A stretch of 64,000 nt of DNA, from assembly GCF_028618595.1 (NCBI RefSeq), contig NZ_JAQITE010000002.1, positions 3,560 to 67,559 of the forward strand, in the 5' to 3' direction. Positions within the stretch are counted from its first letter, which is position 1, and each line of letters opens with the position of its first letter. The position numbers were made by a program, and so were the translations under genes. This DNA is from Bartonella sp. AU18XJBT (GTDB taxonomy: Bacteria; Pseudomonadota; Alphaproteobacteria; Rhizobiales; Rhizobiaceae). The notes under the pieces were generated by a model. That model saw only the letters and a list, made by a program, of their open reading frames with translations, was not told where the DNA came from and did not search any database. Below, piece by piece: positions 1-64,000 of the stretch.

Positions 1-180
1 TATGATATACCAGGATCTTTAAGTGTTTCATTTGGGAGTGGTTTATGGCGCAGTCAGTCTGCATTTGCTATTGGAGCTGGTTATACATCTGAAGATGGAA
101 ATATTCGCTCGAATGTATCAGTGACAAGTGCTGGAGGGCACTGGGGGATAGGTGCTGGAATTACTCTGAGGTTGAGATGA
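1..180 (+). CDS. Trimeric autotransporter adhesin, C-terminal end (partial)
   Basis: Only the last 59 codons are in the window; the 5' part lies outside. The reading frame from base 1 encodes a YadA-like membrane anchor: alternating hydrophobic and small residues (SLSVSFGSGLW, FAIGAGYTSEDG, WGIGAGITLRLR) that form the last beta-strands of the trimeric outer-membrane barrel. In Bartonella this anchor ends the BadA/Vomp family of adhesins that bind matrix and host cells. Which family member this is cannot be told from the anchor. The TGA stop at 178-180 overlaps the ATG of the next gene, so the two are probably translated together. Confidence 0.8.
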   Translation, partial: YDIPGSLSVSFGSGLWRSQSAFAIGAGYTSEDGNIRSNVSVTSAGGHWGIGAGITLRLR

Positions 181-779
181 TAATAGAAAAAATGGCTGTT
201 ATTGTAAAAAAGAGAAGTATGTTAATAAAGGTTCTGTTTGCTCTTGCCTTAATAGGCAAGAGCGAAAGCTTTGCTAACGAGAACAATAATATTTATACAG
301 TGCATCCACCGCACTTATCGATACCTAAGGGAGAACCTGGCGAAACACGTCGAATTATTATGCAGTTTTATGATTGGACTTTGATTTGTGATGAAAAACA
401 AAAGCTTAAACATAAGCAAGGTATATGTAATGTGACACAGACTGTTCATGATCAAGAAGGAAATACCATTTTTAGTTGGTCTCTTGTTTCTACGACAAGT
501 GGTCAAGCAGTGATGCTTTTTCGAACATTGCCAAATTCTGATATAAATGTTCCGATTCAAATGTTTGTAAAAGGTGTTAAAAAACCTGTTCTTATTCATT
601 ATACGCAATGTAATGAAACCGTTTGTTTGGCACAATCGCCTGTAGGTCCGGTTTTGACTAAACAAATAGAGCAGGACAATAAAGTACGTATTTCCTATAA
701 AATTAAAGAAGGAAAGGTATTTTCTTTCACTGTACCGTTTAAAGGGTTAAATGCAGCACTTAATTCTTTACGTCCTTAG
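177..779 (+). CDS. IalB-family invasion-associated protein (paralogue)
   Basis: 200 residues with an N-terminal hydrophobic signal stretch (about residues 15-33, ending near SFA) and a single secreted domain. The pattern W-T-L-I-C, then GICNVTQ, then a late C-x4-C pair (TQCNETVC) is that of the invasion-associated locus B family, which is periplasmic or outer-membrane associated and promotes erythrocyte invasion in Bartonella. The classical ialB lies at 12358-12918 in this window, so this is a second copy with the same four-cysteine layout but little other identity. The ATG overlaps the autotransporter stop (ATGA), suggesting translational coupling. An internal start at 222 would give a more usual signal peptide. 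Confidence 0.75.
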   Translation: MIIEKMAVIVKKRSMLIKVLFALALIGKSESFANENNNIYTVHPPHLSIPKGEPGETRRIIMQFYDWTLICDEKQKLKHKQGICNVTQTVHDQEGNTIFSWSLVSTTSGQAVMLFRTLPNSDINVPIQMFVKGVKKPVLIHYTQCNETVCLAQSPVGPVLTKQIEQDNKVRISYKIKEGKVFSFTVPFKGLNAALNSLRP

Positions 780-1705
780 AATCCATCGAGTATTTTCAAT
801 AAGAGTCATTTTTTCATAAATCGTTATATTATATTTTTGAGTTTAAATTATAAAGTCAAATAAGTAAGAATTTTTATATAATATGATATCGAGGAGATTT
901 ATTGGAAAAATTGAGAGTTATATGAATGTAAAGTCATAATAAGTTCTTTACATGTAATAGAAAATCAAGTTAGTATTTTCCATAAAGTTTAAATAGTAAT
1001 TTCGTTAGTTATTAAAAGTAAAAAAGATTAGAAATACTCGATTTAAAATAATTAAAAAGATGGCTTCCTTACAATAATAAGTAATCTAAATTCTTTTTTT
1101 AAGCTTTAAATGGATTTTTAGAGCGGTCTGATTAAGCACTAATATTTTTCAGATAAATTTATAATCCTAGAGATTTTTTTGAACAATAGTTTTTATTATT
1201 ATTCACAAAATAACGCTATTGTAATTGCATTTTGTAGTACTACGGAACTTTTATTCCCAGCATAATCAAAACTATTTCATTGCATACAACAAACGAGGAT
1301 CCTGTGTGGATAACGAGATTGAAAAAAATTTTTATAAACCGTACTAATGTACAGGTTGTTGTGACCTTAAGAGTCAGCAAATAGTACGATAATGTAGGTT
1401 TGTTACAATAGAGGTGTGCTCCGTGTAAATGGTATAAAGAAAAGAGCAAAATTTATAAAAATTGATGCGAACGTAAACGATTAATTTATAGTTTTAAGTT
1501 CATAAAGAGAAGCATGATTTCACGGAAACAACCAAAAGATTATACAAAAATCTGAATGATGCTAGTGTAGAAAATTTTAATGATAGGCAAAGAAAGAATG
1601 ATTTCTTGTATTTATCATTTGATGCTGCGTTATTGCTTTATTTAAGAATGAGCAGAAGAATTTTTGCGTTTATTTATTGGGGGAAACGCTCAAGGGATAA
1701 GAGAA
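780..1705. other. Decayed intergenic spacer
   Basis: No supported gene. The stretch is very AT-rich and full of stops in all frames. It contains one copy of a degenerate repeat (about 1240-1420) that recurs twice more in the window. An open but start-less frame runs from about 1500 to 1721 and might be another gene remnant, but it shows no family motif. Confidence 0.6.
1240..1420 (+). repeat. Degenerate repeat family 2, copy 1
   Basis: Aligns by eye with 36755-37010 and 59435-59690. The best-kept block runs from AATCAAAA (1264) to the nonamer TGTGGATAA at 1305-1313, followed by an A-rich run and then a shared ATGTACAGGTTGTTG-like block. The nonamer is preceded by GAGGAT and a GTG, like a ribosome-binding site and start codon, so the repeat may be the 5' end of a decayed gene. 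This is the most diverged copy. Confidence 0.4.
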
Positions 1706-1939
1706 ATGCCCCCGTTAAATGATGGTTCAAAAGAGTTAAAGCGAGGAGAAGTATACGATACCAAAGCAGATCAGTTGTATGATCAGTGCGGTAGTAATAC
1801 AAATAATCGTTCTGTATTGCCATGAACAGAGGCATACTCTGTTTTTGTTGATATAAAGAGGCAACAGAGGAAAAAACATTGTGAACAGAAACAGGGTTTT
1901 GTTCAATCTGAGACAGATTTTGAGTTTCATAATCAGATA
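1706..1939 (+). pseudogene. In-frame N-terminal extension of Ppx, cut by a TGA
   Basis: The ppx reading frame stays open upstream of its ATG at 1940 back to 1826, then meets one TGA (1823-1825), and beyond it is open again to an ATG at 1706. The predicted text is polar and charged, like the disordered N-terminal tails seen on Ppx/GppA proteins of related bacteria (family knowledge). I infer that the ancestral protein started at or near 1706 and that a nonsense mutation has moved the start to 1940. Read-through or a sequencing error are the alternatives. Confidence 0.4.
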
Positions 1940-3016
1940 ATGATAGGTGCTCAAAAAACAAAAAAACTCAAAGCCCCTTTTCTTCGGCGCTTCCCTCCAG
2001 TAAAATCTCCACCTCTTTACGCGGCACTTGATCTTGGAACGAATAATTGTCGTCTTCTTATCGCATCTCCCAGTAGACCTGGATGTTTTCGTGTTGTTGA
2101 TGCTTTTTCTCGTATTGTACGATTGGGAGAAGGTTTAATAAATAACGGTTTTCTTAATACACAAGCTATGGATCGTGCGATTGAAGCATTAAAGATTTGT
2201 CATTTAAAGCTAAAACAAAGGCATATTAAGCGTTATCGCTTGATTGCAACAGAAGCTTGTCGTTCTGCAGAAAATGGTAGACATTTTATTCAGCGTGTTT
2301 TGGAGGAGACAAGTCTTGAATTGGAAATTGTTGATCGGCAAACAGAAGCGCGTTTTGCTGTTACAGGGTGTAGTACACTTGTTGAACCAAATACTGACGC
2401 AATTGTACTTTTTGATATTGGAGGAGGATCATCAGAAATTGTGCTACTTGATGTTTCTCAAAGGCGTTCTTTTCGTTTAGCGAGACAAATTATTGCTTGG
2501 ACTTCTCTTCCTGTTGGCGTTGTTACGCTTGCTGAATGTTTTGGAGGAAATGATATTAGCTTAGACGATTTTGAAAAAATGAAAAGCTATGTGCGAGGGT
2601 TATTAAATAATTTTTCAGATCGTCATAAATTAGGAGAGTTAGCGCAAGGTTCGAAGTTTCATCTTTTGGGAACTTCCGGTACGGTTACGACTTTAGCAGG
2701 AATGTATCTTAATTTAGAGCGTTATGATAGGAAAAAAGTAGATGGTATCTGGATGAATGATGCAGACATTACTCTTATGACACAACGCCTATTATCATGG
2801 GACATAGAAAAGCGTATCATAAGTCCTTTTATTGGGCGCGAGAGAGCAGATTTAGTTTTGGCTGGTTGTGCAATTTTAGATGTTATTCGGGAAGTTTGGC
2901 CAAGTCAGCGTTTAAGAGTTGCTGATCGTGGATTAAGGGAAGGAATTTTGATAGAGCTGATGTTACGCGATGGGGTATGGTGTCGTCGTAGAAAGAGCAG
3001 AAATTTCAAGCGTTAG
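1940..3016 (+). CDS. ppx: Exopolyphosphatase / guanosine pentaphosphatase (Ppx/GppA)
   Basis: 358 residues of the Ppx/GppA family with the actin-like ATPase fold: phosphate loop 1 ALDLGTNNCRLLIA (about residue 29), loop 2 LFDIGGGSSEIVLL (about 157) and the adenosine-site motif LGTSGTVTTLAGM (about 242). These enzymes release phosphate from polyphosphate or convert pppGpp to ppGpp, linking phosphate store and stringent response. It is followed 29 bases later by rlmE, a pairing usual in this order. The ATG used is the first start after an in-frame TGA at 1823; no strong ribosome-binding site precedes it, in line with a start that has been displaced. Confidence 0.88.
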   Translation: MIGAQKTKKLKAPFLRRFPPVKSPPLYAALDLGTNNCRLLIASPSRPGCFRVVDAFSRIVRLGEGLINNGFLNTQAMDRAIEALKICHLKLKQRHIKRYRLIATEACRSAENGRHFIQRVLEETSLELEIVDRQTEARFAVTGCSTLVEPNTDAIVLFDIGGGSSEIVLLDVSQRRSFRLARQIIAWTSLPVGVVTLAECFGGNDISLDDFEKMKSYVRGLLNNFSDRHKLGELAQGSKFHLLGTSGTVTTLAGMYLNLERYDRKKVDGIWMNDADITLMTQRLLSWDIEKRIISPFIGRERADLVLAGCAILDVIREVWPSQRLRVADRGLREGILIELMLRDGVWCRRRKSRNFKR

Positions 3017-3045
3017 AGAATTAAATATGGAGACAATGAATAACG

Positions 3046-3774
3046 ATGAAAAAAACAACAAAAACACCGAGGGGTGGCTATGGAGGTTCAGGGTCACATG
3101 AATTATATCAGCGCGTAAAAAAGAAAGCAGGAACCATTAAAGCTTCATCAAGACGATGGTTAGAGAGGCATCTGAATGATCCTTATGTACATCAATCAAA
3201 AGTAGATGGTTATCGTTCGCGTGCGGCTTATAAACTCATAGAAATTAATGAGCGTTATAGGTTTTTGAAAAAAGGCCAAAAGGTTATTGATCTAGGAGCA
3301 GCACCTGGGGGCTGGTGTCAGGTGGCTGAGCGTATAGTAGGGTCAAGTAATGAAAATCCTAGCGTTGTTGGTATTGATTATTTACATGTTGATCCATTGC
3401 CTAGAGTCGCCATGTTGGAAATGGATTTTTTACATACAGATGCACCGCAGAAATTAATTGAAACTTTAGGGACAAACCCGGATGTGGTTCTTTCTGATAT
3501 GGCAGCACCAACAACAGGTCATCGTCAGACGGATCATTTAAGAACGATTTATTTATGTGAAGTTGCGGCTGATTTTGCTCTTTCGGTTCTTAAGCCTGGG
3601 GGACATTTTTTAGCAAAGGCTTTTCAAGGAGGAGCAGAAAATACTCTTCTCACGATACTAAAACAGCATTTTAAAAAAGTCTATCATGTTAAACCACCCG
3701 CAAGCCGATCAGAATCAGTAGAGCTTTATCTTCTAGCTCTTGAATTTAAGGGAAAAACAAAAATACAAGAATAG
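3046..3774 (+). CDS. rlmE: 23S rRNA (uridine-2'-O)-methyltransferase RlmE
   Basis: 242 residues, FtsJ/RrmJ family. It methylates the 2'-OH of U2552 in the A-loop of 23S rRNA during late 50S assembly. The S-adenosylmethionine site reads [15 protein letters not shown] (about residues 80-94), the catalytic aspartate lies in [12 protein letters not shown] and the lysine in FLAKAFQGG. The basic N-terminal 40 residues are longer than in E. coli, as is common in alphaproteobacteria. It lies just downstream of ppx and probably shares its transcript. Confidence 0.93.
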
Positions 3775-3946
3775 CGCCTTCTTTTAAGAAGCCTTAACTT
3801 TACTTAACCTATTTAGATGTGATGATTTTTTCTCAAAGAGTTATCGGCAATATTGACAGTTTTTCTGTTATCAATGATGAAAAACTGGTAAAACTAATGT
3901 ATTGCCTATAGAGGTAGAGAGATTGATTCCTCAGTGAGTGCTTCCA

Positions 3947-4972
3947 ATGAAATTTCTTGATCAAGCTAAAGTTTATATTCGTTCTGGTAATGGAGGTTCT
4001 GGAGCAGTATCATTTCGTCGTGAAAAATTCATAGAATTTGGGGGACCTGATGGGGGGAATGGAGGACGGGGTGGTGATGTTTGGGCTCTTGTTGTTGATG
4101 GGCTTAACACGCTGATTGATTATCGCTACCAACAGCATTTTAAAGCAAAAACAGGGGGACATGGCAAGGGGCGTAATATGACGGGTGAAAAGGGTGATGA
4201 TGTCATCCTTAAAGTTCCGGTTGGGACGCAAATTTTTGAAGAAGATAATACAACGTTAATCTGTGATTTAACGGAGGTGGGACAGCGCTATCGTCTTGCA
4301 AAAGGAGGGAATGGCGGTTTTGGTAATCTTCATTTTACAACATCGACAAATCGGGCACCGCGTCGTGCAAATCCAGGTTTGGCTGGAGAAGAGCGTGCAG
4401 TATGGCTTCGTTTGAAGTTAATTGCTGATGCTGGGCTTATTGGTTTACCCAATGCTGGAAAATCAACTTTTTTAGCTTCTGTAACGGCTGCAAAACCAAA
4501 AGTTGCAGATTATCCTTTTACCACTCTATATCCCCATCTTGGTGTTGTACGTATTGATGGTCGTGAATTTGTTTTGGCTGATATTCCAGGGTTAATTGAA
4601 GGAGCGCATGAAGGTGTGGGAATTGGAGACCGCTTTTTAGGACATGTGGAGCGTTGTCGTGTACTGCTTCATCTGATTTCTTCTCAAGAAGAAGATGTAG
4701 CAAAAGCATATCAAATTGTGCGTCATGAACTTGAGGCATATGGAAATAATCTAAGTAATAAAACTGAAATTGTTGCTTTAAGCCAGATAGATACTCTGAC
4801 AATTGAAGAGCGTGAAGCTAAACGGGAAGCTTTGCAAAGTGTAACGGATCAACCTGTTATGATGTTTTCTGCGGTTAGTCGCGAAGGTTTAGAAAATGTG
4901 CTGCGTGCTGGTGCACATATTATTGAAATGTCACGCAAAAAGGAGATTAGTAGGGATAGCAAGGTTGATTGA
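3947..4972 (+). CDS. obg: GTPase Obg/CgtA
   Basis: 341 residues. Glycine-rich Obg fold (residues 1-158) followed by a GTPase domain: G1 GLPNAGKS, G3 [10 protein letters not shown]5 FSAVSREG. The G4 motif reads SQID rather than the canonical NKxD. There is no C-terminal OCT domain. Obg binds the 50S subunit and couples ribosome assembly to growth and stress. A GTG at 3938 is also in frame, but the ATG at 3947 gives the usual MKFLDQAK start. The TGA stop lies one base before the proB ATG, so the two are co-translated. Confidence 0.95.
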
Positions 4973-4973
4973 G

Positions 4974-6113
4974 ATGGCTGTTGGATCGCAAAAACTTACA
5001 CACTATAAACGTATTGTGGTCAAGATTGGATCTGCCCTTTTGGTTGATCCTCAGACAGGTTTACGGGTTGAATGGCTTAAAAGCTTGATCAATGATGTTG
5101 TTGAATTGCACAAAGGAGGCGTAGAGATATTGTTGGTGTCTTCAGGCGCTATTGCTTTAGGAAGGACATTGCTACAGCTTCCTAAGGGGGTTTTGAAATT
5201 GGAAGAAAGTCAGGCATGTGCTGCTTTGGGGCAAATTGAGTTAGCAAAAACCTATGGGGATGCGCTTGCACAACATGGGCTCAAAACAGGTCAAATTTTG
5301 CTTACTCTCTTTGATACGGAAGAGCGAAGGCGTTACCTCAATGCACGTGCGACAATTAATGTGCTTTTACGTTTTAGAGCAGTACCTGTTATTAATGAGA
5401 ATGATACTGTTGCGACAAATGAAATTCGTTATGGTGATAATGATCGTTTAGCTGCACGTGTGGCAACAATGATGGGGGCAGATCTTTTAATACTTTTATC
5501 CGATATTGATGGTCTTTATACAAAGTCTCCCCATGGTGATCCTACGGCTGAATTTATACCTTTTGTTGCATCCATTACGCATGATATCGAAAAAATGGCA
5601 GATGTTGCTGCTTCAGAGTTTTCACGGGGTGGAATGAAAACCAAGCTTGATGCCGGAAAAATAGCTAATGCTGCTGGAACGGCGATGATTATCACCTCAG
5701 GCAAGCGTATGAATCCCCTTGCTGCAATTGACAAAGGTGAACGCAAGAGTTTTTTTGCGGCAAGTAAGAAATCTGTCAATGCTTGGAAAACATGGATTTC
5801 TGGTCATTTAGATCCATCTGGTGTTTTGATGATTGATCAAGGAGCCATTAGGGCTCTTGAATCAGGAAAATCATTATTAGCAGCAGGGGTTATTGGCGTT
5901 GAGGGAAATTTCCAGCGTGGGGATACGGTTGCAATTGTTGGTACAGATGGAGTTGAGATTGCACGTGGACTTGTAAGCTATGACAAAGATGAGGCTGTAC
6001 GCATTATAGGACATAAAAGTGAAGAAATTGAAGCTATTCTTGGGTATGAGGCGCGTTCTGCTATGGTGCATCGTAATGATATGATTGTACGTTGCTTGAC
6101 CAATTCTGTTTAA
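4974..6113 (+). CDS. proB: Glutamate 5-kinase
   Basis: 379 residues, first step of proline synthesis (glutamate to glutamyl-5-phosphate). The amino-acid kinase domain shows [10 protein letters not shown] near the N-terminus, [17 protein letters not shown] and SDIDGLYT; a PUA domain fills the last hundred residues. The frame is open further upstream into obg, but the ATG at 4974 gives the normal N-terminus and a one-base gap to the obg stop. It is followed by proA, the next enzyme. Obg-ProB-ProA-NadD order is typical of this group. Confidence 0.94.
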
Positions 6114-6158
6114 AAAAGTTACTTTTGTTTTTATTGTTTTCGCAGAGTGGATAATACG

Positions 6159-7415
6159 ATGACTTTAGAAGAACAAATGAAAGATATGGGACAAAAAGCA
6201 CGCTATGCCGCTGCAGCGTTGGCCGTTGCTTCTTCTGAGCAAAAGAATAATGCATTGGAAATGATCGCTTTAAGTCTAGAGGCTCAATCAGATGAAATTT
6301 TACGAGCGAATTGTCAAGATTTAGAGAATGCTGCTCAGAATAATTTGAAAGCTGCAATGATTGATCGGCTAAAATTAGATGACTTGCGTTTACGTGCAAT
6401 GATAGACAGTGTTCGCCAAGTTGTTCGTTTATCTGATCCTGTTGGACAGGTCATGAGTGCGTGGCAACGTCCAAATGGGCTTCATATAAGTCGTGTACGA
6501 ACACCTCTTGGTGTGATTGGTATTATTTATGAAAGTCGTCCAAATGTTACAGTTGATGCGAGTGCTTTGTGTTTAAAAGCAGGTAATGCTGCGATTTTGC
6601 GCGGTGGTTCGGATAGCTTTCATTCTTCTCATGCTCTTCATTTAGCTTTGGTACAAGGTTTAGAACGCTCTGGTTTACCTAAAGATGCTATCCAAATGGT
6701 TGGAACGACAGATCGCGCTGCCGTTGGGGAAATGCTCAAAGGATTGGATGGGGCGATTGATGTGATCGTACCACGTGGTGGAAAGAGCCTTGTTTCCCGC
6801 GTTCAGTCTGATGCACGTGTTCCAATTTTTGCTCATCTGGAGGGACTTTGTCATATTTATATTGATAAATCGGCAGATCTAGATATGGCACGCAATATTG
6901 TTTTAAATGCAAAGTTGCGACGGACAGGGATATGCGGTGCTGTTGAGACAGTTCTCATTGACAGCCAAGCATTAGAAAAGTTTCTTCCTGTTTTAACTGC
7001 TTTACAGGAGAAGGGGTGTGAAATTCGTGCTACAGAAGATATTGTTTTTCTTATGACAGATGTCAAATTAGCTTCTGAAGAAGATTGGTCGCATGAATAT
7101 CTTGATGCTATTCTTTCTGTTAAAACGGTTGAGGGTGTTGAGGGAGCCATTTCTCATATCAAGCGTTATTCATCAGGACATACGGAATCGATTATTGCTG
7201 AGGATTTGGAAGTGGTAAAGAAATTTTTTAATCATTTAGATTCAGCTATTTTGTTGCACAATGCGTCCACACAATTTGCTGATGGAGGTGAATTTGGTTT
7301 TGGAATGGAAATTGGTATCGCAACAGGAAAAATGCATGCACGTGGCCCGATAGGTGTTGAACAGCTAACTTCATTTCAATATCATGTTAAAGGAAATGGT
7401 CAGGTTAGAGCTTGA
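6159..7415 (+). CDS. proA: Gamma-glutamyl phosphate reductase
   Basis: 418 residues, NADPH-dependent reduction of glutamyl-5-phosphate to the semialdehyde, second step of proline synthesis. Aldehyde-dehydrogenase fold; the catalytic cysteine lies in [13 protein letters not shown] (about residue 255), and the nucleotide-binding region includes [17 protein letters not shown] at 6147 is in frame, but the ATG at 6159 has a GAGTGG stretch at good distance and matches the usual length. The stop TGA overlaps the TTG of nadD. Confidence 0.94.
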
Positions 7416-8038
7416 AAACGCCATTTTTTCCATGGAAAAATTGTATGCCACATGTTGAAAGATCCAATGTTGTGGGTCTTTTTGGTGGTTCCTTTAATCC
7501 ACCGCATGCGGGGCATCTTCTTGTTGCAAAAATTGCCATTCGGCGTTTGCATCTTGATCAGTTATGGTGGATGATCACTCCAGGAAATCCTTTAAAGGAT
7601 TGTACACAGTTGCTCTCTTTAGAGGAGAGAATGCAATTAAGTTTTAAACTGATTGATCATCCAAAAATTCGCTTAACAGGTTTTGAACAGGCTATAGGGA
7701 GCAAAGTATCAGTAGATACGATTTTTCATATTCTTACCCATTACAGTGGCGTGAATTTTGTATGGATTATGGGGGCAGATAGTTTTACGACGATACATCA
7801 TTGGTATCGATGGCATGATATCGTCTCAATGCTGCCTATTGCGATTATTGATCGTCCTTTAGGCAATCTGTCGGCACTTTCTTGCCCCATGGCACATATT
7901 TATCGTCGGTTTCGTTTGGATGAGAGAGAAAGTAAGCGATTACCTTTTATCAAGCCACCAGTTTGGACTTATTTGCATGGACCTTTATCTTTTCAATCTT
8001 CAACAAAGCTGCGTTTGAAAAAAAATGATTTTTCTTGA
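7412..8038 (+). CDS. nadD: Nicotinate-nucleotide adenylyltransferase
   Basis: 208 residues. Transfers AMP from ATP to nicotinate mononucleotide in NAD synthesis. The nucleotidyltransferase signature [14 protein letters not shown] (about residue 22) and the C-terminal SSTKLR loop (ISSTxIR type) are present. The TTG start at 7412 overlaps the proA stop as TTGA; the same arrangement is found for prfA/prmC in this window, which supports it. An ATG at 7445 is the alternative and would remove 11 residues. Confidence 0.9.
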
Positions 8039-8148
8039 ACATTTCATAAGATTCTGCTTCTCTTTAGAGAAATCTCTTTTTAGATTCCACAACGATAAGA
8101 AAGGATATTGATCTGAAAAATATTGCACACAAACACTCTTACGATATT

Positions 8149-8535
8149 ATGCCTTCAAAAGAAAAAAAAGTTTTTTCTGTTAGTGAGAGTCTTGAAGTTA
8201 TTCTCAAGAGCTTAGAAGATACAAAAGCAGAAGATATTGTTGCTATTGATATTCGGGGGAAGTCATCTTTGGCTGATTATATGGTCATAGCTTCAGCAAA
8301 TTCGCAGCGTCATGTATCTTCTGTTGCTGATCATTTATTACGTACTTGGAAAGATAGTGGGCAGGGGCTTGCACGTGTAGAAGGACTTGCTGGAGGCGAC
8401 TGGGTATTGATTGATACAGGTGATATTGTCATTCATCTTTTTCGTCCAGAAATTCGTCTTTTTTATAATTTAGAAAAAATATGGATGACTCCGGATTTAA
8501 ACGATACAGCTTTGCTTCTCTTCGGAGAGCATTAA
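8149..8535 (+). CDS. rsfS: Ribosomal silencing factor RsfS
   Basis: 128 residues, Iojap/YbeB family. Binds uL14 on the 50S subunit and blocks subunit joining under nutrient limitation. The family core is clear: DIVAIDIRGKSSLADYMVIA, then ARVEGLAGGDWVLIDTGD and IVIHLFRPEIRLFYNLEKIW. It sits between nadD and rlmH, the usual cluster, with only one base between its stop and the rlmH start. A 110-base gap separates it from nadD. Confidence 0.93.
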   Translation: MPSKEKKVFSVSESLEVILKSLEDTKAEDIVAIDIRGKSSLADYMVIASANSQRHVSSVADHLLRTWKDSGQGLARVEGLAGGDWVLIDTGDIVIHLFRPEIRLFYNLEKIWMTPDLNDTALLLFGEH

Positions 8536-8536
8536 A

Positions 8537-9019
8537 ATGCAAATTTCTATTTTTGCGGTTGGTCGTATGAAAAGTGGGTCGGAGCAAAAATTAGTTCAGC
8601 ATTATTTGGATCGTTTTTCTAAAATTTCTGGAGATGTAGGCTTTCATTTAAAAAAGTTACGCGAGATACCAGAAAGTCGTGCTCAAACAGCTTGTCAACG
8701 TGCGGAGGAAGAGGGGAGAAAACTTATTGAATTTTTACCTGAAAAATGTCGATTAATTGTGTTAGATGAGCGTGGAGAATCGATTTCTTCAACTTCTTTT
8801 TCTGAAAAATTGAGGTGTTATCGTGATGGGGGCATTCGAGATGTCGTCATTGCTTTGGGAGGACCTGATGGGCATAATGAACAAATAAGGAAGCGTGCTG
8901 ATTTTCTTTTATCGTTTGGTTTGATGACGTGGCCACATCAAATTGCACGTATTCTTCTTACAGAACAACTTTACCGAGCTGTAACAATTGAAAACAATCA
9001 TCCGTATCATCGTTTTTAA
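8537..9019 (+). CDS. rlmH: 23S rRNA (pseudouridine1915-N3)-methyltransferase RlmH
   Basis: 160 residues, SPOUT-class methyltransferase acting on pseudouridine 1915 in helix 69 of 23S rRNA in assembled 70S ribosomes. The trefoil-knot motifs LGGPDGH (about residue 115), LTEQLYRA and the invariant C-terminal HPYHRF are present. Full length for the family. The ATG follows the rsfS stop after one base, so translation is probably coupled. Confidence 0.95.
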   Translation: MQISIFAVGRMKSGSEQKLVQHYLDRFSKISGDVGFHLKKLREIPESRAQTACQRAEEEGRKLIEFLPEKCRLIVLDERGESISSTSFSEKLRCYRDGGIRDVVIALGGPDGHNEQIRKRADFLLSFGLMTWPHQIARILLTEQLYRAVTIENNHPYHRF

Positions 9020-9115
9020 TATTTTTGTGCAATTTTTAGCACTTATTTATATATTTATTAATATTGTTTTAGCTGACACCATTTAAAGCATCTCTAATGT
9101 ATACGATGAGGTGTC

Positions 9116-10396
9116 ATGGTTGGGCAAATGAAAAAGCTTCTTCATAGAAAGATGCTATATTTATATGGGGAGTACGTGATATTTGTCATTTTGCTCTTGA
9201 GTATGTTTTTTTGCTCCCCTGTATCGCATGCGGAAGATACCATGGGAAGTACGGAAGTACATAAAGAATTGGGAGAAATTCGCCAAAATATTTCACTTTC
9301 GCGTGAGCGTGTTGTTTTTCTTATGCATCAAGTTGAGCATTTAAAAAAAGATCAACGTGTTTTGAGTGATGCACTCATAAAGGCGGCTAAAGAAGAACGT
9401 ACAGTAGCAGATGATATTGCTAAAAGGGAAGAAAAGCTTAAAAAAATGATAGAAAAGCGGGTACAAGTCTATCAAAGTTTAAAAAATCGTCGCGCTGAAT
9501 TTGCGGAAGTTCTTGCAATTTTAGAACGTATGGGATTGAATTCACCTCCTGCTCTTATGATACAGCCAGAGGATGCGTTGGCTTCTATACGTAGTTCTGT
9601 TTTATTAGGTACTGTTATTCCTCAGATGCAGGAGAAAACACGAGATTTAACAGAAAAACTCAAGGAGTTGACCAATTTGAGTAATTCCATTACTACGGAA
9701 TATAAGGCATTAAAGACAAAACTGCAAAATCAAGCAGAGCAGCGAAAACGTCTAGAGCTTTTATTAGACCAAAAAAACAAACTACAAAAAAAATCAGAAA
9801 AAGAACTTACAGAACAGCAACAAAAAAATATTGCTCTTGTTAAAAAAGCGCAGTCTTTGGAAGAATTGATTTTAGAGCTCGACCGTCAGTCAAAACTTAG
9901 CTCTGATGCATCAGTACAGATACGGAAGAGTTTGCAATTGTTAGAACAGTCCAATTTTGAAAGCCGAAAAGGTTCTTTACTTTTTCCTGTTTCAGGAAAA
10001 AGAATACATCGCTCTAACAAAAGTTCGCAGATTACGCGCTTTGGTGAAATGATAGAAACAGAGTCAGGAGCTGTTGTTATATCACCTGTGGATGCTTTTG
10101 TTGCTTTTGCTGGGCCATTTCGTTCTTACGGGCACTTAATTATTCTCAATGTTGGAAATGGTTATCATATCATTCTTACTGGAATGTCGAGAATTAATGT
10201 AAAACAGGGGCAGTTTGTTCTTTCAGGTGAGCCTCTGGGTATAATGGAGATGCAATTTATTTCAAACAGTGTTGCATTGGATATAGGAAAAACTTCTCCA
10301 ATGCTTTACATTGAGTTTAGAAAGCAGGGAAAACCTGTAAATCCAACTCCTTGGTGGCAGACTGAAAAAATAAGAAGGAGCCAAAATGATTCGTAA
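9116..10396 (+). CDS. envC: EnvC-like murein hydrolase activator (degenerate M23)
   Basis: 426 residues: N-terminal membrane or signal segment (about 19-38), a long coiled coil rich in E, K, Q and R (about 45-290), and a C-terminal LytM/M23 domain (about 300-420). In the LytM part the usual zinc-binding histidines are not seen (the YHIILTGM segment replaces the normal Y-A-H-L), so it is likely a regulator that activates amidases at the septum, as E. coli EnvC does, not an enzyme. It overlaps the ctpA start by 11 bases, as in many Proteobacteria. Confidence 0.85.
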   Translation: MVGQMKKLLHRKMLYLYGEYVIFVILLLSMFFCSPVSHAEDTMGSTEVHKELGEIRQNISLSRERVVFLMHQVEHLKKDQRVLSDALIKAAKEERTVADDIAKREEKLKKMIEKRVQVYQSLKNRRAEFAEVLAILERMGLNSPPALMIQPEDALASIRSSVLLGTVIPQMQEKTRDLTEKLKELTNLSNSITTEYKALKTKLQNQAEQRKRLELLLDQKNKLQKKSEKELTEQQQKNIALVKKAQSLEELILELDRQSKLSSDASVQIRKSLQLLEQSNFESRKGSLLFPVSGKRIHRSNKSSQITRFGEMIETESGAVVISPVDAFVAFAGPFRSYGHLIILNVGNGYHIILTGMSRINVKQGQFVLSGEPLGIMEMQFISNSVALDIGKTSPMLYIEFRKQGKPVNPTPWWQTEKIRRSQNDS

Positions 10397-11696
10397 AGTT
10401 ATTCTTTTGGTCGCTGGGGTATTTCTCGGCGCCTGTTCAATGATTATGGTGCAGTCTGTTGCTGCAAATAATGAAGATAATGCATATAAAAAGCTAGCTA
10501 TATTTGGCGATGTTTTTGAGCGCGTGCGTATGCAATACGTTACAGTTCCAGATGATAAAAAGCTTATTGAAAATGCTATCAATGGCATGCTCACATCACT
10601 GGACCCTCATTCATCTTATTTGAATGCTGAAGAAGCTAAAGATATGCGGGATTCTACGAAAGGAGAGTTCGGAGGTCTTGGTATTGAGGTCACTATGGAA
10701 AAAAACTTAATTAAAGTTGTTTCACCAATGGATGATACTCCCGCTTCAAAAGCAGGTATTCTAGCAGGAGACCTTATTTCAAAAATTGATGATGTACAAA
10801 CGAATGGTCAAACATTGAATGAAGCTGTTAATAAGATGCGAGGTGCTCCTGGAACACCAATTACCTTAACAATTATTCGTTCTGGCGTTGATAAGCCATT
10901 TGAAGTGAAGATTGTTCGTGATATTATCAAAGTAAAAGCGGTGAAATATAGGGTTGAGGGTGACATTGGATATTTAAGAGTTATCCAGTTTTCTGAGCAG
11001 ACATTGAATAATCTTCTGGCGGCAATTAAAGATATCCAATCTAAAATTCCTGAAGATAAGCTAAAAGGTTATGTCCTTGATTTGCGGCTTAATCCGGGTG
11101 GGCTTTTAGATCAAGCTGTTAATGTTTCGAGTGCTTTTCTCAATAAAGGTGAAATTGTGTCGACTCGTGGGCGCAAAAAGAGTGATGTGACAAGATTTGA
11201 CGCGAAGCCAGGTGATGTCATCAATGGAAAACCGCTCATTGTCCTTATTAATGGTGGTTCGGCAAGTGCTTCTGAAATTGTTGCTGGTGCATTACAAGAT
11301 CATCGTCGTGCAACAATTTTAGGAACGCAGTCTTTTGGTAAAGGATCCGTTCAAACAATTATTCCTTTGGGTGAAAATGGAGCTTTACGCTTAACAACAG
11401 CACTTTATTACACGCCATCTGGCACGTCTATTCAAGGAACAGGGATTACGCCTGATATTATTGTAGAGCAACCACTCCCTGAAAAATATAAGGGTTATGA
11501 TGTAAAAATTGGTGAGTCTGCATTAAAAGGACATATCAAAGGAAAAAGAGAGAGTAATAAAGGATCTGGTTCAGCTGCTTTTGTTCCCAAAGACCCTAAA
11601 GATGATATTCAATTGAATGAGGCTTATAAATTGTTACGAGGTGAAATGGCAAATGCAGCATTTCCACCAGATCCCAATAAGGATGTGTTAAAGTGA
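10386..11696 (+). CDS. ctpA: Carboxy-terminal processing protease (S41)
   Basis: 436 residues. Signal peptide or anchor (1-27), a PDZ domain (about 85-170) that binds substrate tails, and the S41 protease core with catalytic serine in NGGSASASEIVAGAL (about residue 300) and lysine in GTQSFGKGSVQT. It cuts C-termini of periplasmic proteins and is exported to the periplasm. It starts inside the 3' end of the envC-like gene and is followed by rppH 39 bases later. Confidence 0.94.
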   Translation: MIRKVILLVAGVFLGACSMIMVQSVAANNEDNAYKKLAIFGDVFERVRMQYVTVPDDKKLIENAINGMLTSLDPHSSYLNAEEAKDMRDSTKGEFGGLGIEVTMEKNLIKVVSPMDDTPASKAGILAGDLISKIDDVQTNGQTLNEAVNKMRGAPGTPITLTIIRSGVDKPFEVKIVRDIIKVKAVKYRVEGDIGYLRVIQFSEQTLNNLLAAIKDIQSKIPEDKLKGYVLDLRLNPGGLLDQAVNVSSAFLNKGEIVSTRGRKKSDVTRFDAKPGDVINGKPLIVLINGGSASASEIVAGALQDHRRATILGTQSFGKGSVQTIIPLGENGALRLTTALYYTPSGTSIQGTGITPDIIVEQPLPEKYKGYDVKIGESALKGHIKGKRESNKGSGSAAFVPKDPKDDIQLNEAYKLLRGEMANAAFPPDPNKDVLK

Positions 11697-11735
11697 GAAT
11701 TGATATCTATAGTTTGCGATTTTGAGGAATATTAA

Positions 11736-12257
11736 ATGGATGCAGGTATTGATTTGAAGATTCTTCCATATCGCAAATGTGTTGGGATTGTTGTCTTTAA
11801 CCATGAGGGTCAAGTGTGGGTTGGGCGTCGTTTAAAGATGCCCATTCATGCAGATACTGAAATATCTCATCGTTGGCAGCTTCCTCAAGGAGGGATTGAT
11901 GAAGATGAAAAACCATTGGATGCAGCATATCGTGAACTTTATGAAGAAACGGGTATTCGATCTGTAAAGTTAATTAAAGAAGCAGAAAATTGGTTCCATT
12001 ATGATTTTCCACAAGAACTTATTGGGTGCACATTAACCAATAAATATCGTGGGCAAATACAAAAGTGGTTTGCTTTCCAGTTTACAGGAAAGCTTTCTGA
12101 AATTGCGATTAATCCGCCACCAGATGGCAATAAAGCGGAATTCGATCAATGGAAATGGATCGATCTAAAAACCCTTCCGTTGATTGCGGTTTCTTTCAAA
12201 AAGCATGTTTATATGAAAGTTGTCAGCGAATTTCGAGGTAGCTTTAGACCATTATAA
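11736..12257 (+). CDS. rppH: RNA pyrophosphohydrolase / invasion protein IalA
   Basis: 173 residues, Nudix hydrolase. The Nudix box spans GGIDEDEKPLDAAYREL followed by YEETGI, and RWQLPQGG precedes it. RppH-type enzymes remove pyrophosphate from 5' ends of mRNA and hydrolyse dinucleoside polyphosphates; the Bartonella protein is known as IalA, half of the invasion-associated locus. The next gene, ialB, lies about 100 bases downstream, which confirms the assignment. Confidence 0.94.
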   Translation: MDAGIDLKILPYRKCVGIVVFNHEGQVWVGRRLKMPIHADTEISHRWQLPQGGIDEDEKPLDAAYRELYEETGIRSVKLIKEAENWFHYDFPQELIGCTLTNKYRGQIQKWFAFQFTGKLSEIAINPPPDGNKAEFDQWKWIDLKTLPLIAVSFKKHVYMKVVSEFRGSFRPL

Positions 12258-12357
12258 AAGCTATATGATTATGAGAGAGCTTTTTTTATTAAGATGCTTT
12301 ATATTATTTATAAATAATAAACATGTTTCTCTTTTATGTAAAGAACAGGAATATAAA

Positions 12358-12918
12358 ATGAAAAAGTTATTTAATTTACTTATAGTTTTTACTCTCTTGA
12401 GTATTTCATCTGTTGCATTTGCAACAAATTCAAAGCCTCCTGCATCAAAAGATGCTGCAGCGACATTGCCAAATGGAGCTTCTTCTTTGACTGAAACCTA
12501 CGGTTTGTGGACTATTAACTGTGGTATACAAGAAGGGAAAAGAATTTGTTTTATGCACCGTCAAGAAGTGAATGATCAGGGGCGTGTTGTTGTGGCTATG
12601 GGACTTACTCTTGATGCTGAGGGTGTTGTATCTGGTAATTTAACAGTTCCTTTTGGCATTTTGGTTTCTAAGCCTGTTCGTTTACAAGTTGATGAGGGAA
12701 AAGCTGTTATCGAAACCGGTATTCGGACTTGTGTACCAGCAGGTTGTATGGTTCCTGTCGTTTTTGACAAAAATCACGTAGCAGCTTTACGTTCTGGAAA
12801 ACAGTTAAAGTTGGCAATGACAATCGCTGCTGCAGGTGAACCAGCTTTGAATGATTTATTTGTTCAGCTCAATGGTTTTAGCAATGCTCTCAACCGTTTG
12901 ACTGCTTTGCAGAAATAA
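12358..12918 (+). CDS. ialB: Invasion-associated protein IalB
   Basis: 186 residues with a typical signal peptide (MKKLFNLLIVFTLLSISSVAFA). The mature domain has the family marks: W-T-I-N-C, R-I-C-F-M-H-R-Q, and RTCVPAGCMVP, giving four cysteines. IalB promotes erythrocyte invasion by Bartonella; its exact biochemical role is not settled. The frame is open upstream to 12220 across the rppH end, but the ATG at 12358 gives the signal peptide and follows an AGGAAT site. A strong terminator follows. Confidence 0.94.
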   Translation: MKKLFNLLIVFTLLSISSVAFATNSKPPASKDAAATLPNGASSLTETYGLWTINCGIQEGKRICFMHRQEVNDQGRVVVAMGLTLDAEGVVSGNLTVPFGILVSKPVRLQVDEGKAVIETGIRTCVPAGCMVPVVFDKNHVAALRSGKQLKLAMTIAAAGEPALNDLFVQLNGFSNALNRLTALQK

Positions 12919-12930
12919 TTTCAAAATAAA

Positions 12931-12954
12931 AGCGGCCTTTTTAAGGCCGTTTTT
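12931..12954 (+). terminator. Rho-independent terminator after ialB
   Basis: A 7-bp GC-rich stem (CGGCCTT / AAGGCCG, 12933-12939 with 12943-12949) with a three-base loop, followed by five Ts. It ends the obg-to-ialB run. Confidence 0.88.
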
Positions 12955-13032
12955 AGTTTGTTCGTATATTAAATTAAAACAATGAAGGTTTTCAATACAC
13001 TCTTCTGTTTCCTTGATTGAAAGGGATGACGC

Positions 13033-13326
13033 ATGACTTATGCATTGCTTCGAACGATTGATTTGATTTTTAATATTTATATTGATATTTTAATCGCTAG
13101 TGTCATTTTTTCTTGGCTTTATGTCTTTAATATCGTAAATCCGCGCAATCGCTTTGTTATTTTGATAGGAAGCTTTCTAAACTGTCTTACAAATCCTGTT
13201 CTAAGCCGTGTCCGGCGAATTTTACCAAATTTGGGAACAATTGATATTTCACCTATTGTAGTTTTCATTATTATTTATTTTATTCGTACTTTCATGTGGC
13301 GCGCTTACGCAAACATGTATATATAA
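13033..13326 (+). CDS. YggT family membrane protein
   Basis: 97 residues, two hydrophobic segments (about 8-31 and 65-88) joined by a basic stretch with NPRNRF and [15 protein letters not shown], the pattern of the YggT family. These small inner-membrane proteins are linked to osmotic stress and cell division placement, but the molecular role is unknown. It is followed 22 bases later by a DUF167 gene; YggT and DUF167 (YggU) are common neighbours. Confidence 0.88.
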
Positions 13327-13348
13327 AAATATTACTTGAGGCGAATAC

Positions 13349-13663
13349 ATGTTTTATCAAGTTGATAAAAATAACTTGATTTTGTTTGTATATCTCATTC
13401 CTAAATCATCCGTTGACAAAATAATAGGGGTTGAATGTAGGGATGGTGAAAAGCAATATTTAGTTATACGCCTTCGTGCTGTTCCTGAAAATGGAAAAGC
13501 GAATAAAGCTCTCATTAAATTTCTTGCGAAGCAGTGGAAAATACCATCTTCTTCTATTTCTCTGAAAAACGGCGCAGTATCTCGCTACAAACAACTTTAC
13601 TTTTCAACACATTTAGAAGATCTAAAGCAGATATGGCAATCCTTTAGAGATTGCATCTCGTAG
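13349..13663 (+). CDS. DUF167 (YggU) family protein
   Basis: 104 residues. The family core LRAVPENGKANKALIKFLAKQ is plain (about residues 44-64), with the small alpha/beta fold expected from length. No biochemical role is established for the family. It is downstream of the YggT gene, probably on the same transcript, and ends 10 bases before a strong hairpin. Confidence 0.88.
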   Translation: MFYQVDKNNLILFVYLIPKSSVDKIIGVECRDGEKQYLVIRLRAVPENGKANKALIKFLAKQWKIPSSSISLKNGAVSRYKQLYFSTHLEDLKQIWQSFRDCIS

Positions 13664-13672
13664 AAAAAAAAT

Positions 13673-13702
13673 AATAAAGCCTATTAAAAAACAGGCTTTA
13701 TT
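13673..13702. terminator. Bidirectional terminator between DUF167 gene and ppa
   Basis: A perfect 10-bp inverted repeat (AATAAAGCCT / AGGCTTTATT) with a 10-base loop sits between two convergent genes. Read on the minus strand it is followed by a long T-run; read on the plus strand by a shorter T-rich stretch, so it can serve both. Confidence 0.85.
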
Positions 13703-13714
13703 TTATTAAAATCG

Positions 13715-14245
13715 TTATAATTTTTTATTGCGCTCAACAGCTTGCGTAATTAATTCATGAGCAAAGTTTTTATCTCGCCATCCTTCAATTTTAGCCCATT
13801 TTCCAGGTTCTAGATCTTTGTAATGCTTGAAGAAATGTTCAATTTGTTTGAGTGTAATTTCGGGCAGATCTGTATAGTCATGAATATTAATATAGCGTTT
13901 TGTTAATTTTGTAGTGGGAATGGCAATAATTTTTTCATCTTTACCACCATCATCTTCCATCATCAGAGCTCCGATGGGGCGAACATTGATAACACAACCA
14001 GGCATAAGTGGACGGGTATTACAGATAAGGACATCAATAGGATCACCATCATCTGAAAGCGTATGAGGGACAAAACCGTAATTTCCAGGATAAACCATTG
14101 ATGTATGAAGAAAACGGTCAACAAATAATGCACCAGACTTTTTATCCATCTCATATTTTATTGGTTGACCACCAAGGGAGACTTCCACAATAACGTTAAT
14201 ATCTTCTGGTGGATTTTTGCCTACGGGTATTTCCTTAATATTCAT
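13715..14245 (-). CDS. ppa: Inorganic pyrophosphatase
   Basis: 176 residues, family I soluble pyrophosphatase that pulls biosynthetic reactions by hydrolysing PPi. The signature DGDPIDVLI (about residue 67) carries the metal-binding aspartates, with [11 protein letters not shown] before it and [11 protein letters not shown] later. An AGGATG-type site precedes the ATG. It lies downstream of typA on the same strand with a 68-base gap. Confidence 0.95.
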
Positions 14246-14313
14246 AGAGACATCCTTTCTGGAATATAGTGAGGCTCAATACAATTAAATATTTTACCAA
14301 AGAGATTATGAAA

Positions 14314-16140
14314 TTAACTTGAAATTGAAGCACGTGTTTTTTCAAAACGTTTACGTTCATTAGGATCAAGATAGAGTTTGCGGAGACGAATATTTTTAGG
14401 GGTTACCTCCACAAGTTCATCATCTTGTATCCACGATAAGGCACGTTCTAGTGTCATTTTAATGGGGGGCGTTAGCTTAACGGCTTCATCTTTTCCGGAA
14501 GCACGCATATTGGTGAGTTTTTTTCCTTTTAACACATTGACTTCTAAATCATTATCTCGTGAGTGGATGCCAATAATCATACCTTGATAGACTTTCACAC
14601 CCGCATCGATGATCATAGGTCCACGATCTTCAAGATTAAAAAGAGCATAAGCGACAGATTCACCGTTGTCATTTGAAATCATAACGCCATTAACACGACC
14701 AGAAATGTCTCCTTTATAAGGTTCATAAGCATGGAAAAGGCGATTCATAATTGCTGTACCACGTGTGTCCGTTAAAAGTTCAGATTGATAACCAATGAGT
14801 CCTCGGGTTGGTGCATAAAAAACAAGGCGGACACGATTACCTCCAGAAGGACGTAATTCCACCATTTCGCCTTTACGTTCAGACATTTTTTGTACAACAG
14901 TACCGGAATATTCTTCATCAACATCAATAACAACTTCTTCGATTGGCTCAAGAGTTATTCCATTTTCATCTTTTTGCATAACAACACGTGGACGTGAAAC
15001 ACTAAGCTCAAATCCTTCACGGCGCATATTTTCAATGAGAACTGCAAGCTGTAATTCTCCTCGTCCTGAAACGTAGAAAGAATCTTTATCGGCTGATTCT
15101 TCAATTTTAAGAGCGACATTGCCTTCTGCTTCTTTTAACAGTCGGTCACGAATGACGCGACTTGTTACTTTATCGCCTTCAGTTCCAGCAAGGGGACTAT
15201 CGTTGACGAGAAAACTCATAGTAACAGTAGGAGGATCAATTGGTTGGGCAGTAAGGGGCTCATTAACAGTAGGATCACAGAAAGTATCAGCAACGGTACC
15301 TTTTTGTAGACCTGCAATCGCAACAATATCACCAGCATTTCCTTCTTCAATAGGTTGCCGTTCCAGGCCACGAAATGCTAAAATTTTTGAAATACGCCCA
15401 GTTTCTAAAAGTTTTCCATCTTGTCCAAGAACCTTGACATTTTGATTGGGTTTTAGAGAGCCAGAATGAATCCGCCCTGTAATAATTCGTCCCAAAAACG
15501 GATCCGCTTCAAGAATAGTTCCAATCATGCGAAACGGTCCTTCTGCTACACTAGGAGAAGGGACATGCTGCGTTACAAGATCAAATAAAGGTCCTAATCC
15601 CTGATCTTTTGGTCCTTCAGGGGCTTCAGCCATCCATCCATCGCGTCCAGATCCATAAAGAATAGGAAAATCAAGCTGTTCATCGGTTGCATCAAGAGCA
15701 GCGAAAAGGTCAAAAACCTCATTAATGACTTCATCAACGCGTGCATCAGGGCGGTCAATTTTATTAATAGCAACAATAGGACGCAAGCCCACTTTCAAGG
15801 CTTTGCCAACGACAAATTTTGTTTGTGGCATTGGTCCTTCAGCAGCATCAACAAGTACAATGGCTCCATCAACCATATTTAGAATGCGCTCAACTTCTCC
15901 ACCAAAGTCGGCGTGTCCTGGTGTATCAACAATATTAATTCGAGTATCTTTCCAAACAACAGATGTCACTTTCGCTAGGATTGTAATTCCACGTTCTTTT
16001 TCAATATCGTTTGAATCCATCATACGTTCGCTTGTACGCTGATTATCACGGAAGTTTCCTGATTGCTTGAGAAGTTCGTCTACAAGCGTTGTTTTCCCAT
16101 GGTCAACGTGGGCAATGATGGCAATGTTACGCAATTGCAT
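14314..16140 (-). CDS. typA: Translational GTPase TypA/BipA
   Basis: 608 residues, EF-G-like GTPase that binds 70S and helps 50S assembly under stress and cold. Motifs: G1 AHVDHGKT (residue 10), the switch region RGITILAK, G3 [15 protein letters not shown]4 NKIDRPDA, and a C-terminal domain specific to BipA ([18 protein letters not shown]). Length matches the family. The 5' side opens into a long spacer holding integrase remnants. Confidence 0.95.
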
Positions 16141-16429
16141 AAATTTTCTTCTTTTCGTTTAATGAAATTTCATTTGAGGCAAAGTCTTTACATTCTTTGC
16201 CTGACTATTAAAAAACCTTTTACATGTTTTTTTATAATTTTGGAAGATGGAGACCATATTTTTATGGCAAAACGATTCATCCAAGTCTTTAATGCTCTAT
16301 GAAGCCTTAATTGCTGGAGTTTCGTAAAAGAACTTTATCGTTCGTGTGTGTTCTATTCTCGAGCTAAGAATTGTCCATAAAAATCACCGTCAATTTGATT
16401 TTTATCAATATGACGCAAGGAATTTATAT

Positions 16430-17280
16430 GAACGCTTGTAAGAGTAAGTATAAAGCTAACCGTATTATTGTTGTTGTTTTACAAAGAGATTGATAAAAAT
16501 CCTGAATATCTCTCAGTCCATAGCCAATTTATTGATAACTGTACAACATTTTTATTCTAAATAAAGCTTTTTCTTATTCTATAACTTGTCAACCCAAATC
16601 CAGATCTAATGCAACCGTGTATTTGAGGTAAATATTGAGACGATTAAGAATTTTATAAGAAGCTCTCACTTTTGTATGCCAGATTGTGGCAAGCGTTATA
16701 TCTGTTTTATTTATTTATGAAACCGGAATACAGTCTTATTTAGAAAGAATATGAAGGCATCAAAAGAAAATTCTTATCTTTGCTGTTAAGCCAAATTTAT
16801 GCTTTCAAAAGCATTTAAGCGATATCTTTTAAACTATAGAGATAGTGTATTGCCTTCACAACTTTTGTTTATCGCGTTCTCTAGAGTATGTTTTTTATGC
16901 CAAACAGAACGCTTTAAACAGAATACATTTGCTGTTGCATATACATGTACTTAAGAGAGATTTCTTAACGTACACTACATCCATTCCATGATAGGGATCA
17001 TAAATAATATAATATACGCGAATAGTATACGATCAACGCCTTTATGAAGAAATATAAAGCCTATTGAGCATATCATTATTATTCTTTCTCAGCTGTCAAT
17101 ATTGTGACAGTTTTTGATACGAGAGAGAGGATATAAGAAGTATTTAAATTTTTTCTTGAATAGTTTTTAGCCATATACCAATCTCGTTTGTGATAGGCAA
17201 GAAGACGACTTTAATTGATTTAATGTGAGACGCTTTATGAAGAGATAAATTTACGATATTCAGAGCTGTTATTCAATAAA
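16430..17280 (-). pseudogene. Tyrosine integrase remnant, copy A
   Basis: No open frame survives, but the DNA aligns in order with the better copy at 42321-43477: 16465-16485 with about 42785-42800, 16735-16860 with 43025-43170, 16900-16922 (AACAGAACGCTTTAAACAGA) with 43216-43236, and 17160-17280 with the upstream flank of the copies at 19125 and 60715. The whole 16141-17402 spacer holds nothing else that I can support. I infer an old integrase gene reading to the left, far more decayed than copy B. Confidence 0.5.
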
Positions 17281-17336
17281 ATAATAAATTGTCTATGGAG
17301 CGGTGCACTAGAAAATAAATTAATGGAGCTTATTCT

Positions 17337-17380
17337 CTTCTGGAAAGATCTTAGGTTACATGACAAAGTCTTTCCAGAAG
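17337..17380. terminator. Inverted repeat 3' of mgtE
   Basis: An 11-bp perfect stem (CTTCTGGAAAG / CTTTCCAGAAG) with a 22-base loop lies just past the mgtE stop. The T-run follows it on the plus strand only, so as an mgtE terminator it would be of the hairpin-without-Ts kind. Confidence 0.45.
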
Positions 17381-17402
17381 AAAGAGTTTTTACTTTACAT
17401 GT

Positions 17403-18779
17403 TTAAAGAAGAGTTCCTGACAAAATGATGGAAGCTACAGAAAAATAGATTATAATGCCCATGACATCTACTAAAGTTGCCACAAAAGGCGCAGAAGCAC
17501 TTGCTGGATCAAATTTTAAACCTTTAAGAATAAAAGGCAGCATAGATCCAGAAAGAGAACCAAAGGTAACGATTCCGACTAAAGCTGTACCTACTGTTGT
17601 CGAAACAGCAATCCAATGTTGCCCATAGTCGTAGATACCGAATTGTTGCCAAAGAGCAATGCGCGTAATGCCAATAATTCCGAGTAAGAGACCAAGAGAT
17701 AGTCCTGTTGGAATTTCACGAATGAACACTTTCCACCAGTCTTTCAACGTGAGTTCACGTAAAGCCAATGCACGGATAATAAGGGATGTAGCCTGTGAGC
17801 CAGAATTTCCTCCTGAGCTCATAATGAGAGGTATGAACAGTGTAAGAATAATCGCTTTTTCGAGTTCTGTTTCGAAATGTTGCATAGCGCTTGCTGTCAA
17901 CATTTCACCGATAAAAAGTAAAGCGAGCCATCCTCCACGTTTTTTCATCATTTCAGGAAACTTAATTTGCATATAGGGCTTATTAAGCGCTTCCATACCC
18001 CCAAATTTATAGGCATCTTCATTCATCTCATCAACCATAGTATCAAGCACGTCATCGACGGTTACAATGCCAATGACATGGTTACTTTCATCAACGACAG
18101 GCACAGAGAGAAGATCATGGCGCTGGAAAAGACGTGCGATATCTTCATGATGCGTGAAGGGCGATATTGTAATGGGTGAGTCATGGGTAGGGACATTAAG
18201 AATTTGTTCTTCAGGTGAGGCAAGAATAAGGTTACGCAGTGAAACAGCTTTGAGAAGAGTCCCTGTTTTAGGGTCAATTACATAGCTGGTATAAACTGTT
18301 TCACGTGTTCGCTCGACTTCACGAATGTGGTCCAAAGTTTTTTGTATGGTCCAGTTTGAAGGAACAGCTATAAATTCTGTTGTCATCAGTGCCCCTGCTG
18401 TATGATCAGGATAACTGGTGAGTTTTTTAAGTTCAGCGCGCGTTAAGGGTTTAAGCAAGACATAAAGTCGTGTGCGGGTTTCTTTATCCATTTCTTGAAA
18501 GACGTCTGCAGCAGCATCGGCAGACATGCCATCAAGAATTTCAACAGCACGATTTATAGGAAGAAGTTCTAGGATAGAAGCAGGTTGCTCAAGCTCTGGT
18601 TTATCAAAAAGTTCGATAACATAATCAAGAGGCAGAAGACTAAGAATAGTTACACGCTCCATGATATCGAGGTCATTGATGATATCAATAGAGTCTGCAA
18701 AATGCTGATTTTTTAACTTTTCAGCGAGAGCTTCAGGAGAAAAATTTTTGAAGTCGAAGGCCGTTTTGATTTCAGTCAT
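17403..18779 (-). CDS. mgtE: Magnesium transporter MgtE
   Basis: 458 residues: N-terminal helical superfamily domain (to about 130), two CBS repeats (about 135-260; SVPVVDESNHVIGIVTVDDV) that sense Mg2+, and a C-terminal five-helix membrane domain with the conserved MSSGGNSGSQATSL. It passes Mg2+ (and perhaps Co2+) down the membrane potential. The frame is open 21 codons further, but the ATG at 18779 has a strong AGGAGGT site. The gene is flanked on both sides by integrase remnants. Confidence 0.93.
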   Translation of the reverse strand: MTEIKTAFDFKNFSPEALAEKLKNQHFADSIDIINDLDIMERVTILSLLPLDYVIELFDKPELEQPASILELLPINRAVEILDGMSADAAADVFQEMDKETRTRLYVLLKPLTRAELKKLTSYPDHTAGALMTTEFIAVPSNWTIQKTLDHIREVERTRETVYTSYVIDPKTGTLLKAVSLRNLILASPEEQILNVPTHDSPITISPFTHHEDIARLFQRHDLLSVPVVDESNHVIGIVTVDDVLDTMVDEMNEDAYKFGGMEALNKPYMQIKFPEMMKKRGGWLALLFIGEMLTASAMQHFETELEKAIILTLFIPLIMSSGGNSGSQATSLIIRALALRELTLKDWWKVFIREIPTGLSLGLLLGIIGITRIALWQQFGIYDYGQHWIAVSTTVGTALVGIVTFGSLSGSMLPFILKGLKFDPASASAPFVATLVDVMGIIIYFSVASIILSGTLL

Positions 18780-18939
18780 GATAAAGTACCTCCTGAAGAG
18801 TTGGAGAATTGTAAATCTAGATAATAGATGAGATAAAAACAAAAGTTTATGAAAGATTTTTTAAAAAATCTCCCCAGCTATATTCCCAATTGTTAATATT
18901 TCAAGTAAAGTCAAGGGTAAATTATAAGTTATAAACAAG

Positions 18940-19215
18940 TTTCTAAATCACTAAAACGAGAATACAGCTTAATTTGAGGATAATATAAAAGCATAAATGT
19001 AAAAATCAGTTCTGATTTTTATCATCATTTCTTTAATGTAATTTTGCGATTTTCAAAAGAATCTACAGCAATCTTTTATAAAGAGTGAAGATTATGCCTT
19101 TCTTTGAGTGTTTTTATTAATATGCAATTCTATTGTGATGTGAGAGCGAATAATCTTTATTTCTTCAATATAATATGGTTTGAAATGAAAGAATTTTACA
19201 ATTTTCAGGTTTTTT
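18940..19215 (-). pseudogene. Tyrosine integrase remnant, copy C
   Basis: 18958-19100 aligns with 43022-43168 (copy B) and 16735-16860 (copy A); 19125-19215 aligns with 60735-60835 (copy D) and 17175-17270 (copy A). The part that encodes the N-terminal arm domain in copy B is missing between the two blocks, so this copy has an internal deletion. The rest of the 18780-19333 spacer shows no gene. Confidence 0.45.
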
Positions 19216-19333
19216 ATTCAATAGCGTTTTGAAAGGTAGTTTTGAAACTCACGAAATAATTTTAGTATATTATCAATTTGTGTCATAAAGATAATTGTTA
19301 CAACTTAAATTTATAATGGAGACATAAAGTATT

Positions 19334-21358
19334 ATGACAAAAGCAGCAGTGCTGGATTGGAAAGGATTTTCAGGTCTTCCTGATTTTTCTTCTATAAGTG
19401 ATGAAGATTTTAAACCTGCTTTTGAACAAGCACTTCAAGAAGCCGAAGAAGAACTAGAGGCGATTGCTATGGTGCAAGAACCACCAACGCTTGAGAATTT
19501 TTTGCAGCCTTTTGAGCTTTGTGGCAAAGCACTTGATCGTGTCTGTTCAATATTTTTCTTGCGCTCCAGTGCTCATACGAATGTACTAATTCAACAGCTA
19601 GAACAAGAGTTTGTTGTAAAACTTTCTCGTTATTCTTCAAAAATGATGATGGATGCGCGGATATTTGCGAAAATAGATGTGCTTTATAAACAGTCGCAGC
19701 TGGGCATATTTGAGAGTGAAACAACACGTGTTCTTGAATTATGGTGGAAAAAGTTCGTTTGTCATGGGGCAAAACTCGATGAAAAAGCTAAGAAACGGCT
19801 TTTGGAAATTAATGAAAGACTTGCTTTCTTAAATGCTACTTTTGGACAAAATGTCTTAAATGATGAAGCTGAATGGATTTTGTTTTTAAAACAAGCAGAC
19901 TTATCTGGTTTACCGCAAGATCTCATTGCTTCAATGAAGGAAATTGCGTGTGAAAGAAGCAATGAAGAAGCGTATGCATTAACACTAGCACGTTCGATTG
20001 TTGAACCTTTTTTAAAATTCTCTGATCGTCGTGATTTGCGTGAGGTTGCATTCCAAGCTTGGGCTAAACGTGGTGAAAATAATAACAAGAATGATAATAA
20101 AACAATTATTGTAGAGATTGTTGCGCTTCGAGATGAGCAGGCTAAATTATTGGGATATAAATCTTTCGCAGATTTGAAACTCGATAATACCATGGCTAAA
20201 AGTGTTGATTCCGTTATGGATTTGCTTATGCCTGTATGGGAGCGCGCAAGAGCGAAGGCTTCTACTGAGCAAATTGAATTACAAAATTTTGCCAACAAGC
20301 AGGGCAGCAATGAATCTTTAGCTGCTTGGGATTGGCGTTATTATGCTGAAAAACTTCGCACTGAAAAACTTTCTTTCGATAGTGCTGAGATTAAATATTA
20401 TTTTCAGCTTGATCGTATGATTAAAGCAGCTTTTGGGGTAGCAGAAAAACTCTTTGGCATTACATTTGAAGAAAAAAACACTGTTGCACTTTGGCATTCT
20501 GATGCACGTTTGTGGGAAGTAAAGCAATCTGATGGAAGTTTACTTGGGCTTTTCATTGGTGATTATTTTGCACGCTCTTCAAAACGGTCCGGTGCGTGGA
20601 TGAGTAGTTTGCAATCACAACATAAATTGGATGGCGGACAAAAGCCTATTATCTACAATGTTTGTAATTTTGCTAAACCACCCAAAGGGGAAGTTGCTTT
20701 TTTATCACTTGATGATACGCGTACGCTTTTCCACGAATTTGGGCATGCATTGCATGGTTTGCTTTCTGATGTCACATGGCCATCTGTATCGGGAACATCG
20801 GTTTCGCGTGATTTTGTTGAGCTGCCTTCTCAACTTTATGAACATTGGTTAACTGTACCAGAGATTTTACAGACTTATGCTACGCATGCAAAAACAGGAC
20901 ATCCTATGCCGAAAGCATTAATGGATAAGGTTTTGTCAGCACAGACATTTAATGCTGGTTTTGCTGCAGTTGAATTTACGTCATCAGCTCTCGTGGATAT
21001 GGCTTTTCATCAAGGCGTAACAGTCACTGATCCAACAGTGTTTGAACGCCAAGAATTAGAAAAGCTGCAAATGCCTGACACAATTATTATGCGTCATCGT
21101 CCCCCACATTTTATGCATGTGTTTGCAGGGGATGGTTACGCCGCTGGTTATTATTCTTATATGTGGTCGGAAGTCCTTGATGCTGATGCTTTTCAAGCTT
21201 TTGAAGAAACAGGAGATGTTTTTAATTCAGAGCTTGCTGATAAGTTGAAACGTTTTATTTACTCCGCTGGAGGAAGTCGTGATCCAGAGGAGCTTTATAA
21301 AGCTTTTCGAGGACGGATGCCTTTACCAGAGGCAATGATTAACAAACGTGGACTATAA
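19334..21358 (+). CDS. M3 family metallopeptidase (Dcp/oligopeptidase A type)
   Basis: 674 residues, thimet-oligopeptidase family. The zinc site HEFGHALHGLLSDV (about residue 470) carries the HExxH-like helix, with the downstream glutamate and FSGTSVSRDF-like GTSVSRDFVELPSQ. Such enzymes trim short peptides in the cytoplasm; choice between dipeptidyl carboxypeptidase and oligopeptidase A cannot be made by eye. GGAGA precedes the ATG. Two hairpins follow the stop. Confidence 0.9.
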   Translation: MTKAAVLDWKGFSGLPDFSSISDEDFKPAFEQALQEAEEELEAIAMVQEPPTLENFLQPFELCGKALDRVCSIFFLRSSAHTNVLIQQLEQEFVVKLSRYSSKMMMDARIFAKIDVLYKQSQLGIFESETTRVLELWWKKFVCHGAKLDEKAKKRLLEINERLAFLNATFGQNVLNDEAEWILFLKQADLSGLPQDLIASMKEIACERSNEEAYALTLARSIVEPFLKFSDRRDLREVAFQAWAKRGENNNKNDNKTIIVEIVALRDEQAKLLGYKSFADLKLDNTMAKSVDSVMDLLMPVWERARAKASTEQIELQNFANKQGSNESLAAWDWRYYAEKLRTEKLSFDSAEIKYYFQLDRMIKAAFGVAEKLFGITFEEKNTVALWHSDARLWEVKQSDGSLLGLFIGDYFARSSKRSGAWMSSLQSQHKLDGGQKPIIYNVCNFAKPPKGEVAFLSLDDTRTLFHEFGHALHGLLSDVTWPSVSGTSVSRDFVELPSQLYEHWLTVPEILQTYATHAKTGHPMPKALMDKVLSAQTFNAGFAAVEFTSSALVDMAFHQGVTVTDPTVFERQELEKLQMPDTIIMRHRPPHFMHVFAGDGYAAGYYSYMWSEVLDADAFQAFEETGDVFNSELADKLKRFIYSAGGSRDPEELYKAFRGRMPLPEAMINKRGL

Positions 21359-21370
21359 GTATAAGATGTA

Positions 21371-21397
21371 ACGGTATGGTTAACACCATGCCGTTTT
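21371..21397 (+). terminator. Terminator after M3 peptidase gene
   Basis: Stem ACGGTATGGT / ACCATGCCGT (10 bp with one G-T pair) around a four-base loop, followed by four Ts, 12 bases past the stop. Confidence 0.75.
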
Positions 21398-21449
21398 CAT
21401 ATTATTCGAAAGATGTAGTTGCGATTTATGTAAAAGCTCTTTTCATTAG

Positions 21450-21496
21450 CTCTGTAAACAGAGTTTTTTTATCTTGTTCGCTTTTTGTTTACAGAG
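21450..21496. terminator. Overlapping hairpins between convergent genes
   Basis: CTCTGTAAAC (21450-21459) can pair with GTTTACAGAG (21487-21496) over 10 perfect base pairs, or fold locally as CTCTG-TAAA-CAGAG (21450-21463) followed by seven Ts. The local form is a plus-strand terminator; the long form could serve the minus-strand gene ending at 21515. Confidence 0.6.
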
Positions 21497-21514
21497 GAAA
21501 TTAAATTTTGTATT

Positions 21515-22594
21515 TTAATATGGGAAAGAAAAATTATCAGCTCGATCTTTTTGATAGCCATTTGGTGGAAACCATGATTTTTTTATAAAACTTGTCGTTC
21601 TTTTGCCTAAAAGGTGAGTGTTTTGTTGTGCTATATCATCGAGGCTCATCGGAGGCTGGCGCATACTATTGCTCCGCTTTTGATTCTCTGACTCTTGTGT
21701 AAGTTTTTGAATAGCTTGATCGGTTGAGTAAGGATTTTCATGGGAAAAAGCATAAAAATTTAAAATATTTTTCAATGGTTTTTCTAAATAAGAGGCAAGT
21801 TTTTTCTTTCCTTCAGAGGTGAAATGCATGCCATTATTGGTGCGTAATTTGGTTATTTTTCCATTAATATCATAGCCTGAAAAAGAAAAATTTCCTGCCT
21901 CATCACTAAAGCCGCTCCAGATATCGAGAAAATATCCTCCTGCTGTTTCTGTTTCTTGTTTGTAGAGCGCATTAAAAATTTTCATTTTTTGTGTCAAAAG
22001 GTCATTTCCAAAAGAAGGCTGACCTATCCATATCCATGATTTTCCAGAGGCATGAAGACTTTCAGCAATTTCGATAATTCTTTGTTTGTAGATGTGCAGC
22101 CATTCTGATTGATCTGTGTTAATTGCGCTATAAGATTCTGTGATTGGTTGATTATCATTTGCACCGATCATCATGATAATAACATCGGGGTTATTTTGAT
22201 CAAGGAGTGTAGAAATATTGCTTTGCCAAGAATAATAATCCGTTCGAACTAAGCCGGAAGCTGGTATTGTGTTGTTCATGATAACGATATCGCTATTATT
22301 TATAAAAAACTTCTTAAGTGCATCGGCAACAGCAGAAGCTGTAAAATCCCCTATGACAAGAATGCGCTTTGCATTCTCATTTTTTAGTTTTTGTATGTTT
22401 TTTTGTGTTACGATCTTTTTTTGCGGCTTATCTATTTTTTGTTCTATAATTTGCGGTAGTTGTTGTGTCTGTTTGTTATGTTGTGATAGCCATTTGAAGA
22501 AGTTTGTTGCTTTACTTGGGGATGGCTGTAAGATCCCCACAATAGAAAGTGAAAATAGCAATAATGTCAAGTATATCAGGCGAAAAGAAGACAA
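21515..22594 (-). CDS. SGNH-type (DUF459) exported protein
   Basis: 359 residues. Hydrophobic export segment (5-24), a charged linker, then a DUF459/SGNH-hydrolase domain: block I RILVIGDFTASAVADAL (GDF instead of GDS), block III GANDNQP and the C-terminal MHFTSEGKKKLA. In rhizobia such proteins lie near peptidoglycan or polysaccharide genes; substrate unknown. The start is a TTG with a strong GGAGA site. It follows the transglycosylase gene by 14 bases, probably one operon acting in the periplasm. Confidence 0.8.
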   Translation of the reverse strand: MSSFRLIYLTLLLFSLSIVGILQPSPSKATNFFKWLSQHNKQTQQLPQIIEQKIDKPQKKIVTQKNIQKLKNENAKRILVIGDFTASAVADALKKFFINNSDIVIMNNTIPASGLVRTDYYSWQSNISTLLDQNNPDVIIMMIGANDNQPITESYSAINTDQSEWLHIYKQRIIEIAESLHASGKSWIWIGQPSFGNDLLTQKMKIFNALYKQETETAGGYFLDIWSGFSDEAGNFSFSGYDINGKITKLRTNNGMHFTSEGKKKLASYLEKPLKNILNFYAFSHENPYSTDQAIQKLTQESENQKRSNSMRQPPMSLDDIAQQNTHLLGKRTTSFIKKSWFPPNGYQKDRADNFSFPY

Positions 22595-22608
22595 AACCTT
22601 CGTCTCCT

Positions 22609-23865
22609 TTATTGTTTGCGAAGGAGAAAAAGCACTTGAGATGATGGGTATCCATTTGCTTTTAGACCGTGACGCAATTGAAAAGCTTTAATTGCTTGGC
22701 GAGAAGATGTTCCGATTTTTCCGTCAACATTCCCTTTATAATAGCCCAGTGCACTTAAGCGAGATTGCAGTTCTTTACATTCTTGGAAAGTGAGAGGTTG
22801 AAAAGGTCTTTGCCAATCATGCACCAATCCAGGATGTCCAGCGATGCGATCAGCAAGAAGGGCAACAGCAAATGCATAACGATCTGCATTATTATAATGT
22901 TTCAGAACAAAGAAATTTTTTGTGACTAAAAATACGGGTCCTTTTGATCCGTCTGGATATTTTAATATTGCTTGTTCAGCTAATGTAGGAAGAGGATGCC
23001 CATTTGCGTGTTTTACACCTAATTTTTTCCATTGTTCAAAGGAATACCACCCTTCAGGAAGGTTTTTCCCCTGCGGCACTTTTACCTCTACTCCCCAAAT
23101 AAGATTAGGTTGCCAGCCATTTTTGTGGAGAAGGTTAGCAGCAGTAGCCAGAGCATCTGGAACAGAGTTCCAGATATCACGCCGTCCATCTTGGTCCATG
23201 TCAACTGCATAGGCAAGATAACTGCTTGGGATAAATTGTGTATGCCCCAATGCACCGGCCCAAGATCCAGTGAGTTGAGAGCGTTTAATTTCGCCACTTT
23301 GTAGAATTTTCATAGCAGCAATCAGCTGTGTATATGCATATTTTGTACGTTTTTTATCAGCATAGGCTAAAGTTGCAAGAGAGCGAATGGTGTCACGCAT
23401 TACACTTTTATTAGCTAAAACTTTCCCATAGTTGCTTTCCATTGACCAAATAGCAAGCAGAATATTGCGGTCAACACCAAAACGCTTTTCAATTTGAAGA
23501 AGCCATTTGTTCCATTTTTGAGTTTGGCGCCGTCCTTCCTCAATTGCAATATCATGGACACGATTATCGAAATAGTTCCATGAAGGAGCAACAAATTCCG
23601 GTTGGTATGCGGCGCTTTTTAGAACTTCTGGATCAATGGCATTAACACCTTTAAACGCCATATGAAACGTAGAAGGGGTAATATTGTGAGCAATAGCTAT
23701 TTTTTTAAATTCTTTAATCCAGTGTTTAAATCCGCTATCAGCATATGAAAGGGATACAAAAAACATTAAAAAAGCAGAAAAAATAACGGCAGAGCCAGGG
23801 AGAAGAGTTCTCCAATTTATGGACTTCTCTAAAAAAGAGAAAGTCTTCAATTCTGGTTTTTGCAT
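22609..23865 (-). CDS. Lytic murein transglycosylase (MltB-like) with PG-binding domain
   Basis: 418 residues. Signal or anchor segment (about 26-46), an SLT_2 domain with catalytic glutamate in IWSMESNYGKVL (about residue 147) and GALGHTQFIPSSYL, and a C-terminal peptidoglycan-binding repeat (LSALGYYKGNVDGKIG to the end). It cleaves glycan strands with 1,6-anhydro product. A TTG at 23889 is in frame but the ATG at 23865 has GGGGAT before it. Next gene is the DUF459 protein. Confidence 0.9.
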   Translation of the reverse strand: MQKPELKTFSFLEKSINWRTLLPGSAVIFSAFLMFFVSLSYADSGFKHWIKEFKKIAIAHNITPSTFHMAFKGVNAIDPEVLKSAAYQPEFVAPSWNYFDNRVHDIAIEEGRRQTQKWNKWLLQIEKRFGVDRNILLAIWSMESNYGKVLANKSVMRDTIRSLATLAYADKKRTKYAYTQLIAAMKILQSGEIKRSQLTGSWAGALGHTQFIPSSYLAYAVDMDQDGRRDIWNSVPDALATAANLLHKNGWQPNLIWGVEVKVPQGKNLPEGWYSFEQWKKLGVKHANGHPLPTLAEQAILKYPDGSKGPVFLVTKNFFVLKHYNNADRYAFAVALLADRIAGHPGLVHDWQRPFQPLTFQECKELQSRLSALGYYKGNVDGKIGTSSRQAIKAFQLRHGLKANGYPSSQVLFLLRKQ

Positions 23866-24131
23866 TTTGAAATCCCCATTAATATTCAATTTATTAGATG
23901 TGCAATAACTTTATTTTGTATTTAGTTTAATCGATAATATGATCAAGAAGGGGAGAAAACTGAAATAAATAATTCGTTTTAATCCTTTCAATAAATTCTC
24001 ATACTCTTTTTACATTTTTTATTGCCCATTATAATGATAATCAAAACAATAAGATATCTTTTTTACCATTTCGTAAAAACATATGATAAATAAAACAAAA
24101 AAGTTATATGAATTCATTGAGGAGGGTGAGT

Positions 24132-25022
24132 GTGCGTAAAATCCGGAAAGCAGTATTCCCAGTAGCAGGTCTTGGTACGCGGTTTCTTCCTGCGACCAAA
24201 ACGATTCCTAAAGAAATGCTAACAGTTGTTGATAAACCTGTTATTCAATATGTTGTGGATGAGGCGAGGGAAGCTGGTATTGAGCATTTTATTTTTGTGA
24301 CTGGACGTAACAAAGCAGTTATTGAGGATTATTTTGATGCGCAAGTTGAATTATACACGACACTTGCTGAATGTGGAAAGAAAGAAGATCTTGCACATTT
24401 ATACCGTTTACAGCCATTACCAGGATCAACTTCTTTCACTCGGCAACAGCAACCTTTGGGATTAGGGCATGCTCTTTGGTGTGCGCGTGAATTAGTTGCA
24501 GGTGAACCTTTTGCTTTGTTATTACCCGATATGCTGATTCAAGCCAAAAAGGGATGTCTTTCTGAGATGATTAGTCTTTATGAAAAGGTGGGTGGAGGAA
24601 ATATTGTAGCAGTTCAAGAATGCGATCCTAGAGAAACCCATAAATATGGTATTGTAGGGAAAGGCAAACAGATTGCAAATGGTTTTGAAATCACAAAAAT
24701 GGTAGAAAAACCAGCGCTTGGAACGGCACCATCAAATTTGTACATCAATGGGCGTTATATTTTGCAGCCAGAAATTTTTAATATTCTTTCCACTCAAGAA
24801 CGAGGAGCAGGAAATGAAATTCAACTAACGGATGCGATGATAAGGCTTTCAAACGAACAGGATTTTTGGGGTTTGCAAGTAGAAGGGCGCACTTTTGATT
24901 GCGGTTCTAAAGCTGGTTTCATTGAAGCCAACGTTGCGTTTTCTTTGGCGTGCGCTGATATGCACAGCCACGTTTCTGCTTCATTGAAAAATTTACTGGA
25001 AACCATTACTGTTGAAAAATGA
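24132..25022 (+). CDS. galU: UTP-glucose-1-phosphate uridylyltransferase
   Basis: 296 residues. Makes UDP-glucose for surface polysaccharide and lipid glycosylation. Nucleotide-binding start [17 protein letters not shown], then [24 protein letters not shown] and EIQLTDAM are all family marks. An ATG lies at 24108, but the GTG at 24132 has a perfect AGGAGG seven bases upstream that would otherwise be inside the gene. It is followed 39 bases later by kdsD. Confidence 0.94.
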
Positions 25023-25061
25023 TATAGGTCTCTCGTTTAATTTTATTGATCGAATTTTATT

Positions 25062-26054
25062 ATGATAACACCGTCTCCTCATATGGCTTTGCAAGGTGCT
25101 GTTGCATCAGCGCTTAAAACACTGGCCAGTGAAAAGCAGGGGCTTGAAGCCCTTGAAAAAGCTCTTCTGGGAAGTCTTTCTTCTTCTTTTGAAGCAGCTG
25201 TTCAAACTATTCGAAATGCTCGTGGACATGTGGTCATTACGGGTCTTGGAAAAAGTGGTCATATAGGGACAAAAATTGCAGCAACCTTAGCCTCAACTGG
25301 AACACCTGCCTTTTTTGTTCACGCTGCAGAAGCCAATCATGGTGATCTTGGTATGATTGGATCTGGTGATGTTATTCTTGCTTTATCATGGTCTGGTGAA
25401 ACTCAAGAGTTAAGTGGTATTATGAGTTATGCGGCGCGTTTTCGTATCCCCCTTATTGCGATGACATCAAGTAAGCACTCTGTATTAGGACGACAAGCTG
25501 ATATTGTGCTATTATTACCAAAGATAGAAGAGGCTTGCCCCCATGGTTTAGCCCCTACAACTTCAACAATTATGCAATTGGCAATGGGAGATGCATTAGC
25601 GGTTTCTCTTTTAGAAATGCGTGGTTTTACCGCAACGGATTTCAAAATATATCATCCTGGTGGTTCTCTTGGTGCAAGACTTAAATACGTATGTGATATT
25701 ATGCATGAAGGTGATAATATTCCTTTGGTTATGCAGGGAACAGCTATGACTGAAGCGATGAATGTTTTGGTGGAAAAGCATTTTGGTTGTGTTGGTGTTG
25801 TGAACCAAGAAGGCGAACTAATCGGAATTGTAACCGATGGCGATCTTGCACGTAACATGCATTTTAATTTATCAAAATTTAATGTTGACGAGGTGATGAC
25901 CAAAGCTCCTAAAGTTGTAAAACCAAATACACTCGTTGGTGCAGCAACAGCTTTTATTAATGATCATCATATTGGTGCATTTTTCGTGGTTGAAGATAAA
26001 AAACCGATAGGAATTGTTCATTTTCATGATCTTTTGCGCATTGGTGCTGCTTAG
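25062..26054 (+). CDS. kdsD: D-arabinose 5-phosphate isomerase (KpsF/GutQ family)
   Basis: 330 residues: SIS sugar-isomerase domain (about 35-190; GLGKSGHIGTKIAATLAS and EANHGDLGMI) and two CBS repeats (about 210-325; VGVVNQEGELIGIVTDGDL). Converts ribulose 5-phosphate to arabinose 5-phosphate for Kdo in lipopolysaccharide. Placement after galU fits a cell-surface sugar role. Confidence 0.92.
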   Translation: MITPSPHMALQGAVASALKTLASEKQGLEALEKALLGSLSSSFEAAVQTIRNARGHVVITGLGKSGHIGTKIAATLASTGTPAFFVHAAEANHGDLGMIGSGDVILALSWSGETQELSGIMSYAARFRIPLIAMTSSKHSVLGRQADIVLLLPKIEEACPHGLAPTTSTIMQLAMGDALAVSLLEMRGFTATDFKIYHPGGSLGARLKYVCDIMHEGDNIPLVMQGTAMTEAMNVLVEKHFGCVGVVNQEGELIGIVTDGDLARNMHFNLSKFNVDEVMTKAPKVVKPNTLVGAATAFINDHHIGAFFVVEDKKPIGIVHFHDLLRIGAA

Positions 26055-26253
26055 ATTAAAGTTCTCTATCAAATAAAATGTTATTTTAGGTTTAAATAGA
26101 TTGAATGGTACAAAGTAACAATTTTATTGTGAGGGGGCTTTACTGATGTTTGGTGGAAGAAAACGATTATTTTACGCATTTCATAATGTTTAGAAAATTC
26201 TCAGAATAAAGATTATACCAGCCTCTTTGCGTATTTTAGAGAGGATTTTCTAT

Positions 26254-26278
26254 CAGGAGGAGAAAGGATCGCCTCCTG
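26254..26278 (-). terminator. Hairpin 3' of omp10-like gene
   Basis: CAGGAGG (26254-26260) pairs with CCTCCTG (26272-26278) around an 11-base loop, about 60 bases past the stop. No T-run follows on the minus strand, so its role as terminator is weakly supported. Nothing else is seen in the 26055-26335 gap. Confidence 0.3.
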
Positions 26279-26335
26279 CTTAATGTATGCGCTCCCTCTG
26301 CTCTGTTCTTAAGAGAGGCTTCCCTTGTACTTTGT

Positions 26336-26695
26336 TTAAGATTTCCGCTTAAGGAAAAACTGTGCTCCTGTATGTGAGGTGCAGAGAAGTTGTGTGGCGT
26401 CATATGACATTGTACAATTGACTCTAGAAATTGTTCCACGGAGAATAGAACGTATTTCAATTTCTATATTTTGGGCATTGAGATAATTATATGCCCCTTC
26501 TGATAGTTTTTCTTCTGTATCTGCTGCACGTGTTTCAAAAACACCATTGTGGAAAGAAGAAATAATACCATTCTCATCAACCCATTTTCCATCAATTCCA
26601 GTTGGCATATTCGAGTTATAATATTGCGAAAAGTTACAGGCGCTTAATAGCAAGGCGGTGATTGTAAGACATAAAATATGATAGGTATGTTTCAT
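26336..26695 (-). CDS. omp10: Omp10-like outer-membrane lipoprotein
   Basis: 119 residues. Lipoprotein signal with lipobox LLLSAC (Cys about residue 20). The mature part, GIDGKWVDENGIISSFHNG followed by FETRAADTEEKLSEG, IRSILRGTISRVNC and a final TQLLCTS-GAQF-LKR, follows Brucella Omp10 closely by memory, including the two cysteines. Omp10 is a surface-exposed lipoprotein tied to virulence in Brucella. Monocistronic, divergent from the regulator at 26949. Confidence 0.82.
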   Translation of the reverse strand: MKHTYHILCLTITALLLSACNFSQYYNSNMPTGIDGKWVDENGIISSFHNGVFETRAADTEEKLSEGAYNYLNAQNIEIEIRSILRGTISRVNCTMSYDATQLLCTSHTGAQFFLKRKS

Positions 26696-26948
26696 TTATT
26701 GCACTCTATTTAGATTATTTTGCTCTCTAGTTTCTATAACATTATTAAATTATCCCATGAGTCAATATGAAAAATTTGATGAAAATCAATGAAAAAGCAA
26801 AAAAATGGAAAAAAATGCCTTAATGTTGTATTTAATTGATAGCTTGATGAAGTTTGTAAGTGAAACACAAGAGGTGAAATATTTCTTATGGTTTACAACA
26901 ATTTTTATATTAAGCCGCTGAGTGGTCTCAAAGGAGATTATTAACATT

Positions 26949-28334
26949 ATGGTTGGTCCCATTCTTGTTGCGAGTGAAGATTATGGAAGACGTATAGAAC
27001 TTTCTGCTATGCTGCGAGGTTTTGGTTATCGTGTCATTGAAGCAGAAAATGGTCTCCGTACGATTGATCTTTTACACAGGCGTAAAAACATTGTGCTTGC
27101 GCTCCTTGATGTCGTTATGAGTGATTTGAGTGTGAGTGATTTGATAAAAATGATTAGAGTTGCTGGTGTTTCTGTTCCTATTGTCGTTATAGCACAACAA
27201 GAGAATCAGCCTTTACTCCAGAAAGCTTTAACAGCTGGAGCTATTGATTATTGGATCCATCCAGTAACATTATTACGCGTAAGGGTTACTTTGGATATTC
27301 TTGCTCTTATTTCTGCCTTGGAGCATGAGGTTCGAGATATTCGGCGGAAAAAAGAGAATCATTTACGGTTTTCTGATCTTTGCATAAAAAGTAGAGCTAT
27401 GCAGATAGTGTTAGAACAATCGAGACAAGCGGCAACTTCTTTACAGAATCTTTTGATAGAGGGGGAAGTTGGAACAGGACGTGAGACATTAGCTCGGATG
27501 ATTCATCATGAGGGATTATTTTCGGAGGGTGTTTTTATTCGCTTTCAATGTTCAGCCATCGTTGATCCAGAAGAAGAAAATCAGCAGTGGTTTAAAGAAT
27601 TCCTACCATTGGTTTCTTCTCTTGAAAAAGGGACACTTTGCCTTTGTGATATTGATCGACTTGAGCCTATACAGCAAAAACGACTTGCTCATTATCTTAA
27701 AGAAAGAGAAAGGGATACAAAAGGAGAATTTTTTCCTTTTCGGATCATTGCTATTTCAACATCGCGTTTAAAGGACTTGGTTAAAGAGAACTTTTTTTTG
27801 CATAGTTTGTTTGAACAATTTTCTAACTTGTCTATCAGTGTTCCTGCTTTACGAGAATTAAGGGATGATTTTCCAGAGATCACACAACGTTTGATTGATC
27901 GCATTATCACAGAAACAGGGCGATCACATGTCCATGGTTTAGCAGGGTCTGCTCTTTCCTTACTTATGCAGTATGATTGGCCTGGCAATAGAAATGAGCT
28001 TGAAAATTTTTTATTTCGTGCGATTTTACTCAGTGAAGGACCGTTATTAACTGTTCGAGATTTTCCGCAATTAATGGGAAATGCATTAATGAGTGTTCCA
28101 AATATCATTGAGGGTAATATGCAAGAAAATAATGAACAAGAATCGATACAATTTTTGAATACTGATGGGCATGTGCGTACTTTTGCAGAGATGGAACATG
28201 ATATTATCGAGAAAGCGGTTAAACATTATAAAGGACATATGAGTGAGATTGCGCGCCGCCTTCATATTGGTCGCTCTACACTTTATAGAAAAATGGAAGA
28301 ATTGCGAGCAATAAGAAATCAAGAACGAAAGTAA
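26949..28334 (+). CDS. Degenerate NtrC-type response regulator (REC-AAA+-Fis)
   Basis: 461 residues. Receiver domain (1-120) with phosphoacceptor D54 in LLDVVMSD but with the conserved lysine replaced by H in YWIHPVT. AAA+ domain (about 145-370) has Walker A GEVGTGRET (K to R) and Walker B TLCLCDID (usual LFLDEI), and the GAFTGA loop that contacts sigma-54 is absent. C-terminal Fis-type helix-turn-helix SEIARRLHIGRSTLYRKMEE is intact. It probably binds DNA without activating sigma-54. GTG at 26922 is an alternative start; the ATG follows AAGGAG at a long spacing. Confidence 0.82.
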   Translation: MVGPILVASEDYGRRIELSAMLRGFGYRVIEAENGLRTIDLLHRRKNIVLALLDVVMSDLSVSDLIKMIRVAGVSVPIVVIAQQENQPLLQKALTAGAIDYWIHPVTLLRVRVTLDILALISALEHEVRDIRRKKENHLRFSDLCIKSRAMQIVLEQSRQAATSLQNLLIEGEVGTGRETLARMIHHEGLFSEGVFIRFQCSAIVDPEEENQQWFKEFLPLVSSLEKGTLCLCDIDRLEPIQQKRLAHYLKERERDTKGEFFPFRIIAISTSRLKDLVKENFFLHSLFEQFSNLSISVPALRELRDDFPEITQRLIDRIITETGRSHVHGLAGSALSLLMQYDWPGNRNELENFLFRAILLSEGPLLTVRDFPQLMGNALMSVPNIIEGNMQENNEQESIQFLNTDGHVRTFAEMEHDIIEKAVKHYKGHMSEIARRLHIGRSTLYRKMEELRAIRNQERK

Positions 28335-28725
28335 AATTCATAACAAATCTCTCTTCATGGCAAGCATGAGATTCAAAAAAATAGAGTGGATTTTGCTAAA
28401 GTTCGTGGGAGGCTTAGAAAACAATCATTTATTATAAAATTTATCTATAGAGGATTATTTTGTAGATTTAAATCAAATATAAATTTTATGTGAATATTTT
28501 AATCGTTTGTTTCAATTTATACAATTTTAGTTAATTTTACATTTATTAAAGCAGAGAGGCATTTTTAAAAACTTTTAAATACTACCGCTAAAATTTTTGT
28601 ATCATCGATATTAAATTTATACTCTCTTAAGCAAGAAGTGGCATTTTATCTTCTACACGATTAAGATAAAGTGATGAATGTTATCGTTTGCATTGCTGAT
28701 GATGCGATAGTTTAAAATAGAAAGT
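28335..28725. other. Spacer without supported gene
   Basis: AT-rich, no open frame of note, no clear hairpin with T-run and no match to the two repeat families seen by eye. Confidence 0.5.
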
Positions 28726-30306
28726 TTGCCCTCTTTGACTCTTTTACAGATTGTTGTTGGTTTTGTCCTCTTTTTTTTTATTGCATCTATGTTGGCAATC
28801 TACACCTATGGGCGTTTTATGAAAAATGCTAGGGGGCAATGTTCTTATGCGTTACCTATTCAGAAAGATGAAACTAAGCTTGATCGTATCGTCAGTCAAT
28901 TAGCTGAGGAAGAAAATGGGTTGGGGATGGATAAAGATGCCCTTTCCCTCATTATCAGCAATTTGGATGCGTTTTGTGTTCGTGCAATAGGAGCTGCAGA
29001 GGCTGGGCGTAGCCTTGATCTGATGTACTATATTTGGGACGATGATTTAACGGGGCGCCTATTATTAAGTGAAATAGTTGAGGCAGCTGATCGGGGTGTT
29101 CGGGTACGGCTTCTTTTGGATGATATTAATGCTCAGGCACGTGATCCAGCTTATATTGCGCTAGATAAACATCCGCATATTGAAGTGAGAATGTTTAATC
29201 CAGGGCGATCGCGTAAAGGTGGTTTACGCCGTGGTTTAGAAATTATATTACGGGCAATTACTGTAACACGTAGAATGCATAATAAAGCTTTTATTGTTGA
29301 TGGCAGGGTCGCTTTTGTAGGAGGACGTAATCTTGCAGATTCTTATTTTGATGCTGGTAAAGAATCTCATTTTCGAGATTTAGATTTGATGTTAATTGGT
29401 CCCTCAGTTAAAAAGGTGGAAAGTATTTTTGATGATTTTTGGAATAGTGCTGTTGTTTTGCCAATTCATACTTTGGTTGTTCCTAAAAGCGCAAGTGATC
29501 TTAGCTATTGGAAGGATAAATTACGAAAATTTCGTGATTCCAAGGTTGCAAAAGTTTATTTAGATTATGTCAAAGAGCACATTAACTTCAATTGTTTTAT
29601 CCAAACAGGAAAGCGGTTATTTTTAGCAGACAAAGTTGTTGTTCTTTCTGACCCTCCAGAAAAAGCATTGCGTAAAAAAGCAAGCAATTGGCTTATGAAG
29701 GCACTTTCAAAGGTTATTGGAAATGCCCAAAAAACGGTTCAGATTACGTCACCTTATTTTGTTCCTGGTAAGGTTGGCACGCAGAATTTTAGTAATTTGG
29801 TTTCAAAGGGTGTTGATGTCAAAATTCTGACAAATTCTTTAGCGGCTACTGATGTAGCATTGGTGCATGGTGGTTATGTACCTTATCGTAAGGCATTGTT
29901 GAAAAGTGGTGTTAATCTTTATGAATTAAAAGCGGAGGGTGACACCCATGGGTTACGATTGTTTCGATCGAGTAAGGCAAGTTTACATGCCAAAGCTTTT
30001 TTAATTGATCGTAAAACAGCTTTTATTGGATCCTTAAATTTTGATCCCAGGTCAGCATCATTAAATACAGAAATGGGCATTCTTTTTGAATGTGCTCCTA
30101 TTACAGCAAGGCTAGATTTGTTGTTTTCTGAAGAAACCACAGGGGAAATGAGCTATCATCTGCGTCTTGGTGATAATAATCGTATTTATTGGGATTTTAT
30201 TGAAAATGAAAAAAAATATAGCATTGACTATGAGCCAGAAAGCAAATTTTGGCGTCGCGCATTTGCAAAAATAATAAGTTGGTTACCTATTGAATCACAA
30301 TTGTAA
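28726..30306 (+). CDS. Phospholipase D family / cardiolipin synthase-like protein
   Basis: 526 residues. N-terminal membrane helix (about 5-28) and two PLD half-sites: HNKAFIVDGRVAFVGGRN (about residue 185) and HAKAFLIDRKTAFIGSLN (about 425), both with the HxK(x)4D core. The layout fits cardiolipin synthase or a membrane-bound phospholipase D; the product cannot be settled by sequence reading. The start is a TTG without a strong ribosome site; another TTG lies three codons on. No close operon partner. Confidence 0.85.
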   Translation: MPSLTLLQIVVGFVLFFFIASMLAIYTYGRFMKNARGQCSYALPIQKDETKLDRIVSQLAEEENGLGMDKDALSLIISNLDAFCVRAIGAAEAGRSLDLMYYIWDDDLTGRLLLSEIVEAADRGVRVRLLLDDINAQARDPAYIALDKHPHIEVRMFNPGRSRKGGLRRGLEIILRAITVTRRMHNKAFIVDGRVAFVGGRNLADSYFDAGKESHFRDLDLMLIGPSVKKVESIFDDFWNSAVVLPIHTLVVPKSASDLSYWKDKLRKFRDSKVAKVYLDYVKEHINFNCFIQTGKRLFLADKVVVLSDPPEKALRKKASNWLMKALSKVIGNAQKTVQITSPYFVPGKVGTQNFSNLVSKGVDVKILTNSLAATDVALVHGGYVPYRKALLKSGVNLYELKAEGDTHGLRLFRSSKASLHAKAFLIDRKTAFIGSLNFDPRSASLNTEMGILFECAPITARLDLLFSEETTGEMSYHLRLGDNNRIYWDFIENEKKYSIDYEPESKFWRRAFAKIISWLPIESQL

Positions 30307-30363
30307 ATTTTTATAAACCACACTTAAAAAAAATATTTATTTTTCTTTTCATTTTGTTTGTAG

Positions 30364-31956
<1,593 letters not shown>

Positions 31957-32064
31957 AGATACAAGAGCCTAATGTCATATTGCATAAATATAAAATCTTC
32001 CGCGAACAAGAATGAGAGACTGCGCTTTTTTCTGTTTGTGATTTGGTGTAATAATCCCAAAAAG

Positions 32065-32097
32065 GAAAGAATTAGAGGTCAAAACTCTAATTCTTTC
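32065..32097 (-). terminator. Terminator of the 48-residue gene
   Basis: A perfect 13-bp inverted repeat (GAAAGAATTAGAG / CTCTAATTCTTTC) with a seven-base loop. Read on the minus strand it is followed by CCTTTTTGGG, a short T-run, about 40 bases past the stop of the small gene. It may also stop guaB from the other side. Confidence 0.72.
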
Positions 32098-32135
32098 TGT
32101 TAAGACTATATGAAATAAGTTATATAAAATTAGAA

Positions 32136-32282
32136 TTAACTTTTTGTTGTCTTCCGTCCTGTCTTTGACGCACGTTGGCGAGTGTTTGTCTGATCACTTT
32201 GGACGGATTTCTTTCCGTTGTTTGAGGGCATTGTGTTATGACGGCTTTTAGATGAAGTTGTTTTTCCATTATTATAAGTCAT
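32136..32282 (-). CDS. Small basic protein, 48 residues, unknown
   Basis: Not recognised. ATG at 32280-32282 is preceded by AAAGGAG at ideal spacing, and a strong hairpin follows the stop. The product is almost entirely S, T, N, Q, K, R and G with no hydrophobic core (ends RQRASKTGRKTTKS), giving a strongly positive, probably disordered chain, as in nucleic-acid-binding or stress-linked small proteins. It has its own promoter region and no operon partner. The three signals together make it more likely a gene than chance. Confidence 0.6.
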   Translation of the reverse strand: MTYNNGKTTSSKSRHNTMPSNNGKKSVQSDQTNTRQRASKTGRKTTKS

Positions 32283-32806
32283 TATTTTCTCCTTTTAAAT
32301 TGTCTGGCAGTTGCCATTAGAGTAAAAACGGTCATGCCAAATAGTGGTTCCAAGCATTTTCTAAAAAGTTAATTTTTTGGTGAGCGTAAGATGAACTTGT
32401 TTAACTTTATGAGAAGATTTTTTCTATTTTTTCAGAAGGATCGCCATCAAAAGATGGGAGATATTTGATTTTTTCTGTTATTCAGATAATCTTTGTAAAT
32501 TTTATTTTACGCAAAAATCAAAGAGTTTAGTTTTTTCGTAAGGCATGGCGGAGATAAGTTCTTTATGGATGGCTGCGTGTCTTTTAGTATGAGAGGTAGA
32601 AGGATAAAAAGCGAATAGCGAATGGGCAGAAGATGAAAGGAAAAATCTAGATACTCTAAATTGGATCTTATAAAAAAGTATGATCAGATCATTTTAATGT
32701 TGAATGTAAATTTTTTTATGGCTTTAAGAAGGCTTCATTGGCAAGAAGACGATAATATTATTTTTTTAGACGATTTAAAATTTTATTATTTCAATGGGAG
32801 AAATGA
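32283..32806. other. Spacer between small gene and rsmB
   Basis: AT-rich with no supported gene. It must hold the promoters of the minus-strand small gene and of rsmB, but none is clear enough to mark. Confidence 0.5.
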
Positions 32807-34093
32807 ATGCGATTAGGTGGGCGTTTGCAAGCAGCAATAGATGTTCTCAAAGAGATAGAAATAAGGCATCGCCCAGTAGGAGAAGCTTTAAAGGATTGGG
32901 GGCTTTCTCATCGCTTTGCTGGAGCAGGTGATCGCGCAGCCATTGGTACAATCGTTTATGATGTTTTAAGACGACGTTATTCTTTACAATGGCGTATAGA
33001 AAGTGATGATATCCGAGATATTGTTTTCGCTACCTTATTAGATGCTGGACAAATGACGCTGGAGCAAATTGACGGTGAGTTGGCCGAAGATCGGTTTGCG
33101 CCGCAGTTATTAGGGGCTAAACAGCGTAAATCGTGGCAAGGTCAGCAATTAGTGGATGCTCCAGATTATATTCGTGGTGATATTCCGCAATGGTGTCAAG
33201 CGCATCTGCGTCCTTTATTTGGCGATAATTGGATCATTGAAGCGGCTGCGCTAGCAACGCGTCCTTCTTTAGATTTGCGGGTAAATAGCTTAAAAGCAAC
33301 ACCAGAGAAGGTGCTGAAAGAATTAGCAAAAATTAGACTTAAATCTTTTCCATGGTTTGGGAAAGCTTTAAGAATTGCACCAATTGAAAAGTTTAATCGT
33401 CACCCTAATGTTCAAGTGGAACCAGCTTTTCAAAAAGGACACTTTGAAATACAGGATTTAGGATCTCAAATTGTTGCTCACCTTGTGGAAGCGCGAGAAA
33501 GCATGCAGGTATTAGATTATTGCGCAGGTGCTGGGGGTAAAACATTAGCTTTAGCTGCCGATATGAATAATCGTGGGCAAATTTATGCTTATGATTCAGA
33601 CAAAGCTCGTTTGGCTCCTATTTTTGATCGTCTTCGACGCGCTGGTGTTCGTAATGTACAAATACGAGCACAAAAAGAAGAATTAAAATCATTAATGGGT
33701 CAGATGGATAGAGTTCTACTGGATGCACCCTGTAGTGGGACAGGAACATGGCGTCGTCGTCCAGATGCGAAATGGCGTTTAACATTAGAGCAGGTAAAAC
33801 AACGCCAAACAGAACAGAGAGCTATTTTGAATGAAGCGATAGCTTATCTTAAGCCAAATGGGCGCCTAGTCTATATTACTTGTTCTCTTTTTGCAGATGA
33901 AAATGAGGAACAAATTGCCCATTTCCTTCAACAACATACTCATTTTTCTCCAATAGATATGCCAGCACTTTGGCAACAACATTTTAGTTTTTCTCCGGTG
34001 CAACCAGTTTTTTCAAATTATGGACTGACATTATCGCCCGCAACAACACAAACAGATGGTTTCTTTTTATCTGTGTTGCAAAAAAAACATTGA
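32807..34093 (+). CDS. rsmB: RsmB/NOP-family rRNA (cytosine-5) methyltransferase
   Basis: 428 residues. N-terminal NusB-like RNA-binding part (1-140), then a SAM-dependent methyltransferase: motif I LDYCAGAGGKTLALA, motif IV DAPCSGTGTWRRRPD and motif VI VYITCSLF, with the two catalytic cysteines in PCSG and TCS. Likely methylates C967 of 16S rRNA, though other NOP-family targets are possible. GGGAGA precedes the ATG. guaA follows 132 bases later. Confidence 0.87.
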   Translation: MRLGGRLQAAIDVLKEIEIRHRPVGEALKDWGLSHRFAGAGDRAAIGTIVYDVLRRRYSLQWRIESDDIRDIVFATLLDAGQMTLEQIDGELAEDRFAPQLLGAKQRKSWQGQQLVDAPDYIRGDIPQWCQAHLRPLFGDNWIIEAAALATRPSLDLRVNSLKATPEKVLKELAKIRLKSFPWFGKALRIAPIEKFNRHPNVQVEPAFQKGHFEIQDLGSQIVAHLVEARESMQVLDYCAGAGGKTLALAADMNNRGQIYAYDSDKARLAPIFDRLRRAGVRNVQIRAQKEELKSLMGQMDRVLLDAPCSGTGTWRRRPDAKWRLTLEQVKQRQTEQRAILNEAIAYLKPNGRLVYITCSLFADENEEQIAHFLQQHTHFSPIDMPALWQQHFSFSPVQPVFSNYGLTLSPATTQTDGFFLSVLQKKH

Positions 34094-34225
34094 TCCATAT
34101 TTTTGCATTTTTTATCATAAATTTTACGAGAATAATTTTTTTCTTAAGAAAACAGGCTTGTGAAAAGAGAAAGATTGAATCATAACTCTCATGAGTTTTC
34201 TTTTACAATTATTGATTGGTTTTCT

Positions 34226-35782
34226 ATGAGCATATCACATCCAGACACTGTTCTTATTATTGACTTTGGTTCACAAGTTACACAACTTATTGCACGACGG
34301 GTACGAGCAATGGGGGTATATTGTGAAATTGCTCCTTTTCAATTGGCTTTAGAAGTTGTGCGCCGCATAAATCCTAAAGCTATTATTTTATCAGGGAGTC
34401 CTTATTCCGTTATTGATGAGGGCTCTCCGCGTGCTCCAATGGAAATTTTTGAGGCGGGTATTCCGATTCTGGGTATTTGCTATGGTGAACAAGTCATGTG
34501 TGTTCAGCTTGGAGGAAAGGTTGAAGCTGGACATGAGCGTGAATTTGGGCGTGCTTTTTTGGAAGTGCAAGAAGAGAGTGCCCTTTTTGATGGAGTGTGG
34601 GAAAAAGGTTCTCGTTATCAAGTATGGATGAGCCATGGTGACCGTGTAGCATCTTTACCAGAAGGTTTTCGTGTCATAGGAACTTCAAAAGGAGCTCCTT
34701 ATGCGGCTATTGCTGATGAAAAAAGACATTTTTATGCGGTACAGTTTCATCCTGAAGTTATCCATACACCAGATGGTACAAAACTTTTACAAAATTTTAT
34801 TCATAAAATTTCTGCTATTAAAGGTAGTTGGTCAATGGCTTCTTATCGTGAGCAGGCAATTGCTACGATACGACAAAAAGTTGGGAAAAGTCGTGTAATT
34901 TGTGGTCTTTCAGGGGGAGTGGATTCATCTGTTGTAGCGGTACTCCTTCATGAAGCCATAGGAGATCAATTGACATGCATTTTGGTAGACCATGGGCTGA
35001 TGCGCAAGAATGAAGCTGAAGAAGTTCTCACGCTCTTTCGTGATCATTATAATATAGAGCTTATTCACGTTAATGCTGCCGATATGTTTCTTAATGCTTT
35101 AGAAGGTGAGACAGATCCAGAAAAAAAGCGCAAAACGATAGGTCGTCTTTTTATTGAAGTTTTTGAAGAAGAAACTAAAAAAATAGGAGGTGCAGAGTTT
35201 TTAGCACAAGGAACACTTTATCCAGATGTTATTGAGAGTGTGTCTGCTATTGGTGAAACGGTAACCATTAAAAGCCATCATAATGTGGGTGGGCTACCAG
35301 AAAAGATGAATATGAAACTTGTAGAACCGTTGCGTGAGCTCTTTAAGGATGAGGTTCGCTTACTGGGGCGAGAGTTAGGATTACCAGAGCAGTTTATTGG
35401 TCGCCATCCTTTTCCAGGTCCCGGTCTTGCAATTCGTTGTCCAGGTACTGTGACCCGTGAAAAATTAGAAATTTTACGTGAAGCAGATGCTATCTATCTT
35501 GAGGAAATCCGTAAAGCCGGTCTTTATGACGAAATTTGGCAGGCTTTTGCTGTTCTTCTTCCTGTTCAAACTGTTGGCGTGATGGGCGATGGTCGCACTT
35601 ATGAATTTGTTTGTGCTCTTCGCGCCGTCACATCTGTAGATGGAATGACTGCTGATTTTTATCCCTATGATATGGCGTTTTTAAGTAAGACGGCAGCACG
35701 TATTATTAACGAAGTTAGAGGGATTAATCGTGTTGTATATGATGTAACCTCAAAGCCTCCTAGTACTATTGAATGGGAATAA
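34226..35782 (+). CDS. guaA: GMP synthase (glutamine-hydrolysing)
   Basis: 518 residues. Class I glutaminase domain (1-200) with catalytic cysteine in GICYGEQVM and the histidine/glutamate in VQFHPEV; ATP-pyrophosphatase domain with P-loop [13 protein letters not shown]-terminal dimerisation domain ending [10 protein letters not shown]. Converts XMP to GMP after GuaB. A GTG at 34160 is in frame but the ATG at 34226 gives the usual N-terminus. Confidence 0.96.
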
Positions 35783-35953
35783 TTAAAGATGAAGGGTAAG
35801 TCTTTTTAAGAATAAAATATGACTGAGTATTTGATATTCGAAAAGTGTAGAAAAAATCATTTAAAAATGATTGTGTATTTTCATATGATATAAGCCGGTA
35901 TCTGGCAATCTGTGCGTCAATATCGTTTAAAATTGAGAAGTGTGGAATCTTGC

Positions 35954-36676
35954 ATGTCTGAGAAAAAAATTGTTGCACACCGTGGTGGAGCGCATCTTTA
36001 TCCTGAAAATACCCTTTCGGCATTTAATAATGCTATAGCGTTAGGTGTCGATGAAGTTGAATGTGACGTTCATTTGCTGAAAAGCGGTGAAGTGGTTGTC
36101 TTTCACGATTTCCGTCTAGACCAATTGGTTGGAAAAAAGGGGTATATTCACGACATTGATAATGAAACACGCAAACAGCTCTGCGTAAAAGGAAGCCAAG
36201 AAGCCCCCCCTTTATTAGAAGAGGTGCTTGATCTTTTAGCACCAACGAATGTTGCATTGCATCTTGAAATCAAGACATGTGGTGAAGTGGAGCGTGAAAC
36301 AATATTATCCCAAAAAGCGCTTGCGCTAATAAAAAACCGAAATTTATCAGAACGGGTTTCTGCAATTAGTTTTGATCCTTTTATCCTTCGTCCTTTTATT
36401 GAAGCGGGAATACCATCTGGTCCATGTGTTGATAATTTTGAAGGTGATATGTACCGTCATTTTTCTGAATGGAAGCAATTAGGTTATTCTGATCTAAGTT
36501 TAGATGGCTCTATTGTTTCACGGAACTTTATTGAATCAGCTCTTGAGGCTGGTTTTACTGTAGGGGTATGGACAATTAATGGAAAAGCTCAGTTATCACA
36601 TTGGCTTGATATGCCTGTACATTACATTACGACAGATCAACCTGATCTCGCATTGCAATTGCGTGCACAAAGGTAA
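35954..36676 (+). CDS. ugpQ: Glycerophosphodiester phosphodiesterase
   Basis: 240 residues, GDPD family TIM barrel. Motifs IVAHRGGAHLYPENT (start), EVECDVHLLKSGEVVVFHD and HLEIKT carry the catalytic histidines and metal-binding acids. It cleaves glycerophosphodiesters to glycerol-3-phosphate, the substrate of the UgpBAEC importer encoded next on the same strand about 960 bases on. No signal peptide, so it acts in the cytoplasm. GTG at 35912 is an alternative start. Confidence 0.9.
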   Translation: MSEKKIVAHRGGAHLYPENTLSAFNNAIALGVDEVECDVHLLKSGEVVVFHDFRLDQLVGKKGYIHDIDNETRKQLCVKGSQEAPPLLEEVLDLLAPTNVALHLEIKTCGEVERETILSQKALALIKNRNLSERVSAISFDPFILRPFIEAGIPSGPCVDNFEGDMYRHFSEWKQLGYSDLSLDGSIVSRNFIESALEAGFTVGVWTINGKAQLSHWLDMPVHYITTDQPDLALQLRAQR

Positions 36677-36754
36677 AAAATACATCAATACAAAAGGAAC
36701 TATATATCCTCATAAAGCTAGCGTAATGAAAGAAGAAAAATTATCTAATATATA

Positions 36755-37010
36755 ACAATAATACGTTGATTTATAATGATAATTAATAGTTTATTTATGC
36801 AAACAAGAGACATTAATACGTAAGATTCTCTTATTTCAGATCTTTTTCCAATGAATTAATCAAAATCATTCGTTTGCACATTACAAGCAGGGTTGGTGTG
36901 TGGATAAAAGTTATTGAGAAAAGAATAAAAATATTCATTTAACGTATTTCAAATGCAAGACTTGTTGAAGCATTAGGGGCTCATATAATGGTGTCATTTT
37001 GCACTTTTAT
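36755..37010 (+). repeat. Degenerate repeat family 2, copy 2
   Basis: Aligns with 59435-59690 over most of its length: the TTGATTTATAATGATAATT block, then AATCAAAATCATTCGTTTGC, CAAGCAGGG and TGTGGATAA (36899-36907). An AGGG plus GTG before the nonamer looks like a ribosome site and start codon, but frames break soon after. The remaining spacer (37011-37560) shows open scraps but no supported gene. Confidence 0.5.
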
Positions 37011-37564
37011 GAAGTATAAAAATGATGGCATACAAAAAGTTTTATATACTTTAGTGGAGAGGCTTTATGGCTTATTTTATAGGCGCTATCATGAAATGTA
37101 GATGTATTGAAAGATTTTTTAACAGCATGAAAATTGGTCATACAATGTCATTCTGTTTTGCGTGAGGGGCGTGATCTCACTACAGGGAAGGGGCCTATTA
37201 AGCGCTTCAAAATGATTTTCGTAGTTTTAAGAAAAATTCTATTTGCCTCTTCGTTAGCTTCAATAGCAACATCGTGTTAAAGTTATAAGCCGAAAATTAT
37301 AAGACAAATAACAAAAGAATAAACAATTCTTTTTAAAAAAGTAAATGCAGATATTAAAATAGTCATTGAATGACATTTACGATCTATATCTGTTTACCAA
37401 GTGACTTTGCTTATTTAAGCCATTTCATTTTTTCAGATAGTTACAAACGCTTATCTCGTTAATACATAAGAAAGCTTATAAAAGAAAACGAATAAATTTA
37501 AACAAATTCATTTGACCTTTTGGTGGTTCCTGTTTAAATGAGAGAATATATTTCTGAAATAAAA

Positions 37565-37597
37565 CTGTCATAGCATGTTCATGTGTAATACTATAAA
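37565..37597 (+). promoter_or_regulatory. Possible Pho box and -10 before ugpB
   Basis: CTGTCAT, a four-base gap (AGCA), then TGTTCAT (37565-37582): first half is a perfect PhoB half-site, the second matches four of seven. TATAAA follows at 37592-37597 at the spacing of a PhoB-type promoter, about 40 bases before the ugpB ATG. Ugp systems are PhoB targets in other bacteria; whether this genome has PhoB is not seen here. Confidence 0.35.
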
Positions 37598-37640
37598 TTT
37601 AGGGGTATTTTGTATTCCATCACTTCAGAAAGGGTGAACC

Positions 37641-38975
37641 ATGAGTCGTTTTTATCTTTCCATAGCGGCCACGGTTGCTATCATAATGTCCACAGCGGGA
37701 ATAACAGCAAGTTTTGCGCAGACAAAAATCAGCTTTTGGCATTCTATGAGTGGTGAATTAGGAAAGCAAACTGAAAGTCTCATTAACGATTTTAATGCAA
37801 GTCAATCTGAGTATAAGGTTGTTCCTTCATTTCGTGGCGAATATGAAGAGGGGTTGATTTCACTCATTGCAGCATTTCGTGGAAAGAAACAGCCAGTGCT
37901 TGCTCAAATTTATGACGTTGGTACGGGAACTATGATGGCTGCAAAAGGTGCAATCTACCCATTTTATCAACTTATGGCTGATACAAAACAAGAATTTGAT
38001 CCTACAGATTACTTCCCTGCTATTAGTGGTTATTACTCCGATGAACAGGGACGTATCGTCTCTATGCCATTCAATATTTCAACACCCATCCTTTATTATA
38101 ACAAAGATATCTTTAAAAAAGCCGGGCTTGATCCAGAACAGCCTCCTAAAACGTGGCAAGATATAGAAGACTTTTCCAAAAAAATTCTTGAGACTAAAGC
38201 GGCAACTTGTGGTTTTACAATGGCTTATGCCGCTCAATGGATTGGTATAGAAAATTTTTCAGCATTGCATAATGTTCCTTTTGGAACGAAGGAAAATGGC
38301 TTTAAAGGACTTGATTCAGAACTTACATTTAATGGACCTTTACAAGTGCGTATGTGGACTGACCTGAAAAAGTGGTCTGATCAAGGTATTTTCCGTTATG
38401 GTGGTCCAGCAGGTGCATTAGATTCAACACCAATGTTTATGGCACAAAATTGTGCAATTTTTATGCAATCTTCAGGATCACATGCTGGAATTGTTTCTGA
38501 AGCTCAGTTTAATGTGGGGGTTGGTATGCTACCGTACTATAAGGATACAGAAGAAACACCCCAAAATTCAGTTATTGGGGGCGCTTCTATTTGGGCATTT
38601 AAGGGTCATACCCCAAAGGAATATGCAGGGGCAGCCGCTTTTCTTAAATTTCTTTCAAAAACAGAAAATCAAGCAAAATGGCATCAGGAAACAGGTTATC
38701 TTCCAACCACAAAAGCGACTTATGAATTGAGCAAAAAACAACATTTCTATGAAAAAACGCCAGGTGCGGATATAGCTATCAAACAGATTAATCTTAATCC
38801 ACCAACAGTTAATTCGAAGGGGATAAGATTTGGTAATTTACCACAAATCCGTGCCATTCTTGATCAAGAGTTGGAAGCTGTTCTTAGTGGTTCAAAAACA
38901 CCGAAAGATGGTTTAGATGAGACCGTTGAACGTGGAAATAAACTTTTGCGTGAATTTGAAAAGTCTAATCATTAA
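37641..38975 (+). CDS. ugpB: Glycerol-3-phosphate ABC transporter, binding protein
   Basis: 444 residues, periplasmic. Signal peptide (about 1-26, ending SFA). Family marks KISFWHSMSGELGKQ, PFNISTPILYYNKD and the C-terminal hinge residues follow UgpB. It binds glycerol-3-phosphate and glycerophosphocholine-type diesters. AAGGGTG precedes the ATG. A hairpin after its stop probably limits transcription into ugpA so that the binding protein is made in excess. Confidence 0.93.
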   Translation: MSRFYLSIAATVAIIMSTAGITASFAQTKISFWHSMSGELGKQTESLINDFNASQSEYKVVPSFRGEYEEGLISLIAAFRGKKQPVLAQIYDVGTGTMMAAKGAIYPFYQLMADTKQEFDPTDYFPAISGYYSDEQGRIVSMPFNISTPILYYNKDIFKKAGLDPEQPPKTWQDIEDFSKKILETKAATCGFTMAYAAQWIGIENFSALHNVPFGTKENGFKGLDSELTFNGPLQVRMWTDLKKWSDQGIFRYGGPAGALDSTPMFMAQNCAIFMQSSGSHAGIVSEAQFNVGVGMLPYYKDTEETPQNSVIGGASIWAFKGHTPKEYAGAAAFLKFLSKTENQAKWHQETGYLPTTKATYELSKKQHFYEKTPGADIAIKQINLNPPTVNSKGIRFGNLPQIRAILDQELEAVLSGSKTPKDGLDETVERGNKLLREFEKSNH

Positions 38976-39001
38976 TTTCGTTTTATTGTTAAACATTCAA
39001 A

Positions 39002-39030
39002 GACTCAACAAAAACAGTTGAGTCCTTTTT
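39002..39030 (+). terminator. Intra-operon hairpin ugpB/ugpA
   Basis: Perfect 8-bp stem GACTCAAC / GTTGAGTC with a seven-base loop, followed by CTTTTT. Being between ugpB and ugpA in one operon, it is likely a partial terminator or an mRNA 3'-end stabiliser. Confidence 0.72.
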
Positions 39031-39071
39031 GTTTATCTTTTTAAAGTCTCTACATTTAAAGAGCCCTACGA

Positions 39072-39956
39072 ATGCAAGAAAAACATGCATATTTTAAAAA
39101 TAGTCTACTTTCTTACGGACTGCTTTTTCCTCAGCTTCTTGTGACTTTTTTGTTTTTCTTTTGGCCTGCTGCTCAGGCAATAAAATCATCTTTTGAGCGT
39201 GAAGACCCTTTTGGTTTTACAACAACCTTTATTGGTTTTGAAAATTATCTAACCGTTCTTTCTGATCCTACTTATCGGCAATCGCTTCTTACAACCGCAG
39301 TATTTTCCATCTCCGTTACTGTCGCTTCAATGACAATATCACTTCTCTTAGCTGTCTGTGTTGATCGTGTCATCCGTGCAAAAAAGGCTTATACAATGCT
39401 TTTGCTCTGGCCCTATGCTGTTGCTCCAGTGTTGGCAGGTATATTATGGCTGTTTATCTTTCATCCCACTATCGGAATTATTCCTTTTCTTCTCGAGAAA
39501 ATAGGGGTGCTATGGAATTATCGTATTAATGGCACTCAAGCAATGATTCTTATTGTCATTGCGGCTAGTTGGAAACAAATTTCTTACAATTTTCTCTTTT
39601 TTCTTACAGGTCTTCAGTCTGTTCCGCGTTCTCAAATAGAAGCAGCCGCCATTGATGGTGCTGGTCCCTTTAAACGATTTTGGACTGTGGTCTTCCCGCA
39701 AATTTCACCAACGACGTTTTTCCTTCTTATTGTCAATGTCAATTATGTTATGTTTGATACTTTTGGTATTATTGATAATACAACTTCTGGAGGTCCTGCG
39801 CGTGCAACGAGCATCCTTGTCTATAAAGTATATGACGATGGCTTTAAAAATCAAATAATCGGTGCATCCGCAGCACAATCAACAATATTGATGTTGATGG
39901 TTATTGTCTTAACCTTTATCCAGTTTCGCTGGATTGAGCGCCGTGTACAATATTAG
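39072..39956 (+). CDS. ugpA: Glycerol-3-phosphate ABC transporter, permease UgpA
   Basis: 294 residues, six predicted membrane helices, MalF-type. The EAA loop reads EAAAIDGAGPFKRFWTVVFP (about residue 195) and contacts the ATPase. It pairs with UgpE to form the channel. Ten bases separate it from ugpE. Confidence 0.93.
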   Translation: MQEKHAYFKNSLLSYGLLFPQLLVTFLFFFWPAAQAIKSSFEREDPFGFTTTFIGFENYLTVLSDPTYRQSLLTTAVFSISVTVASMTISLLLAVCVDRVIRAKKAYTMLLLWPYAVAPVLAGILWLFIFHPTIGIIPFLLEKIGVLWNYRINGTQAMILIVIAASWKQISYNFLFFLTGLQSVPRSQIEAAAIDGAGPFKRFWTVVFPQISPTTFFLLIVNVNYVMFDTFGIIDNTTSGGPARATSILVYKVYDDGFKNQIIGASAAQSTILMLMVIVLTFIQFRWIERRVQY

Positions 39957-39966
39957 GAAGTAAATT

Positions 39967-40818
39967 ATGGTTGAAAATCGCCCTGTTTTGAAATTTCTAA
40001 CCCATATTACTCTCATTGTTGGCATTATCATTATTTGCTTTCCAGTTTATGTTGCTATCATTGCATCAACCCATAGTTCAGCAGCATTCAACTCAGGAAC
40101 ACTTCCTCTCTTACCTGGGAAATATGCTTTGGAAAATTATAAAACAATCTTTGGTGATGGCCTTGCACAACTCGGTCTGCCCAACCTCTGGCCACTCTTA
40201 ATGAATTCACTCATTATGGCGCTTGGGATTAGTATAGGAAAAATTATTATTTCACTTTTGTCTGCTTATGCAATTGTTTACATGCGTTTTCCCTTCCGAA
40301 AAACTGCTTTTGTTCTTATTTTTGTTACATTGATGCTCCCTGTCGAAGTTCGTATTCTTCCAACCTATGAGGTTGTTGCGAAATTGGGGATGGTCGACAC
40401 CTATGGTGGAATGATTATTCCACTTATTGCATCTGCAACCGCTACATTTTTATTTCGCCAGTTTTTTTTGACTATTCCAGATGAACTCTTAGAGGCGGCG
40501 CGTGTTGATGGTGCTGGTCCAGTTAAATTTTTTAAGGATATTCTTCTTCCTCTTAGTAAAAGCAATATCGCTGCTTTATTTATCATTATGTTCATTTATG
40601 GATGGATACAATATCTCTGGCCTCTTATCATCACAACGGATCAAAATCATCAAACAATCCTTATTATTTTAAAGCAGCTTGTTGTCGAATCTCTTCAACA
40701 TGATCCTCAATGGAATATACTCATGGCAGTATCGGTTGTTGCTATGGTTCCTCCTGTTCTTGTTGTTATCTTCATGCAGCGGCTTTTTATCAAAGGCCTT
40801 ATTGAAACGGAGAAGTAA
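39967..40818 (+). CDS. ugpE: Glycerol-3-phosphate ABC transporter, permease UgpE
   Basis: 283 residues, six predicted membrane helices, MalG-type. EAA loop [20 protein letters not shown] (about residue 175). Partner of UgpA. AGGAAG lies just before the ATG, and the ugpC ATG follows two bases after its stop. Confidence 0.93.
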
Positions 40819-40820
40819 TT

Positions 40821-41867
40821 ATGGCCATAATCCAGTTATCAAATATAAAAAAACGGTATGACAACGGCATTCTGGTCATTGATGATTTAAACTTAACTGT
40901 TGCTGATAAAGAACTTCTTGTTCTTGTCGGTCCTTCAGGATGCGGAAAATCAACCTTATTGCGTATTATAGCAGGACTTGAACAAGTTACCTCAGGTGAA
41001 TTATGTATTGATAACGAACGTATCAATGATCGTGAACCAGCTGATCGTGATATTGCAATGGTTTTTCAAAATTATGCTCTTTATCCCCATATGACAGTTC
41101 GTGGAAACTTAGAATATGGTCTTAAAAATCGTAAAACCCCTAAAGAAGAAATTAAAAAACGCATCGCACATGCTGCAAAACTTTTGGAGATAGAATCATT
41201 TCTGGATCGTAAACCACGACAATTATCAGGAGGACAACGTCAGCGTGTTGCAATGGGGCGTGTGATTGTACGTCAACCCCGTGTTTTTCTCTTTGATGAA
41301 CCACTTTCAAATCTTGATGCAAAATTACGGGCGCAAATGTGTATTGAAATAAAAACACTACAGCGTTCATTAGGAACAACGAGCCTCTATGTTACCCATG
41401 ATCAACTAGAAGCTATGACATTAGCTGATAGAATAGTCGTTTTGAATAAAGGAGCTATCGAGCAAATTGGAACACCAATGGAAATTTACGACACTCCAGC
41501 AACAACATTTGTTGCTGATTTTATTGGTTCTCCTCCTATGAATTTTCTTGATCGCCATGTCTTAGAACAACATTTAGGGCATTCATTTTCTTACGGCGAA
41601 GAAACTGATCTTTTAGCATTCAGACCTGAAATAATCTTATTGGGCGAACATCCAGATAAAGGACCTGTCTTTCACACAAAAATTGAGCTTATCAAGCCTA
41701 TTGGAACAGGTTGCCATGTTTTAACGCGTTGGAATAATATCATCTTTACGATTGAAATAAAAGAACGCTTGACACACGACTATGGGCAAAAACTAAGTTT
41801 CACTGTCGCTCATCAGAATTTTCATACTTTTAACAAAAACACTGGAAAGCGCACAAATAATAAGTAA
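40821..41867 (+). CDS. ugpC: Glycerol-3-phosphate ABC transporter, ATPase UgpC
   Basis: 348 residues. Walker [13 protein letters not shown] signature [13 protein letters not shown], Walker [14 protein letters not shown] and H-loop [15 protein letters not shown]-terminal TOBE/regulatory domain of the MalK type. Drives import. No clear terminator follows, and transcription would run into the decayed region downstream. Confidence 0.94.
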
Positions 41868-42320
41868 GCATTAATTGATGTGACACGACTTTCTTTTATG
41901 TTGCGTCATGATAATGTTGCGTTTCGATTTTCTCGATTACATTTACAAAATCAGATTGTAACCGATGGGATTAAAAATAAAATTTTAAAAGTTTTGGTAA
42001 TGATCCATTGTCCCATGGCGCTGAGAATGTCAAAACATTTATATGAACAAAATGTGTATTTTCACGGTCTGTGAGAAGAATATTATTTTCAAACCTCAAA
42101 CATAATAAAATCATTTTCATTATGAAAAAATATCAATATAAAATAACCATTTATTAACCATATTTTGCTCATTTATAATTTTTTTTCATAAAAAACAATA
42201 TATTATCATATGTTTCTTGATGTAATAATTTATGTAACTTATAAAAAGTAAATGAGAGAAATGAGGGAAACAATAATTCACAGTTGAGAGGAGATGTGCT
42301 CCATATCTTAGCTTTAATCC
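41868..42320. other. Spacer downstream of ugpC
   Basis: AT-rich; an open frame of 64 codons from 41880 starts with GTG but lacks a ribosome site and any family sign. No clear hairpin. Leads into the integrase pseudogene. Confidence 0.5.
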
Positions 42321-43477
42321 CTAACATAAGAAGTCTATTTGATTCCCCAAAATACGACGCTGTTCTAAATATCCTTTACGAGAATAGGCACATTCTATTT
42401 TACCACTGACTATGTGATATAAAATGGTTTCAGAGCTCCTATAAGAAGCATTTGTTTTTTCTAGCAATCACATAGATTAGAGAGAAACCTATGTGCGCAT
42501 GCTGCAAGTTTATTTTTTCTCATGTAAATCACTATGCAATTCTCCGCGAGGATATCCGATCAGTTGCAAAAGAAATCACTGAGAGATAGAAGACGCGCTT
42601 GTTTTAGAATTTTCATTACTTTTAATGATAAAAGCAGATGAAACACATCTGTAACATCCCATCGATTTTTCTATATTCTTGAGTTTAAAATTGCCTATAG
42701 ATCATCTTCAAACAGATCTTTATGAATATGACATAAGGGATTGGTGCGAACACCTATAAGAATCAGCAGGGACAAAGACAGTTATATTGTTGTTTTGCAA
42801 AGCATTTTATAAAAGCTGGTATATTTTTTAAATATATTGCCAGTCTATTAATGGTTTTATGATATTGCTTTCTTATAAAGCACGGGCTTTTTTATTGCTT
42901 ATAAATCAACCTAAACTTTATATAGCAGTATGTTTGAGACAAATATGAAGACGGTTCAGTGCTATATTCAGTTTTTATATATCAGAGTGGAATAAACTTA
43001 TCTGCTTGTGTAATTTCTACAATGAGGGGACTGCTTAATTTAGGGGAATATGGAAGCATAAAGATAAAAAATAGTTCCTATCTTTAGCATCATCTTTTAA
43101 TTTAGTATTGCAATTCTCAAAAACATCTGAGCTAATGTCTCTTACATAATGGAGATTACGCATTGCCGAACACATTTTTTATTACGTTCTTTGAATAGAG
43201 TTGCATCTCTCATACAAAACAGAACACCTAAACAGAAGGCTATTAGGTTGCCAATTCACGCACTTGTTTAAAAATATCTTGTAAGGTTGTTCCAACTATT
43301 TTCTCACGCAGTCGTTTATGAGTAGTATAATATAAAATCCATAGTGTATCTCCATCTTTATGCTTATAAAATGCAAGCTTGGGTCATCATCGTACTCTCT
43401 GCCAGTTTCCAACATTGCAACAATTATTGTGTTGGACTCGTCATAAGAGGTATTTCTTTCAAGTTTTTTTTATTCAT
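42321..43477 (-). pseudogene. Tyrosine recombinase (P4/phage-type integrase), broken; copy B
   Basis: Reads right to left. Frame pieces: start ATG 43477 with an A8 run where one base is lost; ETGREYDDDPK (second single-base loss just after); then the arm-type DNA-binding part DGDTLWILYYTTHKRLREK, IVGTTLQ, QVRELA to a stop at 43243; the core-binding part NLHYVRDISSDVFENC near 43150; and the C-terminus SGKIECAYSRKGYLEQRRIL to a TAG at 42321. The C-terminal piece has the integrase pattern GKVERAYRRTDFLEQRR. The 1157-base span equals about 385 codons, the usual integrase size. The catalytic middle is too decayed to read. No attachment site was found. Confidence 0.72.
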
Positions 43478-43810
43478 ACATTAATTTTACTTGCATGTTA
43501 TAAATGGAGTTGGGTAGATAAAAATACTTTAAGAAAGAGACCCCAAATGCTTCTTATGAATCGTTTCAAGTGTTGAGAGTTATTGTAAAAGAAGCGTTGG
43601 AAATAGAATGATGCCGCTGACGATCTGGGCACCATGAGGCAATAAATTCACTTACTTTATCTATCTTAGCATTTATTGAGTATAAATTTCTCTTTAAAAG
43701 TAACTTTATTTCATATCAATGTTATCAATTATAGATATTGGGTATCATTAGTAACATAATCATAGACTTAGGATTTTATGAACTCTTTTTTATCTCTTTT
43801 GTAGAAGATC
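43478..43810. other. Spacer upstream of the integrase remnant
   Basis: AT-rich and without gene. It should contain the promoter side of the old integrase and the 3' end of the zinc importer transcript; no T-run hairpin was recognised. Confidence 0.45.
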
Positions 43811-44728
43811 TTAATGTTTTGTGATGGCATCAATGATGGTATTCACATTATGTTCCATCATATCGAGATAAGTTGCTGCAGGGCCATTTTTGTTTGACAA
43901 TGCATCAGAATAAAGTGTCCCACCAATTTTTAAACCTGTTTCTTTTGCAATCTGTTTTATGAGACGGGGATTAGAGATATTTTCAACGAATAGTGCAGCT
44001 GCTTTATTCGCTTTAATTTGTTTGATAAGTTTAGCAACATCGGCTGCGGTTGCTTCAGCTTCTGTTGAAGCACTTTGAGGGGCAAGGATAGTAAAACCAT
44101 ATTCCTCGGCAAAATAGCCAAAGGCATCATGAGATGTGATAATGATACGTTTATCTTTAGGAATAGTAGCAATTTTTGTTTTCAGGGTATCTTGTGCTAT
44201 TTCAAGTTTTTTGATGTAGGTTTCGGCATTTTTTTTGTAGTTGGGGCAGGATTGTGGATCGATTTTACAGAAAGCAGCAGCGATATTCTTTACATAGATT
44301 TTGACATTGGGAATTGTTTGCCAAGCGTGTGGATCAATAACGCTGTGGTGGTGAGAGGCATTATGTTCTTGATTTTTCATTTTAAGGGAGGGAATGTTAG
44401 CGCTAACTTCGACAAGAAGTGCTTTTGTACCGCTTGCTGTAATGAGGCGATCAATGAATCCTTCTAAATGAAGTCCGTTGATGAAAATAATTTGAGCATT
44501 TCTAAGAGCTTGAGCATCATGGGGGGTAGGTTCATAAGTGTGGGTATTCGCATTGGGACCGACAAAAGTGGTCATAGAGATATGGTTATCTCCTACATTT
44601 TTTACGAGATCTGCAAGAATAGAAAAGCTCGCAACAACTTTGATTTTATTGTGTGCAGAAGCAGAAAATGGAGAAAGGGCAAGCAATAAAGCTCCAAGAA
44701 AAACAATTGTTTGAGCAAACTTAGGCAC
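43811..44728 (-). CDS. znuA: Metal ABC transporter, binding protein (zinc type)
   Basis: 305 residues, cluster A-I binding protein with signal peptide (1-25, ASA). Metal ligands are expected in NTHTYEPTPHD, DPHAWQ and SHDAFGYFA, with an acidic ligand in GGTLYSDALS. A short histidine-rich loop (HNASHHH) before DPHAW is typical of zinc rather than manganese binders. Last gene of a three-gene minus-strand operon. Manganese use cannot be excluded. Confidence 0.88.
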   Translation of the reverse strand: MPKFAQTIVFLGALLLALSPFSASAHNKIKVVASFSILADLVKNVGDNHISMTTFVGPNANTHTYEPTPHDAQALRNAQIIFINGLHLEGFIDRLITASGTKALLVEVSANIPSLKMKNQEHNASHHHSVIDPHAWQTIPNVKIYVKNIAAAFCKIDPQSCPNYKKNAETYIKKLEIAQDTLKTKIATIPKDKRIIITSHDAFGYFAEEYGFTILAPQSASTEAEATAADVAKLIKQIKANKAAALFVENISNPRLIKQIAKETGLKIGGTLYSDALSNKNGPAATYLDMMEHNVNTIIDAITKH

Positions 44729-44738
44729 ATTTTTTTCC

Positions 44739-45608
44739 TTAAAGTGAGGAGGTATAAAAGAGGTGGGGAAACCATGTTACAATAAAGCTACGTGGACTTA
44801 TTAAGCAGGAAACAAGATAAATAAATCCTGCGGCAATGATGATAGCAGGGCCGGAGGGAAGTGAAAGATGAAAAGAAAGCAGGAGACCACATACGCTAGA
44901 AATGATTCCAAAAAGAGTGGAAAGCGCGCAAATAGGGCCTAGCCGTGAAAACCAAAAACGGGCTGTAATAGCTGGAATCATCATAATGCCAACGGAAAGT
45001 AATGTTCCTAGTGACTGAAAGCCTCCAACCAGATTCAACACCACAAGTCCAAGCAATGAAATATGAATATATTTACTCAATGGAGAGAGTGATTTAAAAA
45101 AGAGGGGGTCAAAGCTTTCTAAAACGAGTGCACGCCAAAAAATATAAAGACTGCATAGTGTAATCAGCATTATAGTAGTAATTAACCAGAGGGCTTGTGC
45201 ATCAAGTGCAAGAACCGATCCGAATAAGAGATGAAGCAGCTCAATTGTTGAATCTTTTAGTGAGATAATAATGACACCTGCCGCGAGTGCAATAAGATAA
45301 AAAACAGTCATGGATGCATCTTCTTTCTGAAAGCTATTTCGTGAAATCAAAATGGTTGCTAAAGCCACGATAATACCAGCGAAGATGCCACCAAGTGTCA
45401 TAGATATGAGGGAAAAGCCACAAATCAGAAAAGCAGTTGCAACACCAGGAAGAATGGCATGAGAGATAGCATCTCCTGTCAAGCTCATTCCACGGAGCAT
45501 CAAAAATACACCAACAGGACAAGCGCTAATAGACAGAAAAATAGAACCGATAAGGGCGTTTTGCATAAATTGGAAATCAACAAAGGGGGCAAGAAAAAAT
45601 GCATACAC
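44739..45608 (-). CDS. znuB: Metal ABC transporter, permease
   Basis: 289 residues, ABC-3 family with about eight membrane helices. GMSLTGDAISHAILPGVA (about residue 40) and SVGIMMIPAITARFW are the family marks. It forms the channel for the binding protein encoded 10 bases downstream and pairs with the ATPase encoded 3 bases upstream. Confidence 0.9.
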   Translation of the reverse strand: MYAFFLAPFVDFQFMQNALIGSIFLSISACPVGVFLMLRGMSLTGDAISHAILPGVATAFLICGFSLISMTLGGIFAGIIVALATILISRNSFQKEDASMTVFYLIALAAGVIIISLKDSTIELLHLLFGSVLALDAQALWLITTIMLITLCSLYIFWRALVLESFDPLFFKSLSPLSKYIHISLLGLVVLNLVGGFQSLGTLLSVGIMMIPAITARFWFSRLGPICALSTLFGIISSVCGLLLSFHLSLPSGPAIIIAAGFIYLVSCLISPRSFIVTWFPHLFYTSSL

Positions 45609-45611
45609 GTC

Positions 45612-46376
45612 TTATAACCTAAGAAAGAGAGGATCATTGATGGGAAGATTTTGTTTTTGTGCGCTAATAGGGAAAGAATTGGATGTGAGAAGTGGCATAA
45701 CGTGATGAATGGTGTTGTTTAAAAACTGTGTTGTTTCTCCATAAAAGGCGTTTTGTTGATCAATTTGAATCATTTGGGGGAAAAATTCTTGCACGATGAG
45801 AGGGTTATGGAGTGCGGTGAGAACTGTGCGTCCTTGCTGTTGCCAGTATGTGATCAGTGCAAGAAGGTCTTTTTGGGTATTATTATCTACACCATTGAAA
45901 GGTTCATCAAGTAAAATAATATTGGCATCTTGCACAATAACACGTGCAAAAAGAGCACGTTGTAATTGCCCACCTGATAATGTTTCAAGCGAACGGGGTG
46001 CGAGTTCTGTAAGTCCAACCATTTCAAGCGCATTTTGAACTTTAGAATCATAAGGGCGCTGGTTTTTCCATAATCCACAAAAAGACCACAGTCCTGTTTT
46101 TACAAGCGTTTTTACATCAATTGGAAATGTTTTATCTATATCACATTGCTGAGCAAGATAAGCAATGCGGCTTTTTTTTGGTTTTGTAATTTTTCCCTTA
46201 AGAGGCTTAAGCAATCCGGCGATGGCTTTTAGCAATGTTGATTTTCCTGCGCCATTATCACCTGTTATTGCGACCAATGAACCAGCTTTTAACTTTGCTG
46301 AAAAGTTCTTTATTGCTACCCTATTCCCATAGCCTAATGTTGTCTTATTGAAGTGCAGATCCATATTCTTTACCAT
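45612..46376 (-). CDS. znuC: Metal ABC transporter, ATPase
   Basis: 254 residues. Walker A GDNGAGKST, signature LSGGQLQRALFAR, Walker B IILLDEPFNGVD and H-loop ALHNPLI. First gene of the importer operon; the regulatory inverted repeat lies 19 bases upstream of its ATG. A second ATG four codons in (46364) is also possible. Divergent from nrdHIEF. Confidence 0.9.
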   Translation of the reverse strand: MVKNMDLHFNKTTLGYGNRVAIKNFSAKLKAGSLVAITGDNGAGKSTLLKAIAGLLKPLKGKITKPKKSRIAYLAQQCDIDKTFPIDVKTLVKTGLWSFCGLWKNQRPYDSKVQNALEMVGLTELAPRSLETLSGGQLQRALFARVIVQDANIILLDEPFNGVDNNTQKDLLALITYWQQQGRTVLTALHNPLIVQEFFPQMIQIDQQNAFYGETTQFLNNTIHHVMPLLTSNSFPISAQKQNLPINDPLFLRL

Positions 46377-46394
46377 CGTTGCTTATTAGTTTGG

Positions 46395-46449
46395 AAACTA
46401 TGTAATAATATAACGTTTGTCAATAAAATGTTATATTATTACATAGTTT
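46395..46449 (-). promoter_or_regulatory. Zur-like operator: perfect 20-bp inverted repeat over promoter
   Basis: Arms 46395-46414 and 46430-46449 are perfect reverse complements, with a 15-base spacer. Each arm contains ATGTTATATTATTACAT or its complement (first bases of one arm vary at the edge), which differs in one base from the known Zur consensus ATGTTATAWTATAACAT. On the minus strand a TTGACA (46418-46423) lies between the arms. So the site is placed to repress the zinc importer when zinc is ample. Confidence 0.68.
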
Positions 46450-46531
46450 TGAGGACTGAAAATTTTAGTGGGAAGATCGTGGAAAATTAAAAATAATAAT
46501 TGAATTCACCTTGACGAAAGAGAGAGAGTAT

Positions 46532-46547
46532 ATACTATATATAGTAT
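46532..46547. promoter_or_regulatory. 16-bp palindrome, possible operator
   Basis: ATACTATATATAGTAT reads the same on both strands. It lies 15 bases after a TTGACG and 85 bases from the Zur-like site, within the nrd/znu divergent region. Role unknown. Confidence 0.35.
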
Positions 46548-46875
46548 CAAAATGATTGGTGATTCTAAATAAGCACAAGAGAGGGTGTTAGTGTGTTTCG
46601 TTTGGTATCTAAGTTATTTCCATTATTGTAAAGAGTTTATTGACCAAGGGCATAGCAGTATTTTTACTGAAGGATCTCTTTTGGAAGGATTTCCTTTCGT
46701 TTTTGTAATCGATTCTTGCCGTAAAAGAGCAAATAGAGCTCTTGAAAAACGGTAGTTTAGAACGTAAGTTTTTTAGACAGCAGGAGGGAATTGTTTGCCA
46801 AGCAAAAGATTGTTTTATAACTAGGGGGCGGTGCCATTTAAGTTGTAGAATAATCGCTTATTCTCATCATAGTCT

Positions 46876-46905
46876 TTGACGTTATTTGATGAGGAATTTT
46901 GTTAT
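46876..46905 (+). promoter_or_regulatory. Possible nrdH promoter
   Basis: TTGACG and TGTTAT with an 18-base spacer, about 140 bases before the nrdH ATG. Inference from consensus only. Confidence 0.3.
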
Positions 46906-47043
46906 GTTCGGGAAGTTGCGTACTATTGAAAATAACCACATGTTTTGCGTACAATTTCTGTTTTTTGTTATTCTTGAGTACCTATAAAATTATTAGATTA
47001 ACCTTGTAGGGTTGATTGTTTGGAATTGTGAAAGTTGAAGAAA

Positions 47044-47268
47044 ATGTCGATCACTATTTATAGTAAACCATCTTGTGTCCAATGTGATGCTACACGCCGC
47101 GCTTTTGATGCAAAAGGCATTCATTATCGTGTTGTTGATATTTCTTGTGATGAACAAGCATACAGTTTTGTTCAATCACTGGGGTATCGTCAGGTTCCTG
47201 TCGTTGTTTGTGGTGAAAATCATTGGTCTGGTTTTAGACCAGATATGATTAGTGGTCTTTGTGCTTAA
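47044..47268 (+). CDS. nrdH: Glutaredoxin-like NrdH
   Basis: 74 residues. Redox site CVQC near residue 11 and the family end SGFRPDMI. It passes electrons from thioredoxin reductase to the class Ib ribonucleotide reductase. A TTG three codons upstream is in frame; the ATG at 47044 gives the normal start. Its stop TAA shares its last base with the nrdI ATG. Confidence 0.94.
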
Positions 47269-47647
47269 TGGGGCTTATTGTTTATTATTCGAGTGCAACG
47301 GGTAATACAGAACATTTTGTCTCGCAGCTTGGTCAACAACTCTTCAAAATTGATAAAAGAAAGCCTTCTGCATTGGTTGGTAAACCTTATGTGCTGGTCG
47401 TTCCTACATATGCAGATGGTGAAGGAAGAGGGGCAGTGCCGAAAGCCGTTATCCATTTTCTTAATGAAGTTGAGAACCGAAAATTAATTCGTGGTGTCAT
47501 TGGCGGTGGGAATCGTAATTTTGGTTGCTATTATAATTTAGCAAGTAAAATCATTGCTGAAAAATGTTGTGTACCTTGCCTTTATCGTTTTGAGCTGCGT
47601 GGAACTGATGAAGACGTTATTTATGTAAAAAAGGGATTGGAAAGATT

Positions 47648-47666
<19 letters not shown>
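47268..47666 (+). CDS. nrdI: Flavodoxin-like NrdI
   Basis: 132 residues. FMN-binding loops [12 protein letters not shown] (residue 6) and [10 protein letters not shown], then GGGNRNFG, are the NrdI marks. NrdI supplies oxidant to build the Mn(III)2-tyrosyl radical in NrdF. It overlaps nrdH by one base and nrdE by 19. Confidence 0.94.
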
Positions 47667-51643
<3,977 letters not shown>

Positions 51644-51647
<4 letters not shown>

Positions 51648-52720
51648 TTATTATCTATTTCCATCAGCTGTGTTGTTTGATAATCTGAGATGAGTGCATG
51701 AAGAAGCTCATCAAGATCTCCCTCTAGAATGCGATCAAGCTTATACAAGGTTAGATTAATACGGTGATCCGTGACGCGTCCTTGTGGAAAATTATAGGTA
51801 CGAATACGTTCTGAACGATCGCCAGAACCAACTTGGCTTTTACGAGAAGCTGAACGTTCACTTTCCGCTTTTTGTCGTTCGATATCGAATAAGCGTGCCC
51901 GTAAAATTTGAAGGGCTCGCGCTCGGTTTTGATGTTGTGATTTTTCTGCTTGTACGACCATAATTCCTGTTGGAATATGCGTGATACGAACAGCTGAATC
52001 TGTTGTATTAACATGCTGTCCTCCTGCTCCAGATGCACGCATTGTGTCAATACGAATATCCTCAGGACGAATATTAATATCGATTTCTTCAGCCTCTGGA
52101 AGCACAGCAACGGTAGCAGCAGATGTATGGATACGTCCACCTGTCTCTGTTTCAGGGATGCGTTGCACACGATGAACCCCTGATTCATATTTCAATTTAG
52201 AAAAGACACCTTTTCCTGAGATGGTAGCAATAATCTCTTTATATCCGCCAACTTCCCCCTCACTGAGTGAAATAACTTCTACTTTCCAATGGTGAGCATG
52301 GGCATAACGTTCATACATGCGGAAAAGATCTCCGGAAAAAAGGGCTGCTTCTGATCCACCCGTTCCTGCTCGAATTTCAACAATAGCGTTTTTTTCATCA
52401 GCAACATCTTTAGGCAAAAGCAAAATCTGGAGTTCTTTTTCAAATTGCTCTACTTTTTTATATAACGATGGTAGCTCTTCTTGGGCAAGATTACGCATCT
52501 CTATATCTGTTTGTTTATCGTTGATAATCGTTTCTAATTCTGTAATCTCTCTGTAAAGAGCATTTAATGCGCGTATAGAGGCAATAACAGGTTGTAGTTC
52601 TGCATATTCAGAAGCTAATTTGACATATGTTTCAGCATTTGGATTAGTCGTCATTTGGCTTTCAATTATTTCAAAGCGCTTTTCAAGCTGTTTTATGCGA
52701 TCTTGTGGCAAAGAAACCAT
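51644..52720 (-). CDS. prfA: Peptide chain release factor 1
   Basis: 358 residues. Decodes UAA and UAG. Codon-reading tripeptide P-E-T in [15 protein letters not shown] and the peptidyl-transfer motif GAGGQHVN are intact. ATG preceded by a weak site. Operon with prmC. Confidence 0.96.
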
Positions 52721-52943
52721 GATAATATTAGCCTAATTTTTCATAATACAATTTTTATAATATTTTATTGCAATGTTTTTTTGTTACAACACTGGCAATG
52801 AATTACCGTACAGCATCATACAAAAAGGGGTAATAAAGCAGAAAAGCTTTTTTGCCAATGAAAACTATTCTATTTTCAAGGTAAATTTTTATAAAATTCG
52901 ACTTGTCTGAGATATCTTCATCTCATGGTATATAACCATCTCT

Positions 52944-53363
52944 TTAAGAGTTTTTTTTCCCGTAAAGTTCAAGACGATGATGAATAATATCGTAGCCAAG
53001 GGATTTTGCAATTTCCTCTTGCAATTTTTCAATAACATCCGAATGAAACTCGATAACTTGTCCTGTTTCTATATCAATGAGATGATCATGATGTTGCCCA
53101 TTTGCTTGCTCAAAACGAGATGGACCACCGCTAAAGCTATGGCGATGAATTGTTCCATTTCCTTCTAATATTTTCATGGTTCGATAAACAGTTGAGAGTG
53201 AAATATTCGAATCTATTTTGTTTGCACGCTGAAAAATTTCAAATGCATTGGGATGATCATTTGTATCAGTCAAAATATCAAGAATAACTCGTCGTTGACG
53301 TGTTACTCTTAAACCAGCTGTGCGCAATTCTTGCTCATAATTTCGCTTTTTATTCATTTTCAT
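52944..53363 (-). CDS. fur: Fur-family regulator (Fur/Mur type)
   Basis: 139 residues. Winged helix with [14 protein letters not shown] and [13 protein letters not shown], then metal ligands in [19 protein letters not shown] and a late HHRLELYG. The C-terminal CxxC zinc pairs of gammaproteobacterial Fur are absent, as in Rhizobiales, where this protein senses manganese (Mur) or iron. The frame is open upstream into secA; of the ATGs the one at 53363 is favoured, 10 bases after the secA stop. Confidence 0.88.
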
Positions 53364-53373
53364 AGTTTGCTTT

Positions 53374-56091
53374 TCAAACAAAGGCTCCATGACAGTGTTT
53401 GTATTTTTTCTCTGAACCGCAAGGACAACGCTCATTACGTCCAACTTTTCCCCATGTGGTTATATCGTTAGGGTCACGATCTTGTGGATTAACAAATCTA
53501 TTTTCTTGTGATCGTGCCCATAAGGTGGGAGCATTTTCTTGACTTTGATCATTAAAGACAGAAGAATCAGAACTAGTTTGCTCAGGCATAGTCGGTTCGG
53601 TAGGTTGTTGAATAATTTCAAAGCGCATAAGTTTAGAAGTGACAATTCGGCGCAAATCTTTCAACATACTTTGAAAGAGTTCAAAAGATTCTGTTTTATA
53701 CTCATTGAGTGGATCTCGCTGCGCATAACCACGAAAACCAACAACAGAACGCAAATGGTCTAAACTCACCAGATGTTCACGCCATAACGTGTCAATAGTT
53801 TCGAGCAACACTGCTTTGTGAAAATAAGCCATAACCTCTGGAGAGTAGCGTTCAATGCACTCATTTTCAAGTTTTGTAACAGCATCCAAGATACGCTCTA
53901 AAATTTGTTCTTCGGCAATTCCATCTTCTTTTGCCCATTCTTCCACAGGAAGCTCAAGATTAAAGAGTTGTTGAAGCTCTTCTTCGAGAGCTTTTACATC
54001 CCATTTTTCAGAATATGTCCCAGAAGGAATATAAGTCTCTACAAGATCTTCCACGACTTCATTGCGCATTTCATGAATCATTTCTGATAAATCATCTGCG
54101 TTCATGACCTCCATACGCTGTTCAAAAATAACCTTGCGTTGATCATTCATGACATCATCATATTTTAGCAGATTTTTACGAATTTCAAAGTTCCGTGCTT
54201 CGACCTTTTTTTGTGCTTTTTCAAGGGCTTTATTAATCCACGGATGGATAATAGCTTCATTTTCTTTCAATCCAAGTTTTTGCAGCATGCTATCCATACG
54301 GTCGGAGCCGAAGATACGCATAAGATCATCTTGAAGAGAAAGAAAGAATTTTGAGCGACCAGGATCGCCTTGGCGACCAGAACGCCCACGAAGCTGGTTA
54401 TCAATACGACGGCTTTCATGACGTTCAGTTGCGATAACGTAAAGTCCCCCAGCCGCTAAAGCTTTTTCTTTAAGTTGTTTGACATCTTTTTTGATTTCTT
54501 CAATTTTAGCCGTCCGCTCTGGTCCATCAGTGGTATCCTGTAATTCTTGTCGGATGCGCATTTCAACATTACCACCAAGCTGTATATCCGTACCGCGTCC
54601 TGCCATGTTGGTTGCGATGGTGAGAGCTCCAGGAACGCCTGCTTGCGCAATGATGTATGCTTCTTGCTCGTGATAGCGAGCATTTAAGACTCTAAAATCG
54701 GTAATGCCCTCTTTTCGCAAACGCTCTGCCAATTGTTCTGACTTTTCAATAGAGGTTGTTCCAACAAGAATAGGCTGTTTTTTTTCGTGTGCTTGACGGA
54801 TATCACGCACAATTGCCCGATATTTCTCTTCTGCTGTTCGGTAAATTTCATCATCTTCGTCAAGACGTTGTACTGGTAAATTGGTAGGAACTTCGACAAC
54901 GTCAAGACCATAAATATTTCTGAATTCTTCGGCCTCTGTTGTTGCAGTTCCAGTCATTCCAGATAATTTCCTATACATACGGAAATAATTTTGGAAAGTA
55001 ATGGAAGCAAGTGTCTGATTTTCTGGTTGAATAGCAACATGCTCTTTAGCTTCTAACGCTTGATGAAGTCCTTCAGAATAACGCCGTCCAGGCATCATTC
55101 GGCCTGTAAATTCGTCAATGATAACAATTTCATCATTGCGAACAATGTAATCTTTGTCGCGAACGAACAGTTTATGGGCTTTTAGAGCATTATTAACATG
55201 ATGAACGATAGCGACGTTTTCTATGTCATAAAGACTTTCACCTTTAAGATGTCCAGCTTGTTCGAGCATTTTTTCAATTTTTTCAGTACCAACTTCGGTA
55301 AAGGTCGTTGTTTTTTGTTTTTCATCTATTTCATAGTCTTCTGGAATTAAGGTAGGAATAAATGTATCAATAAGGTTATAAAAGTCAGTACGATCTTCTA
55401 GAGGACCAGAAATAATAAGGGGCGTACGCGCTTCATCAATGAGGATAGAATCCACTTCATCGACAATTGCGTAATGATGTCCTCGTTGAACCATTTGACT
55501 ATGATCGAAAGCCATATTATCACGCAAATAATCAAAACCTAGTTCATTATTTGTCGCATAGGTGATATCACATGCATAGGCTGCTCTGCGGGCATCGCTA
55601 TCAAGATCATGAAGAATCACACCCGTTGTAAGCCCTAGAAAACTAAAAATTTTTCCCATTGTTTCAGCATCACGACTGGCGAGATAATCGTTTACTGTCA
55701 CAACATGAACGCCTTTACCTTCCAATGCATTGAGATAAATTGGTAGAGTTGCCATTAATGTTTTACCTTCACCAGTACGCATTTCAGCTATGCCACAGTC
55801 GTGAAGGACCATTCCACCAATAAGTTGTACGTCAAAAGGACGCATGTCATAAACACGTTTTGCAGCTTCACGAACAATTGCGAAAGCTTCTGGTAAGAGC
55901 AAATCAACACTTTCACCTTCACTAAGACGTTTACGAAAGGCATCTGTTTTTTGGCAAAGCTGCTCATCACTTAATTTTACGAATTGTTCTTCCAAAGCAT
56001 TAATTTGTGCAACTTTTTGGCGGAGTGCTTTGAGACGTCGCTCATGAGCTGAACCAAAAAACTTACGGGCAAAAACACCTAAACTGACCAT
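53374..56091 (-). CDS. secA: Preprotein translocase ATPase SecA
   Basis: 905 residues. Walker [15 protein letters not shown] (about residue 105), DEAD-like [14 protein letters not shown], and C-terminal zinc motif [14 protein letters not shown] that binds SecB and phospholipid. Drives export through SecYEG of the many exported proteins in this window. Followed on the same strand by fur. Confidence 0.97.
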
Positions 56092-56525
56092 CTCTGGCCC
56101 TTTCTTTTAATTGTTGTCACTCTTGTTGGGTAATTCATACGCTCTCCCCATACTCTACATTTTCTTCAAGTTATCTAATATCATTAGAGATATCATGAAA
56201 TGCAGATGGTACCATTATACTTGCTAGTGTGCAATTTTTTCACGTTAATTGTAAAGTAGAGATAAGAGGCTAAGCGCCTTATGTCAACTTTAGGTATGCT
56301 ATTTAACTGGTACAATACAAAGTAATTTAAGATACAATACGTCATTTTTTTCTATTATTATGTTTTTCATCTGCATTAGATAGGATTGGAGAGACTGAGA
56401 TAAAAGGACAATTTATGCTTTTTTAAAATAAATTACTAATTTATTTCTCTATGTTTAAAGATTAAAGTGTTATGGTAAAGAAAATTGGAATCTTGAACCT
56501 GCCTTCATTTTTAAGGAGTATATTT
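56092..56525. other. Divergent promoter region secA / parvulin gene
   Basis: 434 AT-rich bases between divergent genes. No open frame of note; a small stem AGGC-TAA-GCGCCT near 56267 is the only structure. Promoters are expected but none is clear. Confidence 0.5.
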
Positions 56526-57479
56526 ATGAAATTTAACTTTATTACGCTTTTTTTAGCATCAACTTTATTGGCAAGTACAAGTTTAGGGGTGAGAGCCCAA
56601 GAAGGTTTGAATTCATCGTCGAATGATTTAAAGACTTTGGAGAAAGCTTCTGAAAAAGTCGTTTCTCCTTCTCATGTTATGGCGGTCATTGATGGAAAAA
56701 ATATTACAGCAGGCCAATTGGATGATTTAGCGCTTGAAATAAATCCTAATTTAGCACGTTTTCCTGATGAACAACGCCGTATGATGGTTCTAAAAGCTTA
56801 TTTAGATATGCAGGCACTTGCAAAAGCAGCAAGAAGCAAAGGTCTTGATAAGACAGAAGCTTACGATAAGCGTATGGCAGTCATGCGTGACAATGTTCTT
56901 CAACAGCTTTATTTTAAACAGGCAATTGTTGACAAAATATCGGATACTGATTTGGAAGCTCTTTATAAGCAAGAAGTTGCTGCTTTACCTAAAGAGGATG
57001 AGGTTAAAGCGCGTCATATTTTGGTCAAAACGAGAAAAGAAGCAGAAGCTATCATTAAGCATTTAAATAAAGGCGAAAATTTTGAAGAGATTGCAAAGAA
57101 AAGTTCAACAGATGGTTCTGCTGCCGTTGGGGGTGATCTTGGTTATTTTAGCCATGGTCAAATGGTCAAGCCTTTTGAAGATGCAGCATTTGGTTTGAAA
57201 ATTGGCGAATACACTAAACAACCCGTTGAAAGTCCTTTTGGTTGGCATATTATTAAATTAGAAGATCGTCGTGTAAAACAACCGCCTGCATTTGATGATG
57301 TTAAAGAGATGTTGCGTACACAGCTTATAAAAAAGCGCTATCAAGAACTGATTGTTGATTTGCGTAGCAAGATAGATGTGAAATATCCTGATCCTAATGT
57401 TGCAAAAATCATGGAGTCACTTCATCAAAATGGAACGCTACTTCCCGATGAGACATCCGATGAAGAAGATACGGAATAG
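56526..57479 (+). CDS. Periplasmic parvulin-type peptidyl-prolyl isomerase
   Basis: 317 residues. Signal peptide (1-24), SurA-like N-terminal helices, and one PpiC domain (about 155-250; VKARHILVKTRKEAEAII and SPFGWHIIKLEDRR). Helps fold exported and outer-membrane proteins. The longer frame to 56472 is not needed: AAGGAG lies just before the ATG at 56526. Acidic C-terminal tail. Divergent from secA. Confidence 0.9.
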   Translation: MKFNFITLFLASTLLASTSLGVRAQEGLNSSSNDLKTLEKASEKVVSPSHVMAVIDGKNITAGQLDDLALEINPNLARFPDEQRRMMVLKAYLDMQALAKAARSKGLDKTEAYDKRMAVMRDNVLQQLYFKQAIVDKISDTDLEALYKQEVAALPKEDEVKARHILVKTRKEAEAIIKHLNKGENFEEIAKKSSTDGSAAVGGDLGYFSHGQMVKPFEDAAFGLKIGEYTKQPVESPFGWHIIKLEDRRVKQPPAFDDVKEMLRTQLIKKRYQELIVDLRSKIDVKYPDPNVAKIMESLHQNGTLLPDETSDEEDTE

Positions 57480-57519
57480 CTAAGAAAAATAAGTGGATAG
57501 CCTCTTTAATAGATAATTT

Positions 57520-57555
57520 GCTAGGTTAGTTTTGTTCAAAAAGCCTAGCAGTTTT
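57520..57555 (+). terminator. Possible terminator after parvulin gene
   Basis: GCTAGG (57520-57525) pairs with CCTAGC (57544-57549), followed by AGTTTT. An outer pairing of CCTCT (57501) with AGAGG (57560) extends it. Loop is large, so support is moderate. Confidence 0.42.
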
Positions 57556-57610
57556 CTATGAGAGGTTATTAATCTGCAATCATTTCATTTGTTTTTATAG
57601 AAAGCATATT

Positions 57611-58843
57611 GTGGTTTTAAAAAATTCTCCTTTGATGCCTCAAAAGATCCAGAAGCTTTCTCCTTTATCTGGTGTACGGATAGCGACAGCTGAAGCTGGG
57701 ATTAAATACAAAGATCGTACAGATCTTCTTTTCATCATATTCGATAAGCCAGTGAGTGTGGCCGGTGTTTTTACTCGTTCCAAATGTCCATCTGCTCCTG
57801 TAGAGCATTGTCGTGCATCGCTTCCTCATGGGGTTGCGAGGGGGGTTGTTGTGAATTCTGGAAATGCAAATGCTTTTACAGGAAGCAAAGGAAAGCACAC
57901 AACCAATGCAATCATTTGTGCAGCAGCGAACGCTTTAAAGGTTAGAGAAGATGAAATTTTTATAGCTTCTACGGGTGTTATTGGTGAGCCAATGGATGCA
58001 TCGGGTATTGTCAATCTTTTACCAAGTATGGCAGAGACGGCAGAAGAGGAAAATTGGTTGGAAGCTGCAAAAGCTATAATGACAACGGACACATTTCCAA
58101 AACTTGCGACGCGCACTTTTGATTGTGGGGGAGAGCGTGTTACCATTAATGGAATTGCAAAAGGTGCTGGTATGATTGCACCCGATATGGCGACAATGCT
58201 GTCATTTGTGGTTAGTGATGCTACTATTTCTTCGGATGCACTCCAATCCATGTTATCAGAGGCAGTTGAGGGGTCTTTCAATTCAATTACTGTTGATAGC
58301 GATACCTCAACTTCAGATACGCTTATGTTGTTTGCGACAGGAAAAGAACATTTTCCATGTCTTACAAGTAAATCTGATCCGCGTTATGGGGTTTTTATGA
58401 AACAATTGAGTGCACTTCTGCATGAACTTGCACTACAAATTGTTTGTGATGGTGAAGGTGCTCGTCATTTAATTGAGGTTAATGTGATGGGCGCTACAAC
58501 ACACAATGCAGCGAAAACGATTGCTTTATCAATTGCAAATTCACCGCTTGTAAAAACAGCTATTGCTGGTGAAGATGCGAATTGGGGGCGGGTCGTTATG
58601 GCAGTTGGGAAGGCCGGTGTTGAAGTCGATCGTGATCTATTGACGATTTGGTTTGGTGAGCATCGTGTGGCTGTAAGTGGCGTACGAGATCCTGAGTATT
58701 GTGAAGAGGCAATAGGTACTTATATGCAAGGTAAACATATCACAATTCGTGTTGATATCGGTTTGGGTAAGAGCACGGCAACGGTTTGGTCTTGCGATTT
58801 AACAAAAGAGTACGTTATGATCAATAGCGATTACAGGAGTTAA
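57611..58843 (+). CDS. argJ: Bifunctional ornithine acetyltransferase / N-acetylglutamate synthase
   Basis: 410 residues. Acetyl recycling in arginine synthesis. Self-cleavage site [15 protein letters not shown] (cut before the threonine, about residue 200) gives alpha and beta chains. [11 protein letters not shown] and [17 protein letters not shown] are family marks. GTG start; an ATG eight codons on is the alternative. Confidence 0.94.
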
Positions 58844-58972
58844 TGGATGCACTTTCTATATTTAACAGCTTATTATTTTTTAAAGAGAAAATGGGGTATG
58901 TGAGCTCTTTTAGGAGCAGAGGGGATATGATAGAAAAGACAGTTATTTTTATGTTCCCTATTGGGGAGTGAT

Positions 58973-59386
58973 ATGTGTATAAAAAGTTCCATTCTTCTTG
59001 TTGTTGCATGCGCATTGTTCGATCAGAATAATCGTGTTTTGCTTACACAGCGTCCTGAAGGAAAATCACTGGCTGGTTTATGGGAGTTTCCTGGTGGCAA
59101 GGTTGAGCAAGGTGAAACTCCGGAAGAATCATTGATTCGTGAACTAGAGGAAGAGCTTGGTATTTATGTTCAGGCAAATAATTTATACCCTTTAACGTTT
59201 GCGAGCCATAGCTATACAACATTTCATCTCTTGATGCCGTTGTATCTTTGTTATCATTATGAGGGGGGGGCGCAAGGACGAGAAGGGCAAAATTTAGAAT
59301 GGGTTTTTATTAATGATCTTGATAAATATCCTATGCCTGATGCTGATAAACCATTGGTTCATGTATTGAAAAATCATCTTCTTTAA
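58973..59386 (+). CDS. mutT: 8-oxo-dGTP diphosphatase MutT
   Basis: 137 residues, Nudix. Box GGKVEQGETPEESLI then RELEEELGI; PGGKVE preceded by LAGLWEFPGG is the MutT pattern. Cleans oxidised dGTP from the pool. TTG at 58961 is in frame, but GGGGAG lies just before the ATG at 58973. Usual neighbour of argJ in this order. Confidence 0.92.
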   Translation: MCIKSSILLVVACALFDQNNRVLLTQRPEGKSLAGLWEFPGGKVEQGETPEESLIRELEEELGIYVQANNLYPLTFASHSYTTFHLLMPLYLCYHYEGGAQGREGQNLEWVFINDLDKYPMPDADKPLVHVLKNHLL

Positions 59387-59434
59387 TGTGTTATAAGAAG
59401 GAAATATTGTTTGAATATAATTCAATATATTGAT

Positions 59435-59690
59435 TTAAAATGATAATTTATAATTTTTATGTTGAATGGGAAAGCCTAAAGTCGTAATTTTTTTCATTTC
59501 AAATCTGTTTTATGTTAAATTAACCAAAACCATTCTTTTGCACGTTCCTAAGCGGGGAGAGTTATGTGGATAAAAATTATTTAAGAAAGAAATAAAATAC
59601 GTGCTGAAAGAACACTTTCCAATAATCAAGAGTTGTCGCAACATTGAGAATTGGCAAAGTGTGTAATGATGTCTTTTCACGCGTATCATT
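59435..59690 (+). repeat. Degenerate repeat family 2, copy 3
   Basis: Best-kept start: CGGGGAGAGTT then ATG (59574) TGG ATA AAA, which includes TGTGGATAA (59575-59583). Aligns with 36755-37010 and less with 1240-1420. After the ATG the frame soon stops, but pieces such as IRAERTLSNNQELSQH and FHAYHCEMGLDALRDI in other frames suggest a decayed gene. Confidence 0.5.
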
Positions 59691-60459
59691 GTGAGATGGG
59701 TTTGGATGCACTGAGAGATATCAGGAGTATTTATTTTGTTGAGATATCGATAATAGAAAAAATTTCAAAAAATTCTTAAAAAAACGCTTTGTGTTTGTTG
59801 TTAGAGATTGTTTTACTTGATCAAAGGCTTAATCATCATTGTAATACATGATTATATAATAACATATTGTTTTCATAATCATAAATTTTCTTTTATTTTT
59901 CTTGATGGTATACGATTTGTCAATCAAAAAAATGTTCAATAACGTGCGAATGAAAGAGTGGTATGTAATTTAAACAACAATTTTAAAACAAATAAAACAT
60001 ACGGTTAATGAATTATTAAATATAAAAGAAAAACATGAACCGGAGGCTTCTTAGGGAATTATGTATTATACATTCTATGGTATGAGAGATGAAGAAAAAA
60101 GCTACCTAAGTAAGTATATAAATGAGAAATATATTATTTTTTATATTAAAAAAATATAAAACTGAATGGAAAAGAAATGATAAAGCTGCGTAATAATTTC
60201 TATTTCTATTTTTTTGAAAAGAATACGCTTATTTCTTTATTGGTTTGTAATAAAGGTATTTGAAACAGTGAAATATGATAATATCAAGAATTCTGATTCA
60301 AATTATGTAATACGATTTATGATTGCTATATGATATTTTAGAATGTTATTCAGTAAGCCGGTTGAAGAGTTTTCTCAGTATTTAAAGGTAGGCGAATATT
60401 AATAAAGATTTCTAAATGAATATGAACTTTACGAGAAAAGATCAAAAAATGTCGCTTTT

Positions 60460-60850
60460 GATTGAGAGAAGTACGTTCTTTACGTAATATAGAATGGCAT
60501 TGTGTTGCGTATTCATGAGCTTATTTAAAAGAGGCATTTCGAAACGCTCCAAAGTCCATTTCGTGCCGGTACTAGTGAACAGTATAACGTTAGAGCCTCC
60601 ATGGAAATAATGTAAAATCTATTGAGAGCCCTGTCTTTACGCTTATGAAGGAGTAAGCTGATCCCAATGTTATTACGATAGTTCTTGGCATTTGAGAGCA
60701 TTCAGATGGGATATTTTTTCTTTTCGTAATCATTTTACTTATACATCAATTCGTTTGTGATGAACAAGCAAGAAAATTTGATTGCTTCAATATGAAAAAC
60801 AGATTTGAAATGAGAGAATTTTAAGATATTTAGAATGCTTGACACAGAAT
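60460..60850 (-). pseudogene. Tyrosine integrase remnant, copy D
   Basis: 60530-60700 aligns with 43260-43430 of copy B, including CTTTACGCTTATGAAGGAGT against CTTTATGCTTATAAAATGC. 60700-60845 aligns with the flanks of copies A and C. Only the arm-domain end and upstream flank can be followed. No open frame. Confidence 0.45.
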
Positions 60851-60932
60851 GAATAATGGATAATTATCCTTATAAATCAATTTATTATATAACAAAAATA
60901 TTCAATTAATTATTTTTTATAGGAGGCATGTA

Positions 60933-61811
60933 TTAAGTTTCTTGAATTGGACGGCGTTTTGCGATGGGATATTGATTTTTTTTAGCGATACGGGTAATTG
61001 CTTCTTCTAAGGGCTCGATCATAACGTCCATAGAAAAACCATTTGCGTGAATAATATTTGCGTGATCAACCATAATAGCAACATGATCTTTCCAAAAAAT
61101 TAAATCGCCTCGTTGAAGTTTATCAGTATCTGTAAGAGGACTGCCTATAGTTTCTTGCTGCATATCTGTGTCACGTAAAACTATTTGATCGGTCATCATC
61201 ATAGAGAGCTGAATGAGTCCCGAACAATCAATTCCAAAACCGCTGACACCACCCCAAAGATAAGGTGTACGGATAAAGGTTTCTGCAACTGTGACATAAT
61301 CTTCATATACACGTCCAATGGGGCTGAGATGGCTCGTAATAATTGCTGTTCCATTTTCAAGAATAGAATACATTGTGTCACGGACTTCAATTTCATCAAC
61401 AACACTGACTTTGCTTCCCATAGATAACGGAGACACTATTGGTCCACGTAAGTCGGCGTGTAAATATTTAAATGTACGTGGTACTGAAACTACATGCGTT
61501 TGTTTTACAGTTGATGTACAAAGGGCTGTTGTATCAATATAACCAACATAACCATCTTTGAGTGATTGCCCCCACGACATCGTTTCGCCTTCTTCAAAAA
61601 TGAGAAGTTCTTCTCCCAATAAGCATTCTGTTTGTCTTTCACTTTTTTTGCTACTTTCTTTAAAAAGTCCAGCAACCGCTGTATTAACACGTCTTTTTTC
61701 ACCTTGAACAAAGCGCTGAGCTGTAACTTCTGTTTCAAGGCGTTGGTCCGCTAGATCATCTCTGAATGCGTAAAGCCTTGGATCTTTAGAGATCATCTTT
61801 TTTCTTTTCAT
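60933..61811 (-). CDS. NlpC/P60 family cysteine peptidase
   Basis: 292 residues. SH3-like N-terminal part (about 60-150) and C40 domain (about 165-285): catalytic cysteine in GIDCSGLIQ, histidine in KDHVAIMVD and third residue H in IIHANG. Cleaves peptide stems of the wall, likely D-Glu-mDAP. No signal peptide, so it may act on recycled muropeptides in the cytoplasm. Upstream is pepA, a pairing common in rhizobia. Confidence 0.9.
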   Translation of the reverse strand: MKRKKMISKDPRLYAFRDDLADQRLETEVTAQRFVQGEKRRVNTAVAGLFKESSKKSERQTECLLGEELLIFEEGETMSWGQSLKDGYVGYIDTTALCTSTVKQTHVVSVPRTFKYLHADLRGPIVSPLSMGSKVSVVDEIEVRDTMYSILENGTAIITSHLSPIGRVYEDYVTVAETFIRTPYLWGGVSGFGIDCSGLIQLSMMMTDQIVLRDTDMQQETIGSPLTDTDKLQRGDLIFWKDHVAIMVDHANIIHANGFSMDVMIEPLEEAITRIAKKNQYPIAKRRPIQET

Positions 61812-61955
61812 TTTGTTACTTCTTACCTTTTAACCAAACTTATGAAAATTGTATTAGTAAGGTTTTTATTATCAAATAAAACTAAGAACACCGTTTAAGA
61901 CGATAGCAATTGTTCTTTAAGCTGCAAAATTGTTTATCTTTGTGGATATTGTGTG

Positions 61956-63329
61956 TCAAACTTCATTTTTAAAAATATTATAAAGGGCACGAATAGTTTG
62001 TGCTGATCCACCAATAGGATATCCTGGTTTTTCTTTTGGAACCCATCCATAAAGGTCAAAATGTGCAAAATGTTCAGCTTTTTCAACAAAAGAATTAAGA
62101 AATAAAGCAGCCGTTATAGAGCCAGCAAAGCTATTTCCAGTTACATTGTTAAGATCAGCAATTGGTGATGATAACATCTCTTGATAAGGTTTCCAAAGGG
62201 GCATTTGCCAAAGAGGATCAAAAACAGTGTGAGCAGATTCAGAAATTTTTTGTGCCCATATTGAATCATTACAATAAAATGCGGGAAGATCTGGTCCTAA
62301 TGCTATACGCGCTGCCCCTGTTAAAGTAGCCATACAAAGCATGAATTGTGGACTTTCTTCATCACCATAGGCGAGTGCATCGGCAAGGACAAGTCGCCCT
62401 TCAGCATCTGTATTACCTACTTCAACACTTAAGCCTTTACGACTTTTGAGAATATCACCTGGTCGGTAAGCATTGGCAGAAATTGCATTTTCTACAGCTG
62501 GAATCAAAACACGTAGACGGAAAGGCAATTTGGCATCCATGATAAGCTTAGCCAATCCCAAAACGTTTGCTCCACCCCCCATGTCTTTTTTCATAAGCAA
62601 CATGTTATTGGCTGATTTAATATTGAGCCCTCCCGTATCAAAAGTTACCCCTTTGCCCACCAATGTTATTTTAGGATGATGTTCTTGCCCCCAATATAAT
62701 TCAATCAGTCGTGGTGAAGTACTGCCTGCTCGTCCTACGGCATGAATCATTGGAAAGTTATGGGTTAAGAGATCATCTCCACAAATACTTTGGACATGAG
62801 CACCATAAGTTTTTCCTAGTTTTCGTGCTTCTTTTTCGAGAGCATCAGGGGTCATATCATTGGCTGGAATATTGATGAGATCACGGACGAAAAAGACAGC
62901 TTCATAAATTCGTTGGAGTTCATTAAGATCAATGGCCTCATTGACATGGAAGGATAATGATTTGAAAGAAGAATTTTGACGATAGCGATTAAATTGATAA
63001 CTACCGAATGCTAATCCAAGATAGGCATTTATTTCATCAGAGGTTGTACCTTCTAAATGCCATTGACCAGCAGGAAGTTTTTGAGCAAGACGTCCTGTGA
63101 TAAAGGGATCGTTACCATTGCCAATTCCAAATAAAACTTTTTTTAAATGCCCAGTTTCGTGAGGAACAAAGAGTATTTGTCCTGCTTTACCAGTAAAGTC
63201 ATTAACTTTTATCCATGCTGTTGTTGCCGCATCAAGTGATAGGTTGGCAAGAGTTCTTTGGTTTACCAAGATGATAGGGCAACTGTTATCGATACGCGTT
63301 GAGGCAAAATGAACGTGATAGTGCTGCAT
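61956..63329 (-). CDS. pepA: Leucyl aminopeptidase (M17)
   Basis: 457 residues. Metal and catalytic motifs: VGKGVTFDTGGLNIK, KKDMGGGA and NTDAEGRLVLADAL. Releases N-terminal amino acids in the cytoplasm. The frame is open to 63365, but the ATG at 63329 has AAGGAA before it and starts after the coaA stop. Confidence 0.92.
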   Translation of the reverse strand: MQHYHVHFASTRIDNSCPIILVNQRTLANLSLDAATTAWIKVNDFTGKAGQILFVPHETGHLKKVLFGIGNGNDPFITGRLAQKLPAGQWHLEGTTSDEINAYLGLAFGSYQFNRYRQNSSFKSLSFHVNEAIDLNELQRIYEAVFFVRDLINIPANDMTPDALEKEARKLGKTYGAHVQSICGDDLLTHNFPMIHAVGRAGSTSPRLIELYWGQEHHPKITLVGKGVTFDTGGLNIKSANNMLLMKKDMGGGANVLGLAKLIMDAKLPFRLRVLIPAVENAISANAYRPGDILKSRKGLSVEVGNTDAEGRLVLADALAYGDEESPQFMLCMATLTGAARIALGPDLPAFYCNDSIWAQKISESAHTVFDPLWQMPLWKPYQEMLSSPIADLNNVTGNSFAGSITAALFLNSFVEKAEHFAHFDLYGWVPKEKPGYPIGGSAQTIRALYNIFKNEV

Positions 63330-63342
63330 AGTTATGAGTTCC

Positions 63343-64000
63343 TTATAGTCGTCTAAGTGCGACATACTCGACCAAATGATTTTTTCCTTTTCGTAGAATG
63401 AGATTGGATCGTGGTCGTGTTGGCAATATATTTTCTTGTAAATTTTTTAAATTGATTGTTTGCCAAAGATCCTCAGCGATTTTTGAGGCTTCTTTTTCAC
63501 TGAGCAGAGCATAACGATGAAAATAGGATTCAGGGTTTTGAAAAGCTGTTTTACGCAAACGTTTAAAGCGCTCCAAATACCAGTGACGAATGACTTCTGT
63601 TTCAGCATCGACATAGATTGAAAAATCAAAAAAATCTGATACGAAAGGAATAGCTTTCCCATCTTTAGGAAGATCACTGACCTGTAATACATTAATACCT
63701 TCAATAATTAAAATATCAGGACGATCAATGGTAATTGTCTGATTTTCTAGAACATCATAGGTCATATGTGAGTAAAGCGGGGCACGAACATTTCCGATAC
63801 CTGCTTTTATAGCCGAAAGAAAGCACAGCAATTTTTTAATGTCATAGGAATCAGGAAATCCTTTACGATTCATACGATTTTTTTGCTGTAAGATTGTGTT
63901 AGGATAGAGAAAACCATCCGTTGTAATCAGATCAACTTTAAGGCTCGATGTCCATCGTTTTAACAGTTCTTGAAGAATGCGAGCCGTGGTTGATTTTCCT
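63343..64000 (-). CDS. coaA: Pantothenate kinase, type I (5' end outside window)
   Basis: 219 codons are present, running off the right edge. The last bases encode the end of Walker A ([13 protein letters not shown]), then [18 protein letters not shown] and IIEGINVLQ, all marks of CoaA. First committed step of coenzyme A synthesis. An internal ATG at 63873 is not the start. Stop lies 13 bases before pepA. Confidence 0.93.

Follow-up and report, generated by a model that had tools for sequence, protein, structure and literature searches.

A conserved 48-codon gene between guaB and rsmB in Bartonella descends from the KGG stress proteins and is probably an EcfG target

A 48-residue reading frame between guaB and rsmB of Bartonella sp. 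AU18XJBT is a real, conserved Bartonella gene. Comparison of its orthologs shows it to descend, at the level of sequence, from the KGG (PF10685) family of small disordered stress proteins, and its promoter sequence indicates that it is probably switched on by the general stress regulator EcfG. The window referred to below is the whole stretch of 64,000 nucleotides that was analysed.

The gene and its signals

The gene (32136..32282, minus strand) runs from an ATG to a TAA stop and encodes the small, basic and hydrophilic protein MTYNNGKTTSSKSRHNTMPSNNGKKSVQSDQTNTRQRASKTGRKTTKS* of 48 amino acids. It is convergent with guaB, the stop codon of which lies 179 nt away, and divergent from rsmB, the start of which lies upstream at a distance of 524 nt. 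An AGGAG ribosome binding site (32289..32293, minus strand) ends 6 nt before the ATG. Between the converging ends of the gene and guaB there is a predicted intrinsic terminator (32065..32097, minus strand), a hairpin of 13 pairs with a 7-nt loop that is followed by CTTTTT, and this is the only terminator-like site in 31950-32810, compared to 0.5 (sd 0.9) in shuffled sequences. In a count made without a shuffle control, a downstream stem of at least 8 pairs was present in 53 of the 55 orthologs described below, with at least 11 pairs in 52, and was lacking in two (L029 and L053).

These signals bear out the sequence-only reading of the window, which had described, between guaB and rsmB, a minus-strand frame with an ATG, an ideal ribosome site and 48 codons, together with a 13-bp hairpin terminator. 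A good ribosome site proves little by itself, since seven ATG frames of 30 to 70 codons in the window have AGGAG just upstream. The gene is more than a chance frame because it is conserved in 55 of 71 genomes, with ATG and AGGAG kept and with a pN/pS that is low only in frame.

Conservation and coding constraint

A six-frame protein search of 71 genomes of the genus, with E values up to 1, gave a match in 56 of them. The match in one genome (G062, E of 0.5) was taken as chance, the only hit at its guaB locus covering 11 residues with an E of 6, and orthologs are therefore counted in 55 of the 71 genomes. Including this one, there were six weak extra matches in genomes of the genus (E of 0.05 to 0.5), four of which contained stop codons, and all were taken as chance.

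The locus is conserved along with the frame. The end of guaB lies within 1.5 kb of the gene in all 55 orthologs, and the start of rsmB is found on the other side in 54. The spacer between the gene and rsmB reaches ∼760 to 1380 bases in L015, L020, L027, L041, and L043-L053, and measures only ∼180 bases in L054. Every ortholog starts with ATG, has AGGAG at most 20 nt upstream and is 46 to 50 codons long; a single one (L053) has an altered C-terminal frame. An overlapping frame of 49 amino acids (32120-32269), read in another frame, was rejected, as its start and at least 45 of its codons are kept in just 18 of the 55 genomes.

Among the 42 closest genomes, pN/pS was 0.218 in frame (codon bootstrap, 0.12 to 0.35) compared to 1.10 and 1.70 for the two frames shifted against it, and it was similar for both halves of the protein (0.23 and 0.21). 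Over all 54 Bartonella copies without an intact KGG motif it was 0.40, compared to 0.87 and 1.08 in the shifted frames, and pairwise values had a median of 0.30 and a 5-95% range of 0.12 to 0.76, so that the coding constraint is weaker over wider distances. The sequence-only reading had proposed a genuine small gene and had named a frame not conserved in near relatives as what would speak against it; the frame proved to be conserved, both by its occurrence in the genus and by its pN/pS (0.22) in the closest genomes, and the proposal stands.

A conserved upstream promoter motif

A predicted EcfG promoter, GGAAC-N16-CGTT, lies ∼70 nt upstream of the gene and ends 44 nt before the ATG (32327..32351, minus strand; GGAACCACTATTTGGCATGACCGTT), with GGAAC as the −35 box and CGTT as the −10 box. 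The same arrangement is reported for targets of EcfG1 of R. etli in a passage of PMC3892343, and an excerpt of PMC6599016 gives the EcfG motif of Sphingomonas as GGAAC-N17-20-GTT. Exactly one GGAAC-N16-CGTT is present in the 130 nt before the start codon in 55 of 55 orthologs, always with a spacer of 16 nt, and the ortholog found in another genus (G162, see below) has one as well. Across these 56 rows, all nine positions in the boxes are invariant and each of the 16 in the spacer varies; in the 55 Bartonella rows alone, 2 of the 16 spacer positions are invariant. The search pattern was preset to GGAA and CGTT, yet every row had a match, and when the 55 upstream regions were aligned freely with MAFFT, the identical nine columns came out as invariant. 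The exact motif is absent from the 1.5 kb after guaB in the 16 genomes that lack the gene.

The motif alone was rejected as proof of EcfG control. With spacers of 16 to 18 nt, the window contains 2 matches where 0.56 would be expected, and as many occurred in 11 of 100 shuffled windows. There is likewise no excess of GGAAC-N15-18-CGTT in the whole genome, with 15 and 26 matches on the two strands compared to 41 and 41 for the reversed control. As the motif is not significant by count, only its conservation counts as evidence. The second match in the window is a GGAAC-N17-CGTT at 15497-15522 on the minus strand.

The leader downstream of the promoter contains a short inverted repeat (32305..32316, minus strand; TGGCAACTGCCA), a possible mRNA hairpin near the 5′ end. 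In the orthologs it recurs downstream of the CGTT box, ahead of the ribosome site, as CTGGC...GCCAG and variants of it. Stems of 4 to 7 pairs, allowing G-U, were found in 54 of 55 leaders compared to 383 of 2750 shuffled ones, and 40 of 55 have at least 5 pairs that are Watson-Crick only. The fold of the window leader alone is unremarkable, with a z of −1.0. The repeat sits directly after the predicted transcription start, where either a hairpin at the mRNA 5′ end or an operator is possible; we infer that the stem may shield the mRNA at its 5′ end. Rfam gave just two matches, both far below their gathering scores.

The general stress regulators

The NepR model PF18557 scored over its cut-off in 69 of the 71 genomes. 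The two misses, G002 and G062 (the latter 85% complete), both lack the small gene, and NepR is therefore present in all 55 genomes that carry it. Conversely, 14 of the 16 genomes without the gene have NepR, and the stress system thus does not require it. In the genome of the window, nepR overlaps a 192-amino-acid sigma-like frame and lies opposite a 264-amino-acid PhyR-like frame; histidine kinase-like frames flank these on either side. NepR was identified by PF18557 and the other frames were named by reading; so assigned, the EcfG/NepR/PhyR set is encoded in this genome. The 1.5-Mb Bartonella genome G002 (L056), with a completeness rating of 100%, has neither a NepR match nor the small gene, and its stress response may have been lost or have diverged.

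Excerpts of two studies, a B. quintana array (PMC3595295) and a B. henselae RNA-seq data set (PMC5387305), link the general stress response to the adaptation of Bartonella between arthropod vector and host. The word guaB is absent from both main texts, and we found no expression data for the gene in them. Among the tags of the B. quintana array, just two, both of ABC transporters, lie near the position of the gene as estimated by proportion, and excerpts of the Bartonella stress-response literature do not mention it.

KGG ancestry

Neither Pfam nor NCBIfam has a family that matches the window protein (Pfam E values up to 10), which falls below the curated PF10685 cut-off of 20.4 bits, and Pfam gave no family for three other degenerate copies either (4 of the 54 were searched as proteins, including that of the window). 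As these family searches were empty, the identity of the protein was reached only through its orthologs. The ortholog of G063 (L055), which lies beside guaB and has the same promoter, ends in FANDRQRASEAGRKGGKNS and matches the KGG stress motif PF10685 with 36 bits (E of 8.3e-9), over the same cut-off. In G162 (L122), from another genus of the same taxonomic family, the interval from guaB to rsmB encodes a 48-amino-acid protein, again preceded by this promoter; the protein ends in GNFANDRGRAAEAGRKGGKR and matches PF10685 with 25.1 bits (E of 2.2e-5).

In the alignment, TNTRQRASKTGRKTTK of the window protein falls on ANDRQRASEAGRKGGK of the G063 protein. The window protein thus has a single, degenerate KGG-type motif at its C-terminus (about residues 29-47) and ends in RKTTKS, with the KGG triplet gone and with no tandem repeats. 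The GG pair is present in none of the 54 degenerate copies, where RK is followed by TT in 39 and by NV, NM, NI, AT, TI, TV or NT in 12, the tail being changed in L040, L052, and L053. It is because of the loss of this GG that the family models miss the window protein. As reference for the residual similarity we took 10 KGG repeats that come from loci in other genera, and each sequence was scored against them with BLOSUM62, as were 100 shuffles of it. The window protein scored 28.1, its shuffles 9.1 on average (sd 4.2), and none of the 100 shuffles was as high. In 53 of the 54 degenerate copies, no more than 5 of the 100 shuffles reached the score, and the best match was at the C-terminal end in the same 53, the exception being the disrupted copy of L053.

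A six-frame search of the 71 genomes with PF10685 gave only G063 over the cut-off, and in 81 sampled genomes of the taxonomic family the model passed it in 4. G162 was the only strong match of the ortholog profiles outside Bartonella in two overlapping samples of 121 and 394 genomes of the family. Other, weak matches of profiles A1 and A2 outside Bartonella (in 4 genomes of one sample and 9 of the other) were not counted as orthologs; among them, L123 and L124 were inspected for KGG repeats.

History of the locus

A guaB tree with 72 rows places the intact KGG motif in the outgroup L122 and in L055, which branches early. The 54 degenerate copies all fall inside one clade of 57 rows (support of 100), which also contains 3 genomes without the gene, and the other 13 genomes without it form a separate clade outside (support of 99). 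The genome of the window groups with L006 and L007. The three states, intact, degenerate and absent, need 3 changes on this tree, and the economical reading would start from a KGG gene in the ancestor, with the motif lost once, on the stem of the main clade, and the gene itself lost twice. The root is uncertain because the tree was made by a quick method, the outgroup L122 has a very long branch and the base is unresolved. The 1.16-Mb genome of G162 has the same order of guaB, KGG gene and rsmB, which suggests that the locus predates Bartonella.

The encoded protein

The window protein is rich in T (9), S (8), K (7), N (6), and R (4), with one acidic residue and three glycines among its 48 residues, and has a pI of 11.6, a charge of ∼+9.6 and a GRAVY of −1.89. 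An AlphaFold2 model, built on an alignment of only 9 sequences, had a mean pLDDT of 60.3 and a pTM of 0.11, and DSSP assigned no elements to it. Such a low-confidence and element-free model fits disorder, and by these predictions the protein has the small, hydrophilic and disordered character of the KGG type. The sequence-only reading had called the protein disordered, and by prediction it looks so; in that respect, and in taking the gene as real, its interpretation holds, while neither the invariant promoter of the EcfG type nor the KGG ancestry figures in it.

Discussion

According to parts of PMC7161692, the KGG proteins YciG, YmdF, and STM14_1829 are disordered, regulated by RpoS and involved in stress resistance and motility, and excerpts of PMC9262955 also treat such proteins. 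Because the known members are disordered, RpoS-regulated and stress-related, we favour as the likely account that the gene encodes a disordered, hydrophilic stress protein of KGG descent that would be transcribed by EcfG and act as an LEA-like protectant. Its ancestor at the guaB-rsmB locus would have been a KGG (PF10685) stress protein with a single motif. Under stress, PhyR would free EcfG (RpoE in Bartonella papers) from NepR, and EcfG would then transcribe the gene from GGAAC-N16-CGTT, giving a putative monocistronic mRNA of ∼260 nt that carries a hairpin near its 5′ end and stops at the intrinsic terminator. The protein would accumulate under stress, for which the phase in the arthropod vector is a plausible case, and could serve as a soluble hydrophilin- or LEA-like protectant that shields macromolecules and has no catalytic activity.

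It is also conceivable, although we regard it as doubtful, that the EcfG-driven KGG protein was repurposed once in the main clade, losing its signature on the stem while purifying selection was kept, and took on a lineage-specific role such as vector survival or the protection of nucleic acids or ribosomes. If true, this would be an example of cryptic, motif-less KGG descendants that are revealed solely by their locus and promoter.

The sequence-only reading had suggested a nucleic-acid binder from the composition. On this view the protein would, after the loss of KGG, have become a basic peptide that attaches under stress to DNA or RNA, such as the nucleoid or rRNA, through its K/R-rich disordered chain, which we consider unlikely. 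Its high pI and net charge, with eleven K and R residues to a single acidic one, make nucleic acid binding possible. However, the two orthologs with an intact KGG motif are already basic, with charges of ∼+6.6 and +7.5 and a pI of ∼11.1 each, so the basic charge is not a new trait, and the window protein has no family match of any kind and no known nucleic-acid-binding domain in Pfam or NCBIfam.

A decaying gene, in which a KGG stress protein is losing its function in Bartonella and the conserved promoter is a relic, seems to us very improbable. The motif is lost in 54 of the 55 copies, the gene is missing from 16 of the 71 genomes, the C-terminal frame of L053 is changed and pN/pS across all 54 copies is 0.40, as decay would have it, but the 42-genome clade within the motif-less group has a pN/pS of 0.22 with both halves alike, the length stays at 46 to 50 codons in every ortholog and the promoter boxes are invariant. 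Just as improbable is a functional RNA, either an EcfG-induced small RNA with an incidental short frame or a dual-function RNA, for which the recurrent leader stem, the short terminator-bounded unit and the R. etli noncoding RNA ReC64, preceded by an EcfG1 motif in a passage of PMC3892343, could be cited, but against which stand the synonymous bias of substitutions in this one frame, the ATG and AGGAG retained in all 55 orthologs and the lack of any meaningful Rfam score.

The disordered EcfG-induced protectant that we prefer gives a specific and testable identity, that of a probable direct EcfG target in Bartonella, to a small gene missed by family models. It also points to a route to such genes, in which the locus and its promoter are tracked to early-branching relatives with the motif intact. 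The KGG motif itself is called functionally uncharacterised in a passage of PMC7161692, and its loss here, with selection nevertheless kept, raises the question of what the motif is for. Titles in the literature on Bartonella and KGG were all off topic, and none on the Bartonella general stress response describes the gene; nor does it figure in any title among the matches listed for Bartonella small proteins and proteogenomics or for RpoE, ECF sigma factors and transcriptomes. Judged by the titles on these Bartonella topics, the gene is undescribed so far.

Comparison with known systems

Like the hydrophilins and LEA-like protectants, the window protein is very hydrophilic (GRAVY of −1.89) and gives an unstructured, low-confidence model, with glycine at 3 of 48 positions; unlike them, it is strongly basic and has only 48 residues. 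The B. subtilis protein GsiB is a KGG-motif stress protein.

With the EcfG (RpoE2/ECF15) general stress regulon of the Alphaproteobacteria, the gene shares the promoter motif given for R. etli EcfG1 targets in part of PMC3892343, and NepR as well as sigma-like and PhyR-like frames are present in its genome, the regulation in Bartonella being a prediction.

The gene is also close to the KGG stress proteins, among them YciG and YmdF of E. coli, SEN1538 and STM14_1829 of Salmonella and PA2146 of P. aeruginosa, which are likewise small, hydrophilic and predicted to be disordered. The motif is intact at the same locus in G063 and G162, whereas the window copy is degenerate and falls below detection. 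Both the window gene and these proteins are probably under a general stress sigma factor, which for the window gene would be of the EcfG type and not of the RpoS type.
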